From NCBI GenBank assembly GCA_030645455.1, contig JAUSNA010000068.1:1-39229 (forward strand): DNA of 39,229 nt, read 5' to 3'. The notes below the pieces were generated by a model. That model did no database searches, was not told where the DNA came from, and saw only the letters and a program-made list of their open reading frames with translations. The stretch comes from Candidatus Levyibacteriota bacterium. Lineage in GTDB: Bacteria; Patescibacteriota; Microgenomatia; Levybacterales; GWA1-39-11. Shown in pieces: positions 1 to 39,229 of the stretch. Each line of letters begins with the position of its first letter. Position 1 is the stretch's first letter. The position numbers and the translations under genes were made by a program.

Positions 1-1425
1 GCGGGTACAATTCTGGGAGTTGCTCTTTTCTTAAGGCTTTATAGGATTGATCAGGTTGTTCCTGAACTTTTTGGCAAAGAGTTGGAGGTTTCTCTCGTAA
101 ATAGCATCACTATTCCGTCGTTTGTTTCTCATGCAAGTTTATATTTATTAGGAATGAGCGAATTTGCGGTGCGCCTTCCTGGTGTAATAGTCGGTGTTTT
201 GACGGTTGCACTTATGTACTATTTAGCCAATGAGATAAATCAAAGGCTGATGGTGCGAAAAGATAGTTTCTTCCCGCTTTTTGCTATGGGGGTGCTTTCC
301 GTCTTGCCGTGGCACATACAAATTTCCCGCTCAGACTTAGGGGTCAGCTTGGGTTTGTTTTTTTTCATTCTTATGGTATTTCCCCTGTGTTGGTTTAAAC
401 AAAATAAATGGATGATTGTGGTATGGGTTTTGCCGGCAGCGGCAGCATTTCATGCCGATATTGTTTTTTTGATGCCGGTAATTCTGGCGGTGGGCTTTAT
501 TTCTTTTTATCACAGCTCTTATATAAGAAAATACTGGATTCAAACAGTCCTAAGCGTAGCTCTTTTAGCTGCATTTATGATGCCGTTTTTCAGGAGTCCC
601 CAAATATTATTAAGGCCAGATGACCAGTTGACCTATCAGTTGATAGAAAATACTAAATTGTCGCAAGAAAGAGTTTCATATAGTATGAACACTTCACTTT
701 CAAAGGTACTTTACCTGCCCATTATTGAAAACTCAAAGCTATTTTTATCAAACACTTTCTCATACTTTCAGCCGCACTCACTTTTTTTCTCCTGGGATAA
801 AGATCAATATATGAATCCTAATTTTGGTCTCTTTTATCCCGTTGATTTATTATTTATATTGCTTGGCCTGGCTTTTTTGAAGAAAAAAAAGACCTTTTTT
901 ACGGTTTCCTTAATCTACATTTTGGCAATTGTTCTTTATGCGGCTTTCCTGCACGGCAGCTCGCAATCAACATGGTTAATGCCAGTTCTTCCCCTGGCGG
1001 TTATTTTGTCCTCTTTGGGTTTTTTTAGAATTTTTGAATTAAGAGCAAGAAATAAATTTGTTTTTGCGTTCGTTGTTTTGATCGCATCTTTTTGTATGGT
1101 TAGGTTTCTAGGAATATATTATATTGTTGAGAATAAAGAAACCCTCATTGGGGAATATGAAGAAGCATTTGTATATCTCGCAAAAAACAAGGGCAGTATT
1201 CCTGTGGTTGTTGTAGATTCGACCTACGGAAAGAATCTAAGTCTATATTCACGGTTTTTCCGGGAGGGTCCAAATGACAAAGAATTTATTTATAGTGTTA
1301 ATAATTATTGTCAGGATGGGAGGATGCATATTATGCCTACATATCTAATTCCGAAAGGGGCACAGATTTACTACATAAGTCAAGCTCAAGATGAAAAAAT
1401 GAATATAGGTATAGCAAGGTTATGA
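1..1425 (+). CDS. GT39/ArnT-like membrane glycosyltransferase, 5' truncated by window
   Basis: The reading frame is open from base 1, so the gene begins before the window; the TTG at 82 is only an internal codon. The protein is strongly hydrophobic with about ten membrane segments and resembles the PMT/ArnT (GT39) family, which transfers sugars from polyprenyl-phosphate carriers on the outer face of the membrane. The FAVRLPG motif and the following helix match the second GT39 copy next door (FAVRLPS). The first outer loop is short, and where the family carries its acidic Asp-Glu pair this protein reads GKELE. The loop between that point and FAVRLPG is also shorter than in its neighbour. It overlaps the next gene by ATGA (1422-1425), so the two are translated from one operon. 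The family call is good; substrate and activity are unknown. Confidence 0.8.
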   Translation, partial: AGTILGVALFLRLYRIDQVVPELFGKELEVSLVNSITIPSFVSHASLYLLGMSEFAVRLPGVIVGVLTVALMYYLANEINQRLMVRKDSFFPLFAMGVLSVLPWHIQISRSDLGVSLGLFFFILMVFPLCWFKQNKWMIVVWVLPAAAAFHADIVFLMPVILAVGFISFYHSSYIRKYWIQTVLSVALLAAFMMPFFRSPQILLRPDDQLTYQLIENTKLSQERVSYSMNTSLSKVLYLPIIENSKLFLSNTFSYFQPHSLFFSWDKDQYMNPNFGLFYPVDLLFILLGLAFLKKKKTFFTVSLIYILAIVLYAAFLHGSSQSTWLMPVLPLAVILSSLGFFRIFELRARNKFVFAFVVLIASFCMVRFLGIYYIVENKETLIGEYEEAFVYLAKNKGSIPVVVVDSTYGKNLSLYSRFFREGPNDKEFIYSVNNYCQDGRMHIMPTYLIPKGAQIYYISQAQDEKMNIGIARL

Positions 1426-2966
1426 AAATTCTTAATAAAATACTTTTTACGGGCATTTTGCTTTTGGCAGTATTTTTACGAATATGGAATTTGGGGAATA
1501 TTCCAATTTCACTCAACTGGGACGAGGTAGCAATTGGATATAACGCCTACTCTATTTTAAAAACCGGGATGGACGAGCATGGGGTTAGGTTTCCCATTGT
1601 TCTTGAGTCTTTTGGTGACTTTAAGCCGGCTTTGTACTCTTATTTGCTTGTTCCTGTCTTGATGGTTTTTGATCTCGGTTCTTTTGCCGTAAGACTCCCA
1701 TCGGCAGTATTTGGCATTATTGGTGTAATTTTTTCTTACTTTTTAACCAAAGAACTGCTTAAACTCCGGGGTAATTACAAAAACGCACCAATTGTAAGTC
1801 TTACGGTTATGTTTTTGCTTGCTGTCAGTCCCTGGCATATCCAGTTTTCCCGGGCTGCTTTTGAGGCAAATATTGCAACCACTTTTTTTATTATTGGTTT
1901 TTGGGCTTTTCTATTAGGATTAAAAAGACCCATATTTCTCTTCCTAAGCGCGGCATCCCTTGGTTTTTCTCTGCATGCATATCACAGTACGCGGCTTTTT
2001 GTTCCGCTGTTTTTACTTTTTCTAATATTTATATTCCGAGAAAACCTACTAGCCTATGGTAAAAAATTACTAACTCCTGCAATAATTGGTTTTCTTTTTT
2101 TGATCCCCTTTTTCTATTTTGCATTGACCGGTAGAGCTGAGATGATTTTTGGAAGGGCTTCGCAAACCACGGTTTTTAGCAACTCAAAATCTCTTAATGA
2201 GGCTGTCTATAAAATTGGGGAGGGATATCTTAAGCACGTCTCTTTGAAGTGGCTATTTGTTACCGGAGACAATGATAGACACCACGCACCCTCTTCAGGC
2301 ATTCTATATATATGGGAGCTTCCGTTTTTTATTTTAGGAATCCTTATTCTTTTAAGAGATAAATCTAAATTTAAGTTAGTTATTCTTTCATGGATATTGT
2401 TGGGTCTTGTTCCTTCCTCTCTTACAACAGAGGTTCCGCATGCAATTAGGACCTTAATTCTTATACCCTCTTTGCAAATTATTACCGCATTAGGTGTTGT
2501 GAAAGTGGCCCTAACCGTTTGGAAGAAAAAAATATTGTTATTGCCGGCATTTTTTTACATCCTATTTATAGGATTTGGATTCATTCTTTATTTTCACTTA
2601 TATTTTTACCAGATGAACCATGAGTACTCCCGTTTTTGGCAGTTTGGCTACTCCGATGCCGTAAGCTATGTGCGGCAGAACGATCAAAAATACAAAAAAA
2701 TTGTAGTTTCAAATAAGCTTGAACAGCCCTACATATTTTTTCTTTTTTTCCTAAGATATGATCCAAAACTTTATCTTTCCGAAGGGGGAACTAGAAAGAC
2801 CAAAGAGCAAGCATTTGGAAAGTATGAGTTCCGCAATATTAATTGGAAGGAAGAGGTTCATGACGGTTCCGTATTAAATATCCTTTCTCCTTCCGATGAG
2901 CGGTCCGAACCAATTCATACAATCCGGTATTTTGATGGTGGGGATGCCTTTATAATTGCAGAATAA
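1422..2966 (+). CDS. GT39/ArnT-like membrane glycosyltransferase
   Basis: This 514-residue polytopic membrane protein has the usual GT39 opening: one N-terminal helix (about residues 5-25), then a periplasmic loop with NWDE at residues 32-35, the acidic motif expected for polyprenyl-phosphate sugar transfer. SFAVRLPS follows at the start of the next helix. About ten more hydrophobic segments and a soluble C-terminal domain of roughly 100 residues complete it. The ATG lies in the 4-nt overlap with the upstream paralogue, indicating translational coupling. It probably glycosylates a lipid or surface polymer outside the membrane. Donor and acceptor cannot be told from the sequence. Nothing looks broken. 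Confidence 0.85.
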   Translation: MKILNKILFTGILLLAVFLRIWNLGNIPISLNWDEVAIGYNAYSILKTGMDEHGVRFPIVLESFGDFKPALYSYLLVPVLMVFDLGSFAVRLPSAVFGIIGVIFSYFLTKELLKLRGNYKNAPIVSLTVMFLLAVSPWHIQFSRAAFEANIATTFFIIGFWAFLLGLKRPIFLFLSAASLGFSLHAYHSTRLFVPLFLLFLIFIFRENLLAYGKKLLTPAIIGFLFLIPFFYFALTGRAEMIFGRASQTTVFSNSKSLNEAVYKIGEGYLKHVSLKWLFVTGDNDRHHAPSSGILYIWELPFFILGILILLRDKSKFKLVILSWILLGLVPSSLTTEVPHAIRTLILIPSLQIITALGVVKVALTVWKKKILLLPAFFYILFIGFGFILYFHLYFYQMNHEYSRFWQFGYSDAVSYVRQNDQKYKKIVVSNKLEQPYIFFLFFLRYDPKLYLSEGGTRKTKEQAFGKYEFRNINWKEEVHDGSVLNILSPSDERSEPIHTIRYFDGGDAFIIAE

Positions 2967-3026
2967 TTTTTTGAGGGGCTAGTTATTGACAATCATCACA
3001 AAGTTTTCTTTTTCAAAATTTTGAGG

Positions 3027-3032
3027 TAAAAT
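3027..3032 (+). promoter_or_regulatory. -10 box for truB, leaderless layout
   Basis: TAAAAT ends 7 nt before the GTG start at 3040, which would place the transcription start on or beside the start codon. A TTGACA at 2986-2991 is too far away (35 nt) to be its -35. No Shine-Dalgarno sequence is present. Confidence 0.5.
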
Positions 3033-3039
3033 TTCTAGC

Positions 3040-3804
3040 GTGAAAAAAGTAATTTCTGTTTGGAAACCTGTTGGTATGACTCCTTTGGGAGCGGTTAAAA
3101 GATTCAAAGAAAAAAACCCCATACACAATAATAAAACCGTATCCTATGCCGGAAGGTTAGACCCTATGGCTGAGGGAATAATGCTGCTTCTTATTGGGGA
3201 AGAAAATAAAAAGCGCAAAGAATATGAGGTGCTTAAAAAAACTTACGAGACAGAAATAGTTTTGGGAATTACTACTGACAGCTTTGACGCATTGGGTGTA
3301 ATTCAAAGAGTATCGCTGCCGTTAAAAATAAACGAAAAAGAAATCACTTCCTGTCTTGGAAGATTTGTTGGCAGACAACTTCAGTTATATCCACCCTATT
3401 CCTCAAAACCGTTTGCTGGAAAGCCACTTTTTTGGTGGGCAAGACAAGAAAGACTTCCAGAAATAGAAATCCCGCAAAAAGAAATAGAAATATATGACTG
3501 CGCCCTTTTGGAAATGACCCAATTGCCCGGTAATGCGCTTGCAACCGATGCAATGGGGAGAATAAAAAAAATAAACGGGGATTTCCGGCAGGATAAAATA
3601 ATAATCGGTTGGAAAAAGTTTGGTAAAAAATACACGACCGATAATTTCATAAAAATAAAACTTCAGATTGAATGCTCAAGCGGTACTTATATCAGGCAGC
3701 TTGCTGAGGATGTGGGGAAAAAGTTGGGGTGCGGGGCCTTTGCTATTTCTATCAAAAGGATTGCCGTTGGCAATTACACGATAAGTAATTGTGTGGAACT
3801 GTAA
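3040..3804 (+). CDS. truB: tRNA pseudouridine(55) synthase TruB
   Basis: TruB converts U55 in the T-loop of tRNAs to pseudouridine. The 254-aa product opens with a typical WKPVGMT segment, has the catalytic Asp in YAGRLDP (Asp41; GTLDP in most TruBs), then DSFDALG. A QLYPPYSSKPFAGKPL substrate-binding stretch and the C-terminal SSGTYIRQLAEDVG motif follow. An insertion of about 30 residues precedes the last motif compared with short TruBs. There is no obvious PUA domain. The GTG start is supported by the -10 box 7 nt upstream. It stands between the glycosyltransferase pair and the cyo operon and has its own promoter. Confidence 0.9.
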   Translation: MKKVISVWKPVGMTPLGAVKRFKEKNPIHNNKTVSYAGRLDPMAEGIMLLLIGEENKKRKEYEVLKKTYETEIVLGITTDSFDALGVIQRVSLPLKINEKEITSCLGRFVGRQLQLYPPYSSKPFAGKPLFWWARQERLPEIEIPQKEIEIYDCALLEMTQLPGNALATDAMGRIKKINGDFRQDKIIIGWKKFGKKYTTDNFIKIKLQIECSSGTYIRQLAEDVGKKLGCGAFAISIKRIAVGNYTISNCVEL

Positions 3805-3819
3805 GTTTGAGAAAGATCT

Positions 3820-3828
3820 TGCTATGAT
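3820..3828 (+). promoter_or_regulatory. Extended -10 promoter of the cyo operon
   Basis: TGcTATGAT is an extended -10 element ending 9 nt before the GTG start of cyoA. No good -35 and no Shine-Dalgarno site are seen, so the operon mRNA may be leaderless or have a leader of only a few bases. Confidence 0.5.
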
Positions 3829-3837
3829 AAATGTATA

Positions 3838-4722
3838 GTGAATATAAAGATCAAGATTGGGTTAGCGCTTCTTTTTTTTGTTGAATTATTTTATTTTGGT
3901 CTTATTTTTCTTAGTGATCTCAATTTCCAGCTTCTAAATCCTCAAGGGTCGATTGCCAGGCAGCAAAGAGATCTTGGAATGCTGGTAATTGGAATTCTGT
4001 TAGTTGTTGCAATTCCCCTTATTGGAGCAATGTATTGGTTTGCTTATAAGTATAGAGCAGGAAATAAAAAAGCAATTTACAAACCTGATACAAGACACAG
4101 TAAATTTACCGAGCTTGTTTGGTGGTTGATTCCTGCAGTCTTTATTTTTATTCTCGCAATTATCACGTGGAATAAAACCCACGCGCTTGATCCGTATAAG
4201 CCACTTGAATCAAGCGTTCCTCCTGTCAGAATTCAGGCAATTGCACTCAACTGGAAGTGGCTTTTTTTGTATCCCGACTACAACATCGCAACAGTGAATT
4301 TCATCCAGTTCCCGCAAGATACTCCTGTTAATTTTGAGATAACAGCGGACGCTCCTATGAATTCATTTTGGATTCCCGCACTCTCCGGCCAAATCTATGC
4401 GATGAGTGGCATGAGTACAAAGCTTCATCTTATAGCGGATAACACTGGGGATTATCGAGGGCAAGCAGGCGAAATTAACGGCCGCGGGTTTTCAGGTATG
4501 AAATTTATCGCAAGGGCAAGCTCAAGGGAGGAATTTGAAAATTGGGTCGGTGAGGTAAGACGGTCTTTAAAAACGCTTGATGAAAACGAATATTCTACTC
4601 TTTCAAAACCCAGTGAAAATAATTCCGTTACGCACTACAGCTCTTATGAGCAAAATCTTTATAATAAGATAATGATGAAATATGTAGTACCGGATGGTGA
4701 AAAGAAGATGGAAGAAATGTAA
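3838..4722 (+). CDS. cyoA: Cytochrome bo3-type quinol oxidase subunit II
   Basis: Subunit II of a heme-copper quinol oxidase. Two N-terminal membrane helices (about residues 7-27 and 47-70, with a third hydrophobic stretch near 94-112) precede a periplasmic cupredoxin domain. It carries the CyoA signatures LNPQGSIA, FWIPALSGQIYAMSGM and GRGFSGMKF. The Cys/His ligands of the CuA centre are absent, which marks a quinol rather than cytochrome c oxidase. The Glu that leads into the K-channel in E. coli CyoA (E89) is kept as Glu92. Unlike E. coli CyoA, no lipobox Cys is visible near the N-terminus. The GTG start is set by the extended -10 just upstream. cyoB follows after 6 nt. Confidence 0.93.
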   Translation: MNIKIKIGLALLFFVELFYFGLIFLSDLNFQLLNPQGSIARQQRDLGMLVIGILLVVAIPLIGAMYWFAYKYRAGNKKAIYKPDTRHSKFTELVWWLIPAVFIFILAIITWNKTHALDPYKPLESSVPPVRIQAIALNWKWLFLYPDYNIATVNFIQFPQDTPVNFEITADAPMNSFWIPALSGQIYAMSGMSTKLHLIADNTGDYRGQAGEINGRGFSGMKFIARASSREEFENWVGEVRRSLKTLDENEYSTLSKPSENNSVTHYSSYEQNLYNKIMMKYVVPDGEKKMEEM

Positions 4723-4728
4723 ATCTTT

Positions 4729-6684
4729 ATGGAATTTTTATTTGGAAGACTAACGCTAGGTGCTCTTCCCCACGAGTGGTTCACAATCGGGGGGACTGTC
4801 TTTATGACGCTAGCCATGATTGGGGTTGTTGCTTTTTTGACGCGTATGAAGCTGTGGAAATGGTTGTGGCATGATTGGCTGACGTCAATTGATCCCAAAA
4901 AGATTGGGATCATGTATTTTATTGTTGCTGCTCTTATGTTGGTTCGTGGTGGACTTGATGCCGGAATGATATGGCTACAGCAAGTAATGGGGGCTTCCTC
5001 CGGTGGATATCTTTCTGCACAACACTTTCAGGAAATTTTTACCGCGCATGGGGTTATCATGGTCTTTTTTGTCACCATGGGATTTCTTTTTGGATTTATG
5101 AACTACATTATTCCCCTGCAAATTGGAGCACGGGATCTTGCTTCTCCATTTCTTAACACTCTTGGATTTTGGTTGTACGTTGCAGGAGCAATACTTATCA
5201 ATATGTTCTTTGTCTTTGGGGGGGAATTTGCAGCCGCCGGGTGGCTATCTATCGCTCCACTTTCCGGTCTTGAGTATAGTCCCGGGGTGGGGATGGATTA
5301 TTGGATTTGGAGTTTGCAGATTTCAGGAATTGGTACCACTCTTGGGGGTATCAATTTTATAATGACGATTCTTAAGATGCGTGCACCCGGAATGACGCTT
5401 ATGCGAATGCCTATTTTTACGTGGGCGTCACTTTGCAGTATGGTAATGGTGGTGATTGTTTTCCCTCTTTTAACAGCAACTGTTGCCCTTCTTAATTTGG
5501 ACCGGCTTTTAGGGATGCACTTTTTTACAACTACAGCCGGCGGAAATGCGATGATGTATACCAATTTGATTTGGATGTGGGGGCATCCTGAGGTGTATAT
5601 CTTGATGATACCGGCTCTTGGTGTTTATTCAGAGGTTGTCGCAACATTTTCCGGTAAGCGTCTTGCAGGATATACGTCAACTGTCATAGCGCTGAATGCA
5701 ATTGCTATCATCTCTCTTTTTGTATGGCTCCATCATTTTTTCACAATGGGTTCGGGGGCGAATGTAAATGCGGTTTTTGGAATCTCGACCATGATAATTG
5801 CGATCCCGACAGCAGTGCAGCTTTTTAACTGGGTTTTTACGATGCGTAAAGGGCGCATCCGGTTTGATACCCCTATGCTTTGGTTTTTGGGATTTGTTTT
5901 TACGTTCTCAGTTGGAGGAATGACGGGGGTATTATTAGCTGTTCCACCCGCCGATTTTCAACTGCACAACAGTCTTTTCTTGGTTGCTCACTTCCACACG
6001 ATGGTAATTGGTGGTGCGCTCTTCGGAATTTTTGCGGGTTTTTCATATTGGTTTCCTAAATTTACCGGAATAAAACTTAATGAGAGGCTTGGTAAATATG
6101 CTTTTTGGTTTTGGATTATTGGGTTTTGGGTATCATTTGGACCGCTTTATATATTGGGACTTATGGGGGCACCGCGACGGCTCGAGCGGTACGATTCTGT
6201 TACCGGGTGGCAGCCATTGTTTGTGGTTTCTCTCATAGGATTTGGAATAATTTGCATCGGGACAGCGTTTTTGGTTGCGCAAATTATTGTAAGCATCAAG
6301 AACAGGAAGAAGTATGCTGATCTTACCGGTGACCCGTGGGACGGAAGGACTCTTGAATGGTCCACCTCCTCTCCTCCTCCCTTTTATAATTTTGCAGTGA
6401 TCCCAGAAGTTAAAAATCGCGATGCGTTTTGGGAAATGAAAAAAGAAGGAAAAAGAATAAAGTCAAAATATGAAGATTTTGAGATGCCGAAAGGCACTGC
6501 GACCGGCATTTATATTGCCATCTTTGCATTTTTCTTTGGGTTTGCGATGATTTGGCATATCTTTTGGCTTGCTATTGCATGCGCTTTGGGTATTGTTGCC
6601 TTTATAATTTTCAGAACTTTTTATGAGAATACGGAATATGAGATGAAGGCTGCGGAGGTTGAAAAAGTTGAACGTATGCGATAA
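4729..6684 (+). CDS. cyoB: Cytochrome bo3-type quinol oxidase subunit I
   Basis: Catalytic subunit that reduces O2 to water at a heme-CuB site. At 651 aa it is close to E. coli CyoB (663). Seen directly: heme ligand His107 in TAHG, the D-channel Asp136 in IGARD, CuB ligands His286 with crosslinking Tyr290 in GHPEVY and His335-His336 in WLHHFF, and heme ligands in AHFHT. Quinone-site residues Arg73, Asp77 and His99 are kept, while the position of E. coli Gln101 is Glu102. The K-channel Lys (E. coli K362, in IPTGVKIFNW) is Gln364 here, in [10 protein letters not shown], codon CAG at 5818-5820. The C-terminal part also matches CyoB ([12 protein letters not shown]). It is the second gene of a tight cyo operon. 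Confidence 0.96.
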
Positions 6685-6689
6685 CGAAT

Positions 6690-7262
6690 ATGCATAAAGA
6701 AGAATCAAAAGAAAAAGTATTTTTAGGATTTTGGATTTACATGATGACGGATCTACTCATGTTTGCCGTGCTTTTTGCGACGTATGCGGTTTTGAAAAAT
6801 AGTACATATGGTGGGATAACCATCCGTGAGATATTTGACCCACCTTTTGTTCTTGTCGAGACACTGATTCTTTTAACGAGCAGTTTTGTGTGCGGGCTTG
6901 CTCTTCTCTTTGCAAAAGCTATGGATCAAAAAAAGACAATATATTTTCTTGCAGCAACAGCACTTCTTGGAGTAGCTTTTTTGGGAATGGAAATATACGA
7001 GTTTTCCCATCTTCTGTCTGAGGGCAACAGCTATACACAGAGTGCTTTTTTATCCGCTTTTTTTACCCTTCTTTCTTTCCATGGATTTCATATATTAGTT
7101 GGTACTGTTTGGATAACAATTCTTTTGGTGCACATTGCGATGCGGGGATTGCTGCCCTCCAATATCCGTAAAATTCGTCTTTTAGGTATTTTCTGGCACT
7201 TTCTTGATGTTGTGTGGATATTTATATTTACGATAGTTTATCTTTTGGGAGGTATTTTGTGA
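6690..7262 (+). CDS. cyoC: Cytochrome bo3-type quinol oxidase subunit III
   Basis: A 190-aa five-helix subunit III of the heme-copper oxidase, which supports proton uptake and stability of subunit I. The GFWIYMMTDLLMFA stretch near the N-terminus and the SFHGFHILVG and WHFLDVVWIFIF motifs towards the C-terminus are typical of CyoC/CoxC. It begins 5 nt after cyoB stops and its TGA shares one base with the ATG of cyoD, so translation is coupled. Nothing is missing compared with the family. Confidence 0.93.
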   Translation: MHKEESKEKVFLGFWIYMMTDLLMFAVLFATYAVLKNSTYGGITIREIFDPPFVLVETLILLTSSFVCGLALLFAKAMDQKKTIYFLAATALLGVAFLGMEIYEFSHLLSEGNSYTQSAFLSAFFTLLSFHGFHILVGTVWITILLVHIAMRGLLPSNIRKIRLLGIFWHFLDVVWIFIFTIVYLLGGIL

Positions 7263-7630
7263 TGAAAAAAACAGTTGGTTCGGTAAGGTCATATGTTTTG
7301 GGTTTTATATTTTCAATAGTATTAACTCTTATATCTTTTGCGATAACAATTAAACATATTGATTCCGACCACTCTTTTATTGGTCACGAGATTATTATCG
7401 GAATCGTTTTGGCGCTTGCCGTTCTGCAGCTTTTTGTGCAACTGATATTTTTCTTGCATCTTGGACATGAAAAAGGACCAAGGTGGAATTTGGTTTTTCT
7501 TGCGTCTACGATAACAATTTTTATTATGGTTGTTGTGGGGTCTATGTGGATTATGTATCACCTCAACTACAATATGATGCCTGAGAAAGTGGGCAGTTAT
7601 ATAATGGAAAAGGAAGGTATCCGCAAATAA
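7262..7630 (+). CDS. cyoD: Cytochrome bo3-type quinol oxidase subunit IV
   Basis: A 122-aa protein with three membrane helices and the CyoD pattern: SYVLGFIFSIVLTL in helix 1, an LQLFVQLIFFLHLG segment in helix 2, and a third helix ending in MWIMYHLNYNMM. Subunit IV helps assemble the CuB site in E. coli. The ATG at 7262 was chosen over an upstream in-frame start (7214), because it overlaps the cyoC stop by one base and gives the normal family length. cyoE follows after 4 nt. Confidence 0.9.
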   Translation: MKKTVGSVRSYVLGFIFSIVLTLISFAITIKHIDSDHSFIGHEIIIGIVLALAVLQLFVQLIFFLHLGHEKGPRWNLVFLASTITIFIMVVVGSMWIMYHLNYNMMPEKVGSYIMEKEGIRK

Positions 7631-7634
7631 TTTT

Positions 7635-8489
7635 TTGATAAAAACATATTACCAACTTACAAAACCCGGAATTGTACGCGGAAATTTATTTACTGCCGCT
7701 GGCGGGTTTTTCCTTGCAGCACGTGGACACGTCGACTTTTTGCATCTTTTTCTCGCTCTTTTTGGGACGGTTTTTGTGATCGCTTCCGGTTGCGTCTTTA
7801 ATAATTTTACCGACCGTACGCTTGATGAAAAAATGGAGCGTACAAAAAAAAGAGCTCTTGTTACAGGCCAAATTTTACCCAGAAACGCATTGATATTCGC
7901 TTCAATGCTGCTTTTTTTTGGACTTACTTTTCTTCTATGTATAAATTTACTAACAGCGTTGGTTGCCGTCTTTGGATTTGTTTTTTACGTTTTTGTTTAT
8001 GGTTACTGGAAAAGAAAATCTATTCATGGAACGCTTGTCGGAAGCATCTCGGGTGCTACTCCGCCCGTTATCGGATACGTTGCGGTGACAAATTCTCTTG
8101 ATTTGGGAGCGTTACTCCTTTTTTTGATTTTAGTTATGTGGCAGATGCCGCATTTTTATGCGATCGGAATTTTTAGGAAAGATGAGTATGCTGCTGCCAA
8201 TCTTCCGGTGCTCCCGGTTGTTATGGGAATTGACGCTGCAAAAAAACAAATGAGGTATTATGTTACTGGATTTATATTGGCAATAACAATTCTTGCAGCG
8301 TTTGGATATGTGGGCTTTTTCTATCTGATGGTCATGCTTAGCGTGGGGGGGATTTGGTTATTTGACATCTTTTTAGGATCAGTTGCAAAAGATAATAAAA
8401 AATGGGCGACGCGGATTTTTGTTTATTCAATTTTAGTATTAACCATATTTAGCATATTAATATCTATAGATTTTGCACTTCCATTCTAA
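7635..8489 (+). CDS. cyoE: Protoheme IX farnesyltransferase (heme O synthase)
   Basis: Attaches a farnesyl group to heme b to make heme O for the oxidase. The 284-aa protein has about eight to nine membrane helices and both UbiA-family Asp-rich motifs: NNFTDRTLDEKMERT (near residues 55-70) and a second region around DEYAAANLPVLPVV (near residue 185). KKRALVTG is also typical of CyoE/CtaB. It is read from TTG at 7635, 4 nt after cyoD; no ATG lies near the expected N-terminus. No other heme-synthesis gene is visible in the window, so heme must be made elsewhere on the genome or taken up. Confidence 0.92.
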   Translation: MIKTYYQLTKPGIVRGNLFTAAGGFFLAARGHVDFLHLFLALFGTVFVIASGCVFNNFTDRTLDEKMERTKKRALVTGQILPRNALIFASMLLFFGLTFLLCINLLTALVAVFGFVFYVFVYGYWKRKSIHGTLVGSISGATPPVIGYVAVTNSLDLGALLLFLILVMWQMPHFYAIGIFRKDEYAAANLPVLPVVMGIDAAKKQMRYYVTGFILAITILAAFGYVGFFYLMVMLSVGGIWLFDIFLGSVAKDNKKWATRIFVYSILVLTIFSILISIDFALPF

Positions 8490-8496
8490 TTGTGTA

Positions 8497-8502
8497 TATA
8501 AT
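8497..8502 (+). promoter_or_regulatory. -10 box for the 90-aa membrane protein
   Basis: A perfect TATAAT lies 6 nt before the ATG at 8509. It is the main reason to prefer this start over the in-frame codon at 8473, which lies inside cyoE. Confidence 0.55.
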
Positions 8503-8508
8503 GATCTC

Positions 8509-8781
8509 ATGCTTTTAATCTTCCACATCGCTATTGCTTTTTTAGGTATTATTTTTTCGGGTTCCTCACTTTTTTCTCCTTCGGAAAAGAAACTCAAGTC
8601 GTCATACATTTTGGTTGCGGGGACATTTCTGACAGGCTCACTCCTTATTATCCTTAAGCCGGCACATCTAGTACAGGCGTGTTTTTCTGGCCTTGTCTAT
8701 CTTGGATTTGTTGGAGTTATGATTTATATTGCCCAGAGAAAACTTGCAAAAGAAGTTGCTCCTCCACAGGTTAAGTATTAG
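8509..8781 (+). CDS. Small three-helix membrane protein next to the cyo operon
   Basis: Not recognised. The 90-aa product is hydrophobic with three predicted helices (about residues 1-18, 30-48 and 54-75), a short basic loop after helix 1 (SEKKLKSS) and a charged C-terminal tail. It directly follows cyoE on the same strand but has its own TATAAT. Its last 11 bp overlap the convergent DUF420-type gene. Position suggests a role linked to the oxidase or its assembly, but this is guilt by association only. Confidence 0.65.
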   Translation: MLLIFHIAIAFLGIIFSGSSLFSPSEKKLKSSYILVAGTFLTGSLLIILKPAHLVQACFSGLVYLGFVGVMIYIAQRKLAKEVAPPQVKY

Positions 8782-9199
8782 TAAAATACGCTAGATAATA
8801 AAAGAAAATTCCCGAAAGAATTGCTACAAACCAAAGGACCAGAAAGGTAAAAGTAATTATTTTGTGTGATTTGAAAAAATTATGCTCGTTTTTGTATTTT
8901 TTCATGGCAACAAGAAGAAATATGACAAGTGCGACAAACATGATAATTGAAAATATTCCATGAAAGGCGGCAACGGCTATATGGAAAGGAGTATGTATAT
9001 GGCTACCCACTTTTGCTTCGTGAGTTAATGCCCTATAAGACATGTAGCTGATATTGAAAAGAGTTTCGTATAAAAGGGTAACAATTGTGAGCTTTTTTAA
9101 AAATTTATTGTGCCTGTAGCCTTGATAAAAAATAGTAAGAACTGCAATAGTTACAAGTATTTCTGTAAGAAGTGTAAAAGTGCTAAAAAGTGGCGGCAT
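8771..9199 (-). CDS. DUF420 (YozB/CtaM-like) membrane protein
   Basis: A 142-aa protein with four membrane helices. The spacing of SYMSYRALTHEAKVG, an HxxxA helix (FHIAVAAFHGIF), a KSHK loop and a final LSGIFFYYL helix matches the DUF420 family. One member (CtaM of staphylococci) is needed to mature heme-copper oxidases. Convergent placement against the cyo cluster supports such a role. The ATG at 9199 was preferred over an in-frame TTG at 9208. An extended -10 (TGaTACAAT, 9212-9220) puts the transcript start about 5 nt before this ATG. The family call is by motif pattern only. Confidence 0.6.
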   Translation of the reverse strand: MPPLFSTFTLLTEILVTIAVLTIFYQGYRHNKFLKKLTIVTLLYETLFNISYMSYRALTHEAKVGSHIHTPFHIAVAAFHGIFSIIMFVALVIFLLVAMKKYKNEHNFFKSHKIITFTFLVLWFVAILSGIFFYYLAYFTNT

Positions 9200-9211
9200 A
9201 TTTATCAAAGA

Positions 9212-9220
9212 ATTGTATCA
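9212..9220 (-). promoter_or_regulatory. Extended -10 for the DUF420-type gene
   Basis: Read on the minus strand this is TGaTACAAT, ending 12 nt before the ATG at 9199, giving a leader of only about five bases. Confidence 0.4.
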
Positions 9221-9271
9221 AATAATAACCTACTTTTACTATCGAAAAAATTTAGCCAAGAGTAAATAATC

Positions 9272-9373
9272 CTATTTTATTTTTCTTCTTCTTTGAAAAC
9301 CTCTCACATAGCTTCCAGTAATAACCACGAATATTATAATTCCTTCAATCAACAAAACTTGTATAGATGGATT
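9272..9373 (-). other. In-frame membrane-anchor-like extension after the glycosidase stop codon
   Basis: Directly after the TAA of the glycosidase gene (9374-9376) the same frame stays open for 33 codons to a TAG at 9272-9274. The extension encodes a run of aliphatic residues (LLIEGIIIFVVITG) followed by a basic tail (QRRRKIK), the form of a C-terminal membrane anchor. It could be the lost end of a once longer protein, a readthrough product, or a tiny separate gene starting at one of the TTG codons. Nothing around the stop looks like a known readthrough signal. Confidence 0.4.
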
Positions 9374-10744
9374 TTATGGTACGAATCTACTATCATCATC
9401 ACGGGTTATATACATGAAATCTCTCTCTTGAGGTCTGCCAATAAACTTATTTCCATTACCCATGCCGTTCATGAAAGGTGACAATATCGGAGTTCCGTCA
9501 GATGTATGCCCCGAGACAATGCCGGTCTGGACCCATGGAGAATTAATATCAAGTTGCATTGCTACGTCTGCTCCAGCTGCTTGAAGACCTCTTGCCAAAC
9601 TTTGTGCAGACATATCATTAGCAGACGCAATCATTAGATTGCCCTCTTTTGTCATGCCTATCGCGGATCTCCACGTTATGAAGGATGTTGATGTAGCGGC
9701 AATTTTACCCCACGTGAATAAGTCTGTATCTTTCTTGACGGCCGGAGTTAGTTCTCCGTCTTTAATCATAAGAGCGCCATTTTGTCTGACAGCAATCATA
9801 TCTTCTGTTCTTGAGGCAAGATCTCCTTCTCCCCAAGCACCCATCTTAATAGACCCGTCTTTAAAAGTTACAACGCTTGCCATGCCTAATTGCAGTGGGG
9901 CATATTCAACCCCATCTAAATACGCTCCCCAGATAAAACGTCCACTGGAATTATAATTTTCCCTAGCGTGGTCTATTTGAAATCCTCCATTCATAACAAC
10001 TAGTAGGTTTGATAAATCATTTGCAGGAACCCGTCCCGGTCCCTTGTCCCCACCTTTACGAGCATCGATTGCTCCACCTACCATATTTAGCCTAATGCGT
10101 CTGCTATCAAAAACTATTACCGATACGTTAGAATACGGACGCGCGCTATCTGGTCTTATAGTGGTTTTTGCCATAAGAAGATCTGATTCCGTAGTTGGCA
10201 AACCGTCAATTGACCATGAACCCTCACCTGCTATTGGGTTTGAAAGGAGTATGTGCGTATCAGGGAGTATAAAGGGCTTAGGTTTTTTGGGTGGTTCTGG
10301 GGGGATAATGATCGGCTCCTCAAAAAACATTTCTTGAGCTCGATATGAATTTGGAGGAGTAAAAATAGGATTTGGAAGTGGTGGTTCATCAACTAGAGGA
10401 GTGTTTACATATTGGATGGGTGTGTCAAATGGCTTTTCGTCAGGACCAAACCCATGGCTATACATGGACCTCGTCTTCCAATCTTCAAACGCAAGATATT
10501 GGCTTTCTAACCACTGGGTTCTTTCTTCTCCTATTATGTCTCGGGAAAATTCTGCGAGAGTGTCTTTGTTGTTCTGACTCAACTTTAACCCTATTCCAGG
10601 AATTGTTAAAGCCAAAATTGGAACGCTTAGTCCCACTGCCCAACGTGTTCTTCTACTGGGAAACGTTTGTTGGGATGCAGATAGTAAAGCTTCTTCAAGT
10701 ATTTCTTCGGGAAGTGGACCACTTCCATGTTCTATAAATTTCAT
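9374..10744 (-). CDS. Membrane-anchored phosphodiester glycosidase (NAGPA) family protein
   Basis: A 456-aa protein with a 32-residue charged N-terminal tail, one membrane helix (about residues 35-55, after RRTR), a Pro-rich linker (residues 110-165) and an outer C-terminal domain. That domain has NAGPA-family landmarks: MNGGF, an RSAIGM segment, and GADVAMQLDINSPW where the family usually reads a Gly-rich LDGGGS. Members cleave sugar-phosphodiester or related exopolysaccharide bonds. It probably acts at the cell surface as a type II membrane protein. The ATG at 10744 is fixed by an extended -10 six bases upstream. A further in-frame hydrophobic segment lies just past the stop codon (see 9272-9373). 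The altered Gly-rich motif makes activity uncertain. Confidence 0.75.
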   Translation of the reverse strand: MKFIEHGSGPLPEEILEEALLSASQQTFPSRRTRWAVGLSVPILALTIPGIGLKLSQNNKDTLAEFSRDIIGEERTQWLESQYLAFEDWKTRSMYSHGFGPDEKPFDTPIQYVNTPLVDEPPLPNPIFTPPNSYRAQEMFFEEPIIIPPEPPKKPKPFILPDTHILLSNPIAGEGSWSIDGLPTTESDLLMAKTTIRPDSARPYSNVSVIVFDSRRIRLNMVGGAIDARKGGDKGPGRVPANDLSNLLVVMNGGFQIDHARENYNSSGRFIWGAYLDGVEYAPLQLGMASVVTFKDGSIKMGAWGEGDLASRTEDMIAVRQNGALMIKDGELTPAVKKDTDLFTWGKIAATSTSFITWRSAIGMTKEGNLMIASANDMSAQSLARGLQAAGADVAMQLDINSPWVQTGIVSGHTSDGTPILSPFMNGMGNGNKFIGRPQERDFMYITRDDDSRFVP

Positions 10745-10750
10745 GAGGTG

Positions 10751-10759
10751 ATTATACCA
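10751..10759 (-). promoter_or_regulatory. Extended -10 for the phosphodiester glycosidase gene
   Basis: TGgTATAAT on the minus strand ends 6 nt before the ATG at 10744, an apparent leaderless start. Confidence 0.55.
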
Positions 10760-10771
10760 AACGTTAGGAAG

Positions 10772-11158
10772 TTAGGAATTTGGTTGGAGGAGGCTCGTGC
10801 GGTTGCCTTCGGAGTCTTCGAACGCAACATATAGTCCTACTCCTTGAATTTCGTGAGGGCCGTTAATAATTTTTCCACCCGCTTCTTTTACCATTTCCAT
10901 GGATTTGTTTATATCTTCGACAGAAATTGTAATAAGAGGATTTTTATGGTCTTCTTCTGCTTGGAATAAACCTCCATTAATCGCACCGGGCTTTGTTGGC
11001 ACCATATTTTCCGTCTCGGTTGTTCCTGCCAGGATGTAATTACTCATTTCAGGCCCTAACATCATCATGTCCCATCCAAAAACTTTTGAGTAGAATTCAC
11101 TTACTCTTTTTCCGTCTTTGTATGGTAATTCAAAATGGACAACCGGACATTTCTTCAT
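10772..11158 (-). CDS. VOC (glyoxalase/bleomycin-resistance fold) protein
   Basis: A 128-aa single VOC-fold protein built of two beta-alpha-beta-beta-beta modules. The first begins VVHFELPYKDGKRVSEFYSKVFGW and the second begins PLITISVEDINKSMEMVKEAGG, with the typical ending VGLYVAFEDSEGN. It resembles the group of small VOC proteins sometimes labelled glyoxalase-like; the substrate is unknown. The ATG is supported by an extended -10 six nt upstream. It lies between two unrelated minus-strand genes, each with its own promoter. Confidence 0.82.
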   Translation of the reverse strand: MKKCPVVHFELPYKDGKRVSEFYSKVFGWDMMMLGPEMSNYILAGTTETENMVPTKPGAINGGLFQAEEDHKNPLITISVEDINKSMEMVKEAGGKIINGPHEIQGVGLYVAFEDSEGNRTSLLQPNS

Positions 11159-11164
11159 AAGTTG

Positions 11165-11173
11165 AGTATACCA
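11165..11173 (-). promoter_or_regulatory. Extended -10 for the VOC gene
   Basis: TGgTATACT on the minus strand ends 6 nt before the ATG at 11158. Confidence 0.5.
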
Positions 11174-11206
11174 CCGGATAATTCAAGCAACAAGCAAGGT
11201 GTGTAT

Positions 11207-11275
11207 AGAGAATATAATGATTCTCTGGGGGGATAAATGTCGGGGGAAATTTCTTACAAAATGGTGGCATTTATC
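11207..11275. other. Two inverted repeats between the VOC and orphan genes
   Basis: AGAGAAT (11207-11213) pairs with ATTCTCT (11220-11226), enclosing ataatg. GATAAATG (11232-11239) pairs with CATTTATC (11268-11275), the latter reaching the stop codon of the 269-aa gene. On the minus strand the second could end that gene's transcript, though the loop is 28 nt and no clear U-run follows. A plus-strand 14-codon frame after a G-rich run (11236-11280) is too short to call. Confidence 0.3.
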
Positions 11276-12084
11276 TACTGAGAGCTCTTATGAAGTTCTG
11301 CTTCTGCAAGAAATGCATTTCTTGTGTCTATAATTCCTCCAAAAAGGGCTTCTTTGTAAGGGGTTTGGTTTGCGCTGTATTTTCTAGGAAGCTTCCATAG
11401 TCCAGCGCTGCCTGCCACTTTATAAAAGTTTGGTTCCACTTTTGGAAATTGTTTTATCATTTCTTTATCAACTATACGTTTTAACGCACTAATGTTTGTT
11501 TTTGAGTCACTTACTGCGCCCTTTTCAATTGTTTGAGTGGCGAATTCTTTGGGGTTTTCTTTGAAAAGTGTTCTCCACTGATCAATTTGGGCCAATAGGT
11601 CCGGGTATTCAGTCAGATCCATGTCTTTTGCCTTATCAATTGCTGCATTTGTTACAATGGGAAGTGCACCGCCTTTTTCCCGGGCAGATCTTTTCAAAGC
11701 TTCAAACATGGCGATAAACCCGGTTTCATATAGAAAAGCCGCGCTTGAATTTTCCGGGTCGGCTCTTCTTATTCTGTTCTTGTTGTCTTGAAGAAACCGA
11801 AGCAAGGGAATTTGTTTGTCTACCCTTCGCGAAGCGATGGCATCTTCTACGGGGATTTTTTCTACGGCTGATTGAAGATGATCTATGAGGGTGGACCTCT
11901 CCGCTTCATATGTGTCATCTCCTCCCAGGTCGGAAATATATTGTCGATGAAATTCAGATGCTCCTGATTGAAAAAGCTGGGGTAAAAAATCCTCAAGCCC
12001 TATTGCCGCAGTTGGGCTGATGGGTGTCACGTCATAGACCGTTCTTGTCTCCTCTGTTTCTGTTGAATCATCAAATTCGCTCAT
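11275..12084 (-). CDS. Hypothetical soluble protein, 269 aa
   Basis: Not recognised. The product is hydrophilic and mostly helical with no membrane segment or signal peptide. An acidic, Thr/Glu-rich N-terminal stretch (residues 1-20) precedes a DYAP-free helical core, and a C-terminal part contains KLPRKYSANQTPYKEALFGG. The ATG at 12084 was chosen over an in-frame TTG at 12099 because a perfect TATAAT sits 6 nt before it, and the TTG would lie within that promoter. It is flanked by small genes of unrelated families and could be a lineage-specific protein. Confidence 0.6.
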   Translation of the reverse strand: MSEFDDSTETEETRTVYDVTPISPTAAIGLEDFLPQLFQSGASEFHRQYISDLGGDDTYEAERSTLIDHLQSAVEKIPVEDAIASRRVDKQIPLLRFLQDNKNRIRRADPENSSAAFLYETGFIAMFEALKRSAREKGGALPIVTNAAIDKAKDMDLTEYPDLLAQIDQWRTLFKENPKEFATQTIEKGAVSDSKTNISALKRIVDKEMIKQFPKVEPNFYKVAGSAGLWKLPRKYSANQTPYKEALFGGIIDTRNAFLAEAELHKSSQ

Positions 12085-12090
12085 GAGATG

Positions 12091-12096
12091 ATTATA
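12091..12096 (-). promoter_or_regulatory. -10 box of the 269-aa orphan gene
   Basis: TATAAT on the minus strand ends 6 nt before the ATG at 12084. It overlaps the TTG codon at 12099-12097 region, which argues against that longer start. Confidence 0.5.
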
Positions 12097-12134
12097 CAAA
12101 TTCTTTTGTAATAAGTTACACCCATTTGATTATT

Positions 12135-12434
12135 TTATATAGAAACACTAACGGTAATTGTAATTGTTTGTCCTATAGAGATTGCCTCTTTTTGTCTCAC
12201 TTCTTTTTTGATGGGAAGAAGATAACTCCCTCCCTTTTCGGGGAATATGGAGGTTTTCCAGGAGGTAATTCCAACTTTTACATTTACTGGAATTGATCCA
12301 AAACCTCTTCTTGGCCACGGCCAATCTTTTTTAATTTCATCTGCGTCTTTCTTTTCAATTGTTGCAAAATGCCAAGATCCCTTTCCCTGCCATTCCCAAA
12401 CGCGGGCTTTTATAGTGTAAGGTTCGCTTTTCAT
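12135..12434 (-). CDS. DUF1905 domain protein
   Basis: A 99-aa protein that matches the small DUF1905 family through WEWQGKGSWHFATI at the N-terminus, then RRGFGSIPVNVKVG and SWKTSIFPEKGGSYLLPIKK, ending in a GQTITITVSV strand. The fold is a beta barrel; the function is not established, and larger relatives carry a YdeI-like domain that is absent here. Its ATG overlaps the stop codon of the upstream 57-aa membrane protein (ATGA), so the pair is an operon. Confidence 0.8.
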   Translation of the reverse strand: MKSEPYTIKARVWEWQGKGSWHFATIEKKDADEIKKDWPWPRRGFGSIPVNVKVGITSWKTSIFPEKGGSYLLPIKKEVRQKEAISIGQTITITVSVSI

Positions 12435-12604
12435 TTAGACTTTTTCCAGAAGTAATAAATAAGTGGAATAATCATCACGCTTGCAATTAAAATTGCATAC
12501 TCACCAAAAAAAGAGGGCTCCTCACCTGTTGTGATATCATCAAGTGCAAGCCAGTCTAAAATCAAAACAATAATTACACCACTTATTAGAAATGCCCTCT
12601 TCAT
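12431..12604 (-). CDS. Small two-helix membrane protein, 57 aa
   Basis: A short frame from ATG at 12604 (another in-frame ATG lies at 12610) to TGA at 12431-12433. The product has a hydrophobic helix (residues about 4-18, ending in ILDWLALDD), an acidic loop (TGEEP) and a second helix (YAILIASVMIIPLIYYF) with a KKSK tail. The stop overlaps the ATG of the DUF1905 gene by the ATGA pattern, good evidence that it is real and translated. Function unknown. No clear promoter or Shine-Dalgarno site was seen; it may be read from the DoxX-like gene upstream. Confidence 0.65.
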   Translation of the reverse strand: MKRAFLISGVIIVLILDWLALDDITTGEEPSFFGEYAILIASVMIIPLIYYFWKKSK

Positions 12605-12632
12605 GAACATTAAATATTTCTAAAGAAAATAT

Positions 12633-13013
12633 TTATTTAGATCCCTTTTTAGCTTTGCTGATTAATAGGAATAATGCTAAGGGAGCAGCCCAGTTGGCCC
12701 ATCTTTCGATAAAATCCCAAACCGGCAAACCCACAAGCGGACGAACAAGCGCTGTCCAAAATCCCCAAAAAACCATCCAAAGCAATACGGGACGCATTGG
12801 TTTCCACAACACAAGTATAGCCAGTAACACATCTACTGCTCCCACGAGCATGATAAAAGATCCAGCCGTGCTTGCGTCTAGACCAGTAAGCTGTTGTGTC
12901 CATTTTATCCAATCTGATTTTTGTTGTAAGGCAAAAACGCCGTGGCCCAAAAACTCTCCCGCAACTCCAATTCTCAAAACCCAATTTATATCAAGATATT
13001 TTTCTAATTTCAT
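12633..13013 (-). CDS. DoxX-like four-helix membrane protein
   Basis: A 126-aa protein with four membrane helices, an N-terminal LRIGVAGEFLGHGVFAL helix and a second helix GSFIMLVGAVDVLLAILVLW, the pattern of the DoxX/SURF4-like small membrane family. Function is unknown here; relatives take part in thiosulfate oxidation or thiol stress in some bacteria. The ATG is preceded by GAGGTGA about 8 nt upstream, one of the few clear Shine-Dalgarno sites in the window. Confidence 0.65.
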   Translation of the reverse strand: MKLEKYLDINWVLRIGVAGEFLGHGVFALQQKSDWIKWTQQLTGLDASTAGSFIMLVGAVDVLLAILVLWKPMRPVLLWMVFWGFWTALVRPLVGLPVWDFIERWANWAAPLALFLLISKAKKGSK

Positions 13014-13255
13014 ATATAATTCACCTCGCTTTCTCTACCTATATTAAATTAATACCATTTCTTGCCCAAAGACAAGATGACAAATCATGGCATATTTTTA
13101 AAAGCTGTGGTAATAGAGGTTTTTGTAAAAATTAATGTGAGTTACCCTAACCCATAATAGCTGTATAAACTACGGGTAAGAGTGTGACAAGCGGTAAACT
13201 AAATATTTGGAGAATTTATTTTGGGGATTGTGGGCTAAGTCAGATTAAAAGGAAT

Positions 13256-13396
13256 CTAGTCCTTTTTTCTCTTTCCTTTGAACCCTCGCTTTTTAGCCAA
13301 TGCATCAAGCATAGCCTCTTTTACTGCGAGTCTTTTCTTTGTTTTTGGAGAGCGGACCTTTCCTCTTTTGCCAACTCCCGTTGCTCTTTTTGCCAT
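13256..13396 (-). CDS. Very basic 46-aa protein
   Basis: A 46-codon frame from ATG at 13396 to TAG at 13256-13258. About 20 of the 46 residues are Lys or Arg, with the pattern KRATGVGKRGKVRSP, then a short amphipathic helix (AVKEAMLDALAKK) and a GKRKKD end. A perfect TATAAT sits 7 nt before the ATG, which strongly favours this strand over a plus-strand frame covering the same bases (13184-13420). It looks like an RNA- or DNA-binding small protein, such as a ribosome-associated or nucleoid peptide, but I do not recognise the family. Confidence 0.6.
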   Translation of the reverse strand: MAKRATGVGKRGKVRSPKTKKRLAVKEAMLDALAKKRGFKGKRKKD

Positions 13397-13403
13397 ATTT
13401 GTG

Positions 13404-13409
13404 ATTATA
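13404..13409 (-). promoter_or_regulatory. -10 box of the 46-aa basic protein gene
   Basis: TATAAT on the minus strand ends 7 nt before the ATG at 13396. Confidence 0.55.
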
Positions 13410-13492
13410 TACTATTTTGAGCGTAAATTCTAGTGAATGTACATCAATGGAATTAAACATGTTTTTATAACAAAGTGCTTGCATCCCAGGTG

Positions 13493-13498
13493 TATAAT
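13493..13498 (+). promoter_or_regulatory. -10 box of the CBS protein gene
   Basis: TATAAT ends 9 nt before GTG at 13508. This makes 13508, not the in-frame upstream codon at 13475, the likely start. Confidence 0.55.
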
Positions 13499-13507
13499 GG
13501 GACTAAC

Positions 13508-13969
13508 GTGAAAGTAAAAAATATTTTCAAGAAGAAATTTGTAAGCACTACTCCCAATGCCACAATTTACGAAGCTGCAAAAATAATCTTTGGAGAACAC
13601 CACAGTGGCCTTCCGGTTGTTGAGGGAAAATACAAGAAATTAGTGGGATTTATAACTGAGCAGGATATAACATCAGAGATGTTTCCGAGTATTAAGGACA
13701 TTATGGAGGATTATGTTCATGAAAGAGATTTTGAGGCAATGGAAAAGAAAGTGATACCCGTTCTTGCAAAAAAAGTTAAGGACGTTATGAGTAAAAGAGT
13801 AATATATATTCATCTCGAAGACCCGATATTAAAAGCCGAATCTGTCATGAAAATTAAGGATGTGAGTAGGCTTCCTGTTGTTGATGATAAAAAACACGTT
13901 CTTGGAATTGTTTCAAAGGGAGATATCTTTAGAGCCCTTGTAAGCCCCAAAATCAGAGGATTTAAGTAA
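13508..13969 (+). CDS. Two-CBS-domain protein
   Basis: A 153-aa protein made only of a CBS pair. CBS1 (about residues 5-55) contains FVSTTPNATIYEAAKI and GLPVVEG...LVGFITEQDI. CBS2 (about 90-148) contains VIYIHLEDPILKAESVM and RLPVVDDKKHVLGIVSKGDI. Such pairs bind adenosine nucleotides or SAM and sense energy state. No catalytic domain is attached, so it probably regulates a partner in trans. The GTG start is chosen from the -10 position. It converges on cspA, with a long hairpin between the two. Confidence 0.85.
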   Translation: MKVKNIFKKKFVSTTPNATIYEAAKIIFGEHHSGLPVVEGKYKKLVGFITEQDITSEMFPSIKDIMEDYVHERDFEAMEKKVIPVLAKKVKDVMSKRVIYIHLEDPILKAESVMKIKDVSRLPVVDDKKHVLGIVSKGDIFRALVSPKIRGFK

Positions 13970-13985
13970 ATTCAGTAAAGGAAAG

Positions 13986-14022
13986 CACATAAAAACCCTA
14001 CATGATGCAAGGTTTTTATGTG
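13986..14022. terminator. Bidirectional hairpin between CBS and cspA genes
   Basis: CACATAAAAACC (13986-13997) pairs perfectly with GGTTTTTATGTG (14011-14022), a 12-bp stem with a 13-nt loop between convergent genes. A second inverted pair, GAAAGCACA (13981-13989) and TGTGCTTTC (14035-14043), encloses it and shares four bases, so two alternative folds compete. The U-rich part lies within the stem rather than after it, so this is not a textbook intrinsic terminator. Confidence 0.55.
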
Positions 14023-14050
14023 ACTTATTAGGTCTTGTGCTTTCAATAAG

Positions 14051-14260
14051 TTAAACTTGTTCTGCAAGTTTAACATTTTTTGCGCTTTGGCGGCCATTTT
14101 CGCCATCCTCAACGTCAAAAGTAACGCTTGCTCCTTCGGAAAGTGCGTCAAAAGTTACGCCTACTAAAGCTGAAGAATGAAAGAAAAGATCTTTTTCCTG
14201 TCCTTCGATGGAAATAAATCCAAACCCTCTATCCGTTTTTTTCTTAATTGTACCTGTCAT
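14051..14260 (-). CDS. cspA: Cold-shock domain protein (CspA family)
   Basis: A 69-aa single cold-shock domain, an OB fold that binds single-stranded RNA and DNA and melts RNA secondary structure. RNP1 is RGFGFI (residues 12-17) and RNP2 is LFFHSSA (about 27-33); ENGRQSAKNVKL closes the domain. The ATG at 14260 gives the family length. An upstream frame start at 14296 would cover the promoter and RBS. Unlike most genes here it has a leader of about 20 nt with a strong GGAGG 10 nt before the ATG, fitting high expression. Confidence 0.92.
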   Translation of the reverse strand: MTGTIKKKTDRGFGFISIEGQEKDLFFHSSALVGVTFDALSEGASVTFDVEDGENGRQSAKNVKLAEQV

Positions 14261-14270
14261 AATTTTTATA

Positions 14271-14293
14271 CCTCCTTCCACTACCCCATTATA
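14271..14293 (-). promoter_or_regulatory. cspA promoter -10 and Shine-Dalgarno
   Basis: TATAAT on the minus strand (14293-14288) is followed by a short leader with GGAGG (14275-14271), 10 nt before the ATG. This is one of the few leadered genes in the window and a useful contrast to the leaderless ones. Confidence 0.6.
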
Positions 14294-14296
14294 CAT

Positions 14297-15224
14297 TTTA
14301 AGTCACTAATTAACTAATTAGAGAGAATCCTAGCCTCTCGGATTATTGACCCTTTTTTTAGTGTTTCAACATCATCTAGTGCTTCATCTTTTGTTGCCAT
14401 GTTGTTCACGCGCACTTCCACGTTCAATTTATAGAGTATTGCTGATTATTTCTAAATCTTCAATATGTAGCTAGTATTTTATCTATGCACAGTTTGTTGC
14501 ATTATTTTTGAGTTGTGTTGACCCGTGTTGCTAATGTTTCCAATTCCAACATTAGCTTTGGTTAGAGCCATAATGAAGAGCATCATATAAATAAGGCCAA
14601 CTACAAGCAAGAATTTAGTGCTTCTCGTAGTCATTTTTGTTATTAAATTTTCAATCATATGTTTTTATATTTAGGCTGTGCTACAACTTGCTTATATTTT
14701 TTTATCTTACTCTCGAAGATAGCACTGTCCAAAAATCATGTAGAATGCTGCGGGTGTACAGTTTAAATGGCCAACTTTTTGAAACGTGCTTTTCAATATT
14801 CAAGTTGTCCCAGATATAGTGGGTTTGTAGGTTGACTCCAGGAGACAGTTGTCCTTGCTGGAGTGAGTTTTTTGTCAAAGCTTGACTAATATTCATATCT
14901 GTTCCAAGTTGGGGCAGGCAACAAATATTAGTTGTTAATAAATCTACTGCCTGCCTCGGCTTAGGTTGATATCATTGTATTCTTATATATTATCTTCTTC
15001 AGCAACGTAGATTTCCTTTATTTAGTGATCTGAATCGCACGAAGTACTAAATAGCGTACATATAGGACAGCTTTTTTAAATTAGTAATCAAAGTAATTTA
15101 TTATTCAGCGAAAACATCCAAAATAAGTAGTTATAAAGTTGCAAGCATATCATCGTCTTGTTCACAACAGCATCATATTTAACCACCAGACACAATATTT
15201 ATGTTGGGGATAAAGGTAATAGGC
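14297..15224. other. Long stretch without a convincing gene, several hairpins
   Basis: About 930 AT-rich bases in an otherwise packed region. A minus-strand frame ends near 14312 and includes an ATG at 14400 followed by 27 more codons (MATKDEALDD...); a 64-codon minus frame spans 14702-14896. Neither has a promoter or recognisable family, and both may be gene remnants. Inverted repeats: ACTCCAG/CTGGAGT (14835-14841, 14858-14864) around GACA/TGTC, followed on the plus strand by gagTTTTTT; and GGCAGGCA/TGCCTGCC (14913-14920, 14948-14955) around ACAA/TTGT. I saw no tmRNA, SRP or RNase P RNA signature. Confidence 0.5.
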
Positions 15225-16052
15225 TCAAAGGTTAACAGTCACCCGCATAAAGGTAGCAGGTATCGAAGTACCGCCGTCGGTACTTTTGTTTTGCTCTTTT
15301 GCGAGTGTTAAAAGTTGGCTGTGCAGCTCCTCCATTTTTCCGCTCTCTTGAGCTGATTTGACAGCGTTCATCGTTGGTCCATAGAATTGTTCCAATAATT
15401 CTATGAATTCTTCCGGACTTTTGTCAGGGGATATGAAAGAGTATGTGTCTTTGACCATGGATATTTTTTCTTTTGGTACTCCGGCTTGGCCAAAACGTTC
15501 GATTATGTTGTTTTCTACTCCCCATGTCATCGGACTGATAAAACCTTCCGGAGGCGGAGGTGTAAAAGCTGCGCTTATCTTTAGGAGCTGTGACACGAAT
15601 GAGGTCGGATCGTTTGGAATCCAATTACCCATCACAATGCGACCACCCTGCTTTGTGACCCGGACCATTTCACGGGCTACGTCAAAAGGTTTGGGTGCAA
15701 ACATTGCGCCAAATATAGAGATGGTCAAATCAAAAGAATGGTCACCGACTCCTTGCAAATTGCACGCATCCCCCTCCTGAAATGTCAGTTGGTCAAGACC
15801 TTCCTCGATAGCCCTCTTATTTCCGGCGTCAACGAGGTTTTTGGCAATGTCGATTCCGACAACCTCAGCCCCCAAAAGGGTTAGGGGTATTGCTGTTGTG
15901 CCATCTCCGCAACCAAGGTCTAATACTTTCATGGGAGGCTTTATCCTGAGAGATTTAACCAATTCTTCCCCGGACTCACGCATGAAGGCGGCAATTTCGG
16001 TAAAGTCACCCTTCTCCCACAGCGCTTTGTTGGGATTTATTGTATTGTCCAT
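15225..16052 (-). CDS. Class I SAM-dependent methyltransferase
   Basis: A 275-aa UbiE/Methyltransf_11-like enzyme. Motif I is VLDLGCGDGTTA (about residues 43-54), followed by the acidic EVVGIDIA end of strand 2. GDACNLQGV and DLTISIFGAMFAPKP correspond to motifs II-III, and VRVTKQGGRIVMGNW to the later strand. The C-terminal third is helical and probably sets substrate choice, which cannot be read from sequence. The ATG at 16052 has an extended -10 (TGaGATAAT) six bases upstream. It stands alone next to the 930-bp gene-poor stretch. Confidence 0.85.
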   Translation of the reverse strand: MDNTINPNKALWEKGDFTEIAAFMRESGEELVKSLRIKPPMKVLDLGCGDGTTAIPLTLLGAEVVGIDIAKNLVDAGNKRAIEEGLDQLTFQEGDACNLQGVGDHSFDLTISIFGAMFAPKPFDVAREMVRVTKQGGRIVMGNWIPNDPTSFVSQLLKISAAFTPPPPEGFISPMTWGVENNIIERFGQAGVPKEKISMVKDTYSFISPDKSPEEFIELLEQFYGPTMNAVKSAQESGKMEELHSQLLTLAKEQNKSTDGGTSIPATFMRVTVNL

Positions 16053-16058
16053 TAATTA

Positions 16059-16067
16059 ATTATCTCA
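16059..16067 (-). promoter_or_regulatory. Extended -10 of the methyltransferase gene
   Basis: TGaGATAAT on the minus strand ends 6 nt before the ATG at 16052. Confidence 0.5.
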
Positions 16068-16164
16068 CAAAACAAAAAGGAATTGCACACGTAGCTATTA
16101 GAGGGGTTTTATGGGTTACGATTTTAGACTTGCTCCGCCTAGTGGAATCATTCAAAACCCATTA

Positions 16165-16173
16165 TGCTACAAT
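16165..16173 (+). promoter_or_regulatory. Extended -10 of the 72-aa gene
   Basis: TGcTACAAT ends 7 nt before the ATG at 16181, again without any Shine-Dalgarno site. Confidence 0.5.
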
Positions 16174-16180
16174 TTGAACA

Positions 16181-16399
16181 ATGAATTTGAGAAATAACAG
16201 TTATACAATTTTTATTGGCACAAAAAATTTCACAGAAAAATATTACAAAGATAAAAAGGGATGGCTAAAGATTTCAGCAACGGGCAGGGAATTTAGAATG
16301 ACAGCCGAACAAGTTCTCAATCACCTATTGCCTGCTATAGCAGGTGTCAAGCCAAACGTAATTCTAAAAGTAGAACAGCACGAACCGGTTAAAGAGTAA
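16181..16399 (+). CDS. Hypothetical protein, 72 aa
   Basis: Not recognised. A small soluble protein with a beta-rich first half (YTIFIGTKNF, KKGWLKISATGREFRM) and a helical stretch (AEQVLNHLLPAIAG) before a final strand (VILKVEQHE). It has a well-placed extended -10, which supports it being real. It ends 9 nt before the first structured repeat (16408) and lies on the strand opposite to the HEPN gene and tRNA-Asn, so it is not their operon partner. Confidence 0.55.
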   Translation: MNLRNNSYTIFIGTKNFTEKYYKDKKGWLKISATGREFRMTAEQVLNHLLPAIAGVKPNVILKVEQHEPVKE

Positions 16400-16407
16400 T
16401 ATCTTTG

Positions 16408-16487
16408 GCTCCGCGACTAGCCCCACAAGGGGATCCGGTCTCTCCGCCAGTCGGCGGATCAACATGAGATTTGGCAGCAGCCAAATC
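16408..16487 (-). repeat. 80-bp structured repeat, distal copy, carrying tRNA-Asn 3' end
   Basis: Matches the copy at 17557-17636 at 74 of 80 positions with no gaps. On the minus strand it folds into three successive hairpins: TTTGGC/GCCAAA, TCCGCC/GGCGGA and CCCC/GGGG, each with a 4-nt loop. It then ends in CTAGTCGCGGAGC, identical to the last part of the tRNA-Asn gene and its next base. It lies downstream of the HEPN gene. A shorter echo, GCGGAGCCA, occurs near 16540. Confidence 0.85.
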
Positions 16488-16572
16488 TATTCTTGAGAAG
16501 CCACAAAAAAAGCCGAGTAAAAACTTGACTTTTCTTATGGCTCCGCTCACCTTAGGCTAATATAACCATTGA

Positions 16573-16666
16573 TTTCGAAACAATTACTGCCTCATTTCAG
16601 AACGTGCTATATATTGGGGAACTAAGAGCACGATGGAAAGAAATTAAACTATTGAATTCTCGCTAG
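16573..16666 (+). pseudogene. Possible C-terminal gene remnant, about 33 codons
   Basis: A plus-strand frame open from just after a TAG near 16558 to a TAG at 16664-16666 encodes a protein-like stretch (ITASFQNVLYIGELRARW, then KEIKLLNSR) with no start codon or promoter of its own. It may be the tail of a gene lost during rearrangement at the tRNA-Asn locus. It overlaps the end of the HEPN gene by 18 bp. The family is not recognised and chance cannot be excluded. Confidence 0.25.
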
Positions 16667-17503
16667 ATTTTTTTGAAGTTTCTCAATTAATAAAATAACA
16701 CGCTGGATTGTATTCTCGCATTCCTCTCTAGTCACTCTTCTTTTTGTGGGGTGTCCAGTGTCGTTTCTGTCTATCCTCACCGTATTTAATTCATGAAATA
16801 ATCTTTCATCTATAAAATTAGCATTCATCAATATTCCGATTTTTGCCTCATATTTTGTTTTGGTGATTAGAATCTTCTTTATTTTTTTGCTTTTTATTAA
16901 TTTTCTTAATCCGGCGTCTAAAACATCTTCTAAAGTTCTTCCAATCACAAACAAAGATGTATTTAAATGTCCGAAGGAGTAAATATCGATTGCTTCCTCA
17001 ACACCATCCTTGTATTCCTTATTAAGTTTATCAAGCTGGTTAAATTTTTCTACTTCATTAAGATAGTTCGCAAGCTCAAATATTGATTTTCTGGTTGCTG
17101 TTATTATTTTGTCGATTTTTAATTTAAAATTCTCATTACTCAATTTTTGTGATTTATTCTCTTCTAATTTCTCGTTAAACCTTTCATCAGCAACTTGCTT
17201 TATAGCGAGATAATCTATTGGTAAGATTTCTTTTTTGTGCTTTAAAAGATGTAATAATTTATTTGCTGCCTTTATTTGCTTATTTGTTCCATCCACCTCT
17301 ATTTTTATATGTGCTAGTAGATGTTTATAATTTTCTTTAAAACGTGGGCCATTATCTTTAAGAGAAAAACTTTCATAAAGATTGTGCATCATTAAGGAGG
17401 ACTCTATATGAGGATGTAGTCTATCAACTCTTCTGTTGATATTTTCGATGAAAATACCAATCTTAACAGATATTGCAAATCCTATACCTGAATTTTCACT
17501 CAT
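16649..17503 (-). CDS. HEPN-domain protein, candidate RNase
   Basis: A 284-aa Lys-rich helical protein. The first 170 residues are coiled-coil-like helices. The last 100 form a DUF4145/HEPN-like domain with SLFVIGRTLEDVLDAGLRKLI, then FHELNTVRIDRNDTGHP. RNDTGH (about 246-251) fits the R-x4-6-H catalytic motif of HEPN ribonucleases, with the usual polar residue after Arg. It lies co-oriented downstream of tRNA-Asn, between two 80-bp structured repeats that contain the tRNA's 3' end. No MNT antitoxin is adjacent. The promoter is weak (TATAAC near 17515-17520), so it could be read from the tRNA side. A toxin, defence or RNA-processing role is inference. Confidence 0.6.
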   Translation of the reverse strand: MSENSGIGFAISVKIGIFIENINRRVDRLHPHIESSLMMHNLYESFSLKDNGPRFKENYKHLLAHIKIEVDGTNKQIKAANKLLHLLKHKKEILPIDYLAIKQVADERFNEKLEENKSQKLSNENFKLKIDKIITATRKSIFELANYLNEVEKFNQLDKLNKEYKDGVEEAIDIYSFGHLNTSLFVIGRTLEDVLDAGLRKLIKSKKIKKILITKTKYEAKIGILMNANFIDERLFHELNTVRIDRNDTGHPTKRRVTREECENTIQRVILLIEKLQKNLARIQ

Positions 17504-17556
17504 ATAGTTCAGGCAGTTATAATAAGAACGATTTACTTATATTAAATTTGAATCTT

Positions 17557-17636
17557 GCTCCGCGACTAGTCCCACAAGGGGATCTGGTCTCTCCGCCATC
17601 CGGCGGATCGACATGAGATTTGGCAGCAGCCAAACC
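17557..17636 (-). repeat. 80-bp structured repeat, tRNA-proximal copy
   Basis: Second copy of the element at 16408-16487. The six differences fall in hairpin loops (two), linkers (two), the outer edge of the first hairpin (one) and one base of the third hairpin, which can still pair by shifting one base. The GCTCCGCGACTAG end on the plus strand equals the tRNA-Asn 3' border (17681-17693). It lies 45 nt beyond the tRNA 3' end and 54 nt upstream of the HEPN start. Confidence 0.85.
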
Positions 17637-17648
17637 CTAACATGTGAG

Positions 17649-17681
17649 TACAAAACATCACCCAATGAGTGACTTTTTGTG
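17649..17681 (-). other. Imperfect hairpin just after tRNA-Asn
   Basis: On the minus strand ACAAAA, then GTCAC, pair with GTGA and TTTTGT around the loop TCATTGG. It may end the tRNA transcript or guide 3' trimming; no U-run follows. Confidence 0.35.
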
Positions 17682-17753
17682 CTCCGCGACTAGGATTTGA
17701 ACCTAGAACCTTGAAGTTAACAGCTTCCTGCTCTACCATTGAGCTATCGCGGA
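17682..17753 (-). tRNA. tRNA-Asn (anticodon GTT)
   Basis: A 72-nt cloverleaf on the minus strand: acceptor TCCGCGA/TCGCGGA, D-stem GCTC/GAGC, anticodon loop CTGTTAA with anticodon GTT, T-arm CTAGG-TTCAAAT-CCTAG and discriminator G, as expected for tRNA-Asn. The anticodon stem has one G-A mismatch at its top. CCA is not encoded, so it must be added by the CCA enzyme. Its final bases recur in both 80-bp repeats downstream. Confidence 0.93.
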
Positions 17754-17764
17754 TCAATTGTCAA

Positions 17765-17784
17765 ACTTCCCTTTGAAAGGAAGT
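17765..17784 (-). terminator. Hairpin between rpoD and tRNA-Asn
   Basis: ACTTCC (17765-17770) and GGAAGT (17779-17784) form a near-perfect palindrome with inner TTT/AAA pairing. It lies downstream of rpoD and within the predicted tRNA leader, and could end rpoD transcripts or mark tRNA 5' processing. Confidence 0.35.
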
Positions 17785-17789
17785 ATCAC

Positions 17790-17818
17790 ATTATACACAA
17801 TAATTTTGAGCTTGAAAA
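17790..17818 (-). promoter_or_regulatory. Promoter of tRNA-Asn
   Basis: On the minus strand TTTTCA (17818-17813), a 17-nt spacer and TATAAT (17795-17790) give a good sigma-70 promoter whose start would lie about 30 nt before the tRNA. Confidence 0.5.
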
Positions 17819-17856
17819 GATACTATCTGAGGCACGTACAATTTCTGGGGTATAAA

Positions 17857-18996
17857 TTACTCCAAGTAGTCGCGGAGTTTGTTTCCGCGTGATGGGTGAC
17901 GGAGTTTGCGTAATGCTTTTGCTTCAATTTGTCGGATACGTTCGCGGGTTACAGCAAACATTCGTCCAACCTCCTCAAGTGTTTTTGGTTTTCCATCTTT
18001 GAGTCCAAAGCGCTCTTCAAGTACTCTTCTCTCACGGTCAGAAAGTGTTCCGAGTACAGAATTTAACTGTTCTTTTAAGAGTCCTCGGGAAGCTGTATCA
18101 AAAAGAGTGGGAGCTGTAGTGTCATAGATAAAGTCGCCAAGGTATGAATCCTCTTCATCTCCGACAGGAGTATCAAGGCTGGCTGGTTGTTGTGAAATTT
18201 TCAAAATTTCTCTGACTTTTTCAGGGTCAGTCTCAAGTTCTTTTGCAATTTCTTCAGGGGTGGGTTGGCGTCCAATTTCCTGCATAAGGCGTCTTTGAAC
18301 ACGCATTGTTCTATTGATATTTTCTACCATATGAACAGGGATTCTGATTGTTCTTGCTTGGTCGGCAATTGCACGGGTTATGGCTTGCCTGATCCACCAG
18401 GTTGCGTACGTTGAGAATTTGAACCCTTTTTTCCAGTCATATTTTTCAACTGCTCTTATAAGTCCCTGATTTCCCTCTTGAATAAGGTCAAGAAGAGTCA
18501 TGCCGCGTCCCACATATTTCTTAGCAATAGACACAACGAGCCTAAGATTGGATTCAACGAGCTTCTTTCTGGCCGATTCATCCCCCGCTTCAAGTCTTTT
18601 TGCAAGATCAACTTCCTGGTCAAAAGTGAGCAGTGGAATGCGTCCAATTTCTTTTAGGTACATGCGGACAGGATCAGAGACTGTCCCTCCCTGTATTAGG
18701 TTGAGTGCCTCTAGCTCTTTTTCTAAGTCCTCAATGGATTTGTGGGTTTCTTTTTCCTGCTCGATCGTCTCGAAAATATCTACCTCTCTTTTAATAAGTT
18801 GATCGTAGAGATAATCAAGTTCTTCGAGAAAATGTTCTGGTTTTGGGAATTTTTGGAGAATTTCTTCCTGGGTAATGTACCCTTTCTTCTTGGCGGAGGC
18901 TAAAAGCTCCTCAATGTGATCGTTCTTAACAGCACCTACCCTCATATTAGTGTACTTAAGCGTAGTTGTTGCCTCTTGAAGCACAAAAGGAACCAC
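17857..18996 (-). CDS. rpoD: Primary sigma factor (sigma-70/sigma-A)
   Basis: A 379-aa housekeeping sigma factor. Seen in order: a short region 1.1 (about residues 20-100), region 1.2 with [11 protein letters not shown], and region 2 with [14 protein letters not shown] and [17 protein letters not shown], which melts and binds the -10. Region 3 contains [11 protein letters not shown]. Region 4 contains [15 protein letters not shown] and [20 protein letters not shown], for the -35 contact. It follows dnaG after 62 nt, as in the macromolecular synthesis operon. The start is unsure: GTG at 18996 lies about 10 nt after an internal TATAAT start site, and ATG at 18945 is an alternative. Confidence 0.95.
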
Positions 18997-19013
18997 GCGA
19001 AAGAATGAACTTT

Positions 19014-19019
19014 ATTATA
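19014..19019 (-). promoter_or_regulatory. Internal -10 upstream of rpoD
   Basis: TATAAT on the minus strand, in the dnaG-rpoD gap and 17 nt before the GTG at 18996, suggests rpoD can also be read independently of dnaG. Confidence 0.4.
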
Positions 19020-19058
19020 CCCCCGAAAAGGCATAATTACAAGCGGTTTTTTGGAATT

Positions 19059-20819
19059 TTACTTATAGCTGGTGGCAAGGCTATTGAACTCAACTCTCAA
19101 TTTTTGCAGCTCTTCTTCGTTACCTTTCCCTTCCTCTTTTTTCATTTGTTCGGAAAGTTTTTCGAGACGTTTTTTGATTGAGGATTGTTTTATCGCATTT
19201 GTTGTTTTCTCAATTTCGTGAATATAAGTTTCTTCCGTCGGAAAATGAGGTATGGGGTTTAAAAAATACATATCAAAATATGAGACAAGATCTTGAGCTA
19301 GTGTTGTACTTATTTCCGAAACTTTCAGCTCATCATTTGCAAGAAAGTACTTTTTAAGAGATTGGAAGATGGTGTGTGCGTGCGGAGTTGTAAGTTCAAT
19401 AGGATCAAGTATTGAGGCTACGACTGCCGTCATCGATTTTGGATCTTGTGATTGAAGAACAAGAGTGAGAAGGTGCTCTTCCATCATTTCTTGCCGCGAT
19501 CTTTTTTCCAATTGTTTTGGTTTCGTCTCGGCTATTGGGAGAGGGGTACGCGCTTTATCAGCTTCTTTTATGACCGATTCGTATGACGTATCAAGAAGAG
19601 TTGCGAGCTTTTTCATATAATGTTCTTTTACTATTTCGTTTTCAATATCGGTAATGTATGAAAGCGTTCTTGAGAGAATGTGTTTTTTCCCCTCCACCGA
19701 TTTAGGGTCTTCATTTTGCACGGCGCTTTCAAGTATGAAGTCATAAATATTAATTTCATCTTTAAGTGCTTTTTTAAATAACGCCGGATTTTCGGAAAGC
19801 AACTCATCGGGGTCTTTACCTTGAGGTGGAATTACGACGCTTGCGTTGATCCCCTCTTTTGTAATTAGGGCAATTGATCTCCTTTGGGCTTCTGTTCCGG
19901 CTGGGTCAGTGTCGAAGCAAAAAACGATTTTCTGAGCAAAGCGCTTAAGAAGCTTTATTTGATTTTCGGTAAGAGCTGTACCTTTAATCGCAATTGTATT
20001 GGTAATACCTTCCTTGAATGAAGAAATAACATCAAACTCTCCCTCCATGAGAATTACTTTCCCCTCTTTTTTTATGGATTCTTTTGCCTGGTATAGCCCA
20101 AATACAGTGTCTCCTTTTATATAGACCGGGGTTTCCTTGGTATTAATGTATTTTGGAATTGCATTATCGGTAAGTCCCCTTCCTGAAAAGGCAATAATAT
20201 TTCCCCTGCTATCCTGAATCGGAAAGATGATCCTATTTTGGAAAAAATCATAAAGTCTTCCTCCTCTAGATGATGCAACTCCCGCCTCCAAAAGCTCTTC
20301 ATTTGAATACCCTTTTTTCTTAGAGAGATAATTTATAAGTGCATTCCCTTGACGGGGAGCAAAACCTATTCCATAGGTTGAAAGAAGTGCCGGAGTCAGA
20401 CCCCTCTTTTCAGTAACATAAGACAGTGCTTCCTTCCCCGAGGAGTGTTCCGTTAGAAGATAATGGTAAAAAAGAGAAGACAAGTGGTTGATTTCATAAA
20501 TCCGTGATTTTTTTTCGTCCTGTCCTGTTCTAAATACGTTTTTTGTGAGCTTGACGTTAGCTTTTTCTGCCAAGATTTTTAGGGCTTCTGAAAAATCTAC
20601 CCTCTCGTATTCTTCTATAAAGGTAAAAATGTCGCCACCCTTCTGGCATCCGAAGCAGTGCCAGATTTGTCTTTCGGGAGAAATCACAAATGAAGCGGAT
20701 TTTTCATTGTGAAAAGGGCAATTGGCCTTAAAGTTTCTTCCAGCACGCTTTGTCGGAATATAGTTTGCAATAAGATCAGCTACGTCTATTTTTTGCTTGA
20801 TTAAATCAACATCATCCAT
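19059..20819 (-). CDS. dnaG: DNA primase
   Basis: Makes RNA primers for replication. The 586-aa protein has the N-terminal CHC2 zinc finger (CPFH near residue 35 and CFGC near 56). The RNA polymerase core includes the TOPRIM segment with VILMEGEFDVIS and FCFDTDPAGTEA, whose acidic residues bind metal. A helical C-terminal part (after about 430) would contact the DnaB helicase. The length and order are normal. The ATG at 20819 follows a leader of about 43 nt from a minus-strand TATAAT (20875-20870). rpoD follows in the same direction. Confidence 0.96.
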   Translation of the reverse strand: MDDVDLIKQKIDVADLIANYIPTKRAGRNFKANCPFHNEKSASFVISPERQIWHCFGCQKGGDIFTFIEEYERVDFSEALKILAEKANVKLTKNVFRTGQDEKKSRIYEINHLSSLFYHYLLTEHSSGKEALSYVTEKRGLTPALLSTYGIGFAPRQGNALINYLSKKKGYSNEELLEAGVASSRGGRLYDFFQNRIIFPIQDSRGNIIAFSGRGLTDNAIPKYINTKETPVYIKGDTVFGLYQAKESIKKEGKVILMEGEFDVISSFKEGITNTIAIKGTALTENQIKLLKRFAQKIVFCFDTDPAGTEAQRRSIALITKEGINASVVIPPQGKDPDELLSENPALFKKALKDEINIYDFILESAVQNEDPKSVEGKKHILSRTLSYITDIENEIVKEHYMKKLATLLDTSYESVIKEADKARTPLPIAETKPKQLEKRSRQEMMEEHLLTLVLQSQDPKSMTAVVASILDPIELTTPHAHTIFQSLKKYFLANDELKVSEISTTLAQDLVSYFDMYFLNPIPHFPTEETYIHEIEKTTNAIKQSSIKKRLEKLSEQMKKEEGKGNEEELQKLRVEFNSLATSYK

Positions 20820-20970
20820 GAGTAGGTAGGGTACAGTGTTTGGCTTTTAGTTTCAATACTTCTTGCTGTATTATACTACGCTCCAACTGGAGTAGTTTGT
20901 GGCGACGCATTCCTTGATCTCATGGCTTTGCATACTTGATACTTAATTCTTAATACTTGATACTAGTTTT
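20820..20970. promoter_or_regulatory. Divergent dnaG/comM control region
   Basis: The dnaG -10 (minus-strand TATAAT at 20875-20870) is followed directly by a palindrome, CTCCA-AC-TGGAG (20881-20892), extended by ACTA/TAGT across a small bulge, in the place an operator would occupy. Before comM the 12-mer ATACTTGATACT occurs twice, at 20932-20943 and 20953-20964, spaced 21 bp or two helical turns. The second copy overlaps the likely comM -10. No Shine-Dalgarno site precedes the comM ATG at 20971. Confidence 0.45.
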
Positions 20971-22491
20971 ATGGTCTCAAAGGTCTTGTCAGCAACCGTT
21001 GTCGGCCTTGATGGAGTGTTAATTGAGGTTGAAACGGATATTTTAAATGGTCTCCCCTCTTTTACAATTGTTGGACTTCCCGATAAAGCCGTTGAGGAAT
21101 CAAAAGAAAGGGTAAGGTCTGCTGTTAAAAATAGCGGTGCTGAGTTTCCGACAAAAAAAGTGACAGTCAATCTTGCGCCGGGGGATCTTCCAAAGGAAGG
21201 CCCGTCATTTGACCTGCCAATTGCTGTTTCAATTCTTCTTTCCTCCGGCCAGCTTGTATTTGATTCGGATTCAGCGCTTTTTATTGGGGAATTATCACTT
21301 AACGGGAGACTTAGGGTGTCAAAAGGTGTATTGCCGATGGTTTTGGCGGCAAAAGAAAGGGGAATTAAAAATATTTATATACCTTTACCAAATCTTAAGG
21401 AGGCTGAAATCGTTCACGGTGTAAATATTTATCCCATTGAAAACCTCAAACAGCTATTCAATCATCTTTCGGGTAATATTACTCTTTCTCCACTTGTACC
21501 AATTGATTTTGAGGTCAATTTAGAAGAGGACGAATATGATTTTGACATGAAAGACGTGAAGGGGCAGGCGTATGTGAAGCGCGCTGTTGAGGTGGCGGTT
21601 GCAGGAGGGCATAATATTTTGTTGAAAGGTCCGCCCGGTGCAGGAAAAACCCTAATTGCCAAAACGATCCCCTCAATTCTTCCGCCACTCTCATTCGATG
21701 AGGCGTTGGAGGTAACTAAAATTTACAGTATTTCGGGCCTTTTGCAGGGAAAATCTATTCTTCGTACACGTCCTTTTAGAAGTCCGCACCATACGACTTC
21801 TCACGTGGGCCTCGTTGGAGGAAGTGCAAACCCCAGACCGGGGGAGATTTCTCTTGCTCACCGGGGAGTTCTTTTTTTGGATGAACTGCCTGAATTTTCC
21901 CGGTACGTTCTTGAAGCCTTACGCCAGCCGCTTGAGGATGGTATTGTCAGTATCTCCCGAGCCCGTGAGAGGGTTGTTTTTCCATCCCGTTTTATGCTCG
22001 TTGCCGCAGCAAATCCCTGCCCGTGCGGGTATTTCGGAGACGAAACAAAGGTGTGTACATGCTCTGCCGGTCAGGTTTTGAAATACCAGAAAAAGCTTTC
22101 GGGTCCGCTTCTTGATAGAATAGATATTCATATAGATGTACCGGCGGTTAAGGTGGAAAAGCTGGTTGATGATAGCGAGGACAATGAGCCATCACATGAC
22201 ATACGCAAACGTGTCGAAAAAGCACTTTTGAGGCAGAGAAAAAGATTTTCGGGCAAAAAAATAATTATGAACAGTGAGATGTCGACGAGAGACTTAAAAG
22301 AACTGCTAAATATAGAAGAGGATGCAAAAAATATAATGAAAGAGGCGATGAGATCACTTTCTCTTTCTGCCAGGTCTTTTAATAAAGTTCTGAAAATTGC
22401 TCGCACCATAGCCGATCTTGAGTCAAGCAAGATGGTGTTGCCGGCTCACGTACTTGAAGCCATTCAATACCGTCCAAGAACCATCGAGTAA
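20971..22491 (+). CDS. comM: YifB/ComM-family Mg-chelatase-like AAA+ ATPase
   Basis: A 506-aa ComM-type protein, in other bacteria a hexameric helicase that promotes branch migration during natural transformation. The N-terminal ChlI-like domain (1-170) includes GLPSFTIVGLPDKAVEES and NLAPGDLPKEGPSFDLPIA. Walker A is GPPGAGKT (about 220), then HHTTS, Walker B GVLFLDELPEF, sensor AANPCPCG with a Cys cluster (CPCGYFGD...CTCS), and LSGPLLDRIDIH. The C-terminal helical domain ends in ARTIADLE and a PAHVLEAIQYR tail. Full length. It is followed after one base by the beta-lactamase-like gene. The presence of ComM suggests DNA uptake. Confidence 0.93.
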   Translation: MVSKVLSATVVGLDGVLIEVETDILNGLPSFTIVGLPDKAVEESKERVRSAVKNSGAEFPTKKVTVNLAPGDLPKEGPSFDLPIAVSILLSSGQLVFDSDSALFIGELSLNGRLRVSKGVLPMVLAAKERGIKNIYIPLPNLKEAEIVHGVNIYPIENLKQLFNHLSGNITLSPLVPIDFEVNLEEDEYDFDMKDVKGQAYVKRAVEVAVAGGHNILLKGPPGAGKTLIAKTIPSILPPLSFDEALEVTKIYSISGLLQGKSILRTRPFRSPHHTTSHVGLVGGSANPRPGEISLAHRGVLFLDELPEFSRYVLEALRQPLEDGIVSISRARERVVFPSRFMLVAAANPCPCGYFGDETKVCTCSAGQVLKYQKKLSGPLLDRIDIHIDVPAVKVEKLVDDSEDNEPSHDIRKRVEKALLRQRKRFSGKKIIMNSEMSTRDLKELLNIEEDAKNIMKEAMRSLSLSARSFNKVLKIARTIADLESSKMVLPAHVLEAIQYRPRTIE

Positions 22492-22492
22492 T

Positions 22493-23350
22493 ATGCGAAA
22501 AATAATAATTCTTCTATTCTATTCATTTTTTCTCATCCTTCTTGGGCGCAATCTCCTTTTCATACCCCAAATCCAACTGGGCGGAGCACCAAAAGTAAAA
22601 GATCCGGATACGATACGGGATGAAGTTATCACTTTTTTAAAAACCCAGAAGGGGGATTTTAATGTGTACTACGAAGATCTGAAAAGTGGGGACAGTTTTA
22701 GTATCCATGGAAGTACGGTTCTGACAGCTGCATCTATCAACAAGCTTCCGATAGTTGCATATTTATATCATCTTGCTTCAAAAAAGGAGATTGATTTACA
22801 GGAAACAATTGTTATTCAGAAGTCTGATATACAGGATTATGGTACGGGGAGTCTCAGGTACGAAAAACCCGGACAACCCTATACTCTTCAGCATTTAGCA
22901 AAGCTGTCTTTAAAAGAATCTGACAATACGGCAGCGCACGTTTTGACGATCAGACTTGGTGAAGAGAATATCCAGTCTTATGCTTATCAAATTGGAATGG
23001 GTTCAACGAGCATGGTGGACAACGATACAACAGCTCGGGATATAGGGAAATTTTATGAAATGCTTTATCACAATAAAATTGCTAACCAAGCTCTAAGTCA
23101 GGAGCTTCTAGGCTATATGGAGGACACTGAATTTGAGGATAGGATTCCCCCACTTTTACCTAGAGAGCTCCATGTGTATCATAAAACCGGGGATGGCGTG
23201 AACTTTATTCATGATGGCGGAATTATCTCAAACGGCGAAAATCCATTTACTCTTGTTGTTCTGTCAAGCAATATAGCAGATGAAAAAATGGCAAAAAATA
23301 CAATTTCAAAAATTGCCCTTTTGGTATTTGAAGGACGGGGGAAGAAATAG
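22493..23350 (+). CDS. Class A beta-lactamase/PBP-fold serine hydrolase
   Basis: A 285-aa protein with an N-terminal membrane helix (residues 4-25), presumably facing outward. The active-site motifs are SINK at 81-84 (SxxK), SDN at 143-145 and KTG at 231-233. The omega-loop region between SDN and KTG is shortened, and the ExxLN motif with the deacylating Glu166 of class A beta-lactamases is not seen. It is therefore more likely a peptidoglycan-related carboxypeptidase-like enzyme or a poor hydrolase than a resistance enzyme. The ATG at 22493 is one base after the comM stop; an upstream in-frame start would overlap comM by 74 bp. Confidence 0.8.
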   Translation: MRKIIILLFYSFFLILLGRNLLFIPQIQLGGAPKVKDPDTIRDEVITFLKTQKGDFNVYYEDLKSGDSFSIHGSTVLTAASINKLPIVAYLYHLASKKEIDLQETIVIQKSDIQDYGTGSLRYEKPGQPYTLQHLAKLSLKESDNTAAHVLTIRLGEENIQSYAYQIGMGSTSMVDNDTTARDIGKFYEMLYHNKIANQALSQELLGYMEDTEFEDRIPPLLPRELHVYHKTGDGVNFIHDGGIISNGENPFTLVVLSSNIADEKMAKNTISKIALLVFEGRGKK

Positions 23351-23352
23351 AA

Positions 23353-23994
23353 TTATGAGTTATGAATTAGTGATGTTAAATGGTGATACTCTTCTCTTAT
23401 ACTACTAGAACCAAATAGGTGACTTGTTGAAACAAATCTATTCGCCCCGGCCTCAACAGCCTCAACTATCGATTTATCATTAATTCCACCATCAACCTCA
23501 ATGGGTAGGTATTCATAGTTTTTTCTAATTTCCCTTACTTTTTCCAATAATTCGGATTGAAATTCTTGCCCGGATTTTCCTGCAGTTATCGTCATGACAA
23601 GTAGACAATCCAGATCATTTAGATTTAAATCTTGCAAGTCGTCAAGCTTCGTTGGCCCATCTATAGCAAGTCCTACTGCTCCCAAAAGTTGTCCTTGGGC
23701 AACAAATTCAACAGGATCCGGCATTTTTTCAATGTGTCCAATAAATCTCTGAAAACCAGCAGCAGCCCATGGTTTTAAATATTGTAAAGGATCCTCCACC
23801 ATCATATGGAGTTCAAGCAAAAAATCATTCTCATATTTTTTGAAGGGTGCAGGATCTAAAAAAGTAATGTTATCGGCAAATTTTCCATCAATTATGTCGA
23901 TGTGAACTGTTTTGGCAAAGGGTTTTACGAGTTCTAGTTTTTTTTCTATCTCACTCCACTCTTTTTCTAAAATTCCGGGAATTATTTCATTCAT
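23353..23994 (-). CDS. rpe: Ribulose-phosphate 3-epimerase family protein
   Basis: A 213-aa TIM barrel that would interconvert ribulose 5-phosphate and xylulose 5-phosphate. VHIDIIDGKF supplies the metal-binding His and Asp, ELHMMVEDP the next His, and IEVDGGIND the catalytic Asp near residue 165. The sequence is more divergent than standard Rpe; for instance the opening reads IIPGILEKEW where most have PSILSADF. A related sugar-phosphate epimerase is possible. The ATG at 23994 overlaps the end of rpiB by 8 nt (ATGAATGA), so the pair is translationally coupled. It converges on the beta-lactamase-like gene with a 2-nt gap. Confidence 0.75.
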   Translation of the reverse strand: MNEIIPGILEKEWSEIEKKLELVKPFAKTVHIDIIDGKFADNITFLDPAPFKKYENDFLLELHMMVEDPLQYLKPWAAAGFQRFIGHIEKMPDPVEFVAQGQLLGAVGLAIDGPTKLDDLQDLNLNDLDCLLVMTITAGKSGQEFQSELLEKVREIRKNYEYLPIEVDGGINDKSIVEAVEAGANRFVSTSHLFGSSSIREEYHHLTSLIHNS

Positions 23995-24433
23995 TTTCAA
24001 TTTGGGAAATTTTTTCGATTCTTCTAACGTGCCGTTCTTCATTGGAAAATGGAGTATTTATGAAAAGTCTAATTAATGAAGTTGCCTGTTCGTTAGGGAT
24101 TAAAATTGATCCGATAGAGAGAACATTGGCATTATTGTGTTCTCTTGATAGTCTTACATTTTCTTCATTAACAGCCAGAATTGCACGAACCCCCTTTATT
24201 TTATTTGCAACGATTGCTTCCCCTGATCCACTTTTTCCAAAAACGATGCCCATAGAGTCGGGATTTTGTGCTACCCGCTGTGCAGCAAGTTTTACCCAAT
24301 CCGGATAATCATCATTAGGGTCAAGCGTAAATGCTCCACAATCCTCAATGTTATATCCGCCCTCAAGAAGATGAGTTTTTACATATTCTTTTAATTCAAA
24401 TGCTGCATGATCGGTTGCAAGGTATATTTTCAT
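23987..24433 (-). CDS. rpiB: Ribose 5-phosphate isomerase B
   Basis: A 148-aa RpiB/LacAB-type isomerase linking ribose 5-phosphate and ribulose 5-phosphate. It starts MKIYLATDHAAFELK and has DYPDWVKLAA and the phosphate-binding NVLSIGS. At the catalytic loop it reads GKSGSGEAIVANK: the Cys base of E. coli RpiB is absent, and Glu72 lies where mycobacterial RpiB uses its catalytic Glu. It therefore belongs to the Glu-type group. It follows the PfkB kinase gene after 8 nt and overlaps rpe, forming a kinase-isomerase-epimerase operon. Confidence 0.9.
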   Translation of the reverse strand: MKIYLATDHAAFELKEYVKTHLLEGGYNIEDCGAFTLDPNDDYPDWVKLAAQRVAQNPDSMGIVFGKSGSGEAIVANKIKGVRAILAVNEENVRLSREHNNANVLSIGSILIPNEQATSLIRLFINTPFSNEERHVRRIEKISQIENE

Positions 24434-24441
24434 ATAGGTAA

Positions 24442-25416
24442 CTATATAACTTCTGCTTTAAGATCTACTTCGCTTGCTTTTTGATTCATCTCTTCAATTG
24501 TTAGCTGTCCCGTATGTGCTCCTATTTTTGACATAACCCCAATTGAATTGAGTACGCCCCATTTCATGCACTCGCCAAGATCCTTTTGTTGAACGTATGC
24601 TGCAAAAAAGGCGCCTGCGTATGCGTCTCCGGCTCCGGTTTTTTCATGTCCATCAGGTGGCAGGGAGGGTATTTTATGAACTGCGTTATTTTGGTCTACT
24701 GCATATGCTCCGTTACCGCCGTCGGTAACTGAAAGGAGATCAAAGCCATAGTTCTTTAAATTTAAGAGAAGTTCTTTATTGTCGGTTATTTCATTTCCCG
24801 AAAGCTTGGTATTGATGATGCGGGCTTCTTCGATATTGCAGAACAGTAATTTGGATTGATGAACAGTTTTGATAAATGTTTCATTGATGTTTTTCATTTG
24901 TTGTGATCCTGGGGAAAAGGCTACAGGTATATTCTCTCTTAAGGCATAGGAAAGGATTTTTTCATATGCATCCTCCCACCGTTTTCCAATTGAAGTAAGA
25001 AAGACATAATCTGGTTTTTGGGATAATTTACTCTCGTCAAATCCATGGTTGCACTCCGGGTGGTGAGAAAAAATCGCCCTATCCTCTTTGAAATCAAAGA
25101 TGATGGAAAGGGGTCCTGTTTTTGCGTCAGTCGTTTCGATATATGTATTTATTCCCTCTTTTTCTAGCTGTTTGGATACAAAATCGGAAAGTGCATCAGT
25201 GCCAAGATATGTATAGAGATTATTTTGGACAGAAAGCTTTTTTAGTGCTGCAGAGACATTCGGTGCATTACCACCAATCGTAAATGCTTTTATATCAACC
25301 GGAATTTTATCGCCTAGTGCAAACGTTGCTTTTCTATCAACCACACTAAGATGCGGATTGTCCTCAAGGGATACAATGGCGTCAAAAAGTGAAGATCCGA
25401 CAACCAGTATATGCAT
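24442..25416 (-). CDS. PfkB-family sugar/nucleoside kinase
   Basis: A 324-aa ribokinase-fold kinase. The N-terminal motif GGNAPNVSAALKKL binds substrate, and the C-terminal signature GAGDAYAGAFFAAY holds the catalytic Asp (TGAGD anion hole). VTDGGNGAYAV precedes it. Substrate could be ribose, adenosine or another sugar; the neighbouring rpiB and rpe favour a pentose route. The ATG at 25416 (MHILVVGSSLFD) is chosen over a TTG-type extension to 25464, because a TACAAT -10 lies 8 nt upstream and the extension has no family counterpart. Confidence 0.85.
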   Translation of the reverse strand: MHILVVGSSLFDAIVSLEDNPHLSVVDRKATFALGDKIPVDIKAFTIGGNAPNVSAALKKLSVQNNLYTYLGTDALSDFVSKQLEKEGINTYIETTDAKTGPLSIIFDFKEDRAIFSHHPECNHGFDESKLSQKPDYVFLTSIGKRWEDAYEKILSYALRENIPVAFSPGSQQMKNINETFIKTVHQSKLLFCNIEEARIINTKLSGNEITDNKELLLNLKNYGFDLLSVTDGGNGAYAVDQNNAVHKIPSLPPDGHEKTGAGDAYAGAFFAAYVQQKDLGECMKWGVLNSIGVMSKIGAHTGQLTIEEMNQKASEVDLKAEVI

Positions 25417-25424
25417 ATAGAAAC

Positions 25425-25430
25425 ATTGTA
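25425..25430 (-). promoter_or_regulatory. -10 box of the PfkB-family kinase gene
   Basis: TACAAT on the minus strand ends 8 nt before the ATG at 25416. Confidence 0.45.
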
Positions 25431-25660
25431 TACATATAGTAAAAAAAATGAAAGTAAACAGCATAAAAATACCTGTTGATAACGGATTGACAAATTACTA
25501 TAATACTAATGCGTTTTGCGCAAAATCGTCATTGTTTTTAATTAAAAAAATTCGTTAAAAAATCAGTGACAATTTCCGTATTTGTACTTATCAGTAGGTA
25601 TAAATACTAACTTATCGACAGGTTATTCTGCCCTCAGTTGTCGTTATCAATAAAACAATT

Positions 25661-25666
25661 AGGGGG
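25661..25666 (+). promoter_or_regulatory. Shine-Dalgarno site that fixes the PBP1A start
   Basis: AGGGGG lies 4 nt before the ATG at 25671, one of the few strong ribosome sites here. It rules against the in-frame TTG at 25638. Confidence 0.6.
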
Positions 25667-25670
25667 TTCT

Positions 25671-28040
25671 ATGGCATTTTTCAAGTTTTTGTTTTACGCA
25701 ATCTTTTTTCTCCTCATAAAGCTTGGAGACGCTGTTTACTTTGTGCTCTTCAGCCTGGCTTCAATAGCAGTAACGCCTTTTAGAAAGTCTTTCCATCGAG
25801 CTTTTTATAAGAAAAAAAACGGTAGAAAAAAGGAAAAAAGGCAAAAGCTTCAAGATAAAAAAACTATAAGATATAATCGGACGGGTGATGCAAGAATTTT
25901 TCAAATTTTCTTACGAAAAATTGTCTTGTTTACAAAAAGAGTCGGAATGTTGGTGCTGGATCTGTTACGAGAAATATTATTGTTGCTTTTAAGCGTAATA
26001 ACTGCTCCACGAAGGTTAACCAAGGCAATATTTGGAATAAGACACCGTCACAAAAAAAGAGGAAGACCCCCTCTTCCCGTAAAGCCACCTTTCTTATTTA
26101 AAATTAAATATATCGTAGTTGGAGCAATTTTTGCTTTATTTTTATTTTTTCTTCCGGCAACTTTCCTAATTTTTATTTCCGATCTTCCAAAGTTGTCAAA
26201 TCTATCGGTTAACTATATTTCCAAAACTACAAAAATAATGGATAGAAACGGAACATTACTTTTTGAAATATATGCTAATCAAAATAGAACTATTGTTGGT
26301 CTCAACCAAATCCCATTACGGTTAAAGCAGGCAACAATTGCTATCGAAGATCGGGAATTTTATAAACATAACGGTTTTGACTTAAAGGGTATGGCAAGGG
26401 CTCTATACGTAGACGTTACAAAAAATGATTTACAAGGGGGATCTACCATAACCCAGCAGCTTGTAAAGTCTGCCCTGCTTACTCCCGAAACAACTATCAC
26501 CCGTAAAGCCCGTGAGCTAGTTTTAGCCCTCTGGGCAGAAAAAAAATACACAAAAGACGAAATATTGGAGCTTTACTTTAACTACGTACCTTATGGTGGT
26601 ACTGCATGGGGAATTGAAGCTGCAAGTCAAATTTATTTTGGTAAACACGTATCAGAGCTTACACTTTCTGAGAGTGCATATCTTGCTGGTCTTCCTCAGG
26701 CCCCAAGTCAATATTCTCCTTTTGCGGGAGATGGGGATAAAGGGAAAAGAAGGCAAAAGGATGTTTTGAACGCTATGGTATCTGAAGGATATATTACCCG
26801 CTCTCAAGCACAGAAGGCGTATTCGGAGAAGTTGGTTTTTGAGTCTCCACAAATTCCAATACAAGCGCCCCATTTTGTAATGTATGTTAAAGATCAACTT
26901 ATCAGAAAGTACGGTATTTTGGCGATAGAAAGAGGAGGATTACAGGTAATAACAACGCTTGATTTGAATTCTCAAAAAATAGCAGAAAATATTGTGTCGG
27001 AAGAAGTTGAAAGAGATGGACATTTGGGGATTGGAAATGGTGCAAGTTTGGTAACTAATCCTCAGAATGGAGACATTTTGGCCATGGTTGGAAGCCGTGA
27101 TTATTTTGATCCGGAACACGATGGAAATGTAAACATCACAACCTCTTTGAGGCAGCCGGGTTCAACAATAAAGCTTGTAACGTATGCTTTGGCACTTTCG
27201 GAGGGGCTTACCGAGGCAACAATAATCGACGATCAACCTTTAACCATTAGGTACCCCGGTGGACCATCATATACTCCCGTTAACTACGACGGAAAATATC
27301 ATGGGCGAGTTCCCATACGAATTGCATTGGCAAACTCATTTAATATACCTGCAGTGAAGCTCACTCAAAGATTTGGTGTCGAAAAACTCGTGGCATTCGG
27401 TAAGCAATTGGGGATAACATCGTGGGGCTCTCCTGATAATTACGGAGTTTCAATCACTCTTGGCGCGGCTGAGGTATCGATGATAGATCTTGCAACCGCT
27501 TATGGGGTAGTTGCGAATAGCGGAGACAGGGTAGATCTGGACCCTATCTTAAAAATAACCGATTCGGAAGGTAAAATACTTCAAGAGAAAAAGGTACAAG
27601 GAGTTAGGGTATTAGACCCGGGGGTGGCCTTTATAATCTCCGACATCCTTGCGGATAATAGGGCGAGAAGTATCGCTTTTGGTTCAAATACTCCTCTTGT
27701 TATTCCGGAAAGAAAAGTTTCAGTAAAGACGGGTACGACCGACAACAAAAGGGATAATTGGACAATTGGGTACACGCCAAATCTGCTCGTTGTTACATGG
27801 GTAGGCAACAACGATAATACCCCTCTCTCCCAGGCTCTTGCGTCAGGCATTACGGGTGCGGCGCCTATTTGGAATAAAATTATGACAACCCTTTTGCAGG
27901 AAAGGGAGTTTATGGAAGTCCAAAAGCCCGGAAATATCGTTACAAAACAATGCTTTGGATATGAAGCTTATTTTATTCAAGGTACCGAAGGGAATGGATG
28001 TCGAATTATTCTTCCTTCCCCTACTCTTCAACAGCAATAG
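25671..28040 (+). CDS. Class A penicillin-binding protein (PBP1A-type), copy 1
   Basis: A bifunctional peptidoglycan glycosyltransferase/transpeptidase of 789 aa. The GT51 domain has IAIEDREFYKHNGFD (catalytic Glu), GGSTITQQLVKS and LELYFNYVPYGG. The transpeptidase has GSTIK (SxxK), ANSFN (SxN) and VKTGTTD (KTG). The N-terminus is unusual: about 40 hydrophobic residues and another hydrophobic stretch near 85-110, separated by very basic segments (RKKNGRKKEKRQK). Only then comes the usual anchor (about 140-165). The extra segments may form a membrane hairpin or bind a partner. A paralogue lies at 33219-35432. Confidence 0.92.
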   Translation: MAFFKFLFYAIFFLLIKLGDAVYFVLFSLASIAVTPFRKSFHRAFYKKKNGRKKEKRQKLQDKKTIRYNRTGDARIFQIFLRKIVLFTKRVGMLVLDLLREILLLLLSVITAPRRLTKAIFGIRHRHKKRGRPPLPVKPPFLFKIKYIVVGAIFALFLFFLPATFLIFISDLPKLSNLSVNYISKTTKIMDRNGTLLFEIYANQNRTIVGLNQIPLRLKQATIAIEDREFYKHNGFDLKGMARALYVDVTKNDLQGGSTITQQLVKSALLTPETTITRKARELVLALWAEKKYTKDEILELYFNYVPYGGTAWGIEAASQIYFGKHVSELTLSESAYLAGLPQAPSQYSPFAGDGDKGKRRQKDVLNAMVSEGYITRSQAQKAYSEKLVFESPQIPIQAPHFVMYVKDQLIRKYGILAIERGGLQVITTLDLNSQKIAENIVSEEVERDGHLGIGNGASLVTNPQNGDILAMVGSRDYFDPEHDGNVNITTSLRQPGSTIKLVTYALALSEGLTEATIIDDQPLTIRYPGGPSYTPVNYDGKYHGRVPIRIALANSFNIPAVKLTQRFGVEKLVAFGKQLGITSWGSPDNYGVSITLGAAEVSMIDLATAYGVVANSGDRVDLDPILKITDSEGKILQEKKVQGVRVLDPGVAFIISDILADNRARSIAFGSNTPLVIPERKVSVKTGTTDNKRDNWTIGYTPNLLVVTWVGNNDNTPLSQALASGITGAAPIWNKIMTTLLQEREFMEVQKPGNIVTKQCFGYEAYFIQGTEGNGCRIILPSPTLQQQ

Positions 28041-28048
28041 TTTTTCGA

Positions 28049-28054
28049 TATAAT
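28049..28054 (+). promoter_or_regulatory. -10 box of yraN
   Basis: TATAAT ends 8 nt before the ATG at 28063, in the 22-nt gap after the PBP gene. Confidence 0.5.
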
Positions 28055-28062
28055 TTAGACGT

Positions 28063-28428
28063 ATGAGGATTTCAAACCCGATAGGAGTACTTGGCGAGGA
28101 AGCAGCTTGTAGGTACCTTATGGGCCTCGGATACACAATAATTGAGCGTAATTTTAGGAAGGGTTATGGAGAGATTGATATTATTGCGACACATAAAGAT
28201 GTTCTTGTTTTTATTGAGGTAAAAACAAGAACGAGTGAAAAATTCGGTACTCCCTTTGAGGCAGTATCGCAGAAAAAGTTGCAAACTTTACTCAAAGGTG
28301 TAAATTTCTACAAATACGTACTCCATCCGGAATTACCCGATACAATCAGAATTGATGCAATTGGAGTAACGGTAAGAAATGGGGTGGTGATAAATATTGA
28401 ACAGATTGAAAATATCACGCAGTTTTAG
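28063..28428 (+). CDS. yraN: YraN/UPF0102 family nuclease-fold protein
   Basis: A 121-aa protein with the family pattern: GVLGEEAACRYLMGLGY, ERNFRKGYGEIDIIA and LVFIEVKTRTSEKFG. These correspond to the PD-(D/E)xK nuclease fold with Glu, Asp and ExK residues in place. The role of YraN is not established; links to Holliday junction processing have been suggested from the fold. It starts 22 nt after the PBP gene with its own TATAAT. Its last 14 bp overlap the convergent kinase gene. Confidence 0.9.
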   Translation: MRISNPIGVLGEEAACRYLMGLGYTIIERNFRKGYGEIDIIATHKDVLVFIEVKTRTSEKFGTPFEAVSQKKLQTLLKGVNFYKYVLHPELPDTIRIDAIGVTVRNGVVINIEQIENITQF

Positions 28429-28999
28429 AAATTCCAAGTGCCTTTGTTACTACACCTAACGCTTCGGTCTTGTTGTGTTGAAAAGTATTAATCACTAAAT
28501 CGTAATATTTTTTGTCAAGATATGTCCACTTAGGGTCGTTGCTTGCATAGAGCCGCTGCCATTTATGAATATCGTTTTTTTCGCGCTCCAATATTTCTTC
28601 TTTTGCTTTATCAACGCTTATACCTTCTCTATTTACAAGTCTATCAATTCGGATTTGAGTTTGGTCGTTGCCGTGATCGTCTTCACAAATTACCAATATT
28701 TTATATATCCCATTAACTCCTTGAGCATTAAACCCGGCAAGCTTTGTTTCAAGAACCAAATTTTTGTCTTCTTCAAGTATTTTTTTGAGTTGTCTGTCAA
28801 AAAGCACATCCTCTTCATCTGGTCTTAGGTCGGTATCTTTAGGAGAAAGTTGCATTTTTTCTCTTACGGCTTCCCAGAAAATCTCTCCACCTTCAATATG
28901 ACGCCAGCCCAACTGTTGGGCGAGTTGTTTTGCAAGAGTTGTTGATCCAGATGCAATTCTGCCAGAGACTGCGATAATGCGAATTTTTGATAAATCCAT
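28415..28999 (-). CDS. Cytidylate kinase-like P-loop kinase
   Basis: A 194-aa P-loop NMP kinase of the cytidylate-kinase-like type (as in archaeal Cmk). The loop reads SGRIASGSTTLAKQLA, with Ser instead of the usual Walker Lys, then HIEGGEIFWEAV, an LVLETKLAG segment, and a lid-like region with RIDRLVNREG and ILEREKNDIHKW. CMP/dCMP phosphorylation is the likeliest role, which would make it the house cmk if no other exists. It follows gap after 47 nt. A TATAAT (29020-29015) lies 15 nt before its ATG, so it may be transcribed alone. Confidence 0.7.
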   Translation of the reverse strand: MDLSKIRIIAVSGRIASGSTTLAKQLAQQLGWRHIEGGEIFWEAVREKMQLSPKDTDLRPDEEDVLFDRQLKKILEEDKNLVLETKLAGFNAQGVNGIYKILVICEDDHGNDQTQIRIDRLVNREGISVDKAKEEILEREKNDIHKWQRLYASNDPKWTYLDKKYYDLVINTFQHNKTEALGVVTKALGISKTA

Positions 29000-29046
29000 A
29001 TGTCGGAAAAATCAATTATACACCTGCGAGCTTTTTTATTGAAGGG

Positions 29047-30132
29047 TTATTGCTGAGGTTGTGACTGTGCTTTTCGGCCTAATATGAGTGTTTCCTCAAC
29101 GAGTCTATTTGAATAACCAAACTCATTATCATACCAGGCAATAACCTTTACCATGTTACCTCCGACAACCTGGGTAAGGGAAAGATCCGCAATCGATGAG
29201 TGTGAATTGCCTATAATATCACTTGAGACAATGGGGTCTGAGGTTGTTGTGAATATTCCTTTCCATCTGGGGTTTTCAGCCGCCTGTTTGAGGGTATTAT
29301 TAACCTCTTCGGTTGTTGTTTCCCGCTTCAATAAAAAAGTAAAATCCGAAAGAGATCCCACAGCAACCGGAACTCGTATTGCAAGACCGTTAAAAATACC
29401 TTGAAGCTCTGGAATTGCTTTTGCGGCAGCAATAGTTGCTCCCGACGAGGTTGGTATGATATTTTGTGCGGCATTTCTGGCCCTGCGATAGTCTTTGTGT
29501 CCGCCATCTTGGAGGCTTTGGTCTGATGTGTATCCATGAATTGTTGTCATCATCGCTTTTTCGATCCCAAAAGCTTCTTGCATAATTGCAGCAACGGGGG
29601 CTATACAATTGGTAGTGCACGAGGCGTTGCTAATTATATTTTCAAGCTTATGTCCCTCCTGATCATTAAGGTTGACTCCCAATACATATGTAGCTCCGCT
29701 CTGTTCATCTTTGAAGGGGGCAGAAAGAATAACCGATTTAGCTCCAGCATCGATATGTGGTTGTATTTTCTCCTGGGTTGTAAATGCTCCGGTTGATTCA
29801 ATGACCACATCAACATTTAATTCTCTCCAGGGTAATTTTGATGGATCGCGCTCGGAATAAAAAGGTATAACACGATCATCAATTACTATGGCTCCAATTG
29901 TCTCAAGGGAAGTTTTTGCCTCAACCTCTTCAGGTTTTTGTACGAAGATTGCGTGATGATTGAGCTGTCTGTAGGTCGTATCGTATTGGAGTAAATACAT
30001 CCAGCCCTTCATGTCGGTCGAAGAACCTGCATTGACTGCTACGACCTCAATTTGATCTGAAAATTTATCAATAATTATCCTATGCGCAACGCGACCAATT
30101 CTCCCGTAACCGTTAATAGCAACACGTACCAT
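29047..30132 (-). CDS. gap: Glyceraldehyde-3-phosphate dehydrogenase
   Basis: Oxidises glyceraldehyde 3-phosphate to 1,3-bisphosphoglycerate. The 361-aa protein starts VRVAINGYGRIGR and has the catalytic SNASCTTN with Cys172 and TTIHGYTSDQ with the base His. SHKDYRR-type (GHKDYRR) and WYDNEFGYSNR motifs follow. The residue that ties NAD in most GAPDHs, Asp in IND, is Ala35 here (VNAGSS), which could allow NADP. The C-terminus is about 15 residues longer than usual and ends in Gln-rich SQPQQ. The ATG at 30132 has an extended -10 (TGcTAATCT) six bases upstream. Confidence 0.95.
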   Translation of the reverse strand: MVRVAINGYGRIGRVAHRIIIDKFSDQIEVVAVNAGSSTDMKGWMYLLQYDTTYRQLNHHAIFVQKPEEVEAKTSLETIGAIVIDDRVIPFYSERDPSKLPWRELNVDVVIESTGAFTTQEKIQPHIDAGAKSVILSAPFKDEQSGATYVLGVNLNDQEGHKLENIISNASCTTNCIAPVAAIMQEAFGIEKAMMTTIHGYTSDQSLQDGGHKDYRRARNAAQNIIPTSSGATIAAAKAIPELQGIFNGLAIRVPVAVGSLSDFTFLLKRETTTEEVNNTLKQAAENPRWKGIFTTTSDPIVSSDIIGNSHSSIADLSLTQVVGGNMVKVIAWYDNEFGYSNRLVEETLILGRKAQSQPQQ

Positions 30133-30297
30133 ATATTTAGATTAGCAGAAATAAAATTATATTGAAAGAGCTTCGTGAGTCCGCTATATCTTAACAAGAG
30201 GTACCGAAAAACTTGGGTGCGCACAAGTGCTGTCTGGGTTTTCAATCCCAACCTTTTCCTATTGTTAATTGAGCGTAATTTGAGTATAATTACACTT
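30133..30297. promoter_or_regulatory. Divergent gap/rpmH intergenic region
   Basis: It holds the minus-strand gap -10 (30147-30139, TGcTAATCT) and the rpmH promoter (30262-30290). In between, ACTTG (30211-30215) and CAAGT (30224-30228) flank GGTGCGCA, an imperfect palindrome that could bind a regulator. No DnaA-box cluster was seen here although rpmH often neighbours oriC. Confidence 0.4.
30262..30290 (+). promoter_or_regulatory. rpmH operon promoter
   Basis: TTGTTA (30262-30267), a 17-nt spacer and TATAAT (30285-30290) make the best sigma-70 promoter in the window. Its -10 ends 7 nt before the rpmH ATG, so the start site would fall at the start codon. Confidence 0.65.
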
Positions 30298-30429
30298 ATG
30301 TCAGAAAGAATGACCGTCAACAATAAGAAGAAGGGAAACAAAAAACACGGTTTCTTGGTCCGTCTAAAGACACTTGGTGGCAGGAAAGTCATTAAGAGAA
30401 GACGTGAAAAAGGACGAAAAACTTTGTAA
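30298..30429 (+). CDS. rpmH: 50S ribosomal protein L34
   Basis: A 43-aa Arg/Lys-rich protein whose second half (KHGFLVRLKTLGGRKVIKRR and EKGRKTL) is typical L34. The first third lacks the usual TYQPS motif, a divergent N-terminus. The ATG at 30298 is fixed by the TATAAT 7 nt upstream. The stop TAA shares its last A with the ATG of rnpA, the classic rpmH-rnpA order. Confidence 0.93.
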   Translation: MSERMTVNNKKKGNKKHGFLVRLKTLGGRKVIKRRREKGRKTL

Positions 30430-30749
30430 TGTTTGCTCGAAATCAAAGATATTCCTTTAAGAATGGCGCGCCAAAAAAAATCTATTCATCCCCTCTTTTT
30501 GTAATAAGGTATGATAGGAATGAGGAGCAAAAACTAGAGTGCGCTGTTGTAGTAGGGAAAAAAGTAGATAAAAGGGCCGTTGTTAGGAACAAGCTGAAGC
30601 GTCAAATCGTTTCCCTCATAAAGGAAATGCTTTTACCTGAAACGCCGGTAAAACTGGTAATTTTTGCAAAAAAACCGTTAAATGGAGTATCTAACGAGGA
30701 AAAGAAAGAAGAATTGTTAAAGACATTCAGAGCAACACAAATAATATAA
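30429..30749 (+). CDS. rnpA: Ribonuclease P protein component
   Basis: The protein partner of RNase P, which trims tRNA 5' ends. The 106-aa product has the family core CAVVVGKKVDKRAVVRNKLKRQI, including the RNxxKR RNA-binding signature, and a C-terminal VIFAKKP strand. It overlaps both rpmH and yidC by one base, so the three are coupled. The RNA subunit gene is not in this window. Confidence 0.92.
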   Translation: MFARNQRYSFKNGAPKKIYSSPLFVIRYDRNEEQKLECAVVVGKKVDKRAVVRNKLKRQIVSLIKEMLLPETPVKLVIFAKKPLNGVSNEEKKEELLKTFRATQII

Positions 30750-31564
30750 TGGATATAGGACTAATTTTTACAATACTTTTGAACCAGCCAATTACCAATC
30801 TTTTGGTTGCCTGCTTTCAGTTGTTACAGTTCCTTCATATTCCTTATCCGTTGGGTTTTTCAATTATTGCCCTTACTTTTATTATTCGTTTAATTTTATA
30901 CCCATTTACCGCTTCTCAGATAAAAACAAGTAAAAAAATGCAGGATATGGCTCCCCATATCTCAAAATTAAAGGAAAAACACAAGAATGATAAGAAGAAG
31001 CAGCAGGAAGAGATGATGAAGCTGTATGCAGAATTTGGGATCAATCCTGCGGCGGGTTGTTTGCCCGTTATAATACAAATTCCAATCATTTGGGGGCTTT
31101 ATCACGTGCTCAATTCAGTGGTTGCCACAAATACAGTTGAAAAGCTCAAAGAGGTAAATCAACTGCTTTATGCCGACGGACTCAGGCTTACCAAGCTTTG
31201 GGAAACTACTTTTTTTGGCATTCCGCTTTCTCAAGCCCCGTCTGCACTTATGAAGGATATGCCTCTTATTATTTTGGTGCCAATACTGACCGGTGTTTTA
31301 CAGCTAATCTTTTCAAAAATGATGGCGCCCGAAAAAGGATATCAGGGAAAAGCCGACGATTTTCAGGCAACGTTTGCAAAGCAATCGTTGTTCATCTTCC
31401 CGATCATGATAGGGTTCTTTTCCTTCCAGCTTCCTTTTGGGCTTTCTCTCTACTGGAATGCGTTCACACTTTTTGGTATACTTCAGCAGTACTTTTTAGT
31501 AGGTCTTGGCGGATTAAAACAATGGCAAGCAACTGCCAACAAAATATATGGAAAAAGAAATTAG
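30749..31564 (+). CDS. yidC: YidC/Oxa1 membrane protein insertase
   Basis: Inserts and folds membrane proteins. The 271-aa protein lacks the large periplasmic domain of Gram-negative YidC and so is of the short, Gram-positive-like type. It has the IIALTFIIRLILYPF helix with the conserved Arg in the groove, a basic cytoplasmic hairpin (KLKEKHKNDKKKQQEEM), NPAAGCLPVIIQIPIIWGLYHV, and final helices with LPFGLSLYWNAFTLFGILQQ. No N-terminal lipobox Cys was seen. It overlaps jag by 17 nt. Confidence 0.94.
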   Translation: MDIGLIFTILLNQPITNLLVACFQLLQFLHIPYPLGFSIIALTFIIRLILYPFTASQIKTSKKMQDMAPHISKLKEKHKNDKKKQQEEMMKLYAEFGINPAAGCLPVIIQIPIIWGLYHVLNSVVATNTVEKLKEVNQLLYADGLRLTKLWETTFFGIPLSQAPSALMKDMPLIILVPILTGVLQLIFSKMMAPEKGYQGKADDFQATFAKQSLFIFPIMIGFFSFQLPFGLSLYWNAFTLFGILQQYFLVGLGGLKQWQATANKIYGKRN

Positions 31565-32000
31565 TGTTATAAAAAAAGAGATTGAAAAACTTCTCAAGCA
31601 GATTGGCATTACTTGCACGGTTGGTGTTGAGGCAAATGACGAAGGTTTTACTGCGGTTCTTGATGCAGGTGAAGACAACGCTCTTCTTATCGGTAAGCAC
31701 GGAAATACACTCGCTTCATTGGAATTGATAACAACGCTCATAGTTAATAATAAATTGGGAGAATTTAAAAGGGTAACGATGGAAGTTGGAAGTTATCGCT
31801 CAGAACGTGAGCAATACCTTACCGAACTTGCAGATAAACTACGGGAAGAGGTAATTACTTCTGGGTACGAAAAGCAAGTAAGGGGACTTAAGCCTTGGGA
31901 AAGAAGGTATCTGCACATGTATTTGCAGGAAGACAGTCAAGTCATGACAGAATCTGTCGGAGAAGATCGCGAAAGAACGTTAGTTATTAAAAGAAAGTGA
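31548..32000 (+). CDS. jag: KH-R3H RNA-binding protein (Jag/KhpB)
   Basis: A 150-aa single-strand RNA-binding protein. The KH domain includes LLIGKHGNTLASLE (GxxG loop) near residue 48, and the R3H domain has LKPWERRYLHMYLQ and ESVGEDRERTLVI. The Jag N-terminal domain found in Firmicutes is absent. In other bacteria Jag/KhpB binds sRNAs and mRNAs and affects cell elongation. Its start lies inside yidC and its stop overlaps the next gene (GTGA), so it is translated as part of the rpmH operon. Confidence 0.93.
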   Translation: MEKEISVIKKEIEKLLKQIGITCTVGVEANDEGFTAVLDAGEDNALLIGKHGNTLASLELITTLIVNNKLGEFKRVTMEVGSYRSEREQYLTELADKLREEVITSGYEKQVRGLKPWERRYLHMYLQEDSQVMTESVGEDRERTLVIKRK

Positions 32001-33229
32001 AGTTTTTTGAGCGTTTAGTTTTTTTTCTTCTGCTCACAACAATCCCCATTCAGTTAGGCAAACATTTTTGGCCGGATTTTTCTTTTGTTCAGGGTATCAG
32101 AGTTGATTATCTCTCTCCCACTTTTTATATAAGTGATTTTGCTTTTCTAATTCTTTTAATTTTATCCTTCTCAAGAATTGGAAAGGAATTCGGAGTTTTT
32201 CTCCTGCGCCCGCTGTTTTTTTTAACGATTCTTGTTTTTTCTGCCGGGCTTTTTGCTGCCATGCACCCTCTTGCAACGTTATTGGGAATCCTAAAATTTT
32301 TGCAGTTTTCTTATTTGGCTTTTTATGTTTGTAAAACTTTTAGGTTAAAAGATTATTCGCCGTTAACATTTATCCTGGTTTTGGGTGGGCTTGTTCAAAC
32401 AATAATTCTTGCGTTTCAGTTTTATTCTCAAAGATCCCTAGGAGGAGTATTTTACTACCTAGGTGAGCGTACATTTGATGTTTCAACTCCGGGGATAGCT
32501 GCATTTAGGTGGAATGAGAACTTTTTAATGAGGCCTTATGGTACTTTTCCTCATCCAAATGTATTGGCTTTTTATCTCCTGTTGGGATTCTTTTTTTTAC
32601 TATTCTCATTAAATTTTAAAAGTAGAAAAACCACTTTTTTGAAAGTTTGTATTCTTTTCATTCTGGCTATAGGGATAACTTTTACTTTTTCAAGAATCGT
32701 ATTTATACTTCTTTTAGGAATTACCATTGCATGGGCAATAAAACAGGCCAAAGGCATGAAAAAGAATGCTAAGGTAAGAATTATGCTTATTACGGTTCTT
32801 CTCCTTTTTGCTGTCATTGTTATTTTTTCCAGTCGCTTAGGCTCAGGTTTTGCGAGAGATATGTATCTCAGATTTGAACTTCTCAAGACCGGAGCACTAA
32901 TATTTATAAAAAATCCTGTTTTTGGGGTCGGGCTAAACAACTTTTTTTATCATGAAATACTATACCAAAAGCAGGTAACGCCTATTTTATTACAGCCGAT
33001 TCATAATATCTTTGCTTTGTGGGGTGTATCGACAGGAATTATCGGTATGATTCTGGCAGGAGTGTTTTTAAGAAAACTAATTGGTCATGTTAGAAAAAGA
33101 TTTTTGCTTATTCTGGTAGTAAGTGCATTAGTAGTTGGAATGTTTGACCATTATTTGCTTACTCTTCAGCAGGGTCAGCTTATGGCGGCCTTAATTATTG
33201 GAATATCTTTTACAAAAGCTAAGGATTAG
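31997..33229 (+). CDS. O-antigen ligase/polymerase-like membrane protein
   Basis: A 410-aa protein with about eleven membrane helices and the Wzy_C/WaaL pattern: MRPYGTFPHPNVLAFYLLLG, a large outer loop, FGVGLNNFFYHE and PIHNIFALWGVSTG, the His-containing motif near the C-terminus. Members polymerise or ligate glycans onto a lipid or protein acceptor at the cell surface. The GTG start overlaps the jag stop by 4 nt. It ends with an 11-bp overlap with the convergent PBP gene. The acceptor is not known. Confidence 0.85.
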   Translation: MKFFERLVFFLLLTTIPIQLGKHFWPDFSFVQGIRVDYLSPTFYISDFAFLILLILSFSRIGKEFGVFLLRPLFFLTILVFSAGLFAAMHPLATLLGILKFLQFSYLAFYVCKTFRLKDYSPLTFILVLGGLVQTIILAFQFYSQRSLGGVFYYLGERTFDVSTPGIAAFRWNENFLMRPYGTFPHPNVLAFYLLLGFFFLLFSLNFKSRKTTFLKVCILFILAIGITFTFSRIVFILLLGITIAWAIKQAKGMKKNAKVRIMLITVLLLFAVIVIFSSRLGSGFARDMYLRFELLKTGALIFIKNPVFGVGLNNFFYHEILYQKQVTPILLQPIHNIFALWGVSTGIIGMILAGVFLRKLIGHVRKRFLLILVVSALVVGMFDHYLLTLQQGQLMAALIIGISFTKAKD

Positions 33230-35432
33230 GTGTGGGAGTTACATCAACCCTGGGGCAGCTCGTGCAGTATGAGTCGCCTGTAGGATCAGTAACCATTGCG
33301 CGTTCAACCTCCTCAACGTTGTCGGTTTTGCCGGGAGGTGCGATTTGCCCTGTTTCCTTATCTATAAATACCTTTTTAATACCCGGTTCAACTATGCGTG
33401 GCACGGTTCCTTTTATAAAATATTCGTAACGCGTCGGGCATACGTAGGGGGAACCGGCCGGTTGCGGAAGAAGGCCTGAGGTTGCACAAATTGTTGCCCC
33501 CACTACACTATCGGGCCTTCTAAATGATTCGGGAGGTTTATCTTTTATAAGGTTTTGCATTATTTGGTTCCAGATTGGAGCTGCACCTGTTACTCCTGAA
33601 ACAACTCCTCGAAGCGGTTTGTTGTCATTATTTCCCACCCATGTTGCAACCACATAGGAGGGCGTATAGCCGATTGTCCAGTTGTCCCGATAATCATTGG
33701 TTGTGCCTGTTTTAACTGCCGGGGTAAAGCCTTTAATAAAAAGAGGTGAATTACTCCCAAATGACGCACTCCGCGCTCCATTGTCTGAAAGGATATTGGA
33801 AATAATAAAGGCCACACCCTCGGGGAGCACTTTTTGACCAAGCAGAGGACTTTCGACAGGTTTATATTCACTTAGAACCTTTCCTTTAGAGTCAGTCACT
33901 TTAAGTATTGGGTGTAGGTTAATTTTGTAACCATTATTTGCAAAAACTCCATATGCCTGAACCATTTCAAGCATCGTCACTTCGCCTCCGCCAAGAGTGA
34001 GCGATAAGCCATATCTTGAAGGGTCAGTAAATGAATTAATTCCCATTGCACTTGCTGTTGCGATCATCGCCTCGAGTCCGTTGAGCTTGAGCATTTTGAC
34101 CGCTGGAATATTAAAAGAGTTAGCCAGGGCGTATCTCATTTGTTGTACTCCGTGAAATTTCTGGTCATAGTTCATCGGGCAATATGCTGCGCCTGACGGG
34201 TTGGGAAAGCATTTGCGTTCATCAACAAAAGGTGTAGCTGCAGTGTACCCTTTAATAAGTCCAGTCGCGTAATTGATGGGTTTTATCGATGATCCTGGTT
34301 GTCTTTTTGAAATCGTTACATTAACGTTTCCGTCGCGCTGCGTATCGAAATAGTTTCGACTTCCAACCATAGCAAGAAGCTCTCCCGTGCCGGGTCTTGT
34401 GACAACTGTTGCCGCGTTGTACCAATTATTCCCCCGAAGTGTTGCTTCCTCGGATGCAAGTGCATCTTCAGACAATTTTTGTACATCCAGATCCAATGAG
34501 GTTATTACACTTAGTCCCCCCTGCTCTACCATCTTTTCCCCATATTCTTGCACCAGAAGGTCTTTAATATAAAATACAAAATGCGGGGCAACGATGTTGT
34601 CCTGAATTTGGCTAAAAGTGAGAGTATCTTCGGCGGCCTTTTTTTGTTGATCTGCGGTTATATATCCTGCGTCTTTCATGGATTGGAGTACTGTTAGTTG
34701 TCTCTTCTTTCCATCTTCAGGATGTGAGCCAAAGGGTGAATATACGCTTGGAGCCTGGGGCAGTCCTGCAAGAAAAGCGCTTTCCGCAAGGGACAGTTTT
34801 GAGACATCTTTTCCGAAATATATTTGACTTGCAGCTTCAACTCCCCACGCTGTACCACCATATGAAACTTGATTAAGATACATTTCTAAAATTCTATCCT
34901 TGGAGTATATAAACTCAACTACGAATGAGAGTATAACTTCCTTAATTTTCCGGGTTAAAGTACGTTCAAGAGTTAAAAGTGAATTTCTGACCAATTGTTG
35001 CGTAATAGTAGAGCCTCCCTGCACAGAATTACCTGATAGATTTACAAAAACAGCTCTAGCAATTCCCCGCACATCAACAGCACCGTGTTTGTAGAAATTT
35101 TTATCCTCAATTGCAATTGTTGCATGCTGCAGATTTTTTGGAATTTTTTGAAGCGAAACAAACGACTGATTTTTGCTTGCATAAATTGTGTAAAGGAGTG
35201 TGCCATCTTTGGCGTAAAGTTTGCTTGACTGTGGAAAGTTATTCCTTCCGATAACAGTTGCTTTAGGTACGTCTTTTAATACGAGTATCACGGCAGCCGC
35301 AATGCCGATTACGGGAATTGCCAGGAGAAAGTATGCGATAAGAAGAAATTTATTTCTAAAAAGAAGAGAGGGTTTTTTTATGACTTTTATAAGTACACGA
35401 AAAGGATAAAGAATGCGCTTTTTTTGTTTCAT
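33219..35432 (-). CDS. Class A penicillin-binding protein (PBP1A-type), copy 2
   Basis: A bifunctional murein synthase. One anchor helix (about residues 30-50) is followed by GT51 with IAIEDKNFYKHGAVD and GGSTITQQLVRN, then the transpeptidase with GSSIK, ANSFN and VKTGTTN. A C-terminal tail of about 100 residues contains Cys pairs (SYCTSC) and a TPTPNP end. The longest frame starts at ATG 35465, but an extended -10 (TGgTATAAT, 35475-35467) ends one base before it, so the transcript would begin inside. ATG 35432 is therefore preferred, at a cost of 11 residues. Unlike copy 1 it lacks extra N-terminal membrane segments. Confidence 0.92.
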   Translation of the reverse strand: MKQKKRILYPFRVLIKVIKKPSLLFRNKFLLIAYFLLAIPVIGIAAAVILVLKDVPKATVIGRNNFPQSSKLYAKDGTLLYTIYASKNQSFVSLQKIPKNLQHATIAIEDKNFYKHGAVDVRGIARAVFVNLSGNSVQGGSTITQQLVRNSLLTLERTLTRKIKEVILSFVVEFIYSKDRILEMYLNQVSYGGTAWGVEAASQIYFGKDVSKLSLAESAFLAGLPQAPSVYSPFGSHPEDGKKRQLTVLQSMKDAGYITADQQKKAAEDTLTFSQIQDNIVAPHFVFYIKDLLVQEYGEKMVEQGGLSVITSLDLDVQKLSEDALASEEATLRGNNWYNAATVVTRPGTGELLAMVGSRNYFDTQRDGNVNVTISKRQPGSSIKPINYATGLIKGYTAATPFVDERKCFPNPSGAAYCPMNYDQKFHGVQQMRYALANSFNIPAVKMLKLNGLEAMIATASAMGINSFTDPSRYGLSLTLGGGEVTMLEMVQAYGVFANNGYKINLHPILKVTDSKGKVLSEYKPVESPLLGQKVLPEGVAFIISNILSDNGARSASFGSNSPLFIKGFTPAVKTGTTNDYRDNWTIGYTPSYVVATWVGNNDNKPLRGVVSGVTGAAPIWNQIMQNLIKDKPPESFRRPDSVVGATICATSGLLPQPAGSPYVCPTRYEYFIKGTVPRIVEPGIKKVFIDKETGQIAPPGKTDNVEEVERAMVTDPTGDSYCTSCPRVDVTPTPNP

Positions 35433-35466
35433 CGAAGCTTTTGAGTACTGTTTTTTCGTAAACATG

Positions 35467-35475
35467 ATTATACCA
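35467..35475 (-). promoter_or_regulatory. Extended -10 of PBP1A copy 2
   Basis: TGgTATAAT on the minus strand ends one base before ATG 35465. A start site 7 nt on would give a leader of about 27 nt to ATG 35432. Confidence 0.5.
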
Positions 35476-35564
35476 TGTGTAAATCTTTCTTAGCTGTCAC
35501 AAGTATTATCATTTTATATAATATCATTCCTTTGAATAGTGAAGTTAATGAACAAATTCAACTC

Positions 35565-38249
35565 TCATCTTTTTGACCGTCTCTTTTGAAGTTGTATGTT
35601 GGTTACATAATCTTTTTCGATTTTTACGGTATTTTCTAAGAAGTTCTTACCATAAGAATCCGCACTGGTTCCAACCGGTGAATAGTCTTCCGGGTATGCA
35701 ATGGAAGTTGTTACGGTATATGGTTGAGTGCCAGGCTGCTTGATGTAAAGTAGGGAGTAGTCAATAATTACTGACAGATTTTTTGTGGCTCCATTTTCAT
35801 AATCTACAACAATTTGGGTTTTTTCTCCTTTTTTTCCGACTGCAATAAATGCGAAATACGTAAATTGATCTTTATTAAATTGTTCTACTTCCAGGCCTTC
35901 GGGTTTGATAAAATCCGGGGACTCATACACCTGTGGATCAACGACTGCTGTGGTTATGCTCTGCACTACCCCATTAATTGTAATTTTTTTTAATTTACTA
36001 CCTTGTGGAGTTACTATTTGTAAATAGGTCGTATAATCGTCCGAAGGACTATTATTAGTAAGTAGTAGTGAAAGTTTTGAGGATAGTATCCCCTCTCCGA
36101 GCATGGCACTGTAAAGGACCTCGCGGGAAACTACGGCATTTGCCTTGTTAACGCCAATATTTGCTTCGTTAATATAAAGAAAGTCGTTTACTACTTTTGG
36201 ATTTTTTATCCTTCTATCAAAATGTTCGCCCGCATAGCTGTTAGCGGAAAAAATCTTTTGTACCGATTCGTCGCGAAAGGCGACCTGGATATCTTTTTGC
36301 TCGAGCATATCGGGTATTAATTTTAGGAGTTGAATATTAAATTTTGGGTCATTTGCACTTTTATCAACAAGTTGTGTGAAAACACTATTAAGTACGTCTT
36401 TTTTTTGAGTTGATCCGGGGAAGAAATTATCCTTTATGGTGCTTTGAATAAATTGCGAAACAGTGTCATTGCTCACGGTTACATTATAGCTAGGTAACGT
36501 TATAGGTCCTGAAATCTTCATTATTTCCTGAAGAACTCTTAAATTTATTGCCACTACCCCATCCGGCTCTTTTCCTGTTTCGAGGTTGTAAATTTTTGCC
36601 GAAGTGCTTGCAGTTTCTTGGAAATTTAGGTAAAAATTGCTATCTCTTAAATAAAGGTGGGGTTGTAAATAACGTCTGACAACGAATGGTGGCTCGATAT
36701 GATTTTTTAACTGTCCATCGAGTTCGTAAACATCTTGGATTGATATTTTTGATATTTTTCCATCTTTAACCGTAAGCTCTCCAATTGAGCCTATAAACCC
36801 CCCATTTGGTCTGAGTTCATCATTATTCTGGAATAGCAATAAATAAGTCCTTTCTTGGTCAAATCCCGCTATTTGTGGAAGCACTTCTGAAAGGCTTAAT
36901 ATCTTTGAATAGGTCTCTTTAAGCTGCTTCGTAAGAGATTTATTATCTGTCTCAAGGGCAATTCTTTGTCCTTCTTGGTATAAAAAGGAAAGATTTGCCA
37001 CTGAGGAGGTGATTTTTTGTTCTGTAAGTTGTTTGTTGTTTATAAGTTGACCAACAGTTGTGCCCGCGATTTCGATTAGCTCCCTGCTCCTTTCAGCAAG
37101 TGAGTATGTTTTTTGAAGGTTGCCATTTTGATCCAAAAAACCGATAGCATCAAAAGTAAGCTCTATCGTAGGTTTGATAACAGATAGAAAAAATCTTGAT
37201 GCAACTGCGTGCTGTTTGGCAGACGGGAAATTATTAGATTGGATATTTGAAATGGATGACTTTAAAAGAAGAAGTCCGATGCCAAAAAAAAGTAAATTTA
37301 CAAATAGAAATAAAAAGCCACCAAAAAGAAAGCTAAGTGTTACAAATTTTAATTGCGCTCGTGCTCTTAGGGCAGTCTTGGCAAATTTAGATTTTTTAAT
37401 TTTTTTCTCAACTATGGGGGTTTCAAGTATTTCGGCAAACATCCCTTCTACTCCCTTTTCAAACCCTTCAAAAAAAGTATCAATATACGATTCGGCCATG
37501 TGAAGAGTGTTGGTGACTATTTGTTTTAGCTCCCCTCTTTTAGGTAGCGGGGTTTGGTTAATTTCGTTGGTAAAAATGATTTGTATATCCGGCTCTACAC
37601 GTCCTATTAAATGAGCAGATTCCAAGACCGTTTCGGGATGCTTGTAAAAAAGGTAATAGACTACATTGGTTTTGAAATTTCCAAAAAGAAGACGGCCAAT
37701 TCCAAGCAGCGCATCAGAAATAGTAATCCCATAGACCGGGAGAATTTCTTCGCCGTTGAGACGAATCTCTCCATTTAAAATAGCATTCTCAATAATTTTC
37801 GAAAGCTCAGCCTTGCCTTCACATTTTTTTCGAGTCATCAATTCTCCAAGTACCGCGATTCGTACCGATGGCAACCTTTTCCACTGGAGGACGTGCGGAG
37901 TAACTTTTTGAATTTCTGTAACAGTAATTACCAATAAAGATTTTGATTTGTCGGCTTCCAATTTCTGAAGCAATGCCTCTGAATACTGAGCATTCTTTTC
38001 AGACAGAAATGCTATGGCGTATGTTAGTGTCTCTTCAAGCTTTGGAAGAAGATTTGCTTTTTCGTAGGGAATAAAGTAGATTTGCGGGTAATCGTCTAGG
38101 TAGGAAGGCTTTTTCTGAGAGATTAGAATTATTCGAAATTTATTCGCATTTTCTTCAACGAGGTGTTTTTCAAGCAAGTGAGAGTCCCCAAAAATGCATA
38201 GAATCGGAATATTGTTTTCTTTTTCTTCAATATCGAATAGCTGTGGCAT
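35565..38249 (-). CDS. DUF4012 membrane protein with Rossmann-like N-terminal domain
   Basis: An 894-aa protein. Residues 1-270 look like an alpha/beta nucleotide-sugar epimerase-type fold with its Gly-rich loop lost (CIFGDSHLLEKHL). One strong helix follows at about 305-335 after a KIKKSKFAK stretch. The outer part has a helical segment (about 345-460) and the DUF4012 domain with LLLFQNNDELRPNGGFIGSIGE near 475-500. DUF4012 proteins are frequent in Patescibacteria and Actinobacteria; function is unknown, probably envelope or polysaccharide related. The ATG has a TACAAT 8 nt upstream (38263-38258). Confidence 0.85.
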   Translation of the reverse strand: MPQLFDIEEKENNIPILCIFGDSHLLEKHLVEENANKFRIILISQKKPSYLDDYPQIYFIPYEKANLLPKLEETLTYAIAFLSEKNAQYSEALLQKLEADKSKSLLVITVTEIQKVTPHVLQWKRLPSVRIAVLGELMTRKKCEGKAELSKIIENAILNGEIRLNGEEILPVYGITISDALLGIGRLLFGNFKTNVVYYLFYKHPETVLESAHLIGRVEPDIQIIFTNEINQTPLPKRGELKQIVTNTLHMAESYIDTFFEGFEKGVEGMFAEILETPIVEKKIKKSKFAKTALRARAQLKFVTLSFLFGGFLFLFVNLLFFGIGLLLLKSSISNIQSNNFPSAKQHAVASRFFLSVIKPTIELTFDAIGFLDQNGNLQKTYSLAERSRELIEIAGTTVGQLINNKQLTEQKITSSVANLSFLYQEGQRIALETDNKSLTKQLKETYSKILSLSEVLPQIAGFDQERTYLLLFQNNDELRPNGGFIGSIGELTVKDGKISKISIQDVYELDGQLKNHIEPPFVVRRYLQPHLYLRDSNFYLNFQETASTSAKIYNLETGKEPDGVVAINLRVLQEIMKISGPITLPSYNVTVSNDTVSQFIQSTIKDNFFPGSTQKKDVLNSVFTQLVDKSANDPKFNIQLLKLIPDMLEQKDIQVAFRDESVQKIFSANSYAGEHFDRRIKNPKVVNDFLYINEANIGVNKANAVVSREVLYSAMLGEGILSSKLSLLLTNNSPSDDYTTYLQIVTPQGSKLKKITINGVVQSITTAVVDPQVYESPDFIKPEGLEVEQFNKDQFTYFAFIAVGKKGEKTQIVVDYENGATKNLSVIIDYSLLYIKQPGTQPYTVTTSIAYPEDYSPVGTSADSYGKNFLENTVKIEKDYVTNIQLQKRRSKR

Positions 38250-38257
38250 ACCATTCC

Positions 38258-38263
38258 ATTGTA
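38258..38263 (-). promoter_or_regulatory. -10 box of the DUF4012 gene
   Basis: TACAAT on the minus strand ends 8 nt before the ATG at 38249. Confidence 0.45.
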
Positions 38264-38351
38264 GAGGATATAATTCCCATTTGTCGAGTATTTTGAGCTT
38301 GGTGCGGGAAAAGAAGGAAAGGCGGAAATAATGTTTTTTTTGCTTTAAAAG

Positions 38352-38774
38352 CTAGATAATGAAGTCAAGTGCTTGGTTGACTAGTTTGTCTGCGACCTTA
38401 TTTTGCTCACGTGGAATCTGAGAATATATAATTTGAGCTGACAATTGTTCTTCAAGTCTCTTTGCGGTTATAAAAAGCTCTTTCATAGATGGATGCTTGA
38501 TTTTAAATTTCCCCGCCATTTGTGAAGCGATCAAAAGCGAGTCAAGCTTGAAGTGTACGACTGAAGCCTCCGAATGATGACTTATAACGTAGCGGAGAGC
38601 GTTTATAACCGACGAGTATTCGGCAACGTTATTGGTCGCAACACCAAGCCTCTTTCCTTCGGAATATAAAAGTTGTCCGTGTTCATCAAAAACAGCGAAT
38701 CCATACGCGGCAGGACCAGGATTTCCCCTGGAACCTCCATCGCCAAAAATAGTGAGTTTTGAAGCTTGTTTCAT
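38352..38774 (-). CDS. Ribonuclease HI family protein
   Basis: A 140-aa RNase H fold of the small RnhA-like (RVT_3) type, which cleaves RNA in RNA-DNA hybrids. The acidic active site is visible: Asp in FGDGGSRGNPGPAAYG (about residue 12), Glu in NNVAEYSSVINAL (about 53), Asp in KLDSLLIASQM (about 77) and Asp in KVADKLVNQALD (about 129). There is no N-terminal hybrid-binding domain. It lies 102 nt upstream of the DUF4012 gene on the same strand; no strong promoter was seen. Confidence 0.9.
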   Translation of the reverse strand: MKQASKLTIFGDGGSRGNPGPAAYGFAVFDEHGQLLYSEGKRLGVATNNVAEYSSVINALRYVISHHSEASVVHFKLDSLLIASQMAGKFKIKHPSMKELFITAKRLEEQLSAQIIYSQIPREQNKVADKLVNQALDFII

Positions 38775-38828
38775 TTAATGATTGCAGTTTTTTTCGAAGG
38801 TGATAACCGCAAAGTCCGTCAAATCAAT

Positions 38829-39229
38829 CTAAACTGCTTTTCTAAAATACCATAGCATAATAACAAACACCAGCGCTTCGCAAATGCCTGTAGTAACAGC
38901 GGCAGCATAGTATGAGTATTGCGGGATAAAGATAAAGTTAAGAGTTAAATTCAGTAGTAGTGCTCCACCGTAAAGTGGAAGCAAAAACTTAATTTTGCCA
39001 CGAATGATAAAATGCCATTGCAAAAGACTGGTTAGAAAAAAGAAGGGTAGGGATAGAGAAAGAATTTGCAATGGACCAACGGAATAAATAAACTCCTTTT
39101 TAAAAAGTTGAATCAGTGGGGAAAAAACTAAGACCACCGGAACGACTATGAGTGCTATCCCGACATACAGAAGAAGATATTTTCTAAACATCGCGACATA
39201 CTTTCTTTTGTCATTCATTTGTTGCAAGA
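38829..39229 (-). CDS. Oligosaccharide flippase (Wzx/MATE-like), truncated by window edge
   Basis: The frame is open to the end of the window, so only the C-terminal 133 residues are seen; the TTG at 39227 is not a real start. There are four membrane helices, with VGPLQILSLSLPFFFLTSLLQWHFIIRG and NLTLNFIFIPQYSYYAAAVTTGICEAL, the typical last third of Wzx/PST polysaccharide exporters. It would flip lipid-linked oligosaccharides, fitting the ligase and glycosyltransferase genes in the window. Confidence 0.75.
   Translation of the reverse strand, partial: LQQMNDKRKYVAMFRKYLLLYVGIALIVVPVVLVFSPLIQLFKKEFIYSVGPLQILSLSLPFFFLTSLLQWHFIIRGKIKFLLPLYGGALLLNLTLNFIFIPQYSYYAAAVTTGICEALVFVIMLWYFRKAV

Follow-up and report, generated by a model that had tools for sequence, protein, structure and literature searches.

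Units closed by copies of the tRNA 3' end stand in tandem behind tRNA-Asn in a Candidatus Levyibacteriota genome and have counterparts at other tRNA genes

The nearest known case of small units stacked behind a tRNA gene is the tyrT/tyrV region of E. coli with its rtT units (RF00391). Behind tyrV lie 178-bp units. Each closes with 19 nt that exactly repeat the 3' end of tRNA-Tyr, and contains GGAAGGAT-GAGAAG and, later, ATCCTTCC, the start of the copy. These units belong to one tRNA operon and carry no cargo beyond the tiny tpr. A second precedent is SegB of phages T4 and T6, a GIY-YIG homing nuclease located among tRNA genes (PMC2988022), which cuts inside tRNA genes with the site preference RAWTSGAAC and is significantly co-localised with tRNAs in phages (PMC13096335). 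Genomic islands at tRNA 3' ends (tycheposons and phage-type islands) have a direct repeat of the tRNA 3' end around the inserted DNA. Integron cassettes provide an analogy, as arrays of small units in which the anchor and the end of every unit have a structured site in common, and in AbiF-type systems a HEPN protein is tied to a structured RNA.

The window analysed here is a stretch of 39,229 nucleotides from a Candidatus Levyibacteriota bacterium (GCA_030645455.1, contig JAUSNA010000068.1). The source genome is designated G000, and other genomes are given by their G numbers. Along the minus strand, tRNA-Asn is followed by 80-bp repeat 1, a 284-aa HEPN-type gene and 80-bp repeat 2, in that order. 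This co-oriented arrangement had been proposed in a sequence-only reading and was confirmed by ARAGORN, repeat alignment and Pfam. The features of the locus are as follows.

17681-17753, minus strand: tRNA-Asn(GTT), the anchor, found by ARAGORN and by the Rfam tRNA model (68.6 bits); its last 13 nt are 17681-17693.
17657-17673, minus strand: terminator-like hairpin directly 3' of tRNA-Asn; chance alone also predicts one such site.
17557-17680, minus strand: unit 1, 124 bp, gene-less, made of a spacer, the hairpin-rich 80-bp repeat and a tRNA 3'-end copy.
17557-17569, minus strand: first exact copy of the tRNA-Asn 3' end (CTAGTCGCGGAGC).
16408-17556, minus strand: unit 2, 1149 bp, made of the HEPN-type gene and repeat 2, with the tRNA 3'-end copy last.
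16649-17503, minus strand: HEPN-type gene (Pfam DUF4145, 284 aa), an orphan that looks like a passenger.
16408-16420, minus strand: second exact copy of the tRNA-Asn 3' end.
16131-16407, minus strand: possible unit 3, 277 bp, tentative; contains a 72-aa ORF.
16131-16149, minus strand: foreign-type Asn 3' end GATTCCACTAGGCGGAGCA, 19 nt, tentative third copy.

The 13 nt of the tRNA 3' border were said to close each repeat as well, and CTAGTCGCGGAGC was indeed exact at three sites of the window, each time on the minus strand (17681, 17557 and 16408). Tolerating up to 2 mismatches raised the count to 4, where 0.19 would be expected; none of 100 shuffles reached that number. The repeats (17557-17634 and 16408-16485) aligned without gaps over 78 nt at 94% identity. 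Compared with shuffled sequences, folding was stronger for copy 2 (z -3.2) and only mild for copy 1 (z -1.8). The 19-nt GATTCCACTAGGCGGAGCA looks like a 3' end of Asn type that differs in sequence type from the window tRNA, and it may close a third unit; 5 of 7 positions pair with the 5' acceptor strand of the window tRNA-Asn. The 72-aa ORF of this tentative unit (16181-16399, plus strand) is oriented opposite to it and had no Pfam match.

Scattering of the repeat without a link to tRNAs, which the sequence-only reading had named as evidence against itself, was not seen, and the outcome favoured the link. The exact 80-bp sequence was restricted to the Asn locus, and its relatives sit 3' of tRNA-Asn in G008 and G002; among 147 relatives and in two public collections, G008 alone clearly shared the repeat. 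When the three Asn repeats were aligned, clear conservation was seen in the last third only.

In common with tyrT/tyrV, the window has tandem units behind a tRNA, each closed by an exact 3'-end copy. The differences lie in sequence and in range: the E. coli units scored 133-138 bits with the RtT model while the window stretch gave no RtT match at E <= 1, the window repeats lack the complement-GAGAAG pattern, and units were found here at many tRNAs in many genomes, with cargo genes. Since neither the rtT pattern nor a model match was present, the window array is not called a member of the RtT family and, by its sequence, is probably a variant set apart from it. In E. coli rtT and in four tRNA-linked units (G000 Leu, Ser and Lys; G193 Lys), GAGAAG directly follows a stretch of 5-8 nt that is complementary to the beginning of the copy. 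The occurrence of this pattern in G000 and G193 agrees with the idea that the repeats are functional RNAs of the tyrT/rtT type which are produced along with the tRNA, then processed, and include the copied end in their structure. We consider this very improbable for the window, where the pattern and the model match are absent and a terminator-like hairpin lies between tRNA-Asn and the repeat. Across the units, complement-plus-GAGAA showed no enrichment (17, with 18 in two control sets) and stem pairing with the copy fell short of overall significance (P = 0.06). On these figures both were rejected, the former as a motif general to the units and the latter, pairing between the unit interior and the copied end, as a general rule.

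Copied 3' ends were then sought throughout the source genome, using the last 16 nt of each tRNA plus 4 nt as the query and 300 bp on each side of 40 distinct tRNA genes. A copy of the tRNA's own 3' end was found 67-125 bp downstream of 6 of the 40 (Leu-TAG, Cys, Tyr, Asn, Ser-TGA and Val-GAC). Placement was one-directional: no upstream or inverted copy of the own 3' end was found within 300 bp on either side of the 40 genes. The real copies scored 13-17, and about 1,490 mismatched pairings of tRNA ends with downstream sequences never scored above 11. The arrangement is thus neither Asn-specific nor HEPN-specific.

The same layout recurred in related genomes, most of which are fragmented draft assemblies that may be incomplete and whose tRNAs were sampled in part. 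A 3'-end copy matching the tRNA in amino-acid type was present within 250 bp downstream of 22 of 208 tRNAs in nine genomes, with no inverted copy. A 6-kb scan gave 28 downstream matches, 21 of them within 400 bp, against 4 across three control sets. Own-type copies were found in G008 at Asn, Glu, Lys, Phe and Gly, and among 26 tRNAs of G036, which belongs to the same genus, there were none.

Foreign-type copies, which match the adjacent tRNA in amino-acid type and differ from it in sequence, were frequent in G002, G004 and others. The copy behind tRNA-Cys of G002 equals the Cys end of G000 over 18 nt, and the adjacent G002 tRNA-Cys differs. Foreign-type copies pair with the 5' acceptor strand of the adjacent tRNA at 4-6 of 7 positions, against 7 of 7 for the tRNA's own 3' end; they are therefore not simply a displaced native end, unless the tRNA changed later. 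The site itself could be compared across genomes, for the order dnaG-rpoD-tRNA-Asn is retained in several of them, with a unit present in G000, G008 and G002. In G008 it is a 155-bp unit ending in ATCCCCTTGTGGAACTAGTCGCGGAGC, followed by an SRPBCC-type gene, and the unit in G002, about 67 bp long, carries both a TCCGCC/GGCGGA hairpin and an Asn end of foreign type. G018, G027 and G031, which have the same tRNA-Asn end, showed no copy in the available sequence 3' of the tRNA.

On this evidence the window locus is very probably an array formed by insertion or duplication at the tRNA end. The sequence-only reading had proposed tandem site-specific insertion at this end of the tRNA, in which every insertion leaves behind a single att-like copy. 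Its anatomy holds, and insertion fits because the same layout stands behind other tRNAs, the copies match in amino-acid type, foreign-type copies occur, relatives have sites without a copy and some units bear genes; att recombination by a tyrosine recombinase would be one candidate mechanism. About one third of the gene-less units resemble the body of the same tRNA, which speaks against insertion for these.

If recombination of this kind were at work, small circular cassettes would enter at the 3' end of the tRNA, the copy would be the att site, and the tyrosine recombinase responsible would act in trans or have been lost since. It can be likened to the tRNA-targeting islands and, functionally, to integron cassettes. 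The constant right border at the tRNA end, the 13-19 nt of identity, the tandem units and the three tyrosine recombinases of G000 all agree with it, as does the distal position of the foreign-type ends, which a crossover at the extreme 3' end predicts. We nevertheless regard it as fairly unlikely, since no tyrosine recombinase was found in any unit or on the window's contig, where the absence of a recombinase from the window had already been noted and the tyrosine type alone was searched. G008 has at least five units and one recombinase, of Xer size, and G036 has two recombinases and own-type copies at 0 of 26 tRNAs. No single attachment-like sequence was common to the unit interiors. The known tRNA-end islands share the direct repeat of the tRNA 3' end around the inserted DNA, but the units described here span about 50 bp to 1.3 kb and hold no recombinase gene of the tyrosine type. 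In contrast to integron cassettes, the anchor is a tRNA gene, and no attC core was seen at the unit ends by inspection.

The second way in which a copied end could arise is tandem duplication of the tRNA gene, followed by decay and by invasion of palindromic (REP-like) repeats, so that the 3' copy would be the remnant of a second tRNA gene. Nine of 29 gene-less units resembled the body of the same tRNA at p <= 0.03, most clearly at tRNA-Asp of G005, and some gene-less units are thus truncated second tRNA copies. A REP-like motif adjoins three tRNA ends in G000, as this explanation would have it, and is also found elsewhere in that genome. Beyond the 3' end, however, the Asn, Cys, Lys, Glu and Gly units showed no detectable tRNA remnant, and duplication accounts poorly for foreign-type copies and for units of 0.4-1.3 kb that carry unrelated genes. 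As an account of the window array, duplication is unlikely.

The gene in unit 2 (16649-17503, minus strand) matched Pfam DUF4145, a HEPN-type domain, with 27 bits at a cut-off of 23.1, and RNDTGH in the 284-aa protein can be read as the HEPN R-x4-H motif. No relatives of the protein were found in 374 class genomes, phages, plasmids or viral contigs, nor in NCBIfam, PADLOC or the PDB. A single-sequence fold was uninformative (pLDDT 34). Because it has no relatives in the class genomes, phages, plasmids and viral contigs, the gene looks like a passenger of unit 2. Other units carry other cargo. Behind tRNA-Glu of G000 the copied end lies 1.27 kb downstream, and the interval holds an orphan ORF of 188 aa followed by a GIY-YIG gene; behind tRNA-Lys of G001 an exact 19-nt Lys end follows after 719 bp and encloses an orphan 159-aa ORF. 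These cargo genes are mutually unrelated, as one would expect of passengers, and a dedicated HEPN-RNA pair becomes less likely. It had been suggested that the repeats are RNAs mimicking a tRNA end that serve as antidote or substrate of the HEPN protein, an AbiF-like toxin pair. The flanking of the HEPN-type gene by two structured repeats is what such a pair would look like, but the tie between RNA and HEPN was not found: the same type of unit stands behind many tRNAs that have no HEPN gene, Rfam returned no match for the repeats and the protein had no relatives in any collection searched. This reading was abandoned as extremely improbable.

GIY-YIG genes were frequent beside tRNAs. Small GIY-YIG genes lay within 300 bp of a tRNA in 11 of 29 and 22 of 43 cases class-wide (33 of 72 in total), against about 4% expected (binomial P ~1e-26, for cases that are phylogenetically non-independent). 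The tRNAs neighbouring GIY-YIG genes in the second set were on the same strand in 32 of 33 cases. Tracts of this kind include G000:C44, C40, C72 and C43 and G008:C27. The order tRNA-Arg/GIY-YIG/tRNA-Lys was found in several genomes; as tRNA/GIY-YIG/tRNA orders recur in this way, the genes may be old residents and not independent events. Several GIY-YIG genes were enclosed. The order tRNA, GIY-YIG gene, copied tRNA end was found at G194 Asn, G088 Asn, G111 Gln and G002 Pro (17 nt exact), with the GIY-YIG gene alone between the tRNA and the copied end. In the literature searched, nothing relevant was found on tRNA-linked GIY-YIG nucleases or mobile units of these bacteria.

The likeness to SegB lies in small free-standing GIY-YIG genes placed among tRNA genes. 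SegB is a phage enzyme, whereas the present genes, known from their sequences, are in cellular bacteria and some are in units enclosed by copied tRNA ends. As for a SegB-like homing element, a GIY-YIG gene within the unit is absent in the window and present in G194, G088, G111, G002 and the Glu array of G000. GTTCSAWTY, the reverse complement of the SegB preference, would correspond to the tRNA T-loop, and many copied segments start in the T-loop or just 3' of it.

For the responsible enzyme we infer a tRNA-cutting GIY-YIG homing nuclease as the first choice and a tyrosine recombinase as the second. Each unit of the array has a hairpin-rich stretch and then a copy of the tRNA 3' end, from the T-stem/acceptor strand to the nucleotide after the discriminator. 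Such a copy would leave the tRNA intact and give the next unit an identical end to join. GIY-YIG nucleases acting like SegB would break the T-loop or 3' end of the tRNA gene, and the break would be repaired from a donor copy with the copied tRNA end as the second homology arm, which would yield the observed anatomy. Gene-less and HEPN units would be carried along with the process. That GIY-YIG nucleases drive the unit array is conceivable, and we stop short of calling it probable: the window array has no GIY-YIG gene, none was found on its contig, and most GIY-YIG genes just 3' of a tRNA have no copy behind them (a clear copy in 4 of 30, inverted copies in none, wrong-type ends in 0.7%). The full proposal, that units were stacked behind tRNA-Asn by repair of GIY-YIG breaks with the HEPN gene as passenger, is given not quite an even chance.

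In a wider and more doubtful form, the units would be a previously undescribed class of tiny mobile cassettes that use tRNA gene ends as landing pads across this class of small-genome bacteria, with tRNA-cutting GIY-YIG nucleases as the active members and the gene-less or cargo (HEPN) units as passengers holding a portable tRNA end as homology arm. The one-locus oddity of E. coli tyrT would then give way to a testable general process, in which small units accumulate downstream of tRNAs in bacteria with small genomes and for which a candidate enzyme can be named. If true, streamlined bacteria would have a cheap means of single-gene uptake that leaves the tRNA unharmed, and the small GIY-YIG genes so numerous in these genomes would gain a possible role.

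Some palindromic elements near tRNA ends were considered separately. Y1/REP transposition as the driver was rejected, as a search for Y1 transposases (IS200/IS605, REP/RAYT) found none in G000, G008 or G036 and one in G001. In G004:C8 a REP-like unit lies between two Lys-type tRNA ends, beside a phage BRO/KilA-type antirepressor-like gene, with no tRNA in the examined stretch. In G000, tRNA-Arg-GCG, Ser-CGA and Ser-GCT are each followed by a related double hairpin (AACGT..ACGTT GCTG AAACGT..ACGTTT CGC), which by its sequence would be a second family of tRNA-linked palindromic elements. At two of these three tRNAs a GIY-YIG gene is next after the double hairpin.
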